Notes under the pieces: model-generated
What the model was told of the DNA's origin: nothing
Seen by the model: only the letters and a program-made list of their open reading frames with translations
The model's database searches: none
NCBI GenBank assembly: GCA_030747075.1
Contig: JASLLL010000001.1
Coordinates: 121,874-185,873, forward strand
Reading direction: 5' to 3'
DNA from: Gemmatimonadota bacterium
GTDB taxonomy: Bacteria > ARS69
Length of the DNA stretch: 64,000 nt
Made by a program: the position numbers and the translations under genes
Part shown: in pieces, positions 1 through 64,000 of the stretch
Layout of the letters: the number at the start of each line of letters is the position of its first letter
Position numbering within the stretch: position 1 is the stretch's first letter

Positions 1-1508
1 TGACCCGACGCGCTCGGCGAGATTGCGGTCGAGGAGGATGCGGATGACGCCGATCGCCCCGCGGCGGAGCCCGTGGGGATCCTTCGATCCGGTGGGCTTC
101 AGCCCGGCGCCCCAGACTCCGACGAGCGTGTCGATCCGGTCCGCAAGCGCAATCGCCGCTCCGGCGGGGGACGCGGGAAGCCCGTCTCCGGCGTGGCGCG
201 GGAAGTACTGCTCCTCGATGGCGGCGGCGACCTCGTCCGGTTCGCCGCACGCGCGCGCGTATTCCTTTCCGATGGTGCCTTGAAGCGCGGTGAACTCCTT
301 GCCGTCACGGATCATCTCCGTGGTGAGGTCCGTCTTGGAGAGAAGCGCGGCGCGATCGGTGGTCTGTTCGGCGTCGGGGAAGTGCGCCGAGGCGATGGAC
401 ACGGCAAGCTTGCGCACGCGGTCCGTCTTGTCACCGAGTGATCCGAACCCGCGCAGCCAGACGATGTCCGCAAGCCGGGGGACTTTCTCCTCCAGCGTGG
501 TGCGGCGATCCTCCGTCCAGTAGAACCGTGCGTCGTCGAGGCGCGCGCGGAGAACGCGTTCGTTGCCGTCGCGCACCTGCGCGGGGTCGCCCGGCTCTCC
601 GTTCAGCACGCAGAGGAACCGGGGCAGGAGCTTTCCGTCCGGCCCGGCGACCACGAAGTACCGCTGGTGCGAACGCATGGCGGTGCGAATCACGATCTCG
701 GGAAGCCGGAGGAACTCGTCGTCGAAGGAGCCGGTGAGCGCGTGTGGCGTCTCCACAAGGCAGGCGACCTCCTCAACGAGCGCGGCATCCGGCACGAGGG
801 TCCCGCCCGCGTCGCGAGCGGCGTCCGCGAGAAGCGCCGCGATCCGCTCTTCGCGAAGGGCTGCGTTCGGCACCACGCGCCCCTTCGCGAGGGAATCCGC
901 GTAGTCTGCGGGGGAGCGCATCTCGAACGGACCGGGGCCGAGCAACCGGTGACCGAAGGTCGCGCGGCCGGTCTGGACACCTTCGATCGAAAAGGGCACG
1001 ACCTCCCCGCCCAGAAGCGCCACCAGCCAGCGGATGGGCCGGGCGAAACGGAAGCGGTCCGGCCCCCAGCGCATCGTCTTCGGAAAGACGATCGCGGCCG
1101 TGGCCGCGGGGAGTGCTTCGGCCAGAAGGTCCGCGGTGCGCCGCCCGGGAGTGGTGACGGTCGCGCCGACATACGGCCCCTTCTCCGTCTCCACCTTGAC
1201 GAGGTCGGCGACGGCCAGCCCGCGGCCCTTCGCGAACCCTTCCGCCGCTTTCGTCGGGGTGCCGTCCCCGGCAAAGGCGGCCTTCCACGGCGGACCGGTG
1301 ACCTCTTCCACGCGATCCTCCTGCGACTCCGGGAGACCGGTGATGGAAAGCGCGAGGCGGCGCGGGGTGTAGTCGACGGAGAGGCTGCGGAAGGGGAGCG
1401 CCGCGCCGGTCAGGAACGCGCGCACCTCCGACTCCAGCCCGCGCGCGGCGGGAGCCAGGTAACCGGCGGGAATCTCTTCGGTACCGATCTCGTAGAGCAG
1501 GTCGGCGT

Positions 1509-1512
<4 letters not shown>
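1..1512 (-). CDS. glyS: glycyl-tRNA synthetase beta subunit (3' end beyond the window)
   Basis: Beta subunit of the bacterial alpha2-beta2 glycyl-tRNA synthetase; it binds tRNA(Gly) and works with GlyQ in the cytoplasm. The reading frame is open from 1512 to base 1, giving 504 codons of a family that usually has about 690 residues, so the C-terminal anticodon-binding part lies outside. It begins [19 protein letters not shown], the typical GlyS opening, and continues with [40 protein letters not shown] and [16 protein letters not shown], all conserved in GlyS. The ATG at 1512 overlaps the glyQ stop by ATGA, so the two are translationally coupled. Identification is secure. Confidence 0.95.
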
Positions 1513-2387
<875 letters not shown>

Positions 2388-2544
2388 GGTCCGGCTCCTC
2401 CGAATGGCGAGGGAGTATAGCGGAATCCGGCGGTGTGGGAAGAGGCGCGTGGGGGGTGCCGGAACCGGCCAGGCGACCGCGCGCGGGAAGGCCCGCAACC
2501 GCAAGCCGGGTGCGCCGTGAGGCGGGCGTGAGGAATCGGCAGCC

Positions 2545-2573
2545 TTGTCGAAGCGACCGGGGCAGACTAGACT
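2545..2573 (+). promoter_or_regulatory. sigma70-type promoter of the zinc operon, probably leaderless
   Basis: TTGTCG (2545-2550), a 17-bp spacer and TAGACT (2568-2573) form a good -35/-10 pair. The expected transcription start is at about 2580, which is the A of the ATG of the next gene, and no SD precedes that ATG. This suggests a leaderless first cistron. No Zur-box palindrome was recognised. Confidence 0.5.
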
Positions 2574-2579
2574 GGTGCC

Positions 2580-2900
2580 ATGATCTGGCGATTCCGCTCT
2601 TCTTTCCGGTCACCCACGGCTCTCCGCGTCGCGGCGTTGCTGCTTCTCATTGCGGGTGTCGCCTGTGAAGCGGGACACCTCGAGCACCATGTCGGCGATG
2701 TCGGCCACCAACCCGGCTCAACCGACCCGGAGCATCACGCCTGCTGTGTCCTTCACGGCGTGGATGCCGTAGGGGACACCCCCCGGTTCACGGACGAACT
2801 GGTCGTGCTGGGCCGCGCGCGCGTCGCGTCGCCCGAGCGCCTCCCCGAGTTCGACGGACCGCGCCTCCCGGACTCCCGCGCGCCTCCGACCGCCTCCTGA
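2580..2900 (+). CDS. small secreted His-rich protein, first gene of the zinc operon
   Basis: Unrecognised 106-aa protein. Residues 15-29 form a hydrophobic stretch ([15 protein letters not shown]) that reads as a signal peptide, possibly a lipoprotein signal with Cys29. The next 30 residues are rich in His, Asp and Cys ([25 protein letters not shown]), which suggests metal binding outside the inner membrane. The rest is a charged, low-complexity tail. The gene lies 81 bp before the outer-membrane protein and upstream of znuA-znuB, so a role in zinc handling is inferred from context. The ATG coincides with the predicted transcription start. No family is claimed. Confidence 0.6.
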
Positions 2901-2981
2901 CGCGCAAGGAAACACGAGCATGACCGCCGTGGGCCAGACCGGTCCCTGCGGCGTCTATCTTGTTGTCTGGAGGAGACTGTT

Positions 2982-4082
2982 ATGAAGACGACTCTGCTTG
3001 TCGCCGCCATCCTGTCCCTGACCGTCAGCGCCGCGCTCGGCGCGTCGTCCACGGCCACGGGCGTGTCCAACGACATGAACCCGGCCATCAGCTTCAATGC
3101 CCTGTTTCTGGGGCAATGGAACGACGGCTCATCCACCGCCGACGAAAACTTCGCCAGGCTCCAGGAGGCGGAGGTCCAGTTCACCTCGGCAGTCGATCCG
3201 TTCTGGGCCGCCGATGTGGTGGTGGCCTTCCATCCCGCCCACGATCACGAAGACGGTGAGGGGCATGGCCTGGAGACCGACCTGGAGGTCGCCGCGCTGA
3301 CCAGCACCGCCATGCCCGCCGGCCTGGGCCTGACCCTCGGCCGCTTCTACCTGCCCGTCGGCCGCCACGCCATGCTGCACACTCACCAGTACCCCTTCGC
3401 CCGGGCGCCTCTGGCCCAGCGCCGGATCCTCGGGGACCACGGCCTGAGCGAGGTGGGTGCCGCGGTCGACGCCTCACTGCCCCTTCCCTGGTGGTCGGAG
3501 GTGATGGTGTACGGTGTGAACGGTGACGCGGAGATCTTCAACCCCCATGAGGACGCGCTTGTCGTCGGCGCCCATTGGTCGAACCTCTTCGATCTGGGCG
3601 ACGACGCCACCTTCGAACTCGGCGGGTCGTACCTGAGCGGGCCGGGTGCTCCGCACGAAGACGAAACCGGCAATCTGGCGGTCGCCGGATTCGATGCCAC
3701 ATGGAAATGGACTTCTTCGGCGAAATCCCACGGCCCTGCCGCCGAGGTGTCCGTGGAGGCCTACCTGCCTGATGCCGAGCATGGCGAGGCGAACCCCGTG
3801 GGCTGGTTCGCTCTCGCCCGGTACCGCGTCCACCGCGACTGGTGGGTGGGCGCCGGCTGCGGGGAAGTGGACGGGGCGCTCGAACACGACCACGAGAAGG
3901 AGGACGGGGAACGGGCCGACTGGACCGAGTGGAAGGCCGCCGTCACCTATGCGCCCAGCCACTTCAGTTCCTTGCGTGGCGAGGTGTCGCGCACCGGGAA
4001 GACCGGCGGCGAAGCGGCGAATCTGCGAGCCTCGGTGCAGTGGAACTTCACGATCGGGTCGCACCCGGCGCACCTGTACTAG
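2982..4082 (+). CDS. zinc-operon outer-membrane beta-barrel protein
   Basis: 366-aa exported protein with a clear signal peptide (MKTTLLVAAILSLTVSAALGAS). The mature part alternates short amphipathic strands and ends in an aromatic-rich segment (ASVQWNFTIGSHPAHLY), as expected of an outer-membrane barrel. Three His/Asp/Glu clusters (HPAHDHEDGEGHG, HTHQYPFARAPLAQRR, EHDHEKEDGE) could attract zinc in exposed loops. Similar porin-like proteins are often encoded beside ZnuA-type transporters. The start follows TGGAGGAG by six bases. The stop is nine bases before znuA, so this is the same transcript. The specific substrate, zinc, is inferred from neighbours. Confidence 0.75.
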   Translation: MKTTLLVAAILSLTVSAALGASSTATGVSNDMNPAISFNALFLGQWNDGSSTADENFARLQEAEVQFTSAVDPFWAADVVVAFHPAHDHEDGEGHGLETDLEVAALTSTAMPAGLGLTLGRFYLPVGRHAMLHTHQYPFARAPLAQRRILGDHGLSEVGAAVDASLPLPWWSEVMVYGVNGDAEIFNPHEDALVVGAHWSNLFDLGDDATFELGGSYLSGPGAPHEDETGNLAVAGFDATWKWTSSAKSHGPAAEVSVEAYLPDAEHGEANPVGWFALARYRVHRDWWVGAGCGEVDGALEHDHEKEDGERADWTEWKAAVTYAPSHFSSLRGEVSRTGKTGGEAANLRASVQWNFTIGSHPAHLY

Positions 4083-4091
4083 GAGGACGCC

Positions 4092-5027
4092 ATGACGCGC
4101 ATCATCCATGCCCTTCCGCTTCTGCTCCTCGCGGTCGCGCCGCTCTCTCCCGATGTCGCGGAAGCCGGCCTGAGAGTCGTGGCCACCACTTCGGACCTTG
4201 GTGATCTCGCCCGGCTCGTGGGCGGCGACGATGTCGAGGTTTCGGTGCTCTGTCCCGGCTCGACCGACCCCCATTACCTGTCGGCCAAACCCAGCCTGGC
4301 CCGCAAGCTTGGCAAGGCTGACCTGCTCGTCTACAACGGTCTCGAACTGGAGATCGGCTGGCTGCCCCGCCTCATCCGCAAGGCGCGCAACCCGAAGGTC
4401 CGTCCTGGAGCCGACGGCGAGTTGGACTGCTCCTCGGCCCTGACGGAGGTCCTGGGTGTGCCGCACGATCATGTCGACCGCGGCCACGGCGACATCCACG
4501 CCCTGGGCAACCCCCACTACACCCTCGACCCCCGCGCCATGGTGCGAGTGGCCCGGCATATGGCCGCACGCATGGGTGAACTCGACCCCGACCACGCCGC
4601 GGCCCATGCCGCTCGCGCCGACTCCTTCGCCCGGGTCATTCGCGGCAGGCTGGCCGGGTGGGAAGCGGACATCGCCCCGGCCCGGGCGGGGCATGTGCTT
4701 CTCTACCATCAGACTTGGGCCTACCTGGTCCACTGGCTCGGCCTCGATGTGTATGGAGAGATCGAGCACCGTCCGGGCATCACGCCGTCACCCCGGCATG
4801 TGCAGGAGATGATTGACCGGGGCCGGGAACTGGGTGATGTCATCGTGGTGGCGGCCACCTGGAGCCATATCGATGTGGCCCGCCGCGCCGCCCACCGCAT
4901 GGGCGCGCCCCTGGCCGTTCTGCCGGCGTCCACGGGTGCGGTGGATGGCGTCGACAGCTACCTGCACCTCATCGACGCGATCGTAAAGGGGCTGGCGACA
5001 GCCGCGGCGGAAGGAGCCGGCTCATGA
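4092..5027 (+). CDS. znuA: zinc/manganese ABC transporter substrate-binding protein (ZnuA/TroA type)
   Basis: Periplasmic cluster-9 solute-binding protein, 311 aa, delivering Zn2+ (or Mn2+) to the ZnuB permease. An N-terminal signal peptide ends near AEAG. The mature protein opens with LRVVATTSDLGDLARLVGGD, the TroA-family first strand. Likely metal ligands are His in STDPHYLSAKPS, His in GNPHYTLDP and His in LLYHQTWAYLVHW. Between the first two is a His/Asp loop (HDHVDRGHGDIHALGNPH), typical of zinc-specific members. The stop overlaps the ZnuB ATG (ATGA), so the two are coupled. Zinc rather than manganese is favoured by the His-rich loop. Confidence 0.92.
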   Translation: MTRIIHALPLLLLAVAPLSPDVAEAGLRVVATTSDLGDLARLVGGDDVEVSVLCPGSTDPHYLSAKPSLARKLGKADLLVYNGLELEIGWLPRLIRKARNPKVRPGADGELDCSSALTEVLGVPHDHVDRGHGDIHALGNPHYTLDPRAMVRVARHMAARMGELDPDHAAAHAARADSFARVIRGRLAGWEADIAPARAGHVLLYHQTWAYLVHWLGLDVYGEIEHRPGITPSPRHVQEMIDRGRELGDVIVVAATWSHIDVARRAAHRMGAPLAVLPASTGAVDGVDSYLHLIDAIVKGLATAAAEGAGS

Positions 5028-5842
5028 GCGGCTTTCTCGAAATGATGGCGGCCCCGGTCGTCCTGGCCCTGGTTCTGGTGGCCATGCACTCCCATCTGGG
5101 GTGGCATGTGGTGCGTCGGGGGGTGATCTTCGTGGATATCGCCCTGGCGCAGGTGGCAGCCTTCGGCGTGGCGGTCTCGCTGATCCTCGGCGGCGAGATC
5201 GGTTCCGACATGACCCACTTCATCGCGCTGGTCACCACCTTCCTGGGCGCCGGCCTGATCGCCTTGAGCCGCACCCGCGGCGACCGGGTGCCCCAGGAAG
5301 CGTACATCGGCATCATCTATGTCGTGGCCAGCGCCTCGATGATCCTGGTGCTCACTCAGGTACCCCACGGTGGCGAAGAGATCCGCCACCTGCTCGTGGG
5401 TGCCATCTTGTGGGTCACCTGGCCGGTCGTCGTGAAGACGGCGGTGCTGTACGCGGCCCTCGGCGGCCTGCTGTGGCTCTGGCGCGTTCCGCTCTGTCGC
5501 ATCTCCACCGACTCGGAGGGGGCCCGCCGCAACCGTCTCCACGTCGGCTGGTGGGATCTGGTGTTCTACGCGATCCTCGGCACCGCCGTGACCTCGAGCG
5601 TACAGGTAGCCGGGGTGCTGCTGGTGTTTGCGTTGCTGGTGGTGCCTACGGTGATGGCGGCGAGGCTCTTCCCGGCCAACCGGGTCCAGTTCGTCTACGC
5701 GATGGGCGTGGGAGTACTGGCTGTGGTGGCCGGATCCGCAGTGAGCTATGTGGCCGACCTGCCAACGGGGGCGGCCATCGTATGCGTGTTCGGAGGGTTC
5801 CTCGTGATCCAACTGCTCGCGGAGAGAGTCGTGCGGCGCTGA
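5024..5842 (+). CDS. znuB: zinc ABC transporter permease (ZnuB, ABC-3 family)
   Basis: Inner-membrane permease of the ABC-3 family, 272 aa, with about eight hydrophobic helices. It moves the cation released by ZnuA. Family signatures include AMHSHLGWHVVRRGVIFVDI near the start, LALSRTRGDRVPQEAYIGIIY and AGVLLVFALLVVPTVMAARL. It is the last gene of the operon: after its stop at 5842 come 95 bp and then apbE on the other strand. No ATPase gene (ZnuC) adjoins it on either side, although the family needs one. The ATPase must be encoded elsewhere or borrowed from another transporter. Confidence 0.92.
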   Translation: MSGFLEMMAAPVVLALVLVAMHSHLGWHVVRRGVIFVDIALAQVAAFGVAVSLILGGEIGSDMTHFIALVTTFLGAGLIALSRTRGDRVPQEAYIGIIYVVASASMILVLTQVPHGGEEIRHLLVGAILWVTWPVVVKTAVLYAALGGLLWLWRVPLCRISTDSEGARRNRLHVGWWDLVFYAILGTAVTSSVQVAGVLLVFALLVVPTVMAARLFPANRVQFVYAMGVGVLAVVAGSAVSYVADLPTGAAIVCVFGGFLVIQLLAERVVRR

Positions 5843-5937
5843 TCTCACTCCGGGCGACGGGTGATCAAGGCGCTGTGCGCTGGCACGGGGCGGTCGGTTC
5901 CTCTTGTCAAGATGCCGGGGAATGGCCGCGGGGGGAC

Positions 5938-6972
5938 TCAGTCCAGAATCACCAGCCCGTGCTCCACAATCAGGAGCGAATCCGCCCGCACCCGCCCGGT
6001 CGCATCCACATGGAGTGATCGCGGAAAGGGAACCACCCCGCGGTCCTCCCCATCCTCGCCGCCATTCCCGTCCCCCCCGGCAATGAACAGCCAGGTCGCC
6101 CGCGCGTCCGCCTCCTCCGCCGTGGGTGCAATGGCGGTCGCGCTCCTCGACCCGCGCGCGGGCCAACCCGATCTCGGGTCAAGAATGTGATGGTGGCGCA
6201 CTCCGTCCACTTCCACAAAGCGCTCGTAGTCGCCGCTGGTTGCCACGGCCGCGTCCTCCAGTTCGAAGTGTCCCAGAAGCTCCCCCGCCCGGCGCGGGTG
6301 CCGGATGCCGATCCACCACCGGCGGCCGGGTCGCTTGCGTCCCGACGCGAAGACATCGCCGCCCGCGTTCAGCAGGAAGTCGCGAAGCCCGCGTTCACGA
6401 AGCACCGCCGCCGCGCGATCCACCGCGTATCCCTTTGCGATCGCGCCCAGGTCCACGCGCGTCACCGCGGACGGCAACCGCACGGTCCCCGCTGCCGCGT
6501 CCATCACCACCGCGCCCGCACCCACGCCCGGCAGGAGGGCCGCCACTTCCGCCGCCTCCGGGACGCGCGCGTCATGGTCGCCGAAACCCCACAGCGCGGT
6601 GAGCGCACCCACGGACACATCGAAGAGCCCGCCGGAACGCGCGCGATACTCCCACGCGCGCGCGATCACGCCGAACGCCTCCGGCCCGACCGGTACCGCC
6701 TCCCCGCCCGCCGATTCATTCAGCGCGGCGATGTCGCTCCCGTCCCCTTCCGTATGAAGCAGCGCCTCCACGCGTTCCATCTCCAGGAACGCTTCCAGGA
6801 GTGCGGCGCGCGCGTGCGATTCGTCTTCCGCGAGAACGGTCGCTTCGACGAGCGTGCCCATGAGGATTCTGCTGACGGAGACTTCGACGCGCTCCGGCCC
6901 GGCCGCCACGGGCCGCGCCATCATCAGCGCGACGACCACCACGCCCACGGCCGCCCGCGTCAGCGCGCGCAT
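5938..6972 (-). CDS. apbE: FAD:protein FMN transferase (ApbE)
   Basis: Exported flavin transferase that uses FAD to attach FMN covalently to threonine or serine of extracytoplasmic electron-transfer proteins. The 344-aa product has a hydrophobic signal segment (residues 5-24). Conserved ApbE features are MGTLVEATVLAED, GLFDVSVGALTALWGFGDH, RVDLGAIAKGYAVDRAA, FLLNAGGDVFASG and the metal-binding HHILDPRSGWPA. The ATG at 6972 lies one base after the DUF3570 stop, which marks it as the last gene of a five-gene operon. An in-frame extension to 7014 is rejected because it would overlap the upstream gene and lacks an SD. The acceptor protein is not obvious in this window. Confidence 0.95.
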   Translation of the reverse strand: MRALTRAAVGVVVVALMMARPVAAGPERVEVSVSRILMGTLVEATVLAEDESHARAALLEAFLEMERVEALLHTEGDGSDIAALNESAGGEAVPVGPEAFGVIARAWEYRARSGGLFDVSVGALTALWGFGDHDARVPEAAEVAALLPGVGAGAVVMDAAAGTVRLPSAVTRVDLGAIAKGYAVDRAAAVLRERGLRDFLLNAGGDVFASGRKRPGRRWWIGIRHPRRAGELLGHFELEDAAVATSGDYERFVEVDGVRHHHILDPRSGWPARGSRSATAIAPTAEEADARATWLFIAGGDGNGGEDGEDRGVVPFPRSLHVDATGRVRADSLLIVEHGLVILD

Positions 6973-6973
6973 G

Positions 6974-8152
6974 TCAGAACCGCACCCGGTACCCGATGCT
7001 GGTGACGATCGCATGGAGATCCGTGCGCCGCGTGAACCAGTCCGGCGTGTCCGTGCGGCGGTGGTACCATGCGACGCTCGCGTTCAGGTCCACACCCTCG
7101 CGCCCGATCACCGGCAGGTCGCCAAAGAGTCCGCCGCCCGCGCGTACCGTGAGTTCCACTTCGCGCGAATCCCCGGAATCCAGCTTGGAGTCCACCGTCA
7201 TGAACTCCTCCGGCGCGTCATACGATTCGCGGAAGAAGTCCGCGCGCGTCTGCCGGTAGTACCGTCCGCCGATCCCGAGGGTCACAAGTCCGTCGCGGAA
7301 GTGCCTGCGAAGGAGCGCGCTTGCCGTGTTCGACTCCACGCTCCACGAGTCCCAGTAGAACCGGTAGCCCACCTGCAACGACATCCCGTCCGCGATCATC
7401 CGGTTCACGCGAGCGCCCACCGCCTTCCGTCGCCGCCGGTCCGGCGACGCGGGTTCGTACCGGCGCGCCGACGCGTGGTCGGGATAGACAATCGTCACAA
7501 CCTGATAGGGATCGGACAGGAAGCCGCTCATGTCCGTGTACGACAACTCCGCCTGCGCGATCGTTCGCCTCCCCAGAATGCGGGAGACGCCCGCGCTCAG
7601 CGTCGTCACGGTCTTGTCCCTTCGCCAGTCACGCGTCTGGGGGAAACTCTCGTCGCGGCTCCGCACAAACCCCACGCTCAGTTCCGTGTTCTTGCGGTGG
7701 AACGGATGCGACGCGCGCGCCGCAATCGTGGCGGAGGTGTAGTCGTGCTCGGTGCTGAAGAGCACATTCAGCGACGCCGTCCCCTCTCCCACAAGCCCGG
7801 TCACGCCGAGCCCGGCTTCCTGGCGAAGTTCGTCGGGGGAGTCGTCCGCGCCGCCGCCTTCGTTCGTGGTCGCCGAAGTCACGCCGTCCACATCGAACCG
7901 GCTTCGCATGGAGGCGGCGGAGATCGCGTCCACCAGATAGCGCGCGGAGACGCTCACCGACTCCGACACCCGGCGCGACGCCGACACGGTCGGATAGACG
8001 ATGCCCACGCGGTAGGTGTCGAAGTACCCGTTGAACGAAACCTGCACTTCGTCCCCGGGAAGTTCCTGCGCGTTCGCGGGGCCGAGGGCGGGCATCGCCG
8101 CCAGAGACGCCACCGCAACCCGCGCAAGGAGACCCGTCACCCGCACCCGCAC
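6974..8152 (-). CDS. DUF3570 outer-membrane barrel protein
   Basis: 392-aa exported protein of the DUF3570 family. The signal peptide ends at ANAQ. The rest is a run of alternating strands such as VQVSFNGYFDTYRVGIVYP, SVSARYLVDAISAAS, AELSYTDMSGF and SLQVGYRFYWDSW, ending IVTSIGYRVRF with a C-terminal Phe typical of outer-membrane barrels. DUF3570 genes usually travel with DUF4266, a thioredoxin and ApbE, as here. The biochemical role of the set is not established; covalent flavin attachment and thiol chemistry suggest extracytoplasmic electron transfer. Its start overlaps the end of the DUF4266 gene by 16 bp. Confidence 0.88.
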   Translation of the reverse strand: MRVRVTGLLARVAVASLAAMPALGPANAQELPGDEVQVSFNGYFDTYRVGIVYPTVSASRRVSESVSVSARYLVDAISAASMRSRFDVDGVTSATTNEGGGADDSPDELRQEAGLGVTGLVGEGTASLNVLFSTEHDYTSATIAARASHPFHRKNTELSVGFVRSRDESFPQTRDWRRDKTVTTLSAGVSRILGRRTIAQAELSYTDMSGFLSDPYQVVTIVYPDHASARRYEPASPDRRRRKAVGARVNRMIADGMSLQVGYRFYWDSWSVESNTASALLRRHFRDGLVTLGIGGRYYRQTRADFFRESYDAPEEFMTVDSKLDSGDSREVELTVRAGGGLFGDLPVIGREGVDLNASVAWYHRRTDTPDWFTRRTDLHAIVTSIGYRVRF

Positions 8153-8364
8153 CCTCCGCTCTGCGCGCCGGTCGCCCCCGCCGAGCCTTCCCGGTAGTCG
8201 CGGTGGTGTTCTCGCACGCCCTTGTCGATGGCGTTCTCGTCAAAGACCATGATGGGGTCGGACAGCGTCTCGCGCTCCCACGGTTGCACCGTCGCGCACC
8301 CGGAAAGGGCGACCGCGGCGGCCAGCACCAGCGCCACTCCCCTCCGGCGTCTCCGTTTACTCAT
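8137..8364 (-). CDS. DUF4266 small lipoprotein
   Basis: 75-aa lipoprotein. After a basic start (MSKRRRRRG) and a hydrophobic stretch comes the lipobox ALSGC, then the DUF4266 signature ATVQPWERETLSDPIMVFD and a C-terminal GGCGCG, which is characteristic of this family. The ATG at 8364 was chosen because it immediately precedes the lipoprotein signal; the frame is open further upstream without homology. The gene overlaps the thioredoxin gene by 8 bp and the DUF3570 gene by 16 bp, so the three are tightly coupled. The tail cysteines could bind metal or be a target of the neighbouring thioredoxin; this is inference. Confidence 0.88.
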   Translation of the reverse strand: MSKRRRRRGVALVLAAAVALSGCATVQPWERETLSDPIMVFDENAIDKGVREHHRDYREGSAGATGAQSGGCGCG

Positions 8365-8899
8365 CCGCCGCATCCGCCGCATCCTCCGCAGCATCCTCCG
8401 CAACATCCTCCGCGAGAAGAGCGGCGATCTCCCGCTCATACTCCGCCCGGTCCGACTTGCGAAAACCCGTGTGGCGGCTTCGCACGATCCCCGCGCGGTC
8501 GACGAGCACGGTCGTCGGCATTCCCTCCAGAGCGTAGAGCGGGGGGGTCGCGTGGTCCGGGTCATACGCGATGACAAACGGCGGCTCCCCCCCGACGCGC
8601 TTCAGAAACGCGTCGGCCTTCTTCCGGTCCGTGTCGAGGTTGACCGCGACGATCTCAAGCCCGTGGTCGTTGTGCTTTTCGTACAGCTCCACGAGCACCG
8701 GGAACTCAATCCGGCACGGCTTGCACCAGCTCGCCCAGAAGTCGACCAGCACAACGCGGCCACGCAGGTCGGAGAGGTGAACGACCGAGTGGTCGTCTTG
8801 GGAGATGACAAAGTCCGGCGCGGCCTCCCCGGGCGAGGCGGGCGAAGCCAGCGCGGGCGCGGCGGCCAGGAAGGCGATCACCACGGCGGCCCGGATCAT
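8357..8899 (-). CDS. TlpA/ResA-type periplasmic thioredoxin
   Basis: 180-aa thiol-disulfide oxidoreductase of the TlpA/ResA group, acting outside the inner membrane. An N-terminal signal (AAVVIAFLAAAPALA) is followed by PDFVISQDDHSVVHLSDLRG, then the active site FWASWCKPCRIEFPVL (CxxC) and the cis-proline segment EGMPTTVLVDRAG. The C-terminus is an unusual acidic alanine-rich repeat of AED/AAD units. The ATG at 8899 overlaps the stop of the haem lipoprotein gene (ATGA). In this operon it probably keeps cysteines of the haem protein or of DUF4266 reduced. Confidence 0.93.
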   Translation of the reverse strand: MIRAAVVIAFLAAAPALASPASPGEAAPDFVISQDDHSVVHLSDLRGRVVLVDFWASWCKPCRIEFPVLVELYEKHNDHGLEIVAVNLDTDRKKADAFLKRVGGEPPFVIAYDPDHATPPLYALEGMPTTVLVDRAGIVRSRHTGFRKSDRAEYEREIAALLAEDVAEDAAEDAADAADE

Positions 8900-9567
8900 G
8901 GCGCGAACCCCGGCGCGTCGCGTCCGCCCCCGCCGGAGGGCGCGATCGTGAAGGTGAGTCCGTCAGCGTGGCGCCCCCGGTCATCCCGCACGCGCACGAA
9001 GAAGCCCGGGCCGTGCCCCCAGTCCGCGCGGACCTCCGGAACCTCGAGAACGCCGTCGGAGGGCGCGTCGTTCAAGAGCGTTGCGATGAGCACGCTCGCG
9101 TCCCCGTCCACCCGTCGCAGGTCCACCGTGAAGCGGTCCGCGGGCGGCCCCACCCATTCGACGAGGCGCCCCACACCCTGCGGCCACTCCACCGCCTCGC
9201 CGAAGGGGTAGGTGATCTGGATCGTCTCGAAGTCCGGATCGTCCCACTCCACTCCGTGGCACTGATAGCACGACGGCGCGTAGGTCTCGATGAGTTCCTC
9301 GCTCTCGCGGGTCTTCGCGATCGCCCAGCCCCCGCGAAGGTTCGCGTGATGGCAGTGGTAAGCGAAGCAGGAGTTGCCATGCACAAAAGGCTCCTCCGCA
9401 CCCGCCTTGTGGAACGCGCCGTTCTCCGATTCGTCGTGGTCGGGTGGGATGGGTGCGCCGGGTTCCGTGACCGAGGAGAGACACGCGGGCAGAAGACCCG
9501 CCAGAAAGACGCACGCCGTCGCGAACGCAACGGACCGGCGCGTTGGGATGGGTGATCTTCCGTGCAA
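8896..9567 (-). CDS. c-type cytochrome-like lipoprotein, first gene of the ApbE operon
   Basis: 223-aa lipoprotein (hydrophobic segment followed by LLPACLSS). It contains one classical haem-attachment site, CYQCH, and a nearby CFAYHCHH that fits the rarer CxxxxCH pattern, so it may hold one or two haems. The C-terminal half looks like a beta-sandwich (EVRADWGHGPGFFVRVRDD). The TTG start at 9567 was chosen because GGAGG lies seven bases upstream; the frame runs to 9861 without signal-like sequence. It heads the operon with TlpA, DUF4266, DUF3570 and ApbE, which suggests an electron-transfer chain at the cell surface. The family is not recognised beyond the haem motifs. Confidence 0.7.
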   Translation of the reverse strand: MHGRSPIPTRRSVAFATACVFLAGLLPACLSSVTEPGAPIPPDHDESENGAFHKAGAEEPFVHGNSCFAYHCHHANLRGGWAIAKTRESEELIETYAPSCYQCHGVEWDDPDFETIQITYPFGEAVEWPQGVGRLVEWVGPPADRFTVDLRRVDGDASVLIATLLNDAPSDGVLEVPEVRADWGHGPGFFVRVRDDRGRHADGLTFTIAPSGGGGRDAPGFAP

Positions 9568-9640
9568 GCGTCGTCCTCCGGGTCGAGTCGCGTGAATGTA
9601 GGGGAAACGATGGCGCGTGGGAAGCGTGGAGCCTGTGCGC

Positions 9641-10330
9641 TCAGCGGCCGTAAGCGGCAAAGGCCGCCCAGTAGAGCGGGTGATTCCAGTCTTCGCGAAC
9701 CGCACGCCCCGCCGCCGCCAGTGCCGCGGGAACATCCCGCGACCCCCGCGAGGCGTATTCTTCGTAGAACGCCTCCATGATCCGGCGGGAGGCTTTGTCG
9801 TGCGCGCGCCACTGACTCGCCACCAGACTCCGCGCGCCCGCGCCGAGAAACCCCAGCGCAACGCCGGTCACATCATCGCCACGGCCGGTGAAGGTCAGCC
9901 CCGTGTCGCACGCGCTCAGGACGACCAGCTCCGCGCGCAATCGCTTCTCCTGAATGTCCGCAAGGAACAGCGCGCCGTCCCCGGTGGTGATCCGCGAGAA
10001 GGCGGGGTTGTCGTCGCGGAAGGACCCGTGCGCGCTCAGGTGAACCGTGCGAGCGTGCGGGATGCGGTCGAGCAGTTCGGCTGTCGTCGGGTCGAAGAGG
10101 ACGCGCGTCTTTGCCGAAGGAAAGTGCGCGGCGGCGGTCTGTACTTCGCGGCGAACCTCCGGCGGGCCGCTCCGAACCGTGGCGGCGAAGAGGTGCTCCG
10201 CATCGCGCGGGATGCTCCGGCGACGGCGGCCGAGCACGCTTCCGCGCGGGCGGCGGACGCCCTCCGGTGTGTACTTCCTCCGCGCGACGAGCGATGCGGG
10301 CGACACCGCCACCGGGCGACTCGTTCGCAT
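9641..10330 (-). CDS. CHAT-domain (caspase-like) protein, probably 5'-truncated
   Basis: The C-terminal 160 residues are a CHAT domain, a caspase/separase-like cysteine protease fold. The catalytic histidine lies in TVHLSAHGSF and the cysteine in LVVLSACDTGL, followed by RGDDVTGVALGFLGAGARSL and a C-terminal YWAAFAAYGR, as in intact family members. CHAT proteins usually carry long TPR or other sensor regions before this domain; here only about 70 poorly conserved residues precede it from the ATG at 10330. The frame stays open to 10699 but that part has no recognisable content. It may be a remnant or a minimal protease. CHAT proteases occur in some antiphage systems, and the neighbours here are defence-like. 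Confidence 0.7.
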   Translation of the reverse strand: MRTSRPVAVSPASLVARRKYTPEGVRRPRGSVLGRRRRSIPRDAEHLFAATVRSGPPEVRREVQTAAAHFPSAKTRVLFDPTTAELLDRIPHARTVHLSAHGSFRDDNPAFSRITTGDGALFLADIQEKRLRAELVVLSACDTGLTFTGRGDDVTGVALGFLGAGARSLVASQWRAHDKASRRIMEAFYEEYASRGSRDVPAALAAAGRAVREDWNHPLYWAAFAAYGR

Positions 10331-10663
10331 ACGGTAACCCGAGGGGCACGCAAAAGGCCCCTCGAGGACCCGTTCCACCGGATTCAGACGGTCAGGTTCC
10401 CAATTCTCCAAAGAGAGTCGGGTTTCTCCCCCGAGCCTGACCGACAACGAATACACAACCCTGTGTGGAACGGAGTCCCCAAGAGGCCCCATCTGAGAGG
10501 AAGTAGCCTGCCCCCGGCTCCCTGATACAGAAATCCCGCTCCGGGCTTCATTTTTTCCGACCCCTGCGCAAGCCCACCGGGCGAGGGCCGACGCGCAAGC
10601 CCACCCCCTCCGATCCGCCCCTCCGTCTCGCATGGCGGCCAGGGGCGGGTGTGTGGATATTAC
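10331..10663. other. intergenic region between the divergent CHAT and 148-aa genes
   Basis: About 330 bp with no convincing gene. The CHAT frame is open across it on the minus strand, but its codons do not resemble a conserved domain. It may be a decayed 5' part of the CHAT gene. Confidence 0.4.
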
Positions 10664-10692
10664 TTGACAGTGTGACCCGCTACTGCTAAATA
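10664..10692 (+). promoter_or_regulatory. consensus sigma70-type promoter
   Basis: TTGACA at 10664-10669, a 17-bp spacer and TAAATA at 10687-10692. The -35 box is a perfect consensus, and the surrounding bases are markedly more AT-rich than the rest of the window. It would drive the 148-aa gene starting at 10777. Confidence 0.7.
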
Positions 10693-10776
10693 TCCGCACT
10701 GGTCGCGTCTGTTTGTGTGCCCCACGCGAGAGACTTGGCTATTTGGCGCATTTTCCTGCGATCCGGAGGGTTCCCC

Positions 10777-11223
10777 ATGATCTCCCTGCCCCTCTTCCGC
10801 GAAGACCCGATCTCAGACGCGGAGCATGAAGCCTGCCTTCGGACCTTTGGGCTCCGCTACTTCGACCGGGTGCTTCCCATTGTCTCCTCCAGTTCTCTTT
10901 GCCCCCGGGGCCGAATGACCCCCGGCGACGGGGCGCAGCTGTATGTCTTCCGCTCGCCGGGTTCGGCGAGGAAGAACCGCGGGGTGGTGTTCCATCTCCA
11001 GCGGACGCCGGACGACGGATGCGTGGAGGTCGCGTTCAGGCCGTGGAAGGATGGCACGCTACCGGTGACGCCGGAGGTGTGGCAGGAGCTGGGGCCGGAC
11101 TCGCGGCGGCCCGGGAGGACGGGGTGGCGCGGGTTTCGCGTCGAGACGCGGGAGGATGTCAGCCGCGCCATCGGGATGGCGGAAACGGCGGCGGAGCGGT
11201 TTGACCAGCTGTGGGGGAAGTGA
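10777..11223 (+). CDS. hypothetical 148-aa cytoplasmic protein
   Basis: Unrecognised protein without signal peptide or membrane segment. It has a mixed alpha/beta look, with a central stretch (GAQLYVFRSPGSARKNRGVV, VEVAFRPWKDG) and an alpha-helical C-terminus (VSRAIGMAETAAERFDQLW). The ATG at 10777 is preceded by GGAGG at good spacing; an earlier in-frame ATG at 10717 lies too close to the promoter and has no SD. It stands alone between the CHAT gene and the CRISPR-type repeat. Codon use resembles the neighbours. No function is proposed. Confidence 0.6.
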   Translation: MISLPLFREDPISDAEHEACLRTFGLRYFDRVLPIVSSSSLCPRGRMTPGDGAQLYVFRSPGSARKNRGVVFHLQRTPDDGCVEVAFRPWKDGTLPVTPEVWQELGPDSRRPGRTGWRGFRVETREDVSRAIGMAETAAERFDQLWGK

Positions 11224-11325
11224 GGGGGCGGGTGACCGGTCGGGGACGATATCTCTTGATGAATGCCCCGACCCGCTGATACTGATGTTTGTCTGTTGAG
11301 TGAACCCGCGATGTTATTGTGGAAT

Positions 11326-11361
11326 GTCTCCATCGCCCTCGGGCGATGGCCCCATTGAAGC
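11326..11361 (+). CRISPR. solitary CRISPR-type repeat unit (36 nt)
   Basis: A 36-nt element begins GTCTCC and ends GGCCCCATTGAAGC, with a perfect 9-bp palindrome between (CCATCGCCC at 11330-11338, GGGCGATGG at 11341-11349). This is the architecture of many type I/III repeats, including the terminal ATTGAAGC that becomes the crRNA 5' handle. Only one clear copy is present. A weak match to the 3' end (ATTGAGGGC at 11434-11442, 80 bp further) could be a decayed second repeat. The upstream 70 bp is AT-richer, as a leader might be. No cas gene is in the window. Confidence 0.5.
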
Positions 11362-11518
11362 AGACGGAGAGCCCGCCCGCCGCGCCGGAGTCGCCGGAAT
11401 ACGGCGAGCCGGACCCGCAGGGGGGCCTCTTCGATTGAGGGCTCCCTTGACGGTTGGTGCCGTTGCGGGGAGGAAAAACCCCATTTCGAGCGCGGATCGT
11501 AAAGTCGGGCTTGCGCAA

Positions 11519-11558
11519 GACCGCCGCAACTGGCCATCCATAGCCAGTTGCGGCGGTC
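11519..11558. repeat. 16-bp perfect inverted repeat upstream of abiEi
   Basis: Arms at 11519-11534 and 11543-11558 (GACCGCCGCAACTGGC and its exact complement) flank an 8-base loop, CATCCATA. There is no T-run on either side, so it is not a classical terminator. It lies 33 bp before the -35 box of the AbiE promoter. AbiEi antitoxins are known to repress their operon through inverted repeats near the promoter, so an operator role is possible. Confidence 0.5.
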
Positions 11559-11590
11559 CAGCGCATTGAGACACCCCCGGGAGCCCGCAC

Positions 11591-11619
11591 TTGACACAGA
11601 GCGCTCAAAGACGTAGTTT
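11591..11619 (+). promoter_or_regulatory. AbiE promoter, leaderless start predicted
   Basis: TTGACA (11591-11596), 17 bp, TAGTTT (11614-11619). Transcription is expected to begin at about 11626-11627, exactly at the ATG of the antitoxin gene. No SD precedes that ATG, which agrees with a leaderless mRNA. Confidence 0.6.
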
Positions 11620-11626
11620 TCTCCCC

Positions 11627-12445
11627 ATGAACGGAGCGGAGCGTAAAGTGACCACGCAGGAGTTCTTCTCCCGGCACCCGGTCTTCTCGCTTGACCGGGC
11701 CGTGCGGGAGCTGGCCCCGGCGGGGGAACGGGACAGAACGCGGGAGCGCCTGCGCTACCACCTCGACCGGGGCACGCTGAAACTCCTGGCCCGTGGGCTC
11801 TATGCCGTCGTTCCGGCGGGGGTCACGCCCGATGGCTTTCAACCGGACGCATTTCAGGTCGCTGCTGTCGAGCGCCCCGATGCCCTGTTCTGCCACCACA
11901 GCGCCCTCGAACTTCTCGGGGCGGCTCATTCCACCTGGCGCGATTACACCGTCTTCACCGCACGGCGGCGCAAGGACCTCCAACTCGGGGACGCGCGCAT
12001 CCGCTTCCTGCAAATCCCCGCCGCCATGAAGGGCGAGGAGGAGCAGCCCCTCGGGTCACGCCGGATCGAGCACCGGGGGAAGTTGCTGGCATGCACCGGA
12101 CCGGAACGGACCCTGGTCGAAGGGTTTCGCCGCCCTTCTCTGGTGGGTGGCCATGAGGAGTTGCTGGCTTCGGCAGGCGGCTTCACCGCCTTGGACCTGG
12201 ACCTGCTCGAAGAGGTGCTCCGGCGCTATGGCGCCGCCAAGCTCTGGGCCGCCACCGGCTGGTTTCTCGAGCGTTTCCGAAACCGCTTTCATGTCTCGGA
12301 GGCTGTACTGAGGCGGTGGGAGAAAGAGGTGCCAGCCTCCCCCCAGTATCTCGAACGAAGGCGGCGGGGCGGCCAGTTCTTCCGGCGTTGGAATCTGGTC
12401 GTAGCGCGCGAGCTGGAGCAGACCGGAGGACCCGATGAGCCCTAG
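11627..12445 (+). CDS. AbiEi-type antitoxin (type IV toxin-antitoxin)
   Basis: 272-aa protein of the AbiEi family, the transcriptional autorepressor and antitoxin of AbiE systems. The N-terminal winged-helix part spans about residues 5-65 (TTQEFFSRHPVFSLDRAV, YHLDRGTLKLLARGLYAVV). The central domain has the family-typical ALFCHHSALELLGAAHS and CTGPERTLVEGFRRPSLVGG, and the C-terminal part is helical. It overlaps the toxin gene by 11 bp, the usual operon arrangement. The ATG at 11627 falls at the predicted transcription start; an in-frame ATG-like start at 11591 would lie inside the -35 box. Unlike the housekeeping genes, the operon is preceded by AT-rich DNA, consistent with transfer. Confidence 0.87.
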   Translation: MNGAERKVTTQEFFSRHPVFSLDRAVRELAPAGERDRTRERLRYHLDRGTLKLLARGLYAVVPAGVTPDGFQPDAFQVAAVERPDALFCHHSALELLGAAHSTWRDYTVFTARRRKDLQLGDARIRFLQIPAAMKGEEEQPLGSRRIEHRGKLLACTGPERTLVEGFRRPSLVGGHEELLASAGGFTALDLDLLEEVLRRYGAAKLWAATGWFLERFRNRFHVSEAVLRRWEKEVPASPQYLERRRRGGQFFRRWNLVVARELEQTGGPDEP

Positions 12446-13400
12446 CCTCGAGTATCTCGAGCGCTGCGCTGCCGATAGTGGATTCGCGGTGGCGACCCTG
12501 GAGAAGGTCGCGCGTCTGGGGGAGTTCGCCGGCGATGTGGGGCGGCATGCGTTTCTCAAGGAAGCTCTCGTCCTCAAGGGTGGCACGGCCCTCAACCTGG
12601 GCTACAGGACCCCGACTCGGCTCTCGGTCGATCTCGATTTCAACTACATCGGGGCTGCGGATCGCTCGGCAATGCTGGAGGACCGCCCCCGGGTGGAGCA
12701 AGCCGTAATCGAGCTTGCCCGACGATCCGGCTACCGCGTCCAGCAATCCGCCGATGCCTTTGCCGGACGCAAGATCTACCTCGACTACCGTTCCGCTTCC
12801 GGCCCGCAGGATCGTATCGAGGTGGACCTTAACTTTCTCTTCCGGACTCCCTTCGTCCCGACCGTTCGGCGTGAACTGTGGCAACCAGGAGAGCTGGACA
12901 GGCCTTCGCTTCCCTGCGTCGGGGACGATGAACTGCTCGCTGGCAAGCTGCTCGCCCTAGTGGAACGCTGCGCCGCCCGCGACGCCTGGGATGTGGCCAA
13001 CCTGGCTCCCGATCTTGTGGAGTGTCTTGGGCAGCCGACTTTTCGTGCGCGTTTCGTGGCGATCGCCGGGACGCTGGACCACCCCCTTGGGACCTACGGT
13101 CGAGAGCGGCTCGAAACACAGTTGACCCAACAGGAGGTGGAGGAGCGGCTGCTGCCGATGCTGGCCCAAGGCCGGAGCGTGGAAGCTGGCGAACTCGTTA
13201 CCGCCGCCTGGCAGCGGCTGGGCGCACTGCTCGCTCTTCGCCCGGAGGAAACGCTCTACATGAACGAACTGGCGGAGGGTCGCCTGGCCCTTGAGGGGCT
13301 GTTCGACGGCGACCAGGAGGAGATCGGTCGGTTCGCTCAACACCCGGCGCTACGCTGGAAAGTTCTCAACGTCCGTCGGCACCGCAAGGGAGCATCCTGA
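12435..13400 (+). CDS. AbiEii/AbiGii-type nucleotidyltransferase toxin
   Basis: 321-aa nucleotidyltransferase of the AbiEii family (DUF1814), whose members inhibit growth by transferring nucleotides; tRNA is the target in studied relatives. The signature LVLKGGTALNLGY and SVDLDFNYIG (GG..., D-x-D-F) lies near residues 46-75. A second conserved block, DDELLAGKLLALVERCAARD, lies near residue 160. The ATG at 12435 follows GGAGGA and overlaps the antitoxin stop. Length and motif order fit an intact toxin. The pair could serve plasmid-like maintenance or phage defence by abortive infection. Confidence 0.88.
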   Translation: MSPSLEYLERCAADSGFAVATLEKVARLGEFAGDVGRHAFLKEALVLKGGTALNLGYRTPTRLSVDLDFNYIGAADRSAMLEDRPRVEQAVIELARRSGYRVQQSADAFAGRKIYLDYRSASGPQDRIEVDLNFLFRTPFVPTVRRELWQPGELDRPSLPCVGDDELLAGKLLALVERCAARDAWDVANLAPDLVECLGQPTFRARFVAIAGTLDHPLGTYGRERLETQLTQQEVEERLLPMLAQGRSVEAGELVTAAWQRLGALLALRPEETLYMNELAEGRLALEGLFDGDQEEIGRFAQHPALRWKVLNVRRHRKGAS

Positions 13401-13403
13401 ACC

Positions 13404-13592
13404 ATGGCCCTCAATCCGATCGTCTATACCGAAAAGGTGGTGCGCAGCTTCCTGCGCTACCAGAGAGGTGGTCCCACTTTCTTGGACAGCCCGGCGGCCA
13501 AGCTAAGGTGGACTCCACCAGCAAGCTGGGGTTGGATGAAACACAACATGATACTTGTATCTCAGGAACCCGCTGGTCCATGTTCAGGTTGA
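13404..13592 (+). pseudogene. 5' stub of a large DEAD/DEAH helicase-like gene
   Basis: Starts three bases after the AbiEii stop. The first 20 residues, MALNPIVYTEKVVRSFLRYQ, match from memory the N-terminus of very large DUF1998-type helicases found in defence islands. Immediately afterwards the similarity ends and the frame enters a probable IS end (GGPTFLDSPAAK...), stopping at 13592. This looks like a gene cut by insertion followed by loss of the remainder. The helicase identity rests on a short N-terminal match and should be tested by search. Confidence 0.45.
13469..13488 (+). mobile_element. probable IS3-type terminal repeat (remnant)
   Basis: TGGTCCCACTTTCTTGGACA resembles the terminal inverted repeats of IS3-family elements, where the TG...GGACA pattern is common. 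It sits precisely at the point where the helicase-like frame loses similarity. No transposase frame and no opposite end were found before malQ at 13685, so at most about 200 bp of the element remains. Confidence 0.35.
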
Positions 13593-13684
13593 TCTGGTCC
13601 TATTTCGGGAGGCGTCGAACATAGCGTTGCACCATTCGACCCGTCGGCTTCGCGGTCGGCCCGATGGTGAACGCCACACCCCCC

Positions 13685-15220
13685 TCACCCCCGGTCCGCG
13701 CGGCGCGTCTCCTCCGCCAGTCGCGCGGCTTCCGCCTCCCCGAACGCGCCCTCGGCCATGCGCCATCCCCAGTTCCCCCCGGCGACCCCGGGCCGGTTCA
13801 TCCGCGCGTCGCTCCCCAGCCCCAGCACATCCTGCATCGGCACAATCACCGTCTCCGCCACCGATTCCATCAGCACCCGGATGGCGTCCCAGTGAATCTC
13901 CCGCCCGTCCCCGCCGGTGCGCCGGAGCAACGCATCCCGCTCCGTCGCCGCCTCTTCCGGCGACCGTGCCGCCTCGTCCGGGGTGCCTGAGAACCACCCG
14001 GCGATCGTGTCGTTGTCGTGCGTCCCGGTGTACACCACGGAGTTCGCCTCATGGTTCTCCGGGGCGTGCTCGTTCTCCGCGGGGTCTCCTCCAAACCCGT
14101 ACTGCAGAATCCGCATCCCCGGAAAGCCGAACCGCCGCCGCAACTCCACCACCTCTTCCGTGATGAAGCCCAGGTCCTCCGCCACCACCGGCACCTCCCC
14201 CAGCGCGTCCCGAAGTGCGTCAAAGAGCGCCGCGCCCGGCCCGGGCACCCAGCGCCCCCCCGCGGCCGTCTCCGCACCCGCCGGCACTTCCCAGTGCGCT
14301 TCGAACCCTCGAAAGTGGTCGATCCGCACCACATCGAACAGCCCCAGCGCACTCCGCATCCTCTCCACCCACCACGCGAACCCGCCCTTCGCCATCTCGT
14401 CCCAGCGGTAGAGGGGGTTCCCCCACAGCTGCCCCGTTTCGCTGAAGTAGTCGGGCGGAACACCGGCGACCCCCGTCGGGCGGCCCGCCGCATCCAGCAG
14501 GAAGCCGTCCCGATGCACCCAGACATCGGCGCTGTCGTGCGCGACGAAAATCGGCAGGTCCCCCATCACCCGGATCCCGACCCCGCGCGCGTGCGCCCGA
14601 ACCGCGTCCCACTGCCGGAAGAAGAGGAACTGCGCGAACGCCACTCGCTCGACCGATTCCGCCAGCCGGTCTCCTGCCGCCGCCACCGCCGCCGCGTCCC
14701 GGTCGCGCAGTTCCACGGGCCACTCGGTCCACGCCGCCCCCCCGTGCGCCTCCTTCAGCGCCGCAAAGAGCGCGTAGTCGTCCAGCCACGCCGCCTCTCT
14801 TCCGCGAAACGCCTCCCATGCGCGTCGCATCTCCCCGCCGCCCGCGCCCTCCCGGAACCGCGCGTGCGCCCCGGCAAGCACCGCCGCCTTTCGCCCAATG
14901 ACCGCGCCGTAGTCCACGCGCGCCGCCGCGCCACCATCCCCTCCCGCCCACTCCCGCGCCTCACCCTCCGGCAAGAGCCCCTCCGCCCGCATCCCCTCCT
15001 CTGACACCAGAAGCGGATTCCCCGCAAACGCGCTGAAGCACTGGTACGGGGAGTCGCCAAAGCCGGTCGGCCCGAGCGGGAGCACCTGCCACACCGTCTG
15101 CCCCGCCTTTGCGGCACGCGACAGAAACGCAAGCGCCGCCTCTCCCAGCGTCCCGATGCCACCCGCACCCGGGAGCGATGTCGGATGCAGCAGCACCCCG
15201 CTCTCTCTTCGACCGAACAC
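13685..15220 (-). CDS. malQ: 4-alpha-glucanotransferase (amylomaltase, GH77)
   Basis: 511-aa cytoplasmic glycoside hydrolase family 77 enzyme that transfers alpha-1,4-glucan segments in maltodextrin or glycogen metabolism. Landmarks: GVLLHPTSLPG at the start, QVLPLGPTGFGDSPYQ, VRIDHFRGFEAHWEVPAG with the catalytic Asp, VAEDLGFI with the acid/base Glu, and YTGTHDNDT with the third carboxylate. The GTG at 15220 was chosen because AGGAGGGG is correctly spaced and the protein begins with the family N-terminus; the frame continues to 15415 without homology. It has normal length and all catalytic residues. Confidence 0.95.
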   Translation of the reverse strand: MFGRRESGVLLHPTSLPGAGGIGTLGEAALAFLSRAAKAGQTVWQVLPLGPTGFGDSPYQCFSAFAGNPLLVSEEGMRAEGLLPEGEAREWAGGDGGAAARVDYGAVIGRKAAVLAGAHARFREGAGGGEMRRAWEAFRGREAAWLDDYALFAALKEAHGGAAWTEWPVELRDRDAAAVAAAGDRLAESVERVAFAQFLFFRQWDAVRAHARGVGIRVMGDLPIFVAHDSADVWVHRDGFLLDAAGRPTGVAGVPPDYFSETGQLWGNPLYRWDEMAKGGFAWWVERMRSALGLFDVVRIDHFRGFEAHWEVPAGAETAAGGRWVPGPGAALFDALRDALGEVPVVAEDLGFITEEVVELRRRFGFPGMRILQYGFGGDPAENEHAPENHEANSVVYTGTHDNDTIAGWFSGTPDEAARSPEEAATERDALLRRTGGDGREIHWDAIRVLMESVAETVIVPMQDVLGLGSDARMNRPGVAGGNWGWRMAEGAFGEAEAARLAEETRRADRG

Positions 15221-15402
15221 GCTTCCCCTCCTGCACGCTCCAAAGCCCCGCCGGGTCTCGCACCCGCCCGCAACGGGAGCGCACGATAGATCCCTCCCCG
15301 CGCTTCCGCAAGTTGTGACAGTATGGTCGGCATCCGAACCGCGTGGTACTCTATCGTCGGATGTTCGCCTGTTGTCGCAAGACCGCCTTACCTGGAGCGC
15401 CC

Positions 15403-15879
15403 ATGCGCTTGGCAACCGACCTCCTTCTTTCGTACTTCGATGAATCCCGCTTCGTCCCCGCGCTCCGTGCCCGCAGCAAGAAGGGCGTCATCAAGGAACT
15501 CGCGGGGGCGCTCTCCGTGGACCCGGACATTCGCCACCCGGACATTCTGCTGGAAGCGCTCACCTCCCGAGAGTCGCTCGGCTCGACCGGCATCGGAAAG
15601 GAAGTCGCCATCCCGCATTCGCGCACGCTCTCCGTGCCCAGACTGAAGGTGCTGCTGGCTCGCTCGAAGAAAGGCGTGGACTGGGAATCTCCGGATCAGA
15701 AAGCGGTACGCCTTTTCTTCCTGGTGGTCGCCCCGCCGCAGGAGAAGAACAATGTCTACCTGCCGCTTCTCGGTTCTCTCGTGAGCGCCATGCAGGACAC
15801 GAAGAGTCGAGATGCCATCCTTGGCGCGAAGAACTTCGACGACGCAATGGCCGCACTCAGGGAGGCTTTCCGTGGCTGA
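15403..15879 (+). CDS. PTS EIIA-like (PtsN-type) regulatory protein
   Basis: 158-aa protein of the PTS EIIA type 2 / PtsN family. It contains LTSRESLGSTGIGKEVAIPH followed by SRT, where the His is the phosphorylated residue of the family, and RLFFLVVAPPQEKNNVYLPLLGSL, the second conserved block. Such stand-alone EIIA proteins usually regulate nitrogen, potassium or stress responses rather than transport sugar. The ATG at 15403 is preceded by CTGGAG. The gene overlaps the zinc-ribbon gene by 8 bp. No other PTS component is in the window. Confidence 0.85.
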   Translation: MRLATDLLLSYFDESRFVPALRARSKKGVIKELAGALSVDPDIRHPDILLEALTSRESLGSTGIGKEVAIPHSRTLSVPRLKVLLARSKKGVDWESPDQKAVRLFFLVVAPPQEKNNVYLPLLGSLVSAMQDTKSRDAILGAKNFDDAMAALREAFRG

Positions 15880-16210
15880 AGGTGGCACTCACAAGCTGGC
15901 CGCGCTTCAGGACATCGACCTGATGATCCGGGAGCGCAAGAAAGAGGAGGAGCTGGGCTTCTCCACGGCGGGGATCGAGAACCTGGAGAAAGCCCGCGCG
16001 AAGCTCGTGAAGTCGGTCTCTCCCCGGGATCTCCGCAACTACGACCGCCTCTCCCGAAGATACGACCGGGCGGTCTCCCCGGTGATCGGAAACTCCTGTC
16101 TGGCCTGTTCCATGGCGGTCCCCACCTCCAAGCGCCGGGAAGGGGAAGACCGCCGGACGCAGACGCTCGTCACCTGCGAGAGCTGCGGACGGATTCTCTT
16201 CTTCGTGTAG
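15872..16210 (+). CDS. short C4 zinc-ribbon protein (DUF164-like)
   Basis: 112-aa protein with a helical charged N-terminal half (DIDLMIRERKKEEELGFSTA) and a C-terminal zinc ribbon, CLAC...CESCGRILF. The ribbon is like that of the C4-type coiled-coil family (DUF164), but full-length members have about 240 residues with a long coiled coil, so this is a short version. GTG at 15872 is preceded by AGGGAGG. Translation is coupled to the EIIA-like gene by an 8-bp overlap. Function unknown; nucleic-acid binding is a guess from the ribbon. Confidence 0.75.
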   Translation: MAEGGTHKLAALQDIDLMIRERKKEEELGFSTAGIENLEKARAKLVKSVSPRDLRNYDRLSRRYDRAVSPVIGNSCLACSMAVPTSKRREGEDRRTQTLVTCESCGRILFFV

Positions 16211-16235
16211 GGGGGGGTCCGGCATCCGGCCGGAT

Positions 16236-16682
16236 CTACCCGCGCGCGCCCAGAACGCCGCGAGCCTTCTTCCGGTAGGCGGCGTACTCGGAATACCGCT
16301 CCGCAAGAAGACGCTCTTCGTGCCGCGACTTCCACACCACCACCGCCACGCCGGCAATCCCCGCGCCGATCATCGGCCAGCTCGGGCGCAGGAGGACCAG
16401 CGAGACCGCCACCAGCGCGAGGCTCGTGTACATCGGATGTCGAAACCGGCCGTAGACCCCGCCGGTGACCAACCGGCCGTCGGGACGCGGGTCGGGACGC
16501 ACCCGGAATGTCGGGCGAATCGTCACAAACCCCGCCGTCACCAGTGCCGCGGCCGCAACCAGCAGCAGGCAACCCAAGGCGTCCGCCGCCGGGTGGTTCG
16601 GCCAGAGCCGGTCCTTGGGCCCTGGAAAGAACGCGGCGATCATTCCCGCCATCGTCACCATCTGAAGTGTCACATAGCGCAC
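16236..16682 (-). CDS. isoprenylcysteine carboxyl methyltransferase-family membrane protein
   Basis: 148-aa integral membrane protein with four hydrophobic helices. It carries the ICMT/PEMT family segment LVTGGVYGRFRHPMYTSLAL (R-x-P-x-Y) and a C-terminal EERLLAERYSEYAAYRKKA. Such bacterial proteins are thought to be S-adenosylmethionine-dependent methyltransferases, but substrates are mostly unknown. The GTG at 16682 sits behind GGGAGGGGG. The gene is convergent with the zinc-ribbon gene (25-bp gap) and divergent from the pyrophosphorylase gene. Confidence 0.85.
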   Translation of the reverse strand: MRYVTLQMVTMAGMIAAFFPGPKDRLWPNHPAADALGCLLLVAAAALVTAGFVTIRPTFRVRPDPRPDGRLVTGGVYGRFRHPMYTSLALVAVSLVLLRPSWPMIGAGIAGVAVVVWKSRHEERLLAERYSEYAAYRKKARGVLGARG

Positions 16683-16734
16683 GATTCCCCCTCCCGTGGT
16701 CCGATGGTAGCATGGCCGCCCGGAGAGGAGCGTC

Positions 16735-18126
16735 ATGAACGGAAACGCCGACACTTTCGCCCCGTTCGAGGAGCGAATGCGCGACGAGGGACTTCCCGTC
16801 GTCGCGATCGATACCTTCCGCCACTACCACGCGCTCCTCCGGGCGGGAGACACCGGGTTGCTCTCCGCGGCGGACATCGACCCGGTGGACGCGCTCCCCG
16901 CCAGCACGGACCTCTCCGGCCATGCGGACGCGGGGGTGGCCGCGCTCGACCGGGCGGTGATTCTCAAGCTGAACGGCGGTCTCGGCACCGGCATGGGGAT
17001 GACCCGGGCAAAGAGCCTGCTCCCGTTGAAGGGCGGGCTCACTTTCCTCGACATCATCGCCCGGCAGACGCTTCATCTGCGAGCGGAACACGACGCGCGC
17101 GTTCCGCTGGTTCTCATGAACAGCTTCCGCACGCGTGCGGATTCGCTGGATGCCCTCGCGGCGTACCCGGACCTGCCCGCGGGAGTCCCGGCCGACTTCC
17201 TCCAGCACAAGGTGCCCAAGGTTCTCGCGGACGACCTCTCCCCCGCGGTCCATCCGCCCGATCCCACGCTGGAGTGGTGCCCTCCCGGCCACGGCGACAT
17301 CTACCCCGCGCTCGCCACCTCGGGAATGCTCGACGCGCTCCTGGCCGCCGGTTACCAGTACGCGTTCGTCTCCAACTCCGACAACCTCGGCGCCGTGTTG
17401 GATCTGGACATTCTCGGGTGGTTCGCCGACGAGAACATCCCGTTCCTCATGGAGGTCTGCGACCGAACCCCGGCGGACCGCAAGGGCGGACACCTTGCGC
17501 GGACGAAGGACGGACGACTGGTGCTGCGCGAGGTCGCTCAATGCCCCGAAGAAGAGATGGACGATTTCCAGAACATCGCCCGGCACCGCTTCTTCAACAC
17601 GAACTCGCTCTGGGTGAACCTCCCCGCGCTGGCGGAGACACTCCGCGAGCGGCGCGGTGTCCTCCCGCTGCCGATGATCGTGAACGCCAAGACGCTCAAC
17701 CCGGCGGACCCGGCCTCTCCCGCGGTCTTCCAGCTGGAGACCGCCATGGGCGCGGCCATCTCGGTCTTCGAGGGGGCGCGGGCGTTGCGCGTTCCGCACC
17801 ATCGCTTCGCGCCGGTCAAGACGACGAACGACCTCTTCGGCATTCTCTCCGACGCATGGACGCTGACCGAAGACCACCGTGTCATCCCGGACCCCGCGCT
17901 GGGGGATGCCCCCCCGCTCATCACGCTGGACGCGAAGCACTACCGCTTCGTGGACCAGCTTCGAGAGCGAATCCCGCACGGCCCGCCGTCGCTTCGCGAG
18001 TGCCGGAAGCTGACGATCCGCGGCGATGTGCGCTTCGGGCGCCATGTGACGATCCGCGGAGAGGTGACGCTGGATGCGGGCGACACCGTCCGGGAGGTTC
18101 CCGACGGGGAGGTGATCTCCTCCTGA
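16735..18126 (+). CDS. UTP--glucose-1-phosphate uridylyltransferase (UDPGP family)
   Basis: 463-aa nucleotidyltransferase of the eukaryote-like UDPGP family, making UDP-glucose from UTP and glucose-1-phosphate. Evidence: AVILKLNGGLGTGMGMTRAK is the nucleotide-binding loop (LNGGLGT-x-MG); later come FLQHKVPKV, GHGDIYPAL, FVSNSDNLGAVLD and FNTNSLWVNL. The length matches the family. The ATG follows GGAGAGGAG. A near-perfect anti-SD match at its 3' end (18108-18117) serves the next gene. UDP-glucose could supply envelope polysaccharide or glycogen together with MalQ. Confidence 0.92.
   Translation: MNGNADTFAPFEERMRDEGLPVVAIDTFRHYHALLRAGDTGLLSAADIDPVDALPASTDLSGHADAGVAALDRAVILKLNGGLGTGMGMTRAKSLLPLKGGLTFLDIIARQTLHLRAEHDARVPLVLMNSFRTRADSLDALAAYPDLPAGVPADFLQHKVPKVLADDLSPAVHPPDPTLEWCPPGHGDIYPALATSGMLDALLAAGYQYAFVSNSDNLGAVLDLDILGWFADENIPFLMEVCDRTPADRKGGHLARTKDGRLVLREVAQCPEEEMDDFQNIARHRFFNTNSLWVNLPALAETLRERRGVLPLPMIVNAKTLNPADPASPAVFQLETAMGAAISVFEGARALRVPHHRFAPVKTTNDLFGILSDAWTLTEDHRVIPDPALGDAPPLITLDAKHYRFVDQLRERIPHGPPSLRECRKLTIRGDVRFGRHVTIRGEVTLDAGDTVREVPDGEVISS
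18108..18125 (+). promoter_or_regulatory. perfect Shine-Dalgarno plus CTG start
   Basis: GGAGGTGATC at 18108-18117 is a full match to the 16S rRNA anti-SD, followed after five bases by CTG (18123-18125), which overlaps the pyrophosphorylase stop as CTGA. No ATG, GTG or TTG in this frame lies near. The element decides the start of the DUF3810 gene. Confidence 0.6.
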
Positions 18127-19319
18127 CGCGCGCGACACGCTCCCCCTCTCCGCCGCTTCACGCACTCCCGCGCCTTCTCCGCGCGGCCTGCGGCGGCGTG
18201 GCATGGGCGGCCACGCTGCTCCTCGGGCGCGCTCCCGGCCTTGCCGAATCCGCCGCGGCCGCAGCCTCCGCCCTCTCCTCCGCACTCGCGCGGGTGAGCG
18301 GCCTCGTTCCCTTTGCGCTGTCGGAATGGGTGATCGCCGCGTTCCTGCTTCGCCAGTTCTGCGGGGCGGCGCGGGGGGGGTACGCCGTCGTGCGCGGGAG
18401 GCGCTCCGCACGAAACGCCGCCGGGTGCGGTGCGCTTCGGCTGGCGTCGGACATCGGGGTGGCCGTGACGCTCTTCTACCTTCTGTGGGGGGTCCACTAC
18501 GCCCGCGCCCCCCTCCCGGAGCGGCTGGACTGGGTCGAACCGGGTGCCGCCACCGCCGGGGCGGACCTGCCGGAGTTGGGCGCGCTCGCGAAGAGGTTCC
18601 TGGAGGCGACGAATGCCGCCTATCTCCAGCTCCACGGCACGGAGGACGCCGGCGCCCCCACGCCACGCCCCCCGGACGGCGCAACGCTTCACGCCGCGCT
18701 GGAGTCGGGTTGGGCCGAAGCGGCCGACCGCCTCGGGCTTCCCGGACGGGAGGCGCGTCCCGCCGGGCGCGTCAAGCGGCTCCTCGCAAGCGGCATGCTC
18801 GACCGGTTGGGGATCACCGGCTTCTACTTCCCGTTCACCGCGGAAGCGAACGCCAACCGCGGCATTCCGGCCGTCACGCTCCCCGTAACGCTGGCGCACG
18901 AGACCGCGCACCGCCGGGGTTTCGCCTCCGAGGACGAAGCCAACTTCATCGGCTTTCTGGCCGCGTGGCACGCGCCCGATGCCCTCGCGCGGTATGCCGC
19001 CGCGCTCTTCGCGCACCGGCAGACGCTTTCCGCGCTGGCGGCGGTGGACCCGGACGGCGCGCATGTGCTGGCGGAGGGAAGAAGCCCCGGCGTCCAGCGC
19101 GATCTCGACGACCGCGCGGCCTACTGGAGGCAGTTTCGCGGGCGCGCGCGAACGGCCGGACGCCGCGTGAACGACGCCTACCTGCGCACGAACCGCGTGG
19201 AGGGTGGTGTCCGCAGCTACGGCCGGAGCGTGGCGCTCATCGTGGAGTGGTCACGACGGGAGCCGGACTCCGGCCCGCGCGCCTACGACGAGGGCGACTC
19301 TTCCACCCGGTTTCGATAG
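18123..19319 (+). CDS. DUF3810 membrane-anchored putative metalloprotease
   Basis: About 398 aa if translation begins at CTG 18123. DUF3810 proteins have N-terminal membrane helices and a zinc-protease-like motif. Here hydrophobic segments span roughly residues 15-45, 60-80 and 95-125. The motif TLAHETAHRRGFASEDEANF (H-E-x-x-H) lies near residue 258, with TGFYFPFTAEANANRGIP before it. The next conventional start (GTG 18198) has no SD and would shorten the first helix. The 3' end overlaps the convergent sulfotransferase gene by 37 bp. Family membership is clear; the proteolytic role is inferred from the motif. Confidence 0.82.
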   Translation: MTRATRSPSPPLHALPRLLRAACGGVAWAATLLLGRAPGLAESAAAAASALSSALARVSGLVPFALSEWVIAAFLLRQFCGAARGGYAVVRGRRSARNAAGCGALRLASDIGVAVTLFYLLWGVHYARAPLPERLDWVEPGAATAGADLPELGALAKRFLEATNAAYLQLHGTEDAGAPTPRPPDGATLHAALESGWAEAADRLGLPGREARPAGRVKRLLASGMLDRLGITGFYFPFTAEANANRGIPAVTLPVTLAHETAHRRGFASEDEANFIGFLAAWHAPDALARYAAALFAHRQTLSALAAVDPDGAHVLAEGRSPGVQRDLDDRAAYWRQFRGRARTAGRRVNDAYLRTNRVEGGVRSYGRSVALIVEWSRREPDSGPRAYDEGDSSTRFR

Positions 19320-19909
19320 AGCTTGCGATCGGCGACCGTGGCCATCTTGTCCACATCGAGGTCCATTCCCAAGAAGTCGCGAATCCGTTCCGCCTGACCG
19401 CGCGGGTCGTCCAGCACCGACCGGTAGGGAAGGTCCAGCTTCTCCAGATAGTCCCGACGCGAGATGAAGAACTCCACCTGCTGGAGGTGCTTTTCATACA
19501 GCTCCGTCATGCGGGCGTCCTCGGTCTCGCTCGATTCCTCCCGATTCGTCAGCATCTTCGCCTGCGATGCCAGCACTTCGGGAATCGGGCGGCGCATGAA
19601 GAGGATCTTGTACCGGTTCTCGGGGGGGAGGTCTTTCAGGAGGAAGGAGATGATCTTGACGGCCTTGCCGCGCGCCTCCACGAGCCATCCCTTGTCGCCG
19701 CCTTTGTCCAGCTCCTTCACCTTCTCCAGTTCGTAGTAGCCCTTCGGGTTGTCATCGTCGGCGGTGCGGATGCCGTCCTGCATAATCTCCACCCCTCCGG
19801 CATCCAGCATCTTCATCGCCATCGAGGTGCCGGAGCGCGGAAGCCCCGAGATAATCACGATCGGGTCTCCAGGACCCTTGCCCAGTATCCTTGAAATCCA
19901 CGACGCCAT
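19283..19909 (-). CDS. sulfotransferase-family protein
   Basis: 208-aa P-loop protein of the sulfotransferase superfamily. The 5'-phosphosulfate loop is IVIISGLPRSGTSMAMKML near residue 18, and the 3'-phosphate-binding strand is RYKILFMRRPIPEVLASQ near residue 95. It lacks a signal peptide, so it acts in the cytoplasm, probably on a lipid, glycan or small molecule using PAPS. The ATG at 19909 follows GGAGGA. It is shorter than most sulfotransferases (about 250-300 aa), which is usual for this bacterial subgroup. It is divergent from the phosphodiesterase pair. Confidence 0.82.
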   Translation of the reverse strand: MASWISRILGKGPGDPIVIISGLPRSGTSMAMKMLDAGGVEIMQDGIRTADDDNPKGYYELEKVKELDKGGDKGWLVEARGKAVKIISFLLKDLPPENRYKILFMRRPIPEVLASQAKMLTNREESSETEDARMTELYEKHLQQVEFFISRRDYLEKLDLPYRSVLDDPRGQAERIRDFLGMDLDVDKMATVADRKLYRNRVEESPSS

Positions 19910-20159
19910 CCTGTCCTCCTCCGATAGGTGTTCTCTTCCGTCATCGATCTCTCGGGGGCGTTTCTTGAGCCGGGAGAGGGTACCGCACGCGGTGCCGCGA
20001 GTCCAAGAGAGACGCTCCTTTGGAATGGCGCGGCGGCCGGTCTTCGGGCTAGACTGCTCGCCGGACTGTGATGAGGCCGAATCGGGCGACCTTTCCCTTA
20101 TCCGCAACGCCCGCACCGCCGAAACTCTGGAGAGCCACTTCCGCGGAGGGAACCGCCCC

Positions 20160-22325
20160 TTGATCTGCACGGGACACTCAAAGGAACGCCCGACCCGGAC
20201 CGGGTTCGTCGCGGCGCTTGGCGTGCTTTGCGCGGTTCTGGCGGCCTCGTCCCCGGCGGAGGCGTACATCGGTCCCGGTGCGGGGATCGCGCTTGCGTCT
20301 TCGTTCCTGGTGTTCTTCACGACGATCGTGCTGGCGATTCTCGCCATCCTCGCGTGGCCCTTCCGGCTTCTGTGGCGGCTCCTCTTCCGAAAGAACCGCG
20401 CAAAGCCCCGCATCCGGCGGTTGGTGGTCGTCGGGTTCGACGGGCAGGATCCCCGCATCACCGACCGCCTGCTCGCGGAAGGGAAGCTCCCGAACTTCCG
20501 GAAACTCGCCGACGCGGGCTGCTACCACTCGCTCCGCAGCACCTTCCCGTCCGTGTCGCCGGTCGCGTGGTCCTCCTTCTCCACCGGGACGCACCCCGCG
20601 AAGCACAACATCTTCGACTTCCTCGACCGGGATCTCCGCACCTACCTCCCGCTCCTGTCGTCCACGCACATCGGCGGGATCGAGAAGTTCTTCCGCCTGG
20701 GCAAGTGGCGCATCCCCCGGCACAAGCCGGAGATCCGCCTTCTTCGCAAGTCGAAGCCCTTCTGGACGATCCTCGGGGAGCGCGGCATCTGGAGCACCAT
20801 CCTCCGGGTTCCGATCACCTTCCCGCCGGACAGGTTCAACGGAGCGCAACTGTCCGCCATGTGCGTCCCCGATCTGCTCGGCACGCAGGGCACCTTCCTG
20901 CTGTTCACCACCCGCCCCGCACAGGAGAAGTTCAAGGAAGGCGGCGTCCGCATTCCGCTGGACGGCGCCCTCGGCGGCAACGCTTACACGACGGCGCTGG
21001 AAGGCCCCGAGAACCTCTTTCTCGACGGAAACCCCAAGCTCAGCATCCCCATGTCGATCCGCCTCGATCATGCGGCGGACCGCGCGACGCTGAACCTGAA
21101 CGGAGAGACCGTGGAACTCGAGCGCGGCAAGCTCTCCGAGTGGATCACGCTCTCGTTCACGGCCGCCCCCACTGTGAAGGTGACCGGGTTGTGTCGCATG
21201 ATGGTGACCGAGATGGATGAGCACTTCTCGCTCTATGTCACGCCCATCAGTCTGGACCCGGAAAAGCCCGCCATGCCGGTCTCGCATCCTTCGTATTACG
21301 CCACCTACCTGGCCAAGCGGATCGGGCCGTTCTCCACGCTCGGACTCGCCGAGGACACCTGGGCGCTGAACGAAGGAGTGACCGACGACGGCACCTTCCT
21401 CCAGCAGACGCTGGACATTGATGACGAACGCAAGGCGATGTTCTTCGCGGAACTCGACCGCCTCCGAAAGGGCGCGCTGGTCTGCGTCTTCGATGCCACG
21501 GACCGCATCCAGCACATGTTCTGGCGTTATACGGAGAAGGGGCATCCGGCGGCCCGCGGAAAGGAAGACGCGGAGCATGCGAACGCCATCGAGGAACTCT
21601 ATCTTCGCAACGATGTCCTGGTCGGGGAGGTGCTCGACCGGGTGGGCAAGGATGATGTCCTCATGGTGCTCTCCGACCACGGCTTCACCTCCTTCCGGCG
21701 CGGCGTGAATCTCAACGCGTGGCTTCTCGAGCACGGATATCTGGCGCTGAAGGAAGGCGCCGACGGGTCCGCCGAGTGGTTGCGCGATGTGGACTGGTCG
21801 AAGACGCGCGCCTATGCGCTCGGGCTGACCGGGATGTTCCTGAACATCCGCGGGCGCGAATCCGAAGGCACCGTGGAGCCGGGCGAAGAGGCGGAGGCGC
21901 TGAAGGCGGAGATCGCGGAGAAACTGCATGGTCTGGCCGATGCGGAAGCCGGGGAGACCGGCATCAACGAAGCGTTCGACACGGCAAAGCTCTATCAGGG
22001 ACCGTACCTGCAGAACGCGCCCGACCTGCTCATCGGTTACAACCACGGCTATCGCACTTCGTGGGACTGCGCGAGCGGGGTCGTGTCCGGCCCCGTCTTC
22101 GAAGACAATGTGAAGGCATGGAGCGGCGATCACTGCGTGGATCCGCGCCTCGTGCCCGGAGTGCTCTTCTGCAATCACGCCATCGATGATGACGACCCCG
22201 CGCTGTTGGACATCGCGCCGACCGCGCTGGAACTGTTTGGCGTTCGCGCACCGGACCACATGGACGGGAAGGCCCTGTTCGGCGCGGACCGTTTCGGCGG
22301 GAAGAAGAAGGGAGGCGGCGCATGA
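20160..22325 (+). CDS. membrane-anchored type I phosphodiesterase / alkaline phosphatase superfamily protein
   Basis: 721-aa protein. An N-terminal hydrophobic segment and a transmembrane helix (SSFLVFFTTIVLAILAILAW) place the catalytic domain outside or at the membrane. The domain has RRLVVVGFDGQDPRITDRLL with the first metal Asp, FPSVSPVAWSSFSTGTHP with the nucleophile region, CVFDATDRIQHMFWRY and VLMVLSDHGFTSF with the remaining metal ligands. The TTG at 20160 is preceded by GGAGGG with nine-base spacing; earlier in-frame codons lack homology. Its stop overlaps the next gene by ATGA. The substrate is unknown; phosphodiesters or phosphonates of lipids or glycans are likely. Confidence 0.86.
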   Translation: MICTGHSKERPTRTGFVAALGVLCAVLAASSPAEAYIGPGAGIALASSFLVFFTTIVLAILAILAWPFRLLWRLLFRKNRAKPRIRRLVVVGFDGQDPRITDRLLAEGKLPNFRKLADAGCYHSLRSTFPSVSPVAWSSFSTGTHPAKHNIFDFLDRDLRTYLPLLSSTHIGGIEKFFRLGKWRIPRHKPEIRLLRKSKPFWTILGERGIWSTILRVPITFPPDRFNGAQLSAMCVPDLLGTQGTFLLFTTRPAQEKFKEGGVRIPLDGALGGNAYTTALEGPENLFLDGNPKLSIPMSIRLDHAADRATLNLNGETVELERGKLSEWITLSFTAAPTVKVTGLCRMMVTEMDEHFSLYVTPISLDPEKPAMPVSHPSYYATYLAKRIGPFSTLGLAEDTWALNEGVTDDGTFLQQTLDIDDERKAMFFAELDRLRKGALVCVFDATDRIQHMFWRYTEKGHPAARGKEDAEHANAIEELYLRNDVLVGEVLDRVGKDDVLMVLSDHGFTSFRRGVNLNAWLLEHGYLALKEGADGSAEWLRDVDWSKTRAYALGLTGMFLNIRGRESEGTVEPGEEAEALKAEIAEKLHGLADAEAGETGINEAFDTAKLYQGPYLQNAPDLLIGYNHGYRTSWDCASGVVSGPVFEDNVKAWSGDHCVDPRLVPGVLFCNHAIDDDDPALLDIAPTALELFGVRAPDHMDGKALFGADRFGGKKKGGGA

Positions 22326-24325
22326 CACGCACGCTGCGGGCAGGGATTGTGATGGCGCTGGTCAGCGTGGCGATGGCCGCCCCGGTGGCGGCCGTGCGCG
22401 GGCCGGCCGAACGCGTCATCGTGCTCGGCTTCGACGGAATGGACTACGACCTTCTCCAGCGTCTCATGGACGAAGGCAGCATGCCGAACTGTGCGCGCCT
22501 CGCGACCGAGGGTTCCTACGCGCCGCTCGGAACTTCCGTGCCGCCGCAAAGCCCGGTGGCCTGGTCGAACTTCATCACCGGCATGGACGCGGGCGGGCAC
22601 GGCATCTTCGACTTCATCCACCGCGACCCGAAGACGATGGTCCCGTACCTCTCCACAAGCCGCACCACCTCCGGCGGGGAAGCGCGGAAGCTGTTCGGCA
22701 AGTGGCAACTCCCCGCGGGAGACACCATCGAACTGTTGCGGCATGGAACCGCGTTCTGGGAAGTGCTGGAGAGCGCGGGCGTCGAGTGTACCGTTCTCCG
22801 AATGCCCGCGAACTTCCCTCCGTCCGGCACCGCCACCCGCGAACTGAGCGGCATGGGCACCCCTGACATCATCGGAACCTACGGGACCTTCGCGTTCTTC
22901 ACCTCCGACGACACCCCCTTCGTCGGGCAGCGAATCACCGGCGGCAAGGTCTACCCGGTGTCCACGGCCTCGGGGGTGGTACACGGCAAGCTGCACGGCC
23001 CGGACAACCCCTTCCTGGTGGAGCGCACGAAGGTCGCGGCCCCGTTCACTGCCGCCATCGACCCTGAGCGCGACGCCATACTGCTCACGGTTGGCGACGA
23101 AGAGCGCGTCATGGAAGCGGGCGAGTGGTCCGGCTGGATCCCGATCGAGTTCCACCTCGACTTCGGGAACCGCATTCTGGACTTCGCCCTGGGAGAGACG
23201 CTCCACGGCATTGCCCGGTTCTATCTGAAACAGGTGCGGCCCGTGTTCCAGTTGTATGTCTCGCCGGTGAACATGGACCCGGAGCATCCCGCCATGCCGA
23301 TCTCGACGCCAGACGCTTATGCCGGAGAACTCGCACGCGCAACCGGCGACTTCTACACGCAGGGAATGCCGGAAGACACGAAAGCCCTCACGCAGGGAAT
23401 CCTCACGCCGGAGGAGTTCCTGGCGCAGGCGAAGATCACCGGGGACGAGATCATCGACCAGTACGACTATGTGCTGGAGAACTTCGACGGCGGGTTCCTG
23501 TTCTACTACTTCGGGAATCAGGATCAGGTCGGGCACATGATGTGGCGCACGATGGACCCGGATCACCCGTCTTACGACGCGGCCCGCGATGAACCGCTGG
23601 CGGATGCCATTCCTTCCATCTGCCGGGATCTCGACCGGGTCGTGGGGACCACACTCGACCACATGGACCCGAACACGACCCTGATCGTCATGTCGGATCA
23701 CGGTTTCTCCAGCTGGAAGCGCGCGTTCCACCTGAACACATGGCTTCGCGAACACGGGTTCCTCAAGCTGATCGACCCTTACCGCACCGACGACCCGGGT
23801 CTGTTCGCCAATGTGGACTGGACGCAGACGCGAGCGTACGGGCTTGGAATCAACGGGCTGTATGTGAATCAGCGCGGGCGCGAACGGTGGGGTATTGTCG
23901 AGGAGTCGGAAAAGGGCGCTCTTCTGGAGGAAATACGGATCGCGCTTCTGGACACCGTGGACCCGAAGAACGGGGAGTACGCCGTCACGAAGGTGTACCT
24001 CCCGGAGGTGGCCTACAAGGACCGCGGGCATCTGGAGATCGGGCCGGATATGCTGGTGGGGTACGCGAAGGGCGTGCGCGGTTCCAACGAGTCCGCGCTG
24101 GGTGAAGTGCCGCCGGAGGTCTTTGCCGACAACATGGAGGCCTGGAGCGGCGATCACTGCATGGACGACGAGTCGGTCCCCGGTATTCTCCTGACCAACC
24201 GGACGCTTCGGCGGTCCGCGACGAATCTGGGGAATCTCGCGGCGTCGATTCTGGCGGAGTTCGGCGTGGAGGACACCATGAAGGAGCGTCTGGAATCGGT
24301 GGGTTACGCTTCCGGGAAGGACTGA
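22322..24325 (+). CDS. secreted type I phosphodiesterase / alkaline phosphatase superfamily protein
   Basis: 667-aa paralogue of the preceding gene product, with a cleavable signal peptide (MTRTLRAGIVMALVSVAMAA). It shows the same ligand blocks: VIVLGFDGMDYDLL, SVPPQSPVAWSNFITGMD, GFLFYYFGNQDQVGHMMWRT and LIVMSDHGFSSWKR. Both proteins share the segment FADNMEAWSGDHC or a near equivalent close to the end, so they arose by duplication. The C-terminus (MKERLESVGYASGKD) resembles that of the next small protein. Coupled to the first enzyme by ATGA. It may act on the same class of substrate in the periplasm. Confidence 0.88.
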   Translation: MTRTLRAGIVMALVSVAMAAPVAAVRGPAERVIVLGFDGMDYDLLQRLMDEGSMPNCARLATEGSYAPLGTSVPPQSPVAWSNFITGMDAGGHGIFDFIHRDPKTMVPYLSTSRTTSGGEARKLFGKWQLPAGDTIELLRHGTAFWEVLESAGVECTVLRMPANFPPSGTATRELSGMGTPDIIGTYGTFAFFTSDDTPFVGQRITGGKVYPVSTASGVVHGKLHGPDNPFLVERTKVAAPFTAAIDPERDAILLTVGDEERVMEAGEWSGWIPIEFHLDFGNRILDFALGETLHGIARFYLKQVRPVFQLYVSPVNMDPEHPAMPISTPDAYAGELARATGDFYTQGMPEDTKALTQGILTPEEFLAQAKITGDEIIDQYDYVLENFDGGFLFYYFGNQDQVGHMMWRTMDPDHPSYDAARDEPLADAIPSICRDLDRVVGTTLDHMDPNTTLIVMSDHGFSSWKRAFHLNTWLREHGFLKLIDPYRTDDPGLFANVDWTQTRAYGLGINGLYVNQRGRERWGIVEESEKGALLEEIRIALLDTVDPKNGEYAVTKVYLPEVAYKDRGHLEIGPDMLVGYAKGVRGSNESALGEVPPEVFADNMEAWSGDHCMDDESVPGILLTNRTLRRSATNLGNLAASILAEFGVEDTMKERLESVGYASGKD

Positions 24326-24374
24326 GTCGGGTCAGGTCAGCGGGGCGGTCACGCCCGGCGGAAGGAGTGTTGCG

Positions 24375-24569
24375 ATGTTTGGGTCGAACCGTGTGAAGCT
24401 CGACAAGGACTTGATCGAGAAGGTGAAGAAGTACGCGGAGATTGCGGGATACTCCTCGGCGGAAGAGTTCATCACGCACGCCCTGGAGAAGGAGCTGGCT
24501 CAACTCGAAGGCGCGGACTCCGAAGAGGAGATCAAGAAGCGCCTGCAGGGTCTGGGCTACATCTCGTAG
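24375..24569 (+). CDS. small ribbon-helix-helix-like protein
   Basis: 64 aa. The N-terminal part, FGSNRVKLDKDLIEKVKKYAEIAGYSS followed by AEEFITHALEKEL, has the strand-helix-helix pattern of CopG/Arc-type DNA-binding proteins. The last residues, EIKKRLQGLGYIS, resemble the end of the preceding phosphodiesterase (MKERLESVGYAS). It follows the phosphodiesterase gene by 49 bp with an SD (GGAAGGAG), so it probably shares its transcript. It could regulate the cluster or bind the enzyme through the common tail; both are inference. Confidence 0.7.
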   Translation: MFGSNRVKLDKDLIEKVKKYAEIAGYSSAEEFITHALEKELAQLEGADSEEEIKKRLQGLGYIS

Positions 24570-24594
24570 GCCCGCAAGGTAGAATGGAGAAGCG

Positions 24595-25434
24595 ATGTCG
24601 GTCGTGAATGGCATTCTGAGGGCGCTCTTCGACGGCGTGCTCTTCCCCTTCCGGGGGATGGCGGCGGTAGTGGGGCTTGCGGTGGTCTCCGCGATCGCCG
24701 CGGTCGGCGTGCTGCTCGTTTATCGCCTGACCTCCAATCAGGCGGGCATTTCCGCCGTGAAAGCGCGCATTCAGGCGGGCGTCTACGAAGTGCGGCTCTC
24801 CGGCGACGACCTCGTCCTCACGCTGCGAGCCATGGGCGGCATTCTCGTCCGGAATCTCCGCTATCTGGGGCTGTCGCTCGTGCCGCTCGCATGGATGATC
24901 ATCCCGTTTGTGCTGGTGCTCGCGCAGTTGAACTTCCATTACGCCCACGGCCCGCTGACTCCGGGAGAGCCCGTGGTCCTCAAGGTGGAGCTGGACCCGG
25001 AGTGGGCGGCGGACCTCGGCGGCGAGAGCCGGCCCCCGGTCACGCTGGACGCACCCGAAGGGCTTCGCGTGGAGACAGGCGGCGCGTGGGTCCCCTCCGA
25101 GGCGACGCTGGCGTGGAGGATCGTCCCGGAACGCACCGGAAACTGGGAAGTGACCGTGCGTGCGGGTGACAGCGCCTTCGGCAAGTCCGTCCACGCCACG
25201 CCCGGCGTGCACCGCCGCGCGCCGGAGCGGCTTGCGGCCTCGTTCCTCGACCAGTTGCTCTATCCGGCGGAGACCGCACTCCCGGCAGACGGCCCCGTCC
25301 GCGCCATTCGCCTTGCCTATCCCGCGACGGATGTCAGCCTGTTCGGATGGAAGACGCACTGGATGGTCGTGTTCCTCATCCTGTCGATCGTCTTCGCGCT
25401 GGCGTTCCGCAAACGCTTCGGGGTGGACTTCTAG
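24595..25434 (+). CDS. integral membrane protein, last gene of the phosphodiesterase cluster
   Basis: 279-aa protein with hydrophobic helices at about residues 20-42, 90-110 and 258-272, separated by a predicted extracytoplasmic beta-rich domain (VVLKVELDPEWAADLGGE, WRIVPERTGNWEVTV). The first cytosolic loop (KARIQAGVYEVRLSGDDLVL) resembles that of Oxa1/EMC3-type proteins, but the evidence is thin and no family is claimed. It lies 25 bp after the RHH-like gene and is followed by a strong hairpin at 25481-25514, so it ends the operon. Confidence 0.65.
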   Translation: MSVVNGILRALFDGVLFPFRGMAAVVGLAVVSAIAAVGVLLVYRLTSNQAGISAVKARIQAGVYEVRLSGDDLVLTLRAMGGILVRNLRYLGLSLVPLAWMIIPFVLVLAQLNFHYAHGPLTPGEPVVLKVELDPEWAADLGGESRPPVTLDAPEGLRVETGGAWVPSEATLAWRIVPERTGNWEVTVRAGDSAFGKSVHATPGVHRRAPERLAASFLDQLLYPAETALPADGPVRAIRLAYPATDVSLFGWKTHWMVVFLILSIVFALAFRKRFGVDF

Positions 25435-25480
25435 GCCCCCCGGCTATCCGACAGCGGGCTGCCCCATTCCTCCTGACACA

Positions 25481-25514
25481 CGGAAGGCCGGTCCCGCCTG
25501 GAACCGGCCTTCCG
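25481..25514. terminator. bidirectional hairpin terminator
   Basis: A perfect 12-bp stem, CGGAAGGCCGGT (25481-25492) paired with 25503-25514, with a 10-base loop, between two convergent genes. No long T-run follows, so termination may be Rho-assisted or depend on the stem alone. Confidence 0.65.
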
Positions 25515-25535
25515 CGCTGGCGTGGACTCCGTCGT

Positions 25536-25880
25536 CTACCTTTCGACAATCACCTTCATGGTGCCAGCGTTGTCGAATGTCTCGAAACGAAGGTAGTAGA
25601 CGCCCGCGGGAACTTCCCCGCCGTCCGCGGACGCTCCGTTCCAGGTGGTGGCATGCACGCCGTCCTGGTGGATATCGCGGACCAGTGTGCAGACGCGCCG
25701 TCCGTCCGCGTCGTAGAGGGCGAGTTCGGCCGGATGTTCCTCACTCACGCCGTTCCCGCGAACTCCGAAAGAAATCTGGAGGTTTCCTCCTGTGTACGGC
25801 ACGGGCCACGCTGACAATGTGATTCCCTTGACGATTCCGTCGGGGTTGGACACGGGGGGAGCCTCCTCGAATGCAAACAT
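25536..25880 (-). CDS. orphan FlgD-like C-terminal domain (probable gene remnant)
   Basis: 114-aa frame that is almost entirely a FlgD-type Ig-like tail: ELALYDADGRRVCTLVRDI, WNGASADGGEVPAGVYYLRF and a C-terminal KVIVER. In this genome such tails close large secreted proteins (41326, 48181, 61726). Here it has no signal peptide, and the frame is closed by TGA seven codons upstream of the ATG. It is therefore most likely the 3' remnant of a deleted secreted-protein gene, although a free-standing small protein cannot be excluded. Confidence 0.5.
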   Translation of the reverse strand: MFAFEEAPPVSNPDGIVKGITLSAWPVPYTGGNLQISFGVRGNGVSEEHPAELALYDADGRRVCTLVRDIHQDGVHATTWNGASADGGEVPAGVYYLRFETFDNAGTMKVIVER

Positions 25881-26019
25881 CTCGCAGCAATGTCCCGATC
25901 ACGCGGGGACTTCTCCACGCCCCCCCCGAGGGGAGAGCCGGAAGAACCCGGCGCGAAGGGTAGATTCTCTCACAGATAGTCGGAAGATTCAACTGGACGC
26001 TTGAGTGTGTCTTTCCCTG

Positions 26020-26835
26020 CTATTCCTCAAAACCCCTGGGGGGCGTCGTACCCCTCCAGAGGGGGTCCAGAAAGGCCCGCGCCCGGAAGGACGAGGGGCG
26101 GCCGTGGTGGTACGCCAGGACGCCGTCGAGGGCGGTGCGGGCTTCCAGTACGGCCGCCTCGGAGGGTCCCCGGGGAGCGGCCACCACGAACGACAGGTCC
26201 GCCAGAATGGAACCCCGGAGGAGACTCACGGCCTCCGCACCCAGTCGCCGGCCGCCTTCCGCGTCCCGGCACTGACGGCAGAGAACCCCCCCGCGACGCG
26301 CGGAGAGCGATACGCGGTCTCCCAGGCCGTCTCCCCCGCACTCGACGCAGACCATGAGTTCCGGGGCGATCCCCAGCGTCGCCATCACATGGGCCTGAAA
26401 CGCAACCGGCAGCGCCGCGGCCCGCGCGCCCTCTCCCTCGGGAAACGGAGCCACCTCGGTGAGAATGCGAAGCGCCGACAGAAGAAGTTCGTAGATCTCG
26501 ACCGATGCCGCGCCCGGAGGGGCTAGTCGGTCCACGAGTTCCACACAGCTCGCTGCGGCCGCATATCCCAGGACATCAGGAAGAAGCGAGTCGAAGCTCT
26601 CCAGCAGTTCGCAGGTGTCCAGATAGACCAGGTCTCTCCCCGGGCGGGGTCGATAGCCCACCTGCGACCGCGCGAAAAGACCCATCCCCGCCCCGAAGCG
26701 GCTCCCCGGCTTTCGGGCACCTTTGGCCATCACGGCGACCTTCCCGGCTTCGCGCGTGAAGAGCGTCACGACCCGGGAGGAGTCGCCCTGCTTCACATGG
26801 CGGATGACGATGGCGTCGGTCCGGATGCGTGTCAC
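26020..26835 (-). CDS. recO: DNA repair protein RecO
   Basis: 271-aa recombination mediator of the RecFOR pathway, helping RecA replace SSB on single-stranded DNA. The N-terminal OB-fold begins RIRTDAIVIRHVKQGDSSRV with LFTREAGKVAVMAKGARKP. The C-terminal part has the RecO zinc finger, CVECGGDGL...GVLCRQC. The start is GTG at 26835; no ATG lies nearby. It follows mgtE by 39 bp on the same strand. Length and domain order are normal. Confidence 0.93.
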   Translation of the reverse strand: MTRIRTDAIVIRHVKQGDSSRVVTLFTREAGKVAVMAKGARKPGSRFGAGMGLFARSQVGYRPRPGRDLVYLDTCELLESFDSLLPDVLGYAAAASCVELVDRLAPPGAASVEIYELLLSALRILTEVAPFPEGEGARAAALPVAFQAHVMATLGIAPELMVCVECGGDGLGDRVSLSARRGGVLCRQCRDAEGGRRLGAEAVSLLRGSILADLSFVVAAPRGPSEAAVLEARTALDGVLAYHHGRPSSFRARAFLDPLWRGTTPPRGFEE

Positions 26836-26874
26836 GGTCCGCGCCGCGGGTTCGCGAACATCGGGTCTCCAGGA

Positions 26875-28215
26875 CTAGAGCATGAAAGACGCAAAGCTCA
26901 GGTAGATGAGAATCCCGAGGATGTCGTTGCTGGTGGTGACGAAGGGACCGGTGGCCAGCGCCGGGTCGATTTTCAGGCGATCCAGCACCAGCGGCACCAG
27001 CGCCCCCACGCTGGTTGACACGAAGATCACGACCAGCATGGACCCGCCGACCACCAACCCCAGCCGGAAGTCGCTCCAGCAGAGCCATGTTGCGGAGAAG
27101 ATGCTCACGGAACAGACGGTCCCCGTGAGAACGGCCACGCCGGCTTCCCGCAGGAGACGCCGGGCCGCCTCGCCGGAGGACGGTTCCCCTCCCGCCAGCC
27201 CGCGCACCATCACCGCGCTCGACTGCATCGCCACATTCCCCGCCATGGCCATGATCACCGGGATGAAAAACGCCAGCACGATCACCGACTCCAGCTTCGC
27301 CTCAAAGCTGGACAGGACCAGCGCCGACAGCACGCCTCCGCCAAGCCCGGCCAGCAGCCACGGCAGGCGGAGCCCGGCCTTGCGAACCACCGACTCCTCG
27401 TGGAACTCCTCGCCGGTTCCCGCGAGACGCGAGTAGTCCTCCTCGGCCTCCTCGTGGATGACATCCACGATGTCGTCCACCATGATCCGCCCGAGAAGCG
27501 TCCCGTCCCGATCCACCACCGGCACCGAAGGAAGATCGTACTTCTTGAAAATCTGCGCGACTTCCTCCTGGTCCATGTCCGCCGGAACCGCGTGCGTCTC
27601 TTCGTCGATGAGTTGCTCCACGAGATCGGCCGGCTTCGCGAGAATCAACTGCCGCAGATGCAGCCGCCCCGCAAGTTGGCCCTGCGCATTCGTGACATAG
27701 ACGAAGAAGAGGTCGTCCTCGATTTCATCCGAGGCCGCGCGGATCTTTTCGATGGTCCACGCGACCGTTCGATCCCGGCGGACCGACACCACCTCCAACT
27801 GCATGATGCCGCCCGCGGTGTCTTCCGCGTAGGTGAGCAGGCGCGCGATTTCCTCGCGATCCTCCTCCTCCAGCAGCCCCACAACCTCGTCCGCCTTGGC
27901 GTCTTCCAGTTCGGAGACCACATCCGCCGCGTCATCGGAGGCCATCTCTTCCACGACGCCCGCGATCTCCCGCGGTGTCAGCCGTTCCAGGATGTCCTCG
28001 CGCGCCTCCTCAGGCACTTCCACCAGAATGTCGGCGGACACTTCCTCCGGGAGCGCGTGAAGAATGCGGATGACTTCGTCTTCGTCCAGCCGTCGCGCGG
28101 CCTCCGCGACATCCGCGGCGGGGGTCTTCTCCACCAGCGCAACAAGACCCGCACGATCGCCGGTCGCGAGGAGGTCCGTCAGGTGCCGGGCGAGGGTGGC
28201 GGGATCAGTTTCCAC
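26875..28215 (-). CDS. mgtE: magnesium transporter MgtE
   Basis: 446-aa Mg2+ channel of the MgtE family. Order: N-terminal superhelical domain (residues 1-125, LHALPEEVSADILVEVP, EMASDDAADVVSELEDAKAD), two CBS domains (about 130-255, TAGGIMQLEVVSV, VPVVDRDGTLLGRIMVDDIV) and a five-helix membrane part (about 280-446, PVIMAMAGNVAMQSSAVMVRG, with the conserved pore Asp in KIDPALATGPFVTTSNDILG). Cytosolic Mg2+ closes such channels through the N and CBS domains. GTG at 28215 is preceded by GGAGGGG. It lies in a run of same-strand envelope genes. Confidence 0.96.
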   Translation of the reverse strand: METDPATLARHLTDLLATGDRAGLVALVEKTPAADVAEAARRLDEDEVIRILHALPEEVSADILVEVPEEAREDILERLTPREIAGVVEEMASDDAADVVSELEDAKADEVVGLLEEEDREEIARLLTYAEDTAGGIMQLEVVSVRRDRTVAWTIEKIRAASDEIEDDLFFVYVTNAQGQLAGRLHLRQLILAKPADLVEQLIDEETHAVPADMDQEEVAQIFKKYDLPSVPVVDRDGTLLGRIMVDDIVDVIHEEAEEDYSRLAGTGEEFHEESVVRKAGLRLPWLLAGLGGGVLSALVLSSFEAKLESVIVLAFFIPVIMAMAGNVAMQSSAVMVRGLAGGEPSSGEAARRLLREAGVAVLTGTVCSVSIFSATWLCWSDFRLGLVVGGSMLVVIFVSTSVGALVPLVLDRLKIDPALATGPFVTTSNDILGILIYLSFASFML

Positions 28216-28248
28216 GCGGCTCTCCCCTCCGCCACGCAGAGAGAAGTG

Positions 28249-28872
28249 TCAGGAGGACGGGCTCTCGACTTGCGGGGAAGCCCCGCCCCACGGCGGGGCC
28301 ACCGCTCCGCCGGAGACCACGAGCTTCAATCCCTCTTCCACCGTCATGGAAAGGGCGACCGTGTCGCTCTCGGGAATGAACAGGAGAAAACCCGAGGTCG
28401 GGTTCGGGGTGGTGGGGACAAACACATGCACGAGCCGGCGGCCGGTTGCGCTGGCCAGTTCCCCGCGATGCTCCGAAGTCACAAACCCGAGCGCCCAACA
28501 CTCCCTCCGTGGGTATTCGAAAGCGACGACCCGCTCGAAGAGGTTCGCCTTGTCGGCAAGAACCGCTTCCCCGATCTGCTTCGTTCCAAGATAGATCCTA
28601 CTGAAGAGCGGCACCTTCGCAAGGAGTTGTTCGGCTCGCGAAATGAGCGTCCTGCCCACGATGTTCGACGCGAAGAGCCCGGTCAGCAGCACGAAGAGGA
28701 TGACCGCCAACAGGCCCAGCCCGGGAATCTGGAAACCGACCCACCGGGTGATGTGTGGGCTGACCATGATGTCCAGGGTTACGAACAGCTTGTACAACAC
28801 CCACAGCGTAACGCCCACCGGCGCCAGCGCCACCAGGCCGGACAGGAAGTACTTTCGCAATGTCGGGATCAT
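28249..28872 (-). CDS. DUF502 membrane protein
   Basis: 207-aa protein of the DUF502 family. It has two hydrophobic helices, near residues 10-32 and 50-72 (GLGLLAVILFVLLTGLFASN), then a soluble part with FSRIYLGTKQIGEAVL and FVPTTPNPTSGFLLFIPESD, both typical of the family. The function of DUF502 proteins is unknown in bacteria. Located between mgtE and a CNNM/CorC protein, both connected with magnesium, but a role in ion transport is only suggested by position. Confidence 0.9.
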   Translation of the reverse strand: MIPTLRKYFLSGLVALAPVGVTLWVLYKLFVTLDIMVSPHITRWVGFQIPGLGLLAVILFVLLTGLFASNIVGRTLISRAEQLLAKVPLFSRIYLGTKQIGEAVLADKANLFERVVAFEYPRRECWALGFVTSEHRGELASATGRRLVHVFVPTTPNPTSGFLLFIPESDTVALSMTVEEGLKLVVSGGAVAPPWGGASPQVESPSS

Positions 28873-28899
28873 CCCACCCCCCGTGACACCGGCTTGGGA

Positions 28900-30147
28900 T
28901 CACGCACGCGCGCCATCCTGCCGCTCGATCCGCACACGCACGATGCGCTGCCGGTGCGTCCTGTCGATGACAAACCGCAACCCGTCGTGGTCCACCACTT
29001 CCCCCTGCGAGGGTACCTTCCCGACGAGTTCATAGAGGAAGCCGCCGAGTGTGTCACTGTTTTCCGTGGGAAGGCGGAGGTTCAGCTCCTCGTTCAGGTC
29101 GTCCAGATCAATCTTGGCGGCCACTCGGAACGAACCATCCGACAGCGGTTCGAAGAGTTCTTCCTCGGTGTCGTACTCGTCCTGAATCTCCCCGACGATC
29201 TCCTCCAGCACATCTTCCATCGTGACCATTCCGGAGGTGCCGCCGTACTCGTCGACCACGATCGCCAGGTGAGCGCGTCGTTCCTGAAACTCCCGGAGAA
29301 GTTCATCGATCCGCTTGGATTCCGGGACAAAGATCGCCGGTTGCATGGATTCCCGGGCCGCCGGGTCCGCGCCCGTGCTTTCTTCGCAGATGAGCTGCTT
29401 GACATGAACGACCCCCACGATCCGATCCACCGACTCTTCAAAGATCGGAATGCGCGAATGCCCGTGTTTCGAGACAAGTTCCAGAAGCTCCGAGCGCGGC
29501 GTGTCCGCCTCCGCCATGACCATGTCGATGCGAGGGACCATGACTTCCTTCGCGCTGGTGTCTCCAAACTCGAAGACGGAGTGCAGAAGTTCCCGCTTCT
29601 CCTCTTCCAGTCCGGCCGCGTCCTCCTGCTCCTCGGTCACCGCCTTGAGTTCCTCCATCTCGACCAGTTCCTCCGCCGCGTCGGCCGACAGTCTCCCCCC
29701 GATGCGATCCACCACCCGGGTGGCGGGCCGGAAGGCCCATTGGATGGCGGAGAAGGACCGGGCCAATCCCAGTGCCGCCGCTTCCGGCCGGGCAGAGGAA
29801 AGCGAGCGTGGGATCACCCGACCGACGATGCCCAGGAAGAGCCCGCCGGCCATCGTCGCGAAGAGGGCGGCAATGGGCGTCTCGGGGCGCCACGCCCCCA
29901 CGGCCAGCGCCAGGCAGAAGACTCCCGCGCCCAGGAAGGTGCTCCCGGCCAGCGTGACCGTCAACACGATGCGCCGCGGGTGGCGCGTCAGATCCTGCAC
30001 GCGTTCCGCGCGACCGTTCCCGCCATCGATCATGCGGCGCATCCGGGTCTCCGTCAGCGACAGGAGTGCCTGCTCCGCCGCGGAGACGACCCCCAGCAGT
30101 GCCGCAAAAACCACGAGCCCGAGCAGCCCGGCGAGCGCGGTCAGCAT
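28900..30147 (-). CDS. CNNM/CorC-family membrane protein (DUF21-CBS-CorC)
   Basis: 415-aa member of the 'hemolysin'/CNNM family, implicated in Mg2+ or Co2+ efflux. The DUF21 membrane domain occupies about residues 1-150 (SAAEQALLSLTETRMRRM), a CBS pair about 195-315 (KEVMVPRIDMVMAEADT, HLAIVVDEYGGTSGMVTMED) and a CorC transporter-associated domain about 330-410. The ATG at 30147 overlaps the ybeY stop by 7 bp. Co-occurrence with mgtE a kilobase downstream suggests opposing control of magnesium. Confidence 0.93.
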   Translation of the reverse strand: MLTALAGLLGLVVFAALLGVVSAAEQALLSLTETRMRRMIDGGNGRAERVQDLTRHPRRIVLTVTLAGSTFLGAGVFCLALAVGAWRPETPIAALFATMAGGLFLGIVGRVIPRSLSSARPEAAALGLARSFSAIQWAFRPATRVVDRIGGRLSADAAEELVEMEELKAVTEEQEDAAGLEEEKRELLHSVFEFGDTSAKEVMVPRIDMVMAEADTPRSELLELVSKHGHSRIPIFEESVDRIVGVVHVKQLICEESTGADPAARESMQPAIFVPESKRIDELLREFQERRAHLAIVVDEYGGTSGMVTMEDVLEEIVGEIQDEYDTEEELFEPLSDGSFRVAAKIDLDDLNEELNLRLPTENSDTLGGFLYELVGKVPSQGEVVDHDGLRFVIDRTHRQRIVRVRIERQDGARA

Positions 30148-30629
30148 GATGCGCTCCGCGACAGATACCGCTTCAAGTACTTCTCCTGACGGCGAAGCAT
30201 CTTCCTGCGCGACTCCGGCGTGTCATGTTCATACCCCAGGACATGGAGCAACCCGTGAACGGCGACCCGCGCAATCTCTTCATCCGTTGCGCAGTGGTTC
30301 TCCGCGGCCTGTCGCCTTGTAACGGCTTCGCAGACATGGATCTCGCCCAGAACGCCGTGATTGAACGGTTCATCCAGATACGAGAAGGAGAGGACATCCG
30401 TTTCGGAATCGACGCCACGGTATTCATGGTTCGTGCGCCGCATGACCGACGCGCTCACGAATGACACGGACACGGACCCGCCGGGCGCATTCTCGCCGGA
30501 CAGCACGGCAAGCAGCGTTTCGCGGAATCGCCCGCGATCGACCCCGTAATCATGGCGAAGTCCGCGAACGGAGAGGGTGTGCTCCTCCCGAACGCGGCCG
30601 GGTGACGGAGGGTGCAGTGAATCGTCTAT
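30141..30629 (-). CDS. ybeY: endoribonuclease YbeY (start codon non-canonical)
   Basis: Metal-dependent endoribonuclease for 16S rRNA maturation and ribosome quality control. The zinc motif HGLLHVLGYEHDT (H-x3-H-x5-H) and SVSFVSASVMRRTNHEYRG, DSETDVLSFSY are diagnostic. The first usual start codon is GTG at 30506, giving only 121 aa and losing the first strand and helix. Family-like sequence (HTLSVRGLRHDYGV...RFRETLLAVLSGE) continues upstream to at least 30578. The frame is open to 30635 with no ATG, GTG or TTG. An ATA at 30629 overlaps the phoH stop as ATAG, follows GGCGGTGA and gives a normal 162-aa protein. A CTG at 30617 is an alternative. Confidence 0.85.
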   Translation of the reverse strand: MDDSLHPPSPGRVREEHTLSVRGLRHDYGVDRGRFRETLLAVLSGENAPGGSVSVSFVSASVMRRTNHEYRGVDSETDVLSFSYLDEPFNHGVLGEIHVCEAVTRRQAAENHCATDEEIARVAVHGLLHVLGYEHDTPESRRKMLRRQEKYLKRYLSRSASC

Positions 30630-31675
30630 TTCGAGTCACCGCCTTCCGATGGTGGCGAGTCTTCCGGTGCGGACCGCTTCCCCCGGGCATTCGGATCCGT
30701 CCGTCCGTAGAACTCGTCGAACGCATGAATGATCTGCTGCACAAGATGATGCCGGACCACATCTTCCTCGCCGAACCGGGTGAAGCGAACCCCGCTCACC
30801 CCTCGAAGAATGTACCGGATCTTCAACAGCCCGGACTCCGAAGTGCGCACCAGATCAATCTGGGTGTCGTCTCCCGTGATGACCGCCTTTGAGTTCGTGC
30901 CGAGCCGCGTGAGGAACATCTTCATCTGCGGGAGCGTGGTGTTTTGCGCTTCGTCCAGAATCACGAAGGCGTTGTCCAGCGTGCGGCCCCGCATGTACGC
31001 CAGCGGCGCAATCTCGATGGTCTCGTTCTCCAGCAACTTGCTCACGCGTGCCGACGGGATCATCTCGTGCAGCGCGTCATAGAGCGGGCGAAGATACGGA
31101 CCGACCTTCTCCGAAAAGTCCCCCGGAAGGTAGCCGAGGCTCTCGCCCGCCTCCACCGCCGGTCGAACCAGGAGGATGCGGTCCACCTCCCGTCGGTTCA
31201 GCGCCGAAAGCGCGGCCGCGACCGCCAGATAGGTCTTGCCGGTTCCCGCCGGACCCACCGCGAACACGAGGTCGTGCTCTTCCACCGCACGGAGATACTC
31301 CGCCTGGTGGACGGTCTTCGGCCGGATGTCCTTGCGAAGCCCGAGGAAGGGCCGGACGGAACCCGCCCCGTTGAGCGATTCCAGCGCACTGCCGTTTCGG
31401 TCCCGGACCATGCGAACCGCATAGCGCACATCCGGCGCACTCACGAGGCGCCCGTCGCGCACGATCGACATGAGGTGGTCGAAGACCTCTGCCAGCGCGT
31501 CCACCTCCGGCGGGGTGCCCTCCAGCAGGATATCCGGCCCGCGTGCCACAATGGTGACATCGAACAGGTCCCGAAGGGCGCGAAGGTTGGAATCGTTCAG
31601 ACCGAAGAGGCTGACGGGAGACAGATCACCCAGATGGATGCGTCGACCTTCGTCGGTCCCGGGTTGCTCGCTCAA
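30626..31675 (-). CDS. phoH: PhoH-family ATPase
   Basis: 349-aa cytoplasmic P-loop ATPase, predicted RNA-associated, typically encoded just before ybeY as here. An N-terminal KH-like part (residues 1-85) is followed by the PhoH core: Walker A GPAGTGKTYLAV at about 141-152, VRPAVEAGESLGYLPGDF, Walker B AFVILDEAQNTT near 234 and ITGDDTQIDL. The start is TTG at 31675 with GGGAGA five bases upstream; an ATG four bases earlier is out of frame. The PhoH-YbeY pair is associated with RNA metabolism. Confidence 0.94.
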   Translation of the reverse strand: MSEQPGTDEGRRIHLGDLSPVSLFGLNDSNLRALRDLFDVTIVARGPDILLEGTPPEVDALAEVFDHLMSIVRDGRLVSAPDVRYAVRMVRDRNGSALESLNGAGSVRPFLGLRKDIRPKTVHQAEYLRAVEEHDLVFAVGPAGTGKTYLAVAAALSALNRREVDRILLVRPAVEAGESLGYLPGDFSEKVGPYLRPLYDALHEMIPSARVSKLLENETIEIAPLAYMRGRTLDNAFVILDEAQNTTLPQMKMFLTRLGTNSKAVITGDDTQIDLVRTSESGLLKIRYILRGVSGVRFTRFGEEDVVRHHLVQQIIHAFDEFYGRTDPNARGKRSAPEDSPPSEGGDSK

Positions 31676-31859
31676 TCATTCTCCCTGTGGTTCACGGTCA
31701 CGCAGTGGCACCGACACCCTTCTATCATCGGAGAGGAAAGGCGCCATTTCCAGCAAGTTCGACCGGGGGAGGGAGAGGTTGCTCGCTTTTCCGCAAATCT
31801 GCAAGAAAACGGCGTCCTCACGGCGAGGCCGCCCGCGGACGGCCCGAATCAACCGAAGA

Positions 31860-32002
31860 AGGGGCCGCACCCGCGGCACTTACGCCGACGGACGCGGCCC
31901 CTCAACCGGCGCCTCTGGCACCGGCGCTCCCCCTACGGGGTGCTGAAACCAGTGTACCCGCCTCCGGGGTCCAAATCAAGAGGGGCGCGAACCACGCGCC
32001 CC
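31860..32002 (-). terminator. two hairpins after the LysM gene; otherwise empty intergenic region
   Basis: The 377 bp between phoH and the LysM gene contain no supported gene. Reading on the minus strand, a stem of 8 bp (31982-31989 with 31995-32002, GGGGCGCG and its complement) is followed by TCTTGATTT. Further on, a 9-bp stem (31860-31868 with 31894-31902) is followed by TCTTCGG. Either could end transcription from the LysM/lipoprotein genes. Confidence 0.5.
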
Positions 32003-32052
32003 CCGGTACTCATGGCCTTGTCGTCAGGACCGATGCGTCAGTCCCGCATGGC

Positions 32053-32745
32053 TTAGGGAATCGTGAGAACCATCCCAGGGTGAATCAGGTCCGGATCGGA
32101 GATCTGGCCTCGATTCGCCTCGTAGAGAAGTTCCCATGCCGCCGCCGACCCGAGAACCTCCCAGTAGGCCGCGATCCGCTGAAGGCTCTCGCCTTCGATC
32201 ACAACATGCGTATCCGGACTACCGCGGGGAATCGAAAACACCTGTCCCGGGAAGATCCGGTTCGGGTCGTCGATGCCATCCCGGTTGCCCCGGTAAATCC
32301 GCTTCCAGCGGTCTTCGCTCCCGTAGATTCGCTGCATCCCGGAAATGCGAATGAGGAAGTCGCCCGGCACCACCGTGTACGAACGCGGAAGCGCCTTCCG
32401 TTCCGCGAGCGCCGCCGCCAGTTCGGCCACCTCGCTCTCGGCCGCTTCGTTGGATGCGGTCAGCGCCGCCAGCTGGCTCTTCAACGCGGCCACATCTTTG
32501 CCGACTCCCGGCATCGACGCGTTCGCCGCTTCGGCGTTGTCGTTCTGGATGTCGATCTCGCGACCAAGCGCCTCGCAGTATGCGGTCGCTTCGTCTCCCG
32601 AGAGATCCTTGTACTCCTCTTCCGTCAGGTAATCCGCCCCGGAGACATCCCAGGCGCGTGCGTCCGTTGCGGCAAAGCCTCCGCATACGAGAGCGCCCGC
32701 GACCAGCGCCGCCAGGAGTCCGAACTGCTTCGTGATTCGGTTCAT
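32053..32745 (-). CDS. exported double-LysM protein
   Basis: 230-aa exported protein with a signal peptide (FGLLAALVAGALVCGGFA). Residues 75-115 form an Ala/Glu-rich coiled coil (ALKSQLAALTASNEAAESEV). Two LysM domains follow, near 120-175 (SYTVVPGDFLIRISGMQRIYG) and 178-230 (HVVIEGESLQRIAAYWEVLG), which bind peptidoglycan. The preceding gene encodes a small coiled-coil lipoprotein, 28 bp upstream, so the two may together tie the outer membrane to the cell wall. No enzymatic domain is present. Confidence 0.85.
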   Translation of the reverse strand: MNRITKQFGLLAALVAGALVCGGFAATDARAWDVSGADYLTEEEYKDLSGDEATAYCEALGREIDIQNDNAEAANASMPGVGKDVAALKSQLAALTASNEAAESEVAELAAALAERKALPRSYTVVPGDFLIRISGMQRIYGSEDRWKRIYRGNRDGIDDPNRIFPGQVFSIPRGSPDTHVVIEGESLQRIAAYWEVLGSAAAWELLYEANRGQISDPDLIHPGMVLTIP

Positions 32746-32773
32746 CTCGATCCTGCTCCTTTCCGGCGTCCGG

Positions 32774-33052
32774 TCAGTCTTCCAGTTTCTTGAGTTCCGT
32801 CTCGATCATCGCTTTCTGTTCCGCCAGCGACCGTGCCTTCTTCTTTTCCGCGACGACACGACCCTCCAGGTCTGTGCGCTGCGCGTTCAGTTCATCCAGC
32901 CGGGATTGCGCGTTCGCGGCCTGGCTTGCGGCCGCGTCCACCGCCGAGATGTCCGTCTCGCACGGAGGGTTGCTCCCGCACCCGATGAGAACCGGCATGG
33001 TCCCGACGATCAGCGCCAGGAATAGTGCCGTGGAGAGAATTCTTGCGGTCAT
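32774..33052 (-). CDS. Lpp-like coiled-coil lipoprotein
   Basis: 92-aa lipoprotein: signal (ILSTALFLALIVGTMPVL), lipobox LIGC and then a continuous helix with heptad spacing (AAASQAANAQSRLDELNAQR, KKARSLAEQKAMIETELKKL). Size and layout are like Braun-type or alanine-zipper lipoproteins, though no C-terminal Lys anchor of the usual kind ends the chain (it ends KKLED). The ATG at 33052 follows AAAGGAGG. It is followed directly by the LysM gene. Confidence 0.8.
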   Translation of the reverse strand: MTARILSTALFLALIVGTMPVLIGCGSNPPCETDISAVDAAASQAANAQSRLDELNAQRTDLEGRVVAEKKKARSLAEQKAMIETELKKLED

Positions 33053-33173
33053 GCGTTCCGCCTCCTTTCGGTGATCCTGCCCGTCGTTCGGCCCCGGGGG
33101 CGCCTTGCACAAAGCGGCCGTGCCGGGAGCCTGAAACTCCGTGGGGGCAGACTCAAGGCAACCGCTCCCGTTG

Positions 33174-34979
33174 TCAAGCGGACCCGCTGTCCCCGGAGTC
33201 CGTCGAAGGAACCACGCGAATCCCGAGATCGCGAAGAAGATGTTCCTCCACCACAGAGGGAGATTCGTCCATGGGAGAGGTCGCCCGGTGGGTCTTCGGG
33301 AATGCGATCACATCCCGCAGCGACGAGCAACCCGTCATGAGCATGAGAATCCGGTCCAACCCGAGCGCAATCCCCCCATGCGGCGGGGCGCCGTAGTCGA
33401 AAGCACGCAGCAGGAATCCGAACCGCCGCTCCGCTTCTTCCGCGCCGACGCCGATGACGGAGAGCGCACGCTCCTGAAGATCACGCCGGTGGATCCGGAT
33501 GCTGCCCGAACCCAACTCCACGCCGTCCAGCACCAGGTCGTACAGTTTTCCGGTGGCGCGTCCCGGATCCTGATCCAGCGTCTCCACACATTCATCGTGC
33601 GGCATGGTGAAGACATGGTGGCACGCGCTCCAGGGGCCGTCGCCTTCCCGCTCGAAAAGCGGGAACCGGTTGACCCACAAGAACGCGGGGGGTTTCCCTT
33701 TGGTCCACTCCCGCCGACGCCCCACCTCCCGGCGCACGAGATCCAGCGATGCGTGGACCACACCCTCCGGACCCGCGACGAACAGAAGAAGGTCTCCGCC
33801 GCGCGCCTCCGCACGCCCCAGCAGCGCGCCGGACACTCCATCGAAGAACTTCGAAATCCCGCCGGTGAGGTTTCCGCCATCGTCCACCTTCATCCAGGCG
33901 AGTCCTTTGGCGCCGCCGCCCGACGCCGTCTCCGCCAGTTCGTCGAGAATCCGTCGCGACCAGTCCGCGCCGCCCGGCACGCGGAAACCCTTCATGCGCT
34001 CCCCGCGCTCCGCCACAGTGCGGAACAGGTCCGATGTCGATTCCGCGGCCAGATCCGCCGCTTCGAAAAACGCCGGGCCGCAGCGCGTGTCGGGCTTGTC
34101 GGAGCCGTACATCTCCATCGACTCCGCGTGAGTCAGCCGGGGAAAGGGCGTCTCCACTTCCACATCCAGCGCCTCCTTCCACAGGTGCGCCATGAGCCCT
34201 TCGACGAGGCCGTAGATGTCCTCCTCGTCGACAAAGCTCATCTCCAGATCGATCTGCGTGTGCTCGGGTTGCCGGTCGGCCCGGAGGTCTTCGTCGCGAA
34301 GGCAGCGCGCAAGCTGGAAGTACCGGTCGAACCCGGAGCACATGAGGATCTGCTTGTAGAGTTGCGGCGACTGCGGAAGCGCGTAGAACTGTCCCTGCTG
34401 GATTCGGCTCGGCACCAGGTAGTCGCGGGCGCCTTCCGGTGTGCGCTTCACGAGCATCGGGGTTTCGATCTCCAGAAACTCCCGCGAATCCAGAAAGCGG
34501 CGCGCCTCTGTGGACACGCGATGCCGAAGCGCAAACACACGCTGCAACCGCAAGCGCCGAAGATCGAGATAGCGATGCTTCAGGCGGAGTTCGTCCCCGG
34601 CTTCCGCCGCGCCTTCCACCTGGAACGGCAGTTCCGGCGCCGGGTTGACGACCGTCATCTCCTTCACGGCGACTTCCACCTTGCCGGTGGGCATGTCCGC
34701 GTTCTCCGTGCCCGGCGCACGCGGTGTGACCACTCCCGCAGCGGACAGCACGAACTCGTTGCGCAACTTCCGGACAAGCTCCGCCATCCCCTCGTCCGCG
34801 TCTTCGCCTGCATGAACCACAAGCTGCACCACCCCGTACCGATCACGAAGGTCCACGAAGGTCATCCCGCCGTGATCGCGAACACGCTGCACCCATCCGG
34901 CAAGACGCACTTCCTCGCCCGTGTGTTCCTCTCGCAGTTCCCCGCAGGTGTGTGTGCGCAGTTGCGTGCGAAGGGTCAT
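33174..34979 (-). CDS. aspS: aspartyl-tRNA synthetase (bacterial type)
   Basis: 601-aa class IIb synthetase. Order: anticodon-binding OB domain (residues 1-110, VRLAGWVQRVRDHGGMTFVD), catalytic motif 2 (RYFQLARCLRDEDLRADRQP, EHTQIDLEMSF), a GAD insertion domain (about 285-420) and motif 3 (HGGIALGLDRILMLMTG). The GAD domain marks the bacterial form. Whether it also charges tRNA(Asn) cannot be read reliably here. Its ATG overlaps the hisS stop by ATGA. The GAD fold is also present in GatE of this window. Confidence 0.96.
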   Translation of the reverse strand: MTLRTQLRTHTCGELREEHTGEEVRLAGWVQRVRDHGGMTFVDLRDRYGVVQLVVHAGEDADEGMAELVRKLRNEFVLSAAGVVTPRAPGTENADMPTGKVEVAVKEMTVVNPAPELPFQVEGAAEAGDELRLKHRYLDLRRLRLQRVFALRHRVSTEARRFLDSREFLEIETPMLVKRTPEGARDYLVPSRIQQGQFYALPQSPQLYKQILMCSGFDRYFQLARCLRDEDLRADRQPEHTQIDLEMSFVDEEDIYGLVEGLMAHLWKEALDVEVETPFPRLTHAESMEMYGSDKPDTRCGPAFFEAADLAAESTSDLFRTVAERGERMKGFRVPGGADWSRRILDELAETASGGGAKGLAWMKVDDGGNLTGGISKFFDGVSGALLGRAEARGGDLLLFVAGPEGVVHASLDLVRREVGRRREWTKGKPPAFLWVNRFPLFEREGDGPWSACHHVFTMPHDECVETLDQDPGRATGKLYDLVLDGVELGSGSIRIHRRDLQERALSVIGVGAEEAERRFGFLLRAFDYGAPPHGGIALGLDRILMLMTGCSSLRDVIAFPKTHRATSPMDESPSVVEEHLLRDLGIRVVPSTDSGDSGSA

Positions 34980-36247
34980 TGTCCGCCTCCCTCCGGCCCC
35001 AGACTGTCGGCCAGTTCCGACAGCGGAACCTCCCGCTGCTCTCCCGTTTCCAGTTCCTTCACCGCGACGGCATGGCGCGTCGCCTCTTCTCCGCCGATCA
35101 GCACGACAAAGCGCGAACCACGCCGGTCGGCCGCCTTCATCTGCCGACCAATCCCGGCGCCGGAAAACGACACCTCCGCGCGCACGCCTTTCCGTCGAAG
35201 ATCGCGTGCAAGCAAATGCGTGTCCGACCGCGCCTCGTCCCCGATCGCCACGAGAAACGCCGTCGGGCCTTCAGGCGAAGGCTCCCCCTTCGCGGCGTCC
35301 AGCACCATCGCCAGCCGCTCCAGCCCCAGCGCCCACCCGACGGCGGAGACCGGCGGCCCGCCCAACGCCTCCACGAGCCCGTCGTAGCGCCCCCCTCCGC
35401 ATACGGTGGATTGCGCGCCGAGGCCTTCCGCTTGAATCTCAAATGTCGTGCGCGAGTAGTAGTCCAGTCCGCGAACCAGCGTCGGAACCACGCGGTACGC
35501 GATCCCCAGCGCATCCAGTTGCTCCTTCACCGCCGCAAAGTGCTCCGCGGAATCCTCGCCCAGGAAATCGAGAATGGACGGGGCTCCCTCCAGTGCTTTT
35601 CGCGTCTCCCGGTTCTTCGAGTCCAGCACGCGCAGAGGGTTGGTCTCAATGCGCCCGACACTGTCTTCGTCCAGCCGGTCCGCCACCGAACGAAGGAACT
35701 CCACCAACGCCTCGCGGTACCGCACGCGATCCTCGCCGTCTCCCAGCGAGTTCACCTCCACCACGAGATCCGAAAGCCCCACTTCGCGCAGGAACTCACA
35801 CGCGACAAGAACAGCTTCCGCATCCGCCATGGGGGAGGCCGTGTCGAGAATCTCCACCCCAAGCTGATGAAACTGACGCTGGCGGCCCTTCTGCGGGCGT
35901 TCGTATCGGAACATAGGCCCCGCGTACCAGAGCTTGTGCGGCATGGGCAGGCGACCGCGCATCCCGTGCTCCAGAAACGCCCGGGCGACACCCGCCGTGT
36001 TTTCGGGTCGCAGCGTCAACCGCTTTCCGGAGCGGCTCTCGAAGGTGTACATCTCCTTGCCGACGATATCCGTCGCGTCTCCCACTCCGCGCTCGAACAG
36101 TTCCGTGCTTTCGAAGACCGGCGTGCGAATCTCCTGAAAGCAGGCTGCTCCGAACACGCGGCGTGCCGCGGACTCCATTTCCTGCCACCGGGCAATCCCC
36201 GGCGAAAGAAGATCACGAGTCCCGCGCGGTGCCGCAAACGCTGCCAA
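34976..36247 (-). CDS. hisS: histidyl-tRNA synthetase
   Basis: 423-aa class IIa synthetase. It opens with AAPRGTRDLLSPGIARWQEM and has motif 1-2 segments TLRPENTAGVARAFLEHGM and WYAGPMFRYERPQKGRQRQF, the histidine-specific RGLDYYSRTTFEI, and GGGRYDGLVEALGG. The C-terminal anticodon-binding domain follows from about residue 330. The TTG at 36247 was selected because GGGAGGAG lies correctly spaced and the family N-terminus follows. It overlaps the VanZ gene by 35 bp upstream and aspS by 4 bp downstream, so the three form one operon. Confidence 0.95.
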   Translation of the reverse strand: MAAFAAPRGTRDLLSPGIARWQEMESAARRVFGAACFQEIRTPVFESTELFERGVGDATDIVGKEMYTFESRSGKRLTLRPENTAGVARAFLEHGMRGRLPMPHKLWYAGPMFRYERPQKGRQRQFHQLGVEILDTASPMADAEAVLVACEFLREVGLSDLVVEVNSLGDGEDRVRYREALVEFLRSVADRLDEDSVGRIETNPLRVLDSKNRETRKALEGAPSILDFLGEDSAEHFAAVKEQLDALGIAYRVVPTLVRGLDYYSRTTFEIQAEGLGAQSTVCGGGRYDGLVEALGGPPVSAVGWALGLERLAMVLDAAKGEPSPEGPTAFLVAIGDEARSDTHLLARDLRRKGVRAEVSFSGAGIGRQMKAADRRGSRFVVLIGGEEATRHAVAVKELETGEQREVPLSELADSLGPEGGGQ

Positions 36248-36653
36248 CGGACTTCTCCTCCCGACTGAAGTACCACCCTGCGGCCGCCCCGAGGGTGTCG
36301 GCCAGAAAATCGAACGGGTCCTGCTGCCTCCCCGGGACGAATCCCTGATAGAACTCGTCCAGCGCCCCCATGAGCGCACCGAAGAACAGCGTCCAGGCGA
36401 ACGCCCGGCGCGGGGTCCACGCCTGACGATCGAAAGTCCCGCTCAGCAGCCAGCCGAACACAAAATACTCGCCGAAGTGCGCGAGTTTGTCGCGAATGGC
36501 GATGCCTTCGTGAGTCGTGCGAAGATCCTGAACGGACGACGCTCCCAGAATCACCGCCGCCCAGAGAAGGGGCGGAAGCCAGCCGGGAATGCGCCCTGGC
36601 CGTGATGCAGTCGACTCGGTAATGGCACGCCTCCGGGCCAGAGGGAGCCGCAT
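36213..36653 (-). CDS. VanZ-like membrane protein
   Basis: 146-aa protein with four hydrophobic helices. The VanZ family signature is visible: DKLAHFGEYFVFGWLLSG and, near the end, GALMGALDEFYQGFVPGR followed by DPFDFLADTLGAAAGWYF. Such proteins are linked in places to glycopeptide tolerance, but most have no known role. ATG 36653 is the last start before the first helix; the SD is weak and the frame is open to 36839. It ends inside hisS, an unusual but clear 35-bp overlap. Confidence 0.82.
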   Translation of the reverse strand: MRLPLARRRAITESTASRPGRIPGWLPPLLWAAVILGASSVQDLRTTHEGIAIRDKLAHFGEYFVFGWLLSGTFDRQAWTPRRAFAWTLFFGALMGALDEFYQGFVPGRQQDPFDFLADTLGAAAGWYFSREEKSVGSVCGTARDS

Positions 36654-36764
36654 CCCGGGGCCGGGGACGGATACCGGGCGCCTGGACGCGATGGGGCACA
36701 CCGTGGCCGATCCCGGGCTATCGGGCAAGGGCGGAATCCGCTTCCCGGCTTTGCGGGCTGCGCC

Positions 36765-36785
36765 TAGGATACGAACGAGCGTTCG
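36765..36785 (+). promoter_or_regulatory. -10 box and palindromic operator of the TetR gene
   Basis: TAGGAT at 36765-36770 resembles a -10 element. Directly after it lies CGAACG-AG-CGTTCG (36772-36785), a perfect 6-bp inverted repeat placed where a repressor would block transcription. It is 13 bp upstream of the ATG. Autoregulation by the TetR protein is the simplest reading. Confidence 0.45.
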
Positions 36786-36798
36786 CCGGGAGGAAGCC

Positions 36799-37452
36799 AT
36801 GGCCGTGGACATGACCCCAGCACCCGTTCGCCGGGGCAAGCGCTCCCGCGAGGAGAGCGGCCGGGGCGCACTGGTCGCGCACGCGGTCCAGTTGATGTCC
36901 GCGGAAGGAATCCACGGAATGTCGATCGGCGCGCTCGCCCGGCGCTCGGGTTACACCAAGGGCGGCGTGATGGCGCACTTCGAGACGAAAGAGGAACTCG
37001 TTGTCTCCGCGCTGGAAGAAGCCGTCACGATGGCGCGCGGCTTCTTTCGTGAAGAACTCCGCGACGCGGCCACCCCCGGGGACAGACTTGCGCGCACACT
37101 CGACGCGTACGGGAAGTACTGGATGTCGGGGCTCTTCGAGGGCGGCTGTCCGTTCGTGAATCTCGCGGTTCACGCGGTGGACGGGGAGAGCGCCGTCGGG
37201 CGCGCGCTTCACGGCGCAGCCCGGACATTCGTGGAGGACTTCGCGGGGGTTGTGCGGCTCGGGCAGGCCACCGGCGCGTTTCACGCAGGCGCGGATGCCC
37301 AGGCCGCCGGCGCGAGGATCATGGCGCTCTGCGTCGGGTGCGGATGGTTCTATCGGATGACCGGCGACGGGTCCATCTTCGCCCGGACACAACCCGCGCT
37401 GATGGGAGTCCTCGCGGAACTGCACGCGTCGGTGCCCGAGAAGGTCCGCTAG
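36799..37452 (+). CDS. TetR/AcrR-family regulator
   Basis: 217-aa transcription factor. The N-terminal helix-turn-helix is around residues 25-70 (VAHAVQLMSAEGIHGMSIGA, LARRSGYTKGGVMAHFETKE). The ligand domain has the TetR_C pattern of the YxaF/LfrR type, including GCPFVNLAVHAVDGESAVG. The ATG at 36799 follows GGAGGAAG. A palindrome next to the -10 box suggests autorepression. The convergent TauE gene begins right at its stop, so the regulated target may be elsewhere. Confidence 0.9.
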   Translation: MAVDMTPAPVRRGKRSREESGRGALVAHAVQLMSAEGIHGMSIGALARRSGYTKGGVMAHFETKEELVVSALEEAVTMARGFFREELRDAATPGDRLARTLDAYGKYWMSGLFEGGCPFVNLAVHAVDGESAVGRALHGAARTFVEDFAGVVRLGQATGAFHAGADAQAAGARIMALCVGCGWFYRMTGDGSIFARTQPALMGVLAELHASVPEKVR

Positions 37453-38205
37453 TCACCCGGCGATCAGCCTTGCGGCGGCCAGCACCGCCATCACCACGAG
37501 TGCCGCGCGAATCCACTTCGGCCCTCTCCGCACGGCCATCCGCGCACCCCACCACGCGCCGACCATGTTCCCCGCACCCAGCGGGATCCCCACGCTCCAG
37601 TCCACCTGCGCGTGGTCGGCAAAGACCCCGACAGAGGGAACGGTGTACAGCAAGACCACGACCACCTTGATGGCGTTCGCGGACACCAGATCGAACCCCC
37701 CTCCAAGGACGAGAAGCGCGAGGAGCGGAATGCCGACGCCCGCCTGAAGGAACCCGCCATAGAATCCGATCACGGCAGCCAGCGGCAGCATGACGCTCGG
37801 ACGGAAGGAACGACCCGACGACTCCGCCCGCCCCCAGGACGCGGGGCGCACGAACAGCGTGCCCACCACCGCCAGCAACAGACCCGCGGCGATGAGGCGA
37901 AAGGGCTCCGGGTCGATCCGCGCGGCCACCCATGCGCCCAGCAGCGCCATCGGCAGCGCGGGGGCTACCAGAAGAAGCGCATCCCGCGGGAAGAAGAAGC
38001 CCCGCCGCGCGTACGACGGCACCGCCACCAGATTCTGCATCACGATGGCGACGCGGTTGGTTCCGTTCGCCACCTGTGGGGGAAGCCCCAAGAGCAGGAG
38101 CAGCGGAAGCGTGAAGAGCGAACCGCCCCCTCCCACCGTATTGAAGAACCCGGCCACAGCACCGGCGGCAAAGAGTGCGGGAATCCATGCGGGAGAATCC
38201 ATCAT
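37453..38205 (-). CDS. TauE/SafE-family sulfite/anion exporter
   Basis: About 250-aa membrane protein of the TauE/SafE family with seven to eight helices. The N-terminal half carries the family motif GAVAGFFNTVGGGGSLFTLP, and the second half repeats it as GFYGGFLQAGVGIPLLALLV. Members export sulfite, sulfoacetate or other organic acids. Start ATG 38205 is chosen because it begins just before the first helix; GTG 38241 is an alternative. It lies 48 bp after the TPR gene on the same strand. Substrate unknown; a sulfur compound is possible but not shown. Confidence 0.88.
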   Translation of the reverse strand: MMDSPAWIPALFAAGAVAGFFNTVGGGGSLFTLPLLLLLGLPPQVANGTNRVAIVMQNLVAVPSYARRGFFFPRDALLLVAPALPMALLGAWVAARIDPEPFRLIAAGLLLAVVGTLFVRPASWGRAESSGRSFRPSVMLPLAAVIGFYGGFLQAGVGIPLLALLVLGGGFDLVSANAIKVVVVLLYTVPSVGVFADHAQVDWSVGIPLGAGNMVGAWWGARMAVRRGPKWIRAALVVMAVLAAARLIAG

Positions 38206-38253
38206 CGGGTCATTGGAACGCGGACGGGCCGATCTGTCCACGCCGGGAAGCGA

Positions 38254-39006
38254 CTACTCCGTACCACGCATCGTGGCGAGGTTCTCGCGGGCCTTTGTCG
38301 CCAGCGCCCCTTCGGGTTCGTCGCGGATCACGATACTCCACGCGCTCGTGGCCAGCGCGTCCAGACCCAGTTCGTAGTACACCACGCCCAGATTGAACCG
38401 GGCGCGCGTGTATGCGGGGTCCTCGCGCACGGCGTGAAGGAACTGCGCCGCCGCCGACTGAAGGTCGTTCCCCCGATAGTACACAAGCCCCAGATTGTAG
38501 TGTGCGTCCGGAGACCCCGGGTCGAGACGCAACGCCTCGGTGATCTCCGCTTCCGCTCGAAGGAGGTCGCCCTGCCGATAGTGAATCAGACCCAGGTTGT
38601 TTCGAACATCGGCGTCCTCGGGGTCGCACTCCAGGGCCCGCCGGTAGAACCGCTTGGCGTTGAGATCGTCCCCGAGTGTGTAGTAGAGAAGGCCGATCCC
38701 GAAGTACGCCTCCGTGAAGGTCGGCGAAATCTCGATGGCGCGCAGGTAGTGCTCCAGCGAAAGCTCGTAGTTGTCCTCCTCGAAGAGGTACATCCCGATG
38801 TCGTAGTGAACCTCCGCCGGATAGGCGGCGTGGCAGTGGTCGCGAAGGAAGCGGCGCTGGGCCATGTCGCTCCAGATCACCTCCTGCGCCGGAAGGTAAC
38901 CGGCGGCAGCGGGAGCAGGCGCGGGAGGGATGGCGGCCTGAGGGGAGAGCGCTGCCAGGAAGGCAACGCGCGGCCAGCCAGTGCGGAACCACCACAATCT
39001 TCGCAA
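38254..39006 (-). CDS. exported tetratricopeptide-repeat protein
   Basis: About 250 aa with an N-terminal hydrophobic signal (LWWFRTGWPRVAFLAALS). From residue 65 it consists of five TPR units, for example YDIGMYLFEEDNYELSLEHY, AYFGIGLLYYTLGDDLNAKR, VRNNLGLIHYRQGDLLRAEA and AHYNLGLVYYRGNDLQSAAA. TPR proteins of this type act as periplasmic scaffolds. The start is TTG 39006 or GTG 39009 behind GGGAGG; the frame extends to 39060. No partner is evident from neighbours. Confidence 0.8.
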   Translation of the reverse strand: MRRLWWFRTGWPRVAFLAALSPQAAIPPAPAPAAAGYLPAQEVIWSDMAQRRFLRDHCHAAYPAEVHYDIGMYLFEEDNYELSLEHYLRAIEISPTFTEAYFGIGLLYYTLGDDLNAKRFYRRALECDPEDADVRNNLGLIHYRQGDLLRAEAEITEALRLDPGSPDAHYNLGLVYYRGNDLQSAAAQFLHAVREDPAYTRARFNLGVVYYELGLDALATSAWSIVIRDEPEGALATKARENLATMRGTE

Positions 39007-39307
39007 CACACCCTCCCGGCAGCATCCCCGAGGGAGACGGGGCGACCGGAAGGACCGCAAGGAACGCGCCAGAACAGTCGTTTCTGCGGCTTCTTGCGAA
39101 GATTGGGCTGAGGTGGGCTATCCGCGGAACTACGGCCGGTTCAGCCCGGCCGGTTCCGGACCCGGAGGGAGGGCGGGGCGGGCTGGCGCCCCGAAATCGG
39201 GGACATTCCCGCTGGCGTGCGGGGCGGATCCCACGCAGAAAGCCCTACCCCGGGAGAACCTGGAGCAGGGCATTCCGTGGATGACGACGAACAGCGAAGG
39301 CCGGCGA
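39007..39307. other. non-coding stretch between TPR and HTH genes
   Basis: About 300 bp in which no gene, RNA motif or clear repeat was recognised. It is G-rich on the plus strand and holds the upstream region of the TPR gene. Confidence 0.5.
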
Positions 39308-39493
39308 CTATTCCGTCGCGAACATCTCGTCGAGAACTTCCTTCTTGAAGCGCCACTGGCCCCCGACCTTGATCCCGGGAATCTTGCCACGCTTCACCAG
39401 TCGGTAAAGGGTCCACTTCTTGATGTGAAGGTAGTCAGCGGCTTCCGTAATATCCATGATGCCGTTGACGCTGCGTTCGATGTTGTTCTCCAT
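39308..39493 (-). CDS. excisionase-type helix-turn-helix protein
   Basis: 61-aa DNA-binding protein of the excisionase/MerR-like HTH family: DITEAADYLHIKKWTLYRLV followed by KRGKIPGIKVGGQWRFKKEV and LDEMF. The motif (tool-like start, YRLV helix, G-x-W-RF) is typical of stand-alone 'helix-turn-helix domain' regulators. The ATG at 39493 follows GGGGAG. A palindrome lies 39 bp upstream. The protein at 47047-47250 belongs to the same family. No integrase or phage gene is near, so a chromosomal regulator is more likely than a true excisionase. Confidence 0.85.
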   Translation of the reverse strand: MENNIERSVNGIMDITEAADYLHIKKWTLYRLVKRGKIPGIKVGGQWRFKKEVLDEMFATE

Positions 39494-39531
39494 GGTATCT
39501 CCCCGTCGTCATCGGTCAGGGCGGGCGTTGC

Positions 39532-39551
39532 ACGATCAACACCTTGATCGT
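39532..39551. promoter_or_regulatory. palindromic operator candidate upstream of the HTH gene
   Basis: ACGATCAA-CACC-TTGATCGT, a perfect 8-bp inverted repeat with a 4-base spacer, 39 bp upstream of the HTH start. It fits a dimeric regulator site and lacks a T-run. Confidence 0.45.
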
Positions 39552-39702
39552 CCGTTTACCCCGCCCTCTTTAGGGTTTCCTCGGCGCGCTCGGCGCTCTC
39601 TTGTTCCCTGTGCCTGAAAACGGCGGATTCATCGGCTGGATTGAGTGGAGAATGGGCAGATGCGGGGATTTTTTCGGTGAAACACCGGATCCGCAGAGGA
39701 GC

Positions 39703-39734
39703 GGGCCGGATCGGGTCTTCCCCGAATCCGGCCC
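39703..39734 (-). terminator. hairpin after the NmrA-like gene
   Basis: GGGCCGGAT (39703-39711) pairs with 39726-39734, and four further inner pairs (39712-39715 with 39721-39724) leave a 5-base loop, with one bulged A at 39725. It lies 15 bp beyond the stop at 39749 on the minus strand. It has no T-run. Confidence 0.5.
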
Positions 39735-39748
39735 TGGACGCGTTCGTG

Positions 39749-40648
39749 TCAGGTCCGGGGGGACGCCACCCCGGCCTTCGATTGCACCCTCCGTTCCACA
39801 AACCGTGCGAAGTTCGTGGAAGTGACCACTTGCTGGGAGACCGGTACGCCTGTCGTGATGCGTCGGCTCTCCATTCCCGAGAAGTACTCCAGAAGCTGGT
39901 TGCAGACCTCCAGCCCGATGCCGCGAGCCGCCAACCTCCTGCGAGCCTCGTCCCCCTCGACCCTCACATGGCAGACCCGGCACCCCAACGCCTCGGTGAG
40001 GACCTCCGCGCACCGGTCGGGGGTGAGATCCTCCGGGCCATACAGTTCCTGCACGGACTGTCCCACCCAACTGCTGTCCAGTATCCGCGCCACCACCGAC
40101 AGGACGACATCCCGGCCGGCAATCATCGGGATCTGCGCCCCGCCTGAAAGCGGCAGGTAGAGCGTCCCTTCGTCCCGGATGGAGTCGAGACTCCAGATAA
40201 GATCCTCCATGAGGAGGACGGGTCTTAAGTGCGTGATGTTCTTCGATGCCTGATTCAGGAGTATTTCGACATCGTGCAACCCGTTGGCGTGGCCTGCGCC
40301 ACGACTCAGGTGGGCTCCAAAGGCGGACAGGTTGATGACGCGGGGGATCTCGTTGGCGCGGATCGCTTCGGCGGCGATTCGACCCAGTCTGTTCTGGTAG
40401 GCGCGCGGGTTCTTCTCTCCCGCCCCTGCGGGCGTGGCCCAGAAGAGAATGTCCGCAAGTCGCAGGGCTCTCTTCACAAAGGAAGCGTTCTCCGGGCTTC
40501 CTTTCCGCACGAGCAGTCCACGATCAATGAGATCCTGAACTCCCGCGGGGTTTTCTGAGAGGGCGACCACTTCGGCGCCGGTGTCGATCAGCATGGACAC
40601 CAGCGAATGGCTGAGCTTTCCTTCAGGGGCAGCAACGATGATCTTCAT
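39749..40648 (-). CDS. NmrA-like NAD(P)-binding protein
   Basis: 299-aa atypical short-chain dehydrogenase/NmrA-type protein. The Rossmann start is MKIIVAAPEGKLSHSLVSML, where the usual GxxGxxG is degenerate (APEGKLS). Later segments NLSAFGAHLSRGAGHANGLH, ITHLRPVLLMEDLIW, IPMIAGRDVVLSVVARIL and YGPEDLTPDRCAEVLTEAL are typical of NmrA/HSCARG proteins. Members bind NAD(P) as redox sensors or reduce quinones; which applies here is unclear. Stands alone, with a hairpin after it. Confidence 0.8.
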   Translation of the reverse strand: MKIIVAAPEGKLSHSLVSMLIDTGAEVVALSENPAGVQDLIDRGLLVRKGSPENASFVKRALRLADILFWATPAGAGEKNPRAYQNRLGRIAAEAIRANEIPRVINLSAFGAHLSRGAGHANGLHDVEILLNQASKNITHLRPVLLMEDLIWSLDSIRDEGTLYLPLSGGAQIPMIAGRDVVLSVVARILDSSWVGQSVQELYGPEDLTPDRCAEVLTEALGCRVCHVRVEGDEARRRLAARGIGLEVCNQLLEYFSGMESRRITTGVPVSQQVVTSTNFARFVERRVQSKAGVASPRT

Positions 40649-40697
40649 GATCCATTCCCCTTGCGAGATACAATCACGGGTCCCGGGGGAACGCCTC

Positions 40698-40727
40698 TTG
40701 TAGGCATGGCGTACCCCAATCTATACT
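40698..40727 (+). promoter_or_regulatory. sigma70-type promoter before the DUF523 gene
   Basis: TTGTAG (40698-40703), 18 bp and TATACT (40722-40727) give a plausible promoter, about 75 bp upstream of the DUF523 start. The leader contains a degenerate copy of the gene's own 5' coding segment. Confidence 0.5.
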
Positions 40728-40802
40728 CACATCCCGCTGCGTATTCCATGCCGGTGAGTGTCGTTTCTCTCTCCGCCTGCCCCTTTGGAGCTGTCCGTTA
40801 CG

Positions 40803-41336
40803 ATGGGTACCCAAGCGCGCATCGTCGTCTCCGCCTGCCTGCTGGGTGAGCGCGTCCGCTACGACGGCGGGCACTGCCGTGCTGAGGCAATCCTCCGGAA
40901 AATGGGACCGTCCGTGGAGTGGGTTCCGCTCTGCCCGGAGGCCGATGCCGGGTTGGGAGTACCTCGTGAGACCATCGACCTCGTGCGGGCGGGGGGTGCG
41001 CTTCGCCTCCTCGGCACCGAGACGCGCACCGATCACACTCAGGCCATGCGCCGGTGGGCCACGAAACGCGCGAAGGCACTCCGTGAGGCGGGCGTGGACG
41101 GATGCGTTCTGAAGGCGCGGTCACCGAGTTGCGGAGTGGGCAGCGCGCGAGTTCTGGACGGACACGGAGCGGAACACGCGCGGGAAGACGGGATGTTCGC
41201 GCGGGCTGTCCGGGAGGCCATGCCGAGTCTCCCCGTGGCGGAGGAGTCGGACCTCGAGGAACCCACCGCCCTGCGGGAGTTCCTCGAAGCCGTCCTCCAC
41301 CATGCCCGGGAGAGGGCCGGGTCGACTAGCGGGTGA
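40803..41336 (+). CDS. DUF523 (YbbK-like) protein
   Basis: 177-aa DUF523 protein: IVVSACLLGERVRYDGGHCR, VPLCPEADAGLGVPRETIDL, CVLKARSPSCGVGSARVLDG and an internal acidic C-terminus. The three conserved cysteine-containing blocks suggest metal or Fe-S binding, but no function is established. ATG 40803 is preferred because the family begins a few residues before SACLLG; the frame is open to 40758. The stop overlaps the convergent beta-propeller gene by 11 bp. Confidence 0.87.
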   Translation: MGTQARIVVSACLLGERVRYDGGHCRAEAILRKMGPSVEWVPLCPEADAGLGVPRETIDLVRAGGALRLLGTETRTDHTQAMRRWATKRAKALREAGVDGCVLKARSPSCGVGSARVLDGHGAEHAREDGMFARAVREAMPSLPVAEESDLEEPTALREFLEAVLHHARERAGSTSG

Positions 41337-43833
41337 CGATCAACTTCCTGGAGATCCGCTCTTCCCCCGCCTTCAGCACCGCAAAGTAGACGCCGGACGG
41401 CACATCATCCGTGAGCCAGTCGGCCATTCGGATGAGTCCGTCGCCTGCGGGAATCTCCGCAACGCGACTGACCAGTCGGCCTGCGACATCGTGAATGTCG
41501 AGCGTCACGACCCCGGCATACTTCGCGGCAAACCGAAGCGTGGCCTGATCCGTCACCGGGTTCGGCCAGGGCGCGTCGAGCATGAGATTCCGCGGCCCCG
41601 CCTGCACGCCCGTCTCCACGCCTGTGCTCATGGAGGTGATGTCCACCTCCCACATTCCGCGCCCATAGGTGCCCGCCACGAGTTTGCCGCCCGAGCGGTG
41701 AATCTCCAGATCTGAGACGACGACATTCGGGAGGCCGGTCTCAAACGGGGACCAGCTTCCTCCGGCATCGAGCGATGCCCAGACGCCGACATCGGTTCCA
41801 ATGAACCAGTGGTCCGTGTTCGACCAGTCCACCGCGATCGCGTTCACCGGCTGGGAGGGGAAGTTCGACGACTTGTCGGTCCAGGTGGATCCGCTGTCGG
41901 TGGTGAGCGCAATGTGGCTGGTTCCATCTCCGTAGCCGGAGAAGACGACGATGGCGGAGTTCGTATCGGTCGGGTGCGCCAGTATCTTCGTCACGCCCCC
42001 GGTCGAAAACCCGTACGGCGAAGCCTGCGTCCAGCTCCCTCCGTCATCGGTCGTTTGATACACTCCGGACCCCGCAGTCCAGACGACATTTCCATCTACC
42101 GGGCTGATCGAGATCCAGGTGGCGGTCTGCCCGCCGACATTGGTCCAGTTGGATCCGCCGTTCAAGGTGCGGAAGATCCCGTCGCTGGACGAGGTGTAGA
42201 GATGGTTGGGTGTTACCTGGTCTTCATCCACCGGGGCGACCCACGCGCCGGTGCCCGTGATGCCGCTGTTGATCTGTGACCATCCCGTACCGCCGTTGGA
42301 GGTCTTCCGGTGGTCTCCGTAATAGAGTTCCGCGTAGATCACATTGGCGGAAGTGGGCTTGACATTGCAGACCATCCCGTCGCCACCGAGGATGTAGGTC
42401 CAGTTGGATGTTCCGGTCCACTTGTCGGTGCCATTGTCCTGGCTGCCGCCCACGGCAATGGTCGGGCTCGATTGCGCCACGCAGATGTCGTAGAACTGGA
42501 AAGTCACGAGTCCGTTGTTCAGGTCCGTCCAGCTGGTGCCATCGTTCTGTGAGCGGTAGATCCCGCCGTCGTTCGCGACCCAGAGATTCGAGTTGCTCCC
42601 CGGCTCGTAGCGGACTGCATGGTAGTCCACATGAACCCAGTTCCCGATCTGGCTGTAGCCCGTCCCGCCGTTGGTGGACCGATAGAGACGCACGCCTCCG
42701 GCGATGATGCGGTCGGCGTTGTTCGGATCCGCCGCGAGGATCAGGTTGTACCAGCCCTGCCCGCCACCGATGTTGGGGTTGGCGCCAGAGCGTTGCGTCC
42801 AGGTGGAGCCGCCGTCCGTAGACCGATAGACGCCGGTCGTCCCGCCGTTGCTCGAGTTCTCGGAGTAGAGTGCGTAGATGTAGTCGGGGTTGGCGGCGGT
42901 CACCGCGATCTTCGACTTCCCGACCGTCCAGGACGAGGGCTGCCCCGTTCCGGCCTTTGCCCAGGTGAGTCCGTCGTCGGTGGAGATCTTGACATTGTTT
43001 CCCGACGCGGAGGACCCCTTGACCGTGTAGACGGTATTCGGGTCTCCCGGCTTCCACTTGACATCGTAGTAGTCGTCGCCGGTCTTCACATCGATCCAGG
43101 TGTTCCCATCATCCGTGGAGCGCCACAGGCCGTCCATCGCGCCCGCGAGAATGGTCCCCGTCGTGGCGTTTGCCTCCATGGCGTGGAAGCCGCTGTTGCT
43201 TCCCGATGGCTTGGTGTAGTCCGTCGTGTTCCAGGTGGCGCCCGCGTCGGTCGACTTGAGAATGCCGACGCCGTGGACATCGCCGTTCGCGCCCTCGCCC
43301 GTGCCGATCAGGACAATGTCCGGATTCCAAGGCAGCACGCAGACCGCGCCAATGGCGATCGACGGGATCTCGTCGGAAATGGGCGCCCAACTCGACCCGT
43401 AGTCCGTGCTCTTCCAGAGTCCGCCGCTGGCGGAGCCCGCATAAACGATGTTCACATCGCTCGGGTGGAAGTCGATATCGAGCATTCGCCCGGCGTAGTT
43501 GCCCGGCCCCAGCGAGAACCAGGTCGACCTTGAGGAGGCGGGCCGCGCCGCTTCCATCTCCCGCTTCGCTTCCCAGGCCTTCCAGCGCGCGTCCGGGGCC
43601 GGGCCTTCCCCGTTCACAAGTCGCTGCTCGCGGAACCACTTGATCCGGTTGTACGGCTTCCAGCCGCTGCCGCGCGTGTCCTGAAGTTCGGGATGGGCCT
43701 CGAAGTGTCGGGCCATGCCGTCGATCCATGCATCGGTCCGGTCGACTTCCGGCGCGGAAACGGCGGGGGCGGGCAGCGTCGCAAGAAGGGCGACCATCAC
43801 CACCGTCGCCAGCGAGATTCGAAGTGTATTCAT
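41326..43833 (-). CDS. large secreted beta-propeller protein with FlgD-type C-terminal tail
   Basis: 835-aa secreted protein. Signal peptide: ISLATVVMVALLATLPAPAV. Residues about 110-730 contain many Asp-box/BNR-like repeats (VYRSTDGGSTWTQ, IYRSQNDGTSWTDL, IFRTLNGGSNWTNV, VYQTTDDGGSWTQ), as in VPS10/sialidase-type propellers. The last 85 residues form a FlgD-like domain (PWPNPVTDQATLRF, LDIHDVAGRLVSR, VPSGVYFAVLKAG, SRKLIVTR), a probable surface sorting or anchoring signal. The catalytic residues of sialidases were not seen, so binding or structural use is more likely. ATG 43833 follows AGAGGAAT. Confidence 0.88.
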   Translation of the reverse strand: MNTLRISLATVVMVALLATLPAPAVSAPEVDRTDAWIDGMARHFEAHPELQDTRGSGWKPYNRIKWFREQRLVNGEGPAPDARWKAWEAKREMEAARPASSRSTWFSLGPGNYAGRMLDIDFHPSDVNIVYAGSASGGLWKSTDYGSSWAPISDEIPSIAIGAVCVLPWNPDIVLIGTGEGANGDVHGVGILKSTDAGATWNTTDYTKPSGSNSGFHAMEANATTGTILAGAMDGLWRSTDDGNTWIDVKTGDDYYDVKWKPGDPNTVYTVKGSSASGNNVKISTDDGLTWAKAGTGQPSSWTVGKSKIAVTAANPDYIYALYSENSSNGGTTGVYRSTDGGSTWTQRSGANPNIGGGQGWYNLILAADPNNADRIIAGGVRLYRSTNGGTGYSQIGNWVHVDYHAVRYEPGSNSNLWVANDGGIYRSQNDGTSWTDLNNGLVTFQFYDICVAQSSPTIAVGGSQDNGTDKWTGTSNWTYILGGDGMVCNVKPTSANVIYAELYYGDHRKTSNGGTGWSQINSGITGTGAWVAPVDEDQVTPNHLYTSSSDGIFRTLNGGSNWTNVGGQTATWISISPVDGNVVWTAGSGVYQTTDDGGSWTQASPYGFSTGGVTKILAHPTDTNSAIVVFSGYGDGTSHIALTTDSGSTWTDKSSNFPSQPVNAIAVDWSNTDHWFIGTDVGVWASLDAGGSWSPFETGLPNVVVSDLEIHRSGGKLVAGTYGRGMWEVDITSMSTGVETGVQAGPRNLMLDAPWPNPVTDQATLRFAAKYAGVVTLDIHDVAGRLVSRVAEIPAGDGLIRMADWLTDDVPSGVYFAVLKAGEERISRKLIVTR

Positions 43834-43991
43834 GGGTGGGATTCCTCTCGGTCCTGGATGTCTGATGGGAACGCACGGTCGGGGAGGAGACGCGTGAGCA
43901 CAATCCTGCGTGGATACTACCACACTTGGCGACAAATCTCACGCCGGGCGGAAGCGGAGGGCGTAGCGAGGGGCTGAGTCAGGGTTCAGGC

Positions 43992-44022
43992 CGCTCAGGG
44001 GGCGAGCGCCACCCCCTGAGCG
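43992..44022. terminator. 11-bp perfect hairpin
   Basis: CGCTCAGGGGG (43992-44002) pairs with 44012-44022 around a 9-base loop. It lies just after the selenoprotein stop (44031, minus strand) and about 160 bp before the propeller gene. No T-run on the minus strand. A 15-base part of it recurs at 63699-63713. Confidence 0.55.
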
Positions 44023-44030
44023 AAAATGGT

Positions 44031-45227
44031 CTAGTCCGTCTCACCCGCCAGTTCTGCAAAGCGGGTTTCCTGCCCCTTGTAATGCTCGTTCTCGGGATCC
44101 TCTTTCCGCGCAACACGCATGGTCGCAAGGGCTTCCACCGGGCGGCCCCGGGCGTTCTGGATCTCCGCAAGGGTGTCAAGAATATGTCCCCTCGCGCTGC
44201 CCTCCGACGACAACTCCACGCCACGGGTGGCCAGTTCCTCCGCCTCTTCCAGATTCACGCCGTTCTCAAAGCACCACCACGCGAAGCTGTTGAGTTCACG
44301 CGCGTCCTCCCGCCAGCCCTCCTCAAGGAGTACCCGCTTGTGCCGGAGCGCCGCTTCGGCATCTCCGTTGACACGCAGTTCGTAGTCCGGGCGAAGCGCA
44401 AGCACCTGCTGCGCCACGCTCTCATCTTCCGAGCCTTCCGCGCCCTCGACGGCCGCCTTGATGTAGGGCGTCGCAAAGTCTTCATCGCCCAGCACTCCTT
44501 CCGCCCAGCGAATGATTGACGACACGCGCAGAAGGTCCGTCGGGGTCGCCTTCTCGGAAGCCACCACCGCATCCGCCGCCGCGGCAATCTCCTCCTGCGT
44601 CCCCTCGCCATTCTCCATGAGGTGGTAGATGCGGCACCGGAGGATGTCGTCCTCGCGCTTCACATCCTCCCGCGATTCCATTTCGATCGCCTTCAGATAG
44701 AGCGCGATCGCCGCCTCATACTTCCCCTGCGATTCCTCAATGCGGGCCAGTGACACCGCCCCTGCCCCGGTGGGATTCTCACCGAATCGAACGCGCTTCT
44801 CGTCGATCGTGGCCAGGTCCGCTGTCGCGCTGGCAAGGCGTTCGGTGAACCCGTCCGCATCGCCGTATCCGGCCCACACATCGATGGCCGCCCCCTCGGC
44901 GTTCATCAGAACGAAGGTCGGGAAACCGCTGACCCCGTAACGGGCCGCGAGGTCCACGCCCTCGCCCTTCTCGGCATCCACCCGGAAGAGGATGACCGGT
45001 TCCAGCGCCTTCTGCATGTTCTCATCGCTATCCACCGCACGGGCGAATGTCTTGCAGGGGCCTCACCAGTCGGCGAAGAAGTCCACAAGCAGCGGGACAT
45101 TGCGAGACGCGGACCAGGCTCGGGCCTCTTCGAAGGTGGTCGGTTCGGTCGGCGCCTTCGTCCGGGAGCAACCCGCAAGGGCGACCCCAATCCCGGCGAC
45201 CAGGAGAACGCGGGTGGAGATATGCAT
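44031..45227 (-). CDS. selenocysteine-containing thioredoxin-like lipoprotein (TGA at 45065-45063 read as Sec)
   Basis: The frame from ATG 45227 (behind AAAGGAAA) encodes a lipoprotein signal with lipobox LAGC (Cys20), then NVPLLVDFFADW, an in-frame TGA at codon 55, and GPCKTFARAV. This is a thioredoxin active site in which the first Cys of W-C-G-P-C-K is encoded by TGA. The frame then continues without stop for 343 codons: GVSGFPTFVLMNAEG with the thioredoxin cis-Pro, followed by a TPR-like helical region. A hairpin with a GU-containing loop lies 14 nt downstream. The 398-aa selenoprotein would be a thiol/selenol oxidoreductase in the periplasm. Conventional calling would start it at GTG 45035 and lose the active site. 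Confidence 0.85.
45030..45048 (-). promoter_or_regulatory. SECIS-like hairpin downstream of the TGA codon
   Basis: On the mRNA the segment ATTCGCC pairs with GGTGGAT (7 bp including two G-U pairs) around the loop CGUGC. The stem starts 14 nt after the UGA, and the loop G lies about 22 nt after it, within the range known for bacterial SECIS elements that bind SelB. No folding program was run. Confidence 0.55.
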
Positions 45228-45345
45228 TTCGGTTTCCTTTCGTGGGGGAATGGGAGACGAAGGCTAGCACCGGGTGGAGAACGCTGCAACCGGCGACGCG
45301 GGATGGGATGCCGACGCGCGTGCGGCAACCGCGCATCACGCCGGG

Positions 45346-45582
45346 CTATTGCGGGATGGGGTGCTCGTAGCCGCACTTCCGGCAGACGGGAGAGGGGCGC
45401 TTCAGCAAGAGCCACATTCCCATGAGGAAGAACACCAGAAAGAGCGGTGGAAAGGAGAAGGACACGAGGAATACGGTCAGCAGCAACAGCCACAGCCCGC
45501 AACCCGGTCCCCGAAGACGCGCGGGGCCTTCGTACTCGCAGTTCGGGCAGCGAACCGGGGATGCCCCGAAGAAGAGTGCCAT
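45346..45582 (-). CDS. small membrane protein with split zinc ribbon
   Basis: 78-aa protein: an N-terminal CPNCEYEG pair, two hydrophobic segments (GLWLLLLTVFLVSFSFPPLF, LVFFLMGMWLLL) and a C-terminal CRKCGYEHP pair. The two CxxC knuckles on either side of a membrane hairpin recall LITAF-type proteins, in which they join into one zinc ribbon at the membrane face. Located 12 bp after rarA on the same strand. No function is assigned. Confidence 0.72.
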   Translation of the reverse strand: MALFFGASPVRCPNCEYEGPARLRGPGCGLWLLLLTVFLVSFSFPPLFLVFFLMGMWLLLKRPSPVCRKCGYEHPIPQ

Positions 45583-45594
45583 GTCGCCGTCTCC

Positions 45595-46938
45595 CTATTC
45601 CGTGTCTTCGTCTTTGCCGCGAGCGCGCCCGCGCCCCAGCACTTCGCGTACACGACGAGCGATGTCCGCCTCTTCGCCGAGTTCCCCGGGGACATAGAAC
45701 GATCTCCCGCGAAGCTCTTCGGGAAGATAGTCGTCCGGCAGGAAGTGTCCCGGGGCTGAATGCGGATACCGGTAGCCGCTCTTTTCTTTCCCGGTCATGC
45801 GCATCACGGGAGGCACCTCGAACGATTCACCCTGCTCCGTGATGGCGTGCATGGCGGCATCAATCGCGGAAATGGCGCTGTTGGACTTGGGGGCCGTCGC
45901 CACGAAGATGGCTGCCTGCGCGAGCGGAATCCGGGCCTCGGGCATTCCCAGGTATTCCACCGCGTCGAATGCGGCCACCGCCACGCGGAGCGCGCGCGAA
46001 TCCGCCAGCCCGACATCCTCCGCCGCCGTCACCAGAATGCGCCGCGCCACGAAGCGCGGATCCTCCCCCGCCGCCAGCATCTTCGCCATCCAGTAGATGG
46101 CCGCGTCCGGGTCCGACCCGCGCAGGCTTTTCTGGAGCGCGGACGCATGGTCATAGTGGCGACCCGACGCGCGGTCGTAGAGCACGGTATTCTCGCGAGC
46201 CAGTGCCTCCACTTCCTCTTCGGTGATCTCCGACGCGTCCGCAACCGCCGCTGCGGCCGCCTCCAGCAGATTCAGCGCAATCCGGGCATCGCCGCCCGAA
46301 CGGCGCACCAGCGCCTCCCGCGCACCTTCAGCAAGCGTGAGTTCCCGCCCGCCCAGTCCGCGCTCTCCATCCGCCAGGGCGCGATCCGCCAGTTCAAGAA
46401 TGACCGCCCGCGGGAGCGGATCCAGCCGAACCACATGCCCCCGCGAACGCAGCGGTGCGTTCACCTCAAACGACGGGTTCTCGGTCGTCGCGCCCACCAG
46501 GACCAGATCCCCACTCTCCACGGCCGGGAGAATGGCGTCCTGCTGGGCCTTGTTGAAGCGATGGATCTCGTCGATGAAAAGCACCGTCCGGCGCCCGCTC
46601 CGCCGGAGCGTCTGCGCACGAGCCACCGCCTCGCGGAGGGCCGCGACCCCGGAGGAGACCGCTGAGATCTCGCGAAACTCGGCGTCCGCTTCGCGGGCGA
46701 GAACCCGGGCGAGCGTGGTCTTCCCGCAGCCGGGCGGTCCCCAGAGAATGAGCGACGGCAGCGTCCCCGCGCGGAGAGAGCGGCGAAGGGGCGTCTCCTT
46801 TCCGATGAGCGCATCCTGCCCGAGAACTTCGTCGAGCGAACGGGGGCGCATTCGATCGGCGAGCGGCGCATCGGAAGGCGGATCCGCGGGCGCTCCGGAG
46901 GGGGTGTCGAAGAGCGAAGGCGGGACGGAATCCTGCAC
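45595..46938 (-). CDS. rarA: replication-associated recombination protein A (RarA/MgsA AAA+ ATPase)
   Basis: 447-aa clamp-loader-like AAA+ ATPase acting at stalled replication forks. Landmarks: LADRMRPRSLDEVLGQDALI, Walker A ILWGPPGCGKTTLARVLARE at about 65-84, Walker B VLFIDEIHRFNKAQQDAILP, sensor 1 LVGATTENPSFEVN and the C-terminal domain with KSLRGSDPDAAIYWMAKML and HYDHASALQ. The GTG at 46938 follows GGAGG at seven bases; the ORF is open to 47001. The length matches the family. It follows the HTH gene by 108 bp. Confidence 0.95.
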   Translation of the reverse strand: MQDSVPPSLFDTPSGAPADPPSDAPLADRMRPRSLDEVLGQDALIGKETPLRRSLRAGTLPSLILWGPPGCGKTTLARVLAREADAEFREISAVSSGVAALREAVARAQTLRRSGRRTVLFIDEIHRFNKAQQDAILPAVESGDLVLVGATTENPSFEVNAPLRSRGHVVRLDPLPRAVILELADRALADGERGLGGRELTLAEGAREALVRRSGGDARIALNLLEAAAAAVADASEITEEEVEALARENTVLYDRASGRHYDHASALQKSLRGSDPDAAIYWMAKMLAAGEDPRFVARRILVTAAEDVGLADSRALRVAVAAFDAVEYLGMPEARIPLAQAAIFVATAPKSNSAISAIDAAMHAITEQGESFEVPPVMRMTGKEKSGYRYPHSAPGHFLPDDYLPEELRGRSFYVPGELGEEADIARRVREVLGRGRARGKDEDTE

Positions 46939-47046
46939 GCGGGAACCTCCGGAGAGCGGGACGGAACGGGGCGCCGGCCCGTGTCTCCGATGGAACCACA
47001 TCTCCCGTCCGCGCGCATCCGGGTTCCGGACAGGCTCCGGCGGGAA

Positions 47047-47250
47047 CTACCGGTCCGTGCCGTGTTCCTCCGGCGCGTCGTCGTGAGTCGGTGTGAAGAA
47101 GAGGCTCTCGATGGCCTTGGGATCGAATGCCCACTTCCCGTTCCGCTTCACCGCCGGAACGCGACCATCCTTCACGAGTTTGTAGAGAGTGGCGCGGGTG
47201 ATGTGAAGACTCGCCGCGGTTTCCCCCGCGTCCAGAAGGTCGATCTGCAC
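47047..47250 (-). CDS. excisionase-type helix-turn-helix protein
   Basis: 67-aa DNA-binding protein: IDLLDAGETAASLHITRATL followed by YKLVKDGRVPAVKRNGKW and AFDPKAIESLFF, the same fold and spacing as the protein at 39308-39493. Two starts are possible: ATG 47277, which overlaps a TGA in the upstream barrel frame, and GTG 47250 behind GGGGAGG at ideal spacing; the latter is listed. The C-terminal tail is acidic. It sits between an outer-membrane gene and rarA and could regulate either. Confidence 0.82.
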   Translation of the reverse strand: MQIDLLDAGETAASLHITRATLYKLVKDGRVPAVKRNGKWAFDPKAIESLFFTPTHDDAPEEHGTDR

Positions 47251-47273
47251 GACAGTCCTCCCCGGTTTGGGAA

Positions 47274-48184
47274 TCATGCTGGTGCCTTCCGTGCGAATCG
47301 GCGTTTCCATGGGACGGGTTGAGCATTTCCCGACCGGAACTGACCGATTGTGACACCCCCCGGAGGGTGATTCCCGTGCGAACGGTCCAGCCCGGGACGG
47401 CGGATCGCTCGATGGCAAGCTCCGTGGAAACCCGCTTGTGACGAACCGTGAAGCCGCAGGAGAGCGTTTCCGGGGACTCCTGAGCGCCCACCATGAGGGC
47501 GAGGCCGGACGAAACATCCCAGGACACCCCTCCGCGAAGGGAAGCGGGAAGGCCGGACCTTCCCACCAGTTCCGCCACGGCCCGAACCGGACCCGCCCTG
47601 GCGGCCGCGCCGACCGCCGTCCGGGCCCACCCCCACGAACCCGAGGCGTCCCCACCGCCCAGAACCGATTCCAGGAGCGCGCCCACCACCACCCGGGAAC
47701 CCACCCGAAAGCGAAGTCCGGCGTCCAGCGCCCCCGCACGGCGCGCGGGAATCTCCCGGCCTCCCGTCTGCAGGAAACGCACGGCACCCCCCACCGATGC
47801 GCCGGACCCCGCTTCCCACCCAAGGGCCACGCGGAAGTCCTGCTCCGACCAGCCCGGCGCCTGAAAACGCCACGCCCCAGCGCCAAACGCAAACCGGCGG
47901 TGTCGTCCCCGGGCGGCGACCCGCGCCTCGGTGAGATCTTCCAGCCCGAACGGACGCGACGCGGACGCGGAGAGAATCCACCTGTCCAGGAAGAGCGGCG
48001 CCGGGTTCCCGAAGACCGGGTCGTCCAGCACGCTGCGAACTCCCCCGAGAGCCGCCCCCGCGGGTGAGACCGGCTCCCGCTCATAGGCCGCCGGCGACGG
48101 GCGGGCCGCGCCGAAGGCCGCCAGCACGACGCACGAAAGCGGCGCCACCCGGAACGGCCGCGCGAAGAATGCGCGCGCCTTCAT
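47274..48184 (-). pseudogene. outer-membrane barrel protein gene with probable frameshift
   Basis: From ATG 48184 (ATGA overlap with the lamin-tail gene) the protein has a signal peptide (VAPLSCVVLAAFGAARPSPA) and about 270 residues of alternating strands (RRFAFGAGAWRFQAPGWSEQ, VVVGALLESVLGGG, GWTVRTGITLRG), like small PorV-type barrels. After LRG the frame does not stop but runs on into rarA. A run of six C (47356-47361) lies exactly there. A one-base change would shift to a frame (VTIGQFRSGNAQ...) that ends at 47274, overlapping the HTH ATG. Either a true frameshift or a sequencing/assembly indel is likely. Confidence 0.55.
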
Positions 48185-49833
48185 CGGTCCAGCACCACGG
48201 CGGCACGCGCGGGCCGGACCCCCGCCGTCTCCGCAACCACCAGGTAGACTCCGCGCGGAAGCGCCCCACCCTGCCCATCCGTACCGTCCCAGACGGCCCG
48301 GAACGCTCCTTCCGCATCCGCCCAGCTTCGGAGATCGCGAAGAAGGAGGCCGCTGGAATCGTGGACCCGGATGGAACAGACGCGCCCGGGGGGCGGGGCT
48401 CGCCCCGGCAGGATGAACCGCAGCGCCACCGTCTCCCCGCGCATCGGGCGAAACGGCGAAGGCGACGCGACCAGCGCTCCCCCGGAAGGGAAAGTCTCCG
48501 CCGGGCGGTCTCCGGTGCGCGAGTTCGGGAAGCCGGGACTGGCGCCGCGCGGCGCGAGACTCGGCCCCCAGACGGATGGATCCTCGCCCGGAAGAGTCAC
48601 CGACACGCGCTCCCATGAGATGCCCAAACCGATTCCTCCCGGCCACGAGGCCACCGCGACCTCTTCCCCGGCAAGAAGGAGCGCCACGCGATCCGCCACC
48701 GGTTCCCCCGTGTGGTTGAGCGGGGGCCATGGCGACGCCGTGCCCGTGGGAACGCCCGGCGGCAACGGCCAGCGCGACCGGAATGCGGCCGAGTCCGCGA
48801 CAAGCACGGCGCGCCCGTGCGCGGGAAGGTGTCCCACCACCTCACCCGATCCCCCGGACCGATCCGTGAAGACAAAGTGCGAGAGGTCCGCCATCCAGCG
48901 GCTGCCCGAGACCAGTTCCACCCATTCCGACCCCCCGGCGTCGGGGCGCGGATAGACCTCCGTGATGTGAAGGGTCTGGCCATGGCCGGTCCACGCGCCC
49001 GCGGTGTCCGGGAACGCGGGTTCCGGCGCGGGAAGGTGCGCCCCGGCGGGCGGCGATGCGTAGGCTTCGAGTGTGTCGCGCCCGCCTGAAGCAAGCGCCC
49101 CGCTTGACGCCGCCCGGGCCAGCGTCTCCCCGGGATGCACCGCGCACGCCACGCGCACCGACGGCACCACCGCTCTCCGGCCGACATTCCGCACCACGAA
49201 CACGAACCGGAACCCGACGCCGGGCGGAGTGCCGGGCGGCGGCAGTTGCGCAGACACGCCCGCCAGTGCGCTGTCGGGGGCGTTGAAAGCTCCCGGGCTC
49301 GGGGGGCGCGGGGTGAAGTCGGCCGCGTTGTTGCCGGTGTCGAAGGCGTCCGGCAATCGGGCCAGGGAGAGCCCCGGCACATCCGGGGCCGCCGTCCCCT
49401 CACTGAGCGTCGTGTCCAGCCCGGCGCCCCACCCGAGCAGGTCGGTTTCCCCGTTCGGCCCCCGAAGGCGACACGCGTCCGGGCCATTCTGCAGGTCCAG
49501 CTCGGCCACGGCGTCCGGCGCGGGCGCAACCCCGGCCTCTCCCACGACGAAAAGCCCGAGCGCCGCGCGATCCTCCGCCCCGCCGACCCACTCGACCTCC
49601 CACTCTCCCGGCCGCGCACCGTTGCCCGTCTCCAGCACCCACCCGGCCAGCGACGCATCCAACGCGGTGCCGGAGGCGGACGCGATTTCGACAAACTCCC
49701 GTCCTGTATCCGTTCCGTCGGGATCGTAGAGCACTTCGTTGAGAACGAACGCGGGACGCGCGGGAATCGGGCGCACCACCGCCACGGACGCACCCGTGGC
49801 GAGGACGATCACGCAGGCGGTAGCGGACTTCAC
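48181..49833 (-). CDS. secreted lamin-tail-domain protein with FlgD-type tail
   Basis: 550-aa secreted protein. Signal: SATACVIVLATGASVAVV. Residues about 30-170 form a lamin-tail domain (FVLNEVLYDPDGTDTGREFV), and a second, similar one starts near 290 (LHITEVYPRPDAGGSEWVEL). Between them is a CARDB-like region (GFRFVFVVRNVGRRAVVPSV). The C-terminus is a FlgD-like tail (CSIRVHDSSGLLLRDL, WDGTDGQGGALPRGVYLVV). GTG 49833 follows AGGAGAGG. It is coupled to the barrel-protein gene by ATGA; this PorV-like neighbour may assist its export or attachment. Confidence 0.83.
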   Translation of the reverse strand: MKSATACVIVLATGASVAVVRPIPARPAFVLNEVLYDPDGTDTGREFVEIASASGTALDASLAGWVLETGNGARPGEWEVEWVGGAEDRAALGLFVVGEAGVAPAPDAVAELDLQNGPDACRLRGPNGETDLLGWGAGLDTTLSEGTAAPDVPGLSLARLPDAFDTGNNAADFTPRPPSPGAFNAPDSALAGVSAQLPPPGTPPGVGFRFVFVVRNVGRRAVVPSVRVACAVHPGETLARAASSGALASGGRDTLEAYASPPAGAHLPAPEPAFPDTAGAWTGHGQTLHITEVYPRPDAGGSEWVELVSGSRWMADLSHFVFTDRSGGSGEVVGHLPAHGRAVLVADSAAFRSRWPLPPGVPTGTASPWPPLNHTGEPVADRVALLLAGEEVAVASWPGGIGLGISWERVSVTLPGEDPSVWGPSLAPRGASPGFPNSRTGDRPAETFPSGGALVASPSPFRPMRGETVALRFILPGRAPPPGRVCSIRVHDSSGLLLRDLRSWADAEGAFRAVWDGTDGQGGALPRGVYLVVAETAGVRPARAAVVLDR

Positions 49834-49959
49834 GGCGGCCTCTCCTTCTGCGCCGCCGCACCCGTGGGAAGGGACGCAAGGTGCGCGGGGGCGCACGCTC
49901 CGTCAAGGGGGGCCACGCGCGCGTTGCGCGATTCCCGATCCCGGGCCATTCTCCGGGGC

Positions 49960-50682
49960 ATGAGTCGCCGACCCCGCATAGGAATCACGCCCGACATCCG
50001 CATCGATGAGCGCAACGGTCGCCCGCTCGCCTTTCTCCACCGGGAGTACGGGGAGCGAATCTCGGACGCGGGCGGTCTTCCGCTGATGATCCCGCCGCTG
50101 GCGGACACGGCGCTCGTGCCGGATCTCGTGGCCGCGCTCGACGGAGTTCTGATCGTCGGCGGGGAGGACATCGACCCGCGCCGATACGGCGGTGAGCCGG
50201 ATGCCGCGCACATCCCGCTGGCTCCGGGCCGCGAGGACTTCGACTTCGCGCTGGCGGATGCACTTCTCGCCGGAGACCTCCCGTGCCTGGGGATTTGCTA
50301 CGGCTGCCAGTTGTTGACGGTGGCGTCGGGCGGGTCGCTCATCCAGGACATCCCCACACAGATCCCTGACGCGCTGGAGCATGGCGGAGCGTGGCCGGAC
50401 CTTCCGGAGCACGAGGTCACCCTTGTTCCGGGAACGCGACTCTTCGGACTCCTCGGCGACGAAGAGGCAACAACGACCGTCAACAGCTCCCACCACCAGT
50501 CTCCCGATCGCCTCGGGGGCGGAATGGTGGTCGCCGCCATCGCCCCGGACGGAGTGATTGAGGCCGTCGAACTCCCCGGAAAGCGCTTTCTCGCGGGCGT
50601 TCAGTGGCATCCGGAACTCATGCCGGATAGACGCCTCCCGAGTCGCCTTTTTGAGGGGTTCGTGGAAGCCGCCGACGCCTGA
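49960..50682 (+). CDS. class I glutamine amidotransferase-like peptidase C26 (PuuD family)
   Basis: 240-aa gamma-glutamyl-gamma-aminobutyrate hydrolase-like enzyme. It begins RPRIGITPDIRIDERNGR and contains GVLIVGGEDIDPRRYGGEP, the nucleophile elbow LPCLGICYGCQLLTVASGG (Cys), NSSHHQSPDRLG and AGVQWHPEL with the catalytic His. All catalytic residues are present. It would hydrolyse gamma-glutamyl amides in polyamine or amino-acid turnover. ATG 49960 is 126 bp from the divergent lamin-tail gene. Confidence 0.92.
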   Translation: MSRRPRIGITPDIRIDERNGRPLAFLHREYGERISDAGGLPLMIPPLADTALVPDLVAALDGVLIVGGEDIDPRRYGGEPDAAHIPLAPGREDFDFALADALLAGDLPCLGICYGCQLLTVASGGSLIQDIPTQIPDALEHGGAWPDLPEHEVTLVPGTRLFGLLGDEEATTTVNSSHHQSPDRLGGGMVVAAIAPDGVIEAVELPGKRFLAGVQWHPELMPDRRLPSRLFEGFVEAADA

Positions 50683-50911
50683 TCCCGCTCGTTCTTCCTG
50701 CGTCCGCAGCCCGCCGCAGCCGACCAAGGTCGAGGCCGGTCGGGACGGGAGATGGGGGCTGGACTTGGGGGGGGCGGACCGTTAGATTCCCCGGGCTTGA
50801 AATCCGTCGCGAGCGCGACCAACACGATCCCGGGGGGTTGTCGCCGCGGCTCATCAAAGTGTTTTCCCCGGGCAGGACACCGACCTTTCTGGCTTCGGAT
50901 GGGGTTCCGCC

Positions 50912-52093
50912 ATGATCGCAGGAGTACCCAGAGAATCATTCCCGGGCGAACGCCGTGTCGCCCTCACTCCCGCAGCACTGCCATTGCTTGCCAAGGCGGG
51001 TGTTTCGGTTCTCGTTGAGGCCGGAGCGGGGAGCGCCGCCGGTTATCTTGACGCGGACTTCGAAGAGAAGGGCGCGAAGATCGCCGCCTCGCGCGAGGAG
51101 GTCTTTTCCTCCGCCGAAGTCATTCTTCAGGTGAGGACGCTGGGCGCCAATCCGGAGGCGGGCCGCGCGGACCTGGAGCTGATGCGCAAGGACCAGGTCG
51201 TGATCGGATCCGCGGACCCGTTGGGTGAGCCGGGTGCCGCGCGCGATGTGGCGGCCACCGGTGCGGTTCTCTTCGGGCTGGAGCTCATTCCGCGTATCAC
51301 GCGCGCCCAGAGCATGGACATCCTGTCGGCCATGGCGACCATCGCCGGGTACAAGGCCGTGCTCGCGGGTGCGGATCACCTGCCGCGGATGTTCCCGCTC
51401 ATGATGACCGCCGCCGGGACACTGGCTGCCGCGCATGTGTTCGTGGTGGGTGCGGGTGTGGCCGGGCTTCAGGCCATCGGGTCCGCGCGGAAACTGGGCG
51501 CCATCGTCCACGCGTACGATGTCCGCCCCGCCGTGAAGGAGCAGGTGGAGAGCCTGGGCGGGAAGTTCGTCGAGATGGAACTGGAGGCGGGGTCGTCGGA
51601 GGACAAGGGCGGTTACGCCAGGGAAATGGACGAGGAGTTCTACCGGAAGCAGCGTGAGTTGATGGGACGCGTCGTCGCGGAGAGCGATGTCGTCATCACC
51701 ACCGCCGCCATCCCCGGGAAGAAGTCGCCCGTTCTCATCACGAAGGAAATGGTCGCCGGGATGAAGCCCGGTTCGGTCATCGTGGATCTGGCCGCGGAGC
51801 GCGGCGGAAACTGCGAACTGACGAAGGCCGGTGAAACAACTGTGGAGCACGGCGTGACGATCCTCGGCCCCACCAACCTCCCGTCGGAGGTGCCCTACCA
51901 CGCCAGCCAGATGTACGGAAAGAACATCGCCACCTTCCTGCTCAACATGGTGAAGGACGGCGAACTGGACATGAACCCGGAAGACGAAATCGTCCGCGAC
52001 ACCATGCTTGCGCGCGGCGGAGATGTCGTCCACACGCGGCTTCGCGAACTCCTCGGCATGGAGAACGCCGCCGCAACGGGAGGAGATGCCTGA
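50912..52093 (+). CDS. pntAA: proton-translocating NAD(P) transhydrogenase, subunit alpha 1
   Basis: 393-aa soluble NAD(H)-binding domain I of the proton-pumping transhydrogenase. Features: MIAGVPRESFPGERRVALTP, FGLELIPRITRAQSMDILSA, the NAD-binding loop VFVVGAGVAGLQAIGSARKL and the mobile loop region (FYRKQRELMGRVVAESDVVI). The split of subunit alpha into two genes is usual outside enterobacteria. Its stop shares one base with the pntAB start (TGATG). The complex uses the proton gradient to make NADPH from NADH. Confidence 0.94.
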   Translation: MIAGVPRESFPGERRVALTPAALPLLAKAGVSVLVEAGAGSAAGYLDADFEEKGAKIAASREEVFSSAEVILQVRTLGANPEAGRADLELMRKDQVVIGSADPLGEPGAARDVAATGAVLFGLELIPRITRAQSMDILSAMATIAGYKAVLAGADHLPRMFPLMMTAAGTLAAAHVFVVGAGVAGLQAIGSARKLGAIVHAYDVRPAVKEQVESLGGKFVEMELEAGSSEDKGGYAREMDEEFYRKQRELMGRVVAESDVVITTAAIPGKKSPVLITKEMVAGMKPGSVIVDLAAERGGNCELTKAGETTVEHGVTILGPTNLPSEVPYHASQMYGKNIATFLLNMVKDGELDMNPEDEIVRDTMLARGGDVVHTRLRELLGMENAAATGGDA

Positions 52094-52374
52094 TGGATCT
52101 CATCGGTCTTCTGACGATTTTCGTGCTCGCCGTCTTCGTCGGGTTCGAGATCATCACGAAAGTTCCGCCGACACTGCACACCCCGCTGATGTCGGGGTCG
52201 AACGCGATCTCCGGGATCGCGATCATCGGGGCCATCCTCTCCACCTTGAAGGGGAGTGACCAGATCACGCTGATCCTCGGATTTCTGGCGCTGGTCTTTG
52301 CGACAATCAATGTGGTCGGGGGGTTCCTGGTCACCAACCGTATGCTCGAGATGTTCCAGCGGAAGAGGGGCTAG
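52093..52374 (+). CDS. pntAB: NAD(P) transhydrogenase, subunit alpha 2 (membrane part)
   Basis: 93-aa membrane protein with three helices, forming the first part of domain II. LIGLLTIFVLAVFVGFEIIT, TPLMSGSNAISGIAIIGAIL and ILGFLALVFATINVVGGFLV are typical, including the S-G-x-N-A-I-S-G segment. Located between pntAA and pntB, with a GTG-started pntB three bases after its stop. Confidence 0.94.
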   Translation: MDLIGLLTIFVLAVFVGFEIITKVPPTLHTPLMSGSNAISGIAIIGAILSTLKGSDQITLILGFLALVFATINVVGGFLVTNRMLEMFQRKRG

Positions 52375-52377
52375 GCC

Positions 52378-53784
52378 GTGATCACCAGATTCCTGATTGA
52401 ACCCGGATATGTCAATCTGGCCTATGTCCTCGCCTCGGTTCTCTTCATCCTCGGCCTGAAGGGTCTGACGCACCCGCGCACGGCCGTTCGGGGGAACCGT
52501 CTCGGCGCGCTCGGCATGTTCGTCGCCGCGGTCGCCACGCTGGCCGCAAAGGGACTCGCGTTTGAGTACATTCTCGCGGGCGTTGTTCTGGGCGCACTGA
52601 TCGGAGCCATCGCCGCGGTCAAGGTGGAGATGACGGCCATGCCGCAGATGGTCGCGCTCTTCAACGGCTTCGGAGGAATCGCGTCGATCTTCGTCGCCGG
52701 TGCGGCCTTCCTGGTGGCCCAGGCGTCGGGTGATGCGCTGGGGATGCAGATCGTCATCGCGACGGCTGCCTCCGGTCTCATCGGCGCGGTCACCTTCTGG
52801 GGAAGTCTCATCGCCTACTCGAAACTCCAGGGGTTGTCGATCATCCCGGACGGACAGGTGTCCTACCCGGGCCAGAAGTTCGTCAATCTCGTGGTCTTTC
52901 TCGCTTCGATCGCCGCGGCCGTCTGGCTGGTGCTCGACCCGTCGAACACCGCGGCCTACTGGGTGCTGTGCGCGATCGCCTCGCTTCTGGGCGTGCTCCT
53001 GGTCATCGCGATCGGCGGCGCGGACATGCCGGTGGTGATCGCACTCCTCAACTCGTACTCGGGGCTGGCCGCGGCCGCCACGGGTTTCGTGCTGAGCAAC
53101 ACGGTGCTGATCATCGCGGGTTCGCTGGTCGGTGCTTCCGGCATCATCCTGACGAACATCATGTGCGTCGCCATGAACCGGTCGCTGGCCAATGTGCTCT
53201 TCGGCGTGTTTGAGACCGGCGAGGTCGCCTCCGCCGACGAGGTCTACGGCGGCAAGGTCAAGTCCGCCAGTCCGGATGAGGTGGCGATGCTCTTCGACAG
53301 CGTGCAGCACGCGGTCGTCGTTCCGGGATACGGGATGGCCGTTGCGCAGGCGCAGCATATCGTGCGGGATCTCGCGAACCTGCTGGAAGAGCGCGGGTGC
53401 CGTGTCGACTTCGGCATCCATCCGGTGGCGGGCCGCATGCCCGGGCACATGAATGTGCTCCTGGCCGAAGCCGATGTGCCGTACGACAAGCTCAAGGAGA
53501 TGGACGCCATCAACTCCGAGATGGATCAGGTGGATGTGTGCATGGTCATCGGGGCGAACGATGTCGTGAACCCGATGGCGCGCACGGATCCGGGGTGTCC
53601 GATCGCCGGAATGCCCATCATCGATGTGGACAAGGCGCGAACGGTGGTGATCGTCAAGCGGAGCCTGTCGCCGGGCTTCGCCGGGATCCCGAACCCGCTC
53701 TTCGCCATGGATAACACGCTGATGATGTTCGGCGACGGCAAGGCCGCCATTCAGGAACTGGTGACTGCGCTGAAGGAAGGATAG
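52378..53784 (+). CDS. pntB: NAD(P) transhydrogenase, subunit beta
   Basis: 468-aa subunit: nine membrane helices (residues about 1-260) followed by the NADP(H)-binding domain III. Signatures: VEMTAMPQMVALFNGFGGIA, NSYSGLAAAATGFVLSN, VPGYGMAVAQAQHIVRDLAN, HPVAGRMPGHMNVLLAEADV, VIGANDVVNP and VVIVKRSLSPGFAGIPNPL. GTG start at 52378. A GC-rich hairpin at 53817-53836 follows. Together with pntAA and pntAB it makes a complete enzyme. Confidence 0.96.
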   Translation: MITRFLIEPGYVNLAYVLASVLFILGLKGLTHPRTAVRGNRLGALGMFVAAVATLAAKGLAFEYILAGVVLGALIGAIAAVKVEMTAMPQMVALFNGFGGIASIFVAGAAFLVAQASGDALGMQIVIATAASGLIGAVTFWGSLIAYSKLQGLSIIPDGQVSYPGQKFVNLVVFLASIAAAVWLVLDPSNTAAYWVLCAIASLLGVLLVIAIGGADMPVVIALLNSYSGLAAAATGFVLSNTVLIIAGSLVGASGIILTNIMCVAMNRSLANVLFGVFETGEVASADEVYGGKVKSASPDEVAMLFDSVQHAVVVPGYGMAVAQAQHIVRDLANLLEERGCRVDFGIHPVAGRMPGHMNVLLAEADVPYDKLKEMDAINSEMDQVDVCMVIGANDVVNPMARTDPGCPIAGMPIIDVDKARTVVIVKRSLSPGFAGIPNPLFAMDNTLMMFGDGKAAIQELVTALKEG

Positions 53785-53813
53785 CGCACCGCCGTTTGAG
53801 CGGCAGAGAAACC

Positions 53814-53837
53814 GGGGGGCGGTCTGACGGCCGCCCT
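53814..53837. terminator. hairpin between convergent pntB and K+ channel genes
   Basis: GGGCGG (53817-53822) pairs with CCGCCC (53831-53836) with an 8-base loop. It lies midway in the 63-bp gap between two convergent genes and probably serves both. No long T-run. Confidence 0.5.
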
Positions 53838-53847
53838 CTCGTGCTCG

Positions 53848-54936
53848 CTACTCGTCCGACGCGCTCCCCACATACTCCCGGAGGCTCGCGATCTGCTCCT
53901 CGCGCCCGAGGACAATCATCGTGTCCCCGGCTTCCAGCCGCGTCTCCGGGCCTGGGTTGTAACTCGGCGCGTCTTCGGAGAACCCCCGGCGCAACGCCAG
54001 CACGACCAGCCCGGTGCGCTGCGGGATGCGCGCTTCCGAAAGACTCCGCCCGACAATGGACGCGCCCTTCGGGATGGTGGTCTCTTCAAGCCGGAGCGCA
54101 ATGTCCGAGCCGAGCGTCGCGGCATCCAGAAAACTCACGATGCTCGGCCGCACCAGCGAGGCCGCCATCCGCTTCGCCCCGGTGACCGGCGGGGAGATCA
54201 CATGGTTCGCCCCGGCACGGCGGAGTTTCTCCAGCGATTCCTCTTCGTTCGCCCGGGCGACGATCTCCATGTCCGGACGCATCCCTCGCGCCGTGAGGCA
54301 AAGGAGGAGGTTGTCGGCGTCGCTGGACAGACACGCGGCCAACCCTTTCGCACGGACCACTCCCGCCGTTTCGAGCGTTCCTTCCCGTGTCGCGTCGGCC
54401 TCGATCACGGGAACGCCCTCGCCGGTGTCCCGAAGCGTCGCGGCCCGGTCCGGGTCGACCTCGATCACGACGAAAGGCACGCCCTCGGTCGCCAGTTCCT
54501 CGACGAGCACGCGCCCGACGCGCCCCGCTCCGCAGACAATGTGATGGTCGGACAGACTCTCGATTCTCTTCATGTTCCTTCGCCTCCGAAAGACACCCGC
54601 GAAGTCCATCTCGACGATGAATGCGGTGATAAGCGCCCACCAGATCCCCAGACCGACCACGCTGAGCGCAAGCAGCGCGACGGTGAACACCCGGCCCGCG
54701 TGGCTCAACGGATGCACTTCCGCGTATCCCACGGACGAAGCCGTCACGACAGCCATGTAGAACGCGTCGAAGCTCTTCCACTTCTCCAGGGCCACATAGC
54801 CCGCCGTGCCCGCCGCGATCACGCCCATGGAGAAGAGGAACGCCCAGAAGAAGCGTTTCCCGAACGGGAGCAGCGTCCGCCGGAGGGACGCGCGATGAAG
54901 GTCCGGGGCGATCGGCCGCGGATGAGTCGGTCTCAT
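53848..54936 (-). CDS. two-helix potassium channel with RCK (TrkA-N/TrkA-C) domains
   Basis: 362-aa membrane protein. Two helices (residues 28-48 and 78-105) flank a pore loop whose filter reads TASSVGYAEV near 66-75; the usual TVGYG is changed to SVGYA. A TrkA-N domain follows from about 122 (HHIVCGAGRVGRVLVEELAT, with the Rossmann glycines) and a TrkA-C domain from about 270 (IVGRSLSEARIPQRTGLVVL, LEAGDTMIVLGREEQI). ATG 54936 lies behind GGAGGA. Such channels are gated by ligands bound to the RCK ring. The altered filter makes strict K+ selectivity uncertain. Confidence 0.87.
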   Translation of the reverse strand: MRPTHPRPIAPDLHRASLRRTLLPFGKRFFWAFLFSMGVIAAGTAGYVALEKWKSFDAFYMAVVTASSVGYAEVHPLSHAGRVFTVALLALSVVGLGIWWALITAFIVEMDFAGVFRRRRNMKRIESLSDHHIVCGAGRVGRVLVEELATEGVPFVVIEVDPDRAATLRDTGEGVPVIEADATREGTLETAGVVRAKGLAACLSSDADNLLLCLTARGMRPDMEIVARANEEESLEKLRRAGANHVISPPVTGAKRMAASLVRPSIVSFLDAATLGSDIALRLEETTIPKGASIVGRSLSEARIPQRTGLVVLALRRGFSEDAPSYNPGPETRLEAGDTMIVLGREEQIASLREYVGSASDE

Positions 54937-55048
54937 CCGCCCATTCCTCCGGTCTCCGGGCGAAGTGGCAAGATTTTCCTCCGGTCTCCCCCGGGAAGTT
55001 GCGGTATCTTCCGTGGGCTTGCTTCTCCGAAATCCCGAGGGGGTGTCC

Positions 55049-56236
55049 ATGAAGGGGCGTCTTGAACACCACGCCCGCCTGGCGGCTTTCGCCGTCGCGT
55101 GGTTTCCGTATTCCGCCATGGCACAGGAGTCCGGCGCCGCGTGGATCCGATCCACGATGCCCGCGCAACTCCGGCATACCGGGTTCCTTCTGGAACACTG
55201 GCAGTGGCTCGGCCTGCTCGCGGTGGCGCTGGTCGGCGTGATTGTGGACCGCACGGTGCGTCTCGTGCTGGCCAACTCCGGATCGCGCATTCTCCTGCGC
55301 CTCGCGCCGGAGAGCGACGCCGCGTCCATCCGCCCCTTCGTGCGCCCGGTCGGGCTCCTGGCGATGGCGCTCTTCTGGGGCGCGGGTCTGGGCGGACTGG
55401 ACCTCCCCGCGGCCACGCTCGCCGCACTGCTCGTCGCGGTGAAGGTGCTGGCGGCGGCGGCCGCCGTGTGGACGGTCTACCGCTTCGTCGATGTCGGAAG
55501 CGCGTATTTCGAGGGCCGCGCCGCGACCACCTCCACACGCTACGACGATGTCCTCATCCCGCTCATCCGCAAGTCGCTCAAGATCTTTATCGCGGCGTTC
55601 GGGGTCGTCTTTGTCGCGGACAACCTGAATGTGAACATCACCAGCCTGCTTGCCGGGCTGGGACTCGGCGGTCTGGCCTTCGCGCTGGCCGCACAGGATA
55701 CCGTGAAGAACCTCTTCGGATCGCTGACCGTCCTGCTGGACCGACCGTTTCAGGTGGGCGACTGGATCGTGATCGATGATCTGGAAGGCACCGTGGAGGA
55801 AGTCGGGTTCCGGAGCACACGCATCCGCACCTTCTACGATTCGCTCATCACCATGCCCAACGCGAACCTCATCAACTCCGCCGTCGACAACCTCGGCGTC
55901 CGAACCCACCGCCGCTGGAGCACGAAGATCTCGCTGGCGTACTCCACGCCGCCCGATCGGATTGAGTCGTTCTGCGAAGGCGTCCGCGAACTCATCCGCA
56001 CCCACCCGGAGACACGGAAGGACTACTTCCATGTCTACCTCAACACCTTCTCGGAATCTTCGGTGGATGTGTTGCTGTATGTGTTCTTCAACACTCCGGA
56101 CTGGGCGAAGGAACTGGATGCGAGGCACCGACTCTTCCTCGATATCCTGCGGCTCGCGGAGAAACTCGGCGTGGAACTGGCGTTCCCGACGCGCACGGTT
56201 TACCTGCGGCAGGATGAAACGCCGGTTGCCCCGTGA
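55049..56236 (+). CDS. mechanosensitive ion channel (MscS family)
   Basis: 395-aa MscS-type channel. It has a signal-like or first helix (residues 8-25), further helices at about 50-70, 95-115 and 120-150, and the pore helix and beta domain: NITSLLAGLGLGGLAFALAA, QDTVKNLFGSLTVLLDRPFQ, VGDWIVIDDLEGTVEEVGFR and ITMPNANLINSAVDN, all strongly conserved. The larger size relative to E. coli MscS comes from extra N-terminal helices. Its TGA overlaps the gatE GTG (GTGA), an unexpected coupling of an osmotic valve with a tRNA-dependent amidotransferase. Confidence 0.92.
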   Translation: MKGRLEHHARLAAFAVAWFPYSAMAQESGAAWIRSTMPAQLRHTGFLLEHWQWLGLLAVALVGVIVDRTVRLVLANSGSRILLRLAPESDAASIRPFVRPVGLLAMALFWGAGLGGLDLPAATLAALLVAVKVLAAAAAVWTVYRFVDVGSAYFEGRAATTSTRYDDVLIPLIRKSLKIFIAAFGVVFVADNLNVNITSLLAGLGLGGLAFALAAQDTVKNLFGSLTVLLDRPFQVGDWIVIDDLEGTVEEVGFRSTRIRTFYDSLITMPNANLINSAVDNLGVRTHRRWSTKISLAYSTPPDRIESFCEGVRELIRTHPETRKDYFHVYLNTFSESSVDVLLYVFFNTPDWAKELDARHRLFLDILRLAEKLGVELAFPTRTVYLRQDETPVAP

Positions 56237-58302
56237 ATCGCTTGGTGGATTACGAAGCCGTCGGGTTCCGGTGCGGGCTGGAGGTGCACCAGCAGCTCCT
56301 GACGGACCACAAGATGTTCTGCCGCTGCCCCGCCGGACGCTACACCCGCGACCACGACGGCACCATCCTGCGGCACATGCGGCCGACGCTCTCGGAACTG
56401 GGTGAGTACGACGGCACCGCGCTGATGGAGTTCAAGACGCGGAAGAACATCGTCTATCTTCTGAACGCCGAGAATGTCTGCACCTATGAGATGGACGACA
56501 CCCCGCCGTTCCTCGTGAACGAGCACGCGCTGGACATCGCCATCGAACAGGCGCTGATGCTCGGGTGCGACATCGTCGACGAAATCCATATCGCACGGAA
56601 ACAGTATCTGGACGGGTCGATCCCCACGGGGTTTCAGCGAACGGCGATCGTGGGAGTGAACGGGTCGCTTCCGTTTCGCGGTCGCGACATCCGCATCATT
56701 CAGATGAGCGTGGAAGAGGACAGCTGCCGCGAAGTCTCCGACCAGGGACACCTGATCGTGTGGCGCACGGATCGGCTGGGGATGCCGCTCGTGGAGGCGG
56801 TCACGGCTCCGGACTTCCGCACGCCGGAAGAGGTGGCGGAGGGAATCCTGCTGATCGGGCGGGTGTACCGGTCCACGCTGCATGTGCGGACCGGCATGGG
56901 CGCGAGCCGTCAGGATGTGAATGTGTCCGTGCGCGGGGGGCGGCGCGTGGAGATCAAGGGGGTACCGAAGGCCGGGTGGGCGCCTCGACTGGTCCACGGG
57001 GAAGCGGTGCGACAGTTGAATCTCCTGGCGATCCGGGAGGAGATGGAAAAGCGCGGATTCCGGTGCGCGGAGGATGTGGTCGCGGAAGACGCGGATGTGA
57101 CGGACCTCTTCGCGGAGTCGGACTGGCCCGCGCTGCGAGCGGACGGCTGGGCGCGCTTCGTGGAGGAGTCCGGGCGGCGGGCCGGGATGGAGTTGGGCGG
57201 CGGGCCGTTCACGGTGCGTGCGCTGCGGCTTCCGGGGCTGGCGGGGCTGGACGCGCACGAAACGCAGCCGGACCGCGTATTCGCCGATGAACTCGGCGGC
57301 CGCGTGCGGGTGATTGCCGGGCTGGACCACCCCGCGCCCGCCTTGACCGACGGCACCTGGGTGGAGCGCGGAGGCGTCCCCGGCGAACTGGAGAAGTTGC
57401 GCGCGCGGATGGGGTGCGCGGACCGGGACGCCGTGGTGCTGGTGCGCGGGCCGGAGTCGGATACGGAGACGGCGGTCGCGGAGATTGCCGCGCGGTGGGC
57501 GGAAGCGACCGGCGGCGTGCCGCATGAAACGCGCCAGCCGTTCGAGAGCGGGCACACCGACTTTGAACGCATCCTCCCCGGCGCGGACCGGATGTACCCG
57601 GACACGGACAGCCCGCCGACGCGCGTCACGCGCGAACGAATGCGCGCCGTCGCCGACACGCTGCCGCCGCCCCCGTGGGAGCGGGAAGCGCGGTACGCCG
57701 CCCTCGGCGTGCCGGAGAGCACGGTGCGGTATCTACTGCGCCGGGGCGGCGCGGCGCGGGTCGACGCGGCGGTGGCGGCCTGCGGCGGGAACGCGGGCAG
57801 CCGGTCGGCGCGCGTGAGTGCCGGGGTGGACGCGGGCGACCCTGCGCGGGCGGCAGCGCGGCGGGCGTGTTTCCTCTTCGGCGAGCGCTGGAAGGGGTGG
57901 GCGCGCGCGGGCGTGGATGTGGAGAGCATCGGGGAGACGCGCTGGACGGCGCTCTTTGCGGAGACGGAGCGGCGACCGCTGGCGCGTGAGGCCGTGGGGG
58001 CGCTGGTGCGGGTTCTCGCGGGCGATGCGGAATCGACGGTGGCGGACGCGGCGGGTGCGCTGGGGATCGGGGAGGAGCCCGACGGGTGGCGGGAGGCGGT
58101 CACGACCGCAGTAGCGGAGCGCCGCGAAGAGCGGCGCGGGCTGGACGCGGCCGCACGCGCGCGGCACCACACGGGGCGCGCACTTCGGGAGTTGCGCGGA
58201 AAGGTGCCGGTGGCGGAGGTCGCGGGGGCGGTCGGCCGCGCGCTGGAGCGCGGGGCGCCGGAGGCGGGCCGCGCGAGGACCGGCGGGGGGGCGGCGGCAT
58301 GA
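56233..58302 (+). CDS. gatE: Glu-tRNA(Gln) amidotransferase subunit E (archaeal-type GatE)
   Basis: 689-aa transamidase subunit that binds and phosphorylates glutamyl-tRNA(Gln). Start DYEAVGFRCGLEVHQQLLTD and MFCRCPAGRYTRDHDGTILR are GatE-specific; GatB has a different cysteine pattern. Further blocks are YLDGSIPTGFQRTAIVGVNG, IRIIQMSVEEDSCREVSDQG, MPLVEAVTAPDFRTPEEVAE and RTGMGASRQDVNVSVRGGRR. A GAD-type insertion (about 300-450) precedes RMYPDTDSPPTRVT, then a YqeY-like helical tail with very high GC. The insertion and length (GatB about 480 aa) exclude GatB. GTG 56233 is coupled to mscS; the stop is coupled to gatD by ATGA. Confidence 0.93.
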   Translation: MNRLVDYEAVGFRCGLEVHQQLLTDHKMFCRCPAGRYTRDHDGTILRHMRPTLSELGEYDGTALMEFKTRKNIVYLLNAENVCTYEMDDTPPFLVNEHALDIAIEQALMLGCDIVDEIHIARKQYLDGSIPTGFQRTAIVGVNGSLPFRGRDIRIIQMSVEEDSCREVSDQGHLIVWRTDRLGMPLVEAVTAPDFRTPEEVAEGILLIGRVYRSTLHVRTGMGASRQDVNVSVRGGRRVEIKGVPKAGWAPRLVHGEAVRQLNLLAIREEMEKRGFRCAEDVVAEDADVTDLFAESDWPALRADGWARFVEESGRRAGMELGGGPFTVRALRLPGLAGLDAHETQPDRVFADELGGRVRVIAGLDHPAPALTDGTWVERGGVPGELEKLRARMGCADRDAVVLVRGPESDTETAVAEIAARWAEATGGVPHETRQPFESGHTDFERILPGADRMYPDTDSPPTRVTRERMRAVADTLPPPPWEREARYAALGVPESTVRYLLRRGGAARVDAAVAACGGNAGSRSARVSAGVDAGDPARAAARRACFLFGERWKGWARAGVDVESIGETRWTALFAETERRPLAREAVGALVRVLAGDAESTVADAAGALGIGEEPDGWREAVTTAVAERREERRGLDAAARARHHTGRALRELRGKVPVAEVAGAVGRALERGAPEAGRARTGGGAAA

Positions 58303-59690
58303 CGAAGCCGGACGCGCTGAAAGGATACGGGGGACGCGCACGGGAGAAGCTCACGGAGCTCGGCGTCGGGGTCTGGAGCGAGGTTCGCATCACGAACGAC
58401 GCGGGCAGCGTCTTCGAGGGCGTCATCCTTCCCCGCAGCGGGAACTTCGACGACCTGCACATCGTGGTGAAACTGACCACCGGATACAATGTCGGCGTCC
58501 ATGTGGACCGCATCGTCGCGGCGGAGGAACTCGGGCGGAAGGAAGCGGTGTACAAGATCCCCGAGCGCGAGTTTCCCGTGACCGAGAACCTGCCGAGCGT
58601 CACGCTGCTCGGCACCGGGGGGACCATCGCGTCCCGGCTGGACTATCGCACCGGAGCCGTCATCCCCGCCTTCACTCCCGGGGAACTGTACGGCGCGGTG
58701 CCGGAACTCGCGGATCTCTGCAATCTGACCACCAGGAAGCTCTTCGGCGTGTTCAGCGAGAACATGGGCTGGCAGGAGTATGTGGCGCTGGCCGAGGCGA
58801 TCGGCGCGGAAATCGAAGCGGGCGTGGACGGGATCGTCATCGGCCACGGTACGGACACGATGGGGCATACGGCATCCGTGCTGACCTTCATGGTGCAGAA
58901 CAGCCCGGTTCCGATCGTTCTCGTGGGAAGTCAGCGCTCAAGCGATCGCCCAAGCTCCGACGCCGCGCTCAATCTGATCCACGCGGTGCGAGCGGCGGCA
59001 CACGGAGAGGTCGCCGAAGTTCTCATCTGCATGTTCGGCCCGACCTCCGACCGCTACGGCCTTCTCCATCGCGGAACCCGCTGCCGGAAGATGCACAGTT
59101 CCTACCGGAGCGCGTTCCGCACCATCGGCGACATCCCGATCTGCCGGGTCTCCGAAGACTCCTTCGATCTGTTGACGGACGACTTTGCCCGCAGGGACCC
59201 CTCGCGGAGCGTTCGGATTGATACGGCGCACGAAGAGCGCGTCACCATCCTCTACTACTATCCCGGCATGAGCCCGGATCTCGTGGACGCCATCGTCGAG
59301 AAGGGATACCGGGGGATCGTGATTGCGGGCACCGGGCTGGGCCATGTGAACCGGCCACTCTACCCCGCGCTGGAGCGCGCGGTGGCCGCCGGCGTTCATG
59401 TGGTGATGACGGTCCAGACCTTGTGGGGGTACGCGCAGATGTATGTGTACGACACAGGCCGGGATCTTCTCGATCTCGGGGTCGTGCCGCTGGACAACAT
59501 GCTGCCGGAAACCGCCGTGATGAAACTCGGATGGGCGCTCGGGCACACGGACGACCGCAAGGAAGTGAGCCGCATCATGCGCACCGTCGTGAATCACGAG
59601 ATCACCCCGCGCGAACCGCACAACGGGTACCTCATCCTCCAGGGCGGCCTCCCGGAGACGCGGGAGTGGGTCTCCGGGCACTGGAAGTAG
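58299..59690 (+). CDS. gatD: Glu-tRNA(Gln) amidotransferase subunit D (archaeal-type GatD)
   Basis: 463-aa glutaminase subunit that releases ammonia from glutamine or asparagine for GatE. The N-terminal GatD-specific domain spans about 1-95 (LKGYGGRAREKLTELGVGVW, VFEGVILPRSGN). It is followed by an L-asparaginase I fold: LLGTGGTIASRLDYRTGAVI with the catalytic Thr, IVIGHGTDTMGHTASVLTFM with the Thr-Asp pair, and VGSQRSSDRPSSDAALNLIH. The product is not a plain asparaginase, because the N-terminal domain and the gatE neighbour are both present. It ends 9 bp before the convergent UbiA gene. Confidence 0.94.
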   Translation: MTKPDALKGYGGRAREKLTELGVGVWSEVRITNDAGSVFEGVILPRSGNFDDLHIVVKLTTGYNVGVHVDRIVAAEELGRKEAVYKIPEREFPVTENLPSVTLLGTGGTIASRLDYRTGAVIPAFTPGELYGAVPELADLCNLTTRKLFGVFSENMGWQEYVALAEAIGAEIEAGVDGIVIGHGTDTMGHTASVLTFMVQNSPVPIVLVGSQRSSDRPSSDAALNLIHAVRAAAHGEVAEVLICMFGPTSDRYGLLHRGTRCRKMHSSYRSAFRTIGDIPICRVSEDSFDLLTDDFARRDPSRSVRIDTAHEERVTILYYYPGMSPDLVDAIVEKGYRGIVIAGTGLGHVNRPLYPALERAVAAGVHVVMTVQTLWGYAQMYVYDTGRDLLDLGVVPLDNMLPETAVMKLGWALGHTDDRKEVSRIMRTVVNHEITPREPHNGYLILQGGLPETREWVSGHWK

Positions 59691-59699
59691 CACCCCCGG

Positions 59700-61703
59700 T
59701 CATCGGTTGGGCGCGGCACCCTCCACCCGCGCCATCCCCGCCTTCGCGGCACGGGAACGCGGGTCGATCCTGAGCGCTTCCGAATAGTGCCGGCGCGCCG
59801 ACGCGAAATCTCCGGCTCGTCGGTCGAGATCGCCCAGGTAGGTCGCGGCAACGGCGCGATCGGTGCCGCACGCGTGCGCGTAGTGGAGATCGCGGCGGGC
59901 GCTCGCCGGGTCCGCATCCAACAGCATCCTCGCGCGGGCGAGGCGAAGGCGTGCGGAGCGCGGGAAGAGGTCCAGCGCGCGGGTGAGTGTGGCCGCGGCT
60001 TCGGATTCGCGTCCGCGTTCGAGTTCCGCGATCGCCGCGCGAACCGCTCCCGCTTCCGAGGGCGGAGCGCGAAACGCCGAGACTTCTCCCGGCGCGGGAA
60101 GCGCGGACTCCGGCGGCAGCACAAACCCCCTGAAGACGCACACACCGAGAACCAGAAGCGCCGCGAAGAGAAGCGCGAAGACGCGACGCTCCCGCCCCCG
60201 GAGAATCGCGTGCGCGGTCAGTACTCCGCAGGGGACGGCCGCCAGAAGAAGCACCGGGCGCCCCAGCGCGAGCGGCCCGAAGAGATACGCCGAGAGCGCG
60301 GCGCCACCGAGGGCGATGCGCGCTCGACGCGCACCGAGAAGGGTGGCGAGTGTCTGAACGCCGCCCTCGCGGTCGCCCTCTTCGTCGGGAAGATCCTTGA
60401 TGGAGACGACGAGCGCGGAACACAGGAAGAGGAAAGCCGCCACGCCGCCCGGAAACGCCGCGACGGTGTGCCGCCCCGCAAAGACCGAGAACCCCAGATA
60501 CGCCGAGAGCAGAATGCAGAACGAGATCGCCAGCGCATTCAGCGGAAAGAACCGCTTCATGCGAAACGGGGGCGACGAATACAGGAAGCCGACCGCATGT
60601 GCGGTCATCGTGATGAGAAACGGCGCGTAGCCGAGGGTCGCCGCGAACGCAAGCGAGAGAATCCCGGCCGCGGCCGCCGCGACCCGTGCTTCGCCTTCGT
60701 CGAGAATCCCGAGAGTGAGGCTGGTGCGTTTTCGGGAGACGAGATCGAGGGGCCGGTCGAAGAGGTCGTTCGTGAGAAGCTGCGACTGAAAGAGGAAGAA
60801 GATCGTCGCCAGTACCCCAAGGAGCGCGGGCGCGAGGAAGGGGTCCGCAGCCAACGCGGGATAGTGCGGGCGCAGAAAGACGAAGCCGAGCAGGAGCCCG
60901 AAGCCGGTCACGAAGAGATAGAACGCGGTGCGGAACGGACGCGCGGCGATCAGGAGGTCGCCGAGTCGCGTGCGGTGGTGGCGGGCGAGGGCCGCCAGAA
61001 GCACCGTGGAGGAAACGAGCAGGTGGAGCAGCGCGTACTTGCCACTGTCGGAGAAGACCAGACCGCCGGGCGTGAAGAGCGCGCTCTCGGGCGCCCCGCC
61101 ACGCCCCGCGAGAAGTGCGTAGAGCGCGGGGAGAGACCCGGCCGCCAGCGCGGAGAGGTAGACCGCCAGGAAGCCGACGACGGGCGAAAGGCCGCCGGGA
61201 CGCTTCGCGCGCAGGTACGCAGCCCCCCCGATGCACGCCACGAGGATCTCCACTCGCATTCCGGGGGACACTCCGGGGAGGTCGGCTCCCGGCCAGAAGG
61301 TCAGCGCGGCGGCGCGGGCGGCGGCGTGGAGGTCCGGAAAGTAGTGGAGCAAGTACCCGTGCGACCGGATCGCCGCATCCACCAGCGGCGGAATCAGGAT
61401 GACGGGAGAGCAGAGCAACACGGCCCGGGCGGTGCGGGCCATCGATGTGCGCGCCGACACGGACAGGAATAGCGCGACCAGCGAGAACACGGTCAGGTAG
61501 AACGCCGGACCGTGAAGGAAGGTCATCTCGACGGACGCGACCGTCTCCAGGCGAAACCCGAGGGTTTGCGATTCCTCCAGCACACCTTCGGCGATTCCGC
61601 GCAGGTAGGTGGCTGCCAGGAAGACGGCGGCGGCTCCCCCCGCCCCGCCGTCTTCCATCCGCGCGATGCACCCCGCGATGCGCGCGCCCGGACTGCGCGT
61701 CAT
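59700..61703 (-). CDS. UbiA-type prenyltransferase core fused to N-terminal membrane and C-terminal TPR regions
   Basis: 667-aa membrane protein. Residues about 1-260 form seven or so helices of unknown type. Residues about 265-520 form a UbiA-like core with the two Asp-rich motifs NDLFDRPLDLVSRKR (N-D-x-x-D-x-x-x-D) and DLPDEEGDREGGVQTLATLL and the spacing of polyprenyl transferases. Residues about 565-667 are TPR units (AAIAELERGRESEAAATLTR, YLGDLDRRAGDFASARRHYS). UbiA proteins usually have about 300 aa, so both ends are additions. It may prenylate a quinone, haem or lipid head group. ATG 61703 is preceded by GGGAAGAG. Confidence 0.75.
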   Translation of the reverse strand: MTRSPGARIAGCIARMEDGGAGGAAAVFLAATYLRGIAEGVLEESQTLGFRLETVASVEMTFLHGPAFYLTVFSLVALFLSVSARTSMARTARAVLLCSPVILIPPLVDAAIRSHGYLLHYFPDLHAAARAAALTFWPGADLPGVSPGMRVEILVACIGGAAYLRAKRPGGLSPVVGFLAVYLSALAAGSLPALYALLAGRGGAPESALFTPGGLVFSDSGKYALLHLLVSSTVLLAALARHHRTRLGDLLIAARPFRTAFYLFVTGFGLLLGFVFLRPHYPALAADPFLAPALLGVLATIFFLFQSQLLTNDLFDRPLDLVSRKRTSLTLGILDEGEARVAAAAAGILSLAFAATLGYAPFLITMTAHAVGFLYSSPPFRMKRFFPLNALAISFCILLSAYLGFSVFAGRHTVAAFPGGVAAFLFLCSALVVSIKDLPDEEGDREGGVQTLATLLGARRARIALGGAALSAYLFGPLALGRPVLLLAAVPCGVLTAHAILRGRERRVFALLFAALLVLGVCVFRGFVLPPESALPAPGEVSAFRAPPSEAGAVRAAIAELERGRESEAAATLTRALDLFPRSARLRLARARMLLDADPASARRDLHYAHACGTDRAVAATYLGDLDRRAGDFASARRHYSEALRIDPRSRAAKAGMARVEGAAPNR

Positions 61704-61725
61704 GCTCTTCCCGCCCCCGGTTCCG

Positions 61726-63576
61726 CTAACGGATTCTCACCAGTTTCCGCGGTGCGCTCACGGTGCCGTCCGCGTAATGCACGCGGAAGAAGTACACACC
61801 CGACGGCGTGGTCATCCCGTCCGCATCCTGCCCATCCCAGATGAGAAGGTCGCCGCTTCCGGGAAGAGTGCGAACAAGCCGCCCGGAGAGGTCGTAGACT
61901 TCCACCGAGCGCACTTCCGAGACGCGGCCCGGTGCGAAGAGCAGCGACACCTCGCCGCCCGACGGGTTCGGCAACACGCGCACGGCGGAATCGGACGAGG
62001 GTCCGGTGGCGACACTGCTCGACGACCAGTCCGCCAGCGACGCGGAGAAGTCCACGCGCCCGTGCCCGGTCTCGATGTCGAATCCGGCGGGCGGGATGTC
62101 GTAGCAGTGGTCGTAGATCTGGTCGTAGATCTGGGTGGCCGAGTAGGCGGGCGCCACCGACCGGACAAGCGCGCCCAACCCCGCCACGAGCGGCGCCGCG
62201 AGCGAGGTACCGGCCGCTCCGGCCAGCATGGGATCCCCCGGGTTGATCGACCCGGACCCGTTCGCGTCCGCGACGCTTGCCACATACACGGACCAGAAGA
62301 GTTCCAGCCATGTGGACCCGGAGACATCGCCGCTGGCTGCCACGCAGTCGAGCCAGTTCCCGTGCGTGGTGATGGATGTGCGCGCGGAGTCGTCATGCTT
62401 CGCGCCCCCGACGGCACAGCACTCGGAGTACGCCGCGGGATACGACTGCTCGTTCGCCCCGGAGTTTCCGGAGGCGACAAACACCGGAATGCCCGCACTG
62501 ATCGCCAGTTGAATCTGCGTGCGGACGCTGTTCATGGCCGAGGGGCCACCCAGAGACGAACTGATCACATCGGCTGGCGCACGGCGGGCATACTCGAACG
62601 CGGCGGCAATCATCGCTTCGGTGCCCGTTCCCTCCGGCGACATGCAGCGCGCCATCGCGATCTTCGCGCCACCGGCCGCTCCGGCAAAGCTCGTCCCGTT
62701 GTTGATGACGCACGCGGCGGCCCCGCTGGTCATGGTGCCGTGCCCCACGCCCGCGTCGGCGTACCCGTCAAGGTTGTTGTCGTCGCCGTCGCCGCAGGAC
62801 GGGTCCCCGGCGCGCACATCCGGGTCGGAGTCCTCGCTGGGCGATCCCCACAGGTCGCCGACCCAGTTTCCCGCGAAGTCATACCCGTGCATGTCGTCGA
62901 CATATCCGTTTCCGTCATCGTCGACGCCGTTGCCCGGCACCTCGCCCGGATTGGTCCAGATGTTGTCGGCAAGATCGGGGTGGTCGAGATCGAGCCCGGA
63001 GTCGGTCAGGACGATCAGCGTGTTCTCTCCGGTCGTGGCGGTCCACGCATCTTCGGGATTCACCTGAATCATCCAGTACTGATCCGGCGCGCTGTCGTTC
63101 GGCCAACTTGCGGGCCAGGTGTAGTAGGGATCGTTCGGCGTCATGAGACAGGAGAAGAGATGGTTCGGCCGCGCCCATTCCACAAGACCGCTGGACTCGT
63201 ATGCGGCCACGGTGTCGAGCACATGCGCGCGCGCTTCTTCCAGCATCCGGCGGCAGGTCTCGTGGTCACCCGCGTCGCGTGCGGCCCGGCCCGCGTCCGG
63301 CGAGTGAATCATGGGGAACTCGACGACATCATAGCCGAGATCGCGGCCGACCCGGTGCATCGTCGCCCCCCGGTTCATGCAGAAGTCCGCCGCTTCCGTA
63401 CGGGTGATCCCGGAATCGAACTTCACGAGAATCTGGTTCAGCATGAACTGCGGTTCGTCCGGCGCAACAAAAACGGGCAGCGGAGATCGAACGGGAAGGT
63501 CGGTGGCGATCGCGGTCGATGCGGCCGTCACGGCAGCCATCGACAGCATCCCGAATGCGAACCAGGCTCTTCTCAT
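61726..63576 (-). CDS. secreted subtilisin-like serine protease (S8) with FlgD-type tail
   Basis: 616-aa secreted protease. After the signal peptide (FGMLSMAAVTAASTAIA) comes an inhibitor-like prodomain (about 40-140). The catalytic triad is Asp192 in VLTDSGLDLDHPDL, His279 in GVGHGTMTSGAAA and Ser458 in GTSLAAPLVAGL, with the oxyanion Asn in VASGNSGANEQ. Calcium-binding-like acidic loops (DDDGNGYVDD, DGDDNNLDGYAD) separate the first two. The C-terminal 80 residues form a FlgD-like tail (VEVYDLSGRLVRTLPG, WDGQDADGMTTPSGVYFF, SAPRKLVRIR). It likely acts on the cell surface or on extracellular protein. Confidence 0.92.
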   Translation of the reverse strand: MRRAWFAFGMLSMAAVTAASTAIATDLPVRSPLPVFVAPDEPQFMLNQILVKFDSGITRTEAADFCMNRGATMHRVGRDLGYDVVEFPMIHSPDAGRAARDAGDHETCRRMLEEARAHVLDTVAAYESSGLVEWARPNHLFSCLMTPNDPYYTWPASWPNDSAPDQYWMIQVNPEDAWTATTGENTLIVLTDSGLDLDHPDLADNIWTNPGEVPGNGVDDDGNGYVDDMHGYDFAGNWVGDLWGSPSEDSDPDVRAGDPSCGDGDDNNLDGYADAGVGHGTMTSGAAACVINNGTSFAGAAGGAKIAMARCMSPEGTGTEAMIAAAFEYARRAPADVISSSLGGPSAMNSVRTQIQLAISAGIPVFVASGNSGANEQSYPAAYSECCAVGGAKHDDSARTSITTHGNWLDCVAASGDVSGSTWLELFWSVYVASVADANGSGSINPGDPMLAGAAGTSLAAPLVAGLGALVRSVAPAYSATQIYDQIYDHCYDIPPAGFDIETGHGRVDFSASLADWSSSSVATGPSSDSAVRVLPNPSGGEVSLLFAPGRVSEVRSVEVYDLSGRLVRTLPGSGDLLIWDGQDADGMTTPSGVYFFRVHYADGTVSAPRKLVRIR

Positions 63577-64000
63577 GGGTGCCCCCCCGGGGAAGTCGTG
63601 AGTGACGCGCTGCGAGCGGCCACCGCCCGAGGCGCTCTGAAGAACGCGGGGCGCGAAGGGTGCGTTGCGGTGGTGCGAAGTGCCGCACGGGCGCGCGCCG
63701 CTCAGGGGGCGATTATGCACGAGGGGGGGGGATGGTTCAATGCCGGGCGCGGGGGAGGTGGGTTGGCCATGCTACACTCGCGCCCTCTCCGTGAGGTGCC
63801 CCATGGCCAGACCCGCAACCACCCGCGCATGGCGCCCGCTGCCGCTCTGGGCGCGTGTGCATCCGGCCCCGCCCCGGCCCGCGGCGACCTACTGCGAAGA
63901 GACCGCCTCCTTGACACTGCACGCTCCCCGCGCGCCAAGCACGCACGACCACCCCACGCTGGGCATCCCCGCGGCGATCGGTTAGCCTCCCCGCACGCCG
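63577..64000 (+). other. window end: upstream region of the protease and a possible small gene
   Basis: About 420 bp. On the plus strand a 60-codon frame runs from ATG 63803 to 63985, preceded by TACACT (63774-63779, a possible -10) and a weak AGGTG. The product (MARPATTRAWRPLPLWARVH...) is Pro/Ala/Arg-rich and has no recognised family, so it may be chance in GC-rich DNA. A 15-base sequence shared with the hairpin at 43992-44022 lies at 63699-63713. Confidence 0.3.

Follow-up and report, generated by a model that had tools for sequence, protein, structure and literature searches.

A predicted selenocysteine-containing thioredoxin-TPR lipoprotein of a Gemmatimonadota bacterium and its homologs in other phyla

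Introduction

A review of May 2026 lists 119 prokaryotic selenoprotein families in its Table 1, including the selenocysteine (Sec) thioredoxin, thiol:disulfide interchange proteins, and other thioredoxin-fold proteins with a UxxC motif (PMC13188914). The locus described here lies in a 64,000-nucleotide stretch of DNA from a Gemmatimonadota bacterium (the window), whose positions are used throughout. The closest described protein, the Sec thioredoxin (Trx, PF00085, UxxC; PMC13188914), has a thioredoxin fold, Sec at the first active-site position, and a SECIS just downstream, all of which appear to be shared by the protein encoded in the window. However, the window protein is predicted to be exported, is about 400 amino acids long, and has a C-terminal TPR domain. 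Its scores against the NCBIfam equivalogs of TrxA and TrxC were 50.3 and 38.5 bits, below the cut-offs of 96.8 and 125 bits, respectively.

The PF13098 thiol:disulfide interchange and cd02966 isomerase-like selenoproteins are also UxxC thioredoxin-fold oxidoreductases, but the inventory names no TPR domain for them (PMC13188914); PF13098 was the third-best Pfam match of the window protein. TsoB (NF045694) shares a DsbD C-terminal-like thioredoxin domain and was weakly matched by 17 of 18 family members, whereas it fuses rhodanese and DsbD parts and contains two Sec residues, and the window protein scored 37.2 bits against its cut-off of 805 bits. The Trx7/PDZ (seleno)protein (NF041199; 11 bits for the window protein, cut-off 300) is likewise a thioredoxin-like selenoprotein fused to another domain, but it carries CxxU instead of UxxC and PDZ instead of TPR. 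Among the closest solved thioredoxin domains are the DsbD C-terminal (gamma) domain and a Bacteroides putative disulfide isomerase (2kuc), both of which have Cys in place of Sec and lack a TPR domain.

A thioredoxin-TPR family is absent by name from the 119-family inventory (PMC13188914), and the literature searches brought up no description of such a selenoprotein. In addition, no NCBIfam model (June 2026) reached its cut-off with the window protein, which matched generic domains of the thioredoxin, PDI, or DsbD type best. Therefore, the thioredoxin-TPR selenoproteins are best called a new family among the already known Sec-containing UxxC thioredoxin-fold proteins. Some of its members may already be present in GenBank with a generic annotation.

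Results

Reading frame, signal peptide, and neighboring genes

The frame from ATG 45227 to TAG 44031 comprises 399 codons including the stop codon, and its sole interruption is the TGA at codon 55, in the context D-W-[TGA]-G-P-C-K (Table 1). This translation agrees with the original prediction, which had described an otherwise continuous frame with W-TGA-G-P-C-K at that codon. It had also been anticipated that a conventional annotation would start at GTG 45035 and miss both the lipobox and the active site. Indeed, ORF finding with translation table 11 returned only 44031-45035 with the GTG start, and the signal peptide and active site are consequently lost in the standard annotation. The protein had further been described as a lipoprotein. 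The LAGC motif is present in the window protein, but a lipobox is uncommon in the family, most homologs in the alignment having ordinary signal peptides; the description probably suits this protein but is not family-wide.

Directly downstream, at 41326-43935 on the minus strand, lies a gene for an 869-amino-acid Sortilin/Vps10-type secreted protein with a C-terminal secretion-tail domain. Sortilin/Vps10-type genes or other grouped secreted proteins recur near some homologs, and an amidohydrolase gene was found upstream in several Krumholzibacteriota loci, while none was seen in the window. The Vps10-type neighbor was rejected as a functional clue, since the genome has several Vps10 paralogs. 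Because of these paralogs, and because the group of neighbors is tied together largely by differing secreted-protein domains (e.g., FlgD_ig), the neighborhood is uninformative.

Table 1. Features of the thioredoxin-TPR locus (window positions)
Feature	Position	Strand	Description	Basis
Predicted Sec thioredoxin-TPR lipoprotein gene	44031..45227	-	398 amino acids with TGA as Sec; stop TAG	Translation and homolog alignment
Likely ribosome-binding site	45235..45240	-	AAAGGA, 7 nt upstream of ATG 45227	Sequence; inference
Signal peptide with lipobox	45168..45227	-	LAGC, residues 17-20	Inferred from lipobox pattern
Putative lipidated Cys20	45168..45170	-		Read off LAGC in the sequence
Thioredoxin domain	44817..45137	-	About residues 31-137; invariant P103-T104	Pfam, AlphaFold model, alignment
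TGA codon 55, predicted selenocysteine	45063..45065	-	First active-site position of U-G-P-C	TGA at this position in 24 further loci, Cys in six
SECIS-like hairpin	45030..45048	-	7-bp stem; CGUGC loop, 21 nt past the UGA	Conserved and covarying among TGA sequences
TPR-like alpha solenoid	44034..44807	-	About residues 141-398; FAWWCFEN 315-322	AlphaFold, Foldseek, Pfam, alignment

Domain structure

In Pfam searches, the window protein matched PF00085 (2.2e-14) and PF13899 (1.9e-13), thioredoxin being above its gathering cut-off. The whole-protein score for PF13428 (TPR) was 24.1 against a cut-off of 23.5, and TPR Pfam matches were obtained in most members. The AlphaFold model (mean pLDDT 91.3, pTM 0.81) consists of a thioredoxin fold at approximately residues 31-137 followed by an all-helical solenoid. 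The best solved structural matches of the thioredoxin part were thioredoxins and disulfide isomerases (for 2kuc, Z 13.8, 110 residues, 2.1 A), and TPR superhelices were among the best Foldseek and structural matches of the C-terminal part. None of the structural matches listed combined thioredoxin and TPR in one PDB chain. The (C/U)xxC motif and the conserved Pro of the thioredoxin fold were both present; Trp54, Cys58, Pro103, and FAWWCFEN were invariant in an 18-sequence alignment. Pfam, AlphaFold, and the structural matches therefore agree on the proposed fusion of a thioredoxin fold to a TPR-like region. On the other hand, this fusion, which had been considered unusual, is the norm of the family and no peculiarity of this genome.

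The signal peptide together with the UxxC motif makes an extracytoplasmic selenol/thiol oxidoreductase the most likely role. The domain also resembles PDI domains and the Bacteroides putative disulfide isomerase, and a selenoprotein whose thioredoxin domain acts mainly as a disulfide isomerase or oxidase is a possible, though rather unlikely, alternative. However, the DsbD C-terminal domain, a reductant, was matched in 18 of 18 members, and one DsbD_TM protein, a DsbD-type transporter, is encoded in the source genome. We regard a reductase role outside the cytoplasm as reasonably probable.

Homologous family and the codon-55 column

When 84,980 species genomes were scanned, approximately 30 loci matched the whole protein over long stretches with 34-41% identity. 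The other loci listed in the same scan were mostly generic thioredoxins, and a plasmid search yielded generic thioredoxins only. Named members belong to Zixibacteria, Krumholzibacteriota, Eisenbacteria, Latescibacterota, Gemmatimonadota, and Acidobacteriota; in Gemmatimonadota, the window's own phylum, the gene was found in four of five genomes.

TGA occupied the residue-55 column at 24 loci besides the window gene, in several phyla (L010, L011, L013-L015, L017, L018, L020-L024, L026-L028, L030-L032, L034, L037, L038, L040, L103, and L106). Six loci had Cys (TGC or TGT) in this column (L012, L019, L025, L029, L033, and L035), and the identical sequences L016 and L104 had Ser (TCG). The TGA is thus not a chance occurrence, since homologs align on both sides of it and carry it in the same column. 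As expected from the original prediction, the column held Cys in most homologs without TGA; the stricter claim that a thioredoxin fold requires Cys there had to be relaxed in view of the Ser paralog. selA was detected in 20 of the 23 genomes carrying the TGA form, the three in which it was not found (G003, G076, and G078) all being drafts, and in three of the six genomes in which the Cys form alone was seen.

Several loci showed individual peculiarities. The Ser paralog L016 (4917-6116) reads W-S-YSC, and the same assembly contains a Sec paralog (L030). L035 of Holophagae (about 2164-6077) comprises three tandem homologs, all with Cys, two of which are divergent (24-26% identity). The homolog L040 (1626-2336), on a contig labeled Caldisericaceae, has an extra in-frame TAG and a second TGA, and is either degraded or the result of an assembly or binning error.

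A conserved hairpin downstream of the TGA

The rules for a bSECIS specify a loop of 3-9 nt, a stem of 4-16 bp, a distance of 16-37 nt between the UGA and the loop, a GU whose G falls within the first two loop positions, and an MFE of at most -7.5 kcal/mol (PMC13188914). A 7-bp stem with a GU loop had been noticed 14 nt past the TGA. The hairpin ATTCGCC-CGTGC-GGTGGAT (45048-45030) does begin exactly there, and its loop (5 nt), stem (7 bp), loop G, and spacing (21 nt) all follow the rules.

The region from the TGA to +45 was aligned without gaps across the family. The hairpin was kept at the same spacing in 24 of 24 distinct TGA sequences, in which columns 18-24 pair with columns 30-36 (96.4% of pair cells formed) and the loop is mostly CGUGN. 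Compensatory changes occurred at three of the seven pairs (columns 18/36, 22/32, and 24/30), with 14 cells changed on both sides; because the TGA sequences are mutually related, these counts are not independent. The covariation score was 0.380, compared with 0.245 +/- 0.022 in shuffles (0 of 500 as high) and 0.223 at best in slid registers, and RNAalifold recovered the same seven pairs unprompted. With random synonymous codons, 5.2 of the 7 pairs would be expected on average, against 6.8 observed; the stem is partly favored because the encoded residues (FAR motif) themselves promote pairing. In contrast, the hairpin positions of the nine Cys/Ser sequences paired at chance level (49.2%). The exception among these was L019 (Zixibacteria, 2570-3742), which retains TTTGCC-CGTGA-GGCAAA and whose genome contains selA; this hairpin is probably the relic of a recent Sec-to-Cys change.

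Folding of the window sequence alone, which had been suggested as a check, did not single out the hairpin: the region (43-96 nt) was no stabler than shuffles (z +0.3 to +1.3). The isolated stem had -6.0 kcal/mol and the tested TGA relatives had -4.1 to -8.4 kcal/mol, against the model limit of -7.5; a 43-nt stretch of the window reached -7.5 kcal/mol, with a fold other than the hairpin. Its retention and covariation in the TGA members and its chance-level pairing in the Cys/Ser members indicate that the hairpin is very likely the SECIS element of the thioredoxin-TPR gene.

Sec machinery and decoding of UGA

The source genome (2.67 Mb, 61 contigs, recorded as 100% complete) contained selA (535 bits, above the cut-off), selB (329 bits, or 357 bits when the C-terminal part in the same frame was added), selD (364 bits), and a single tRNA-Sec, which scored 73 bits in Rfam (gathering score 47) and whose UCA anticodon was confirmed by ARAGORN and alignment. 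All of the machinery that was to be looked for is thus found in the same genome. A second above-threshold Rfam match to tRNA-Sec was a tRNA-Leu. The selD gene (L098, G000:C4:62873-63799, outside the window) has its own in-frame TGA in SHCAG-U-ASKI, at the UxxK site listed for Sec-containing SelD (PMC13188914). It is likely a second selenoprotein gene, and there are consequently at least two likely Sec genes in the genome. The hairpin after this TGA is very stable (-24.8 kcal/mol in 45 nt). When the genome was searched with a covariance model of the SECIS region, no other convincing selenoprotein emerged; apart from the known site, the matches were hairpins only, most of them lacking a TGA at the appropriate distance.

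Since Sec decoding of the UGA is deduced from sequence, the possibility that codon 55 is read as another amino acid (e.g., Cys or Trp), whether through simple readthrough or a general reassignment of UGA, was also considered. General reassignment is argued against by the ordinary window genes, neighbors included, which also terminate in UGA, and by the genes checked, in which Trp is encoded by TGG and TGA never occurs in frame. Moreover, relatives have Cys or Ser in the column and never Trp, and the complete Sec machinery is accompanied by a conserved SECIS-like element, so that a non-Sec reading is very improbable. Still less credible is a pseudogene with a true premature stop at codon 55. 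The standard annotation does give a truncated gene, but the frame is intact on both sides of the TGA and conserved over its full length, third-position G+C is alike before and after it (0.80 and 0.78), and TGA is retained across several phyla at the one position at which Cys is replaceable by Sec. A sequencing or assembly error concealing TGC or TGT is just as implausible even though the window gene comes from a single draft genome, because the same TGA recurs in the relatives, with a hairpin mostly missing from the Cys members, and the genome has the Sec machinery.

The Sec machinery, the recurrence of TGA in one column, and the covarying hairpin conserved in the TGA members support the original prediction of a selenoprotein with TGA in place of the first active-site Cys codon. 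It is highly probable that the thioredoxin-TPR gene is a genuine selenoprotein gene in which UGA codon 55 is read as Sec.

Distribution of Sec, Cys, and Ser in the family

In an unrooted maximum-likelihood tree of 36 sequences, the Sec label changed 4 times, compared with 8.8 times when labels were shuffled, and the Cys/Ser members appeared at several places with moderate support. Sec is usual in the family and Cys is the exception, and Sec is therefore possibly the older state. We consider it fairly likely that these proteins constitute an undescribed and widely spread family of exported thioredoxin-TPR selenoproteins, in which the L019 hairpin is a relic and Cys or Ser may have replaced Sec several times independently.

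Discussion

Sequence evidence supports the gene with its TGA codon and SECIS element, as well as the Sec machinery and the predicted fold, and from the domains we infer how the protein may work. UGA codon 55 would be decoded as Sec by SelB and tRNA-Sec(UCA), directed by the short SECIS hairpin with its apical loop 21 nt downstream. The product would be exported and, in the source organism, presumably lipid-anchored. Outside the cytoplasm, the Sec55/Cys58 pair of U-G-P-C would perform thiol-disulfide (selenol-selenenylsulfide) exchange, in which Sec55 would attack as the nucleophile and Cys58 would act as the resolving residue. As for the C-terminal TPR solenoid and its FAWWCFEN helix, their most likely task is to bring a partner or substrate protein into position, and electrons would probably be supplied via the single DsbD-type transmembrane protein of the genome. 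Taken together, the most likely identity of the protein is that of a thiol/selenol oxidoreductase that is anchored in the membrane, acts outside the cytoplasm, and is displayed on a TPR scaffold.

With this family, the bacterial selenoproteome gains a well-supported member from little-studied candidate phyla, one that is truncated by standard annotation. With its probable relic SECIS, the Cys member L019 provides a naturally occurring example of Sec/Cys exchange. Partner binding becomes a specific and testable hypothesis through the TPR fusion and the invariant FAWWCFEN motif.
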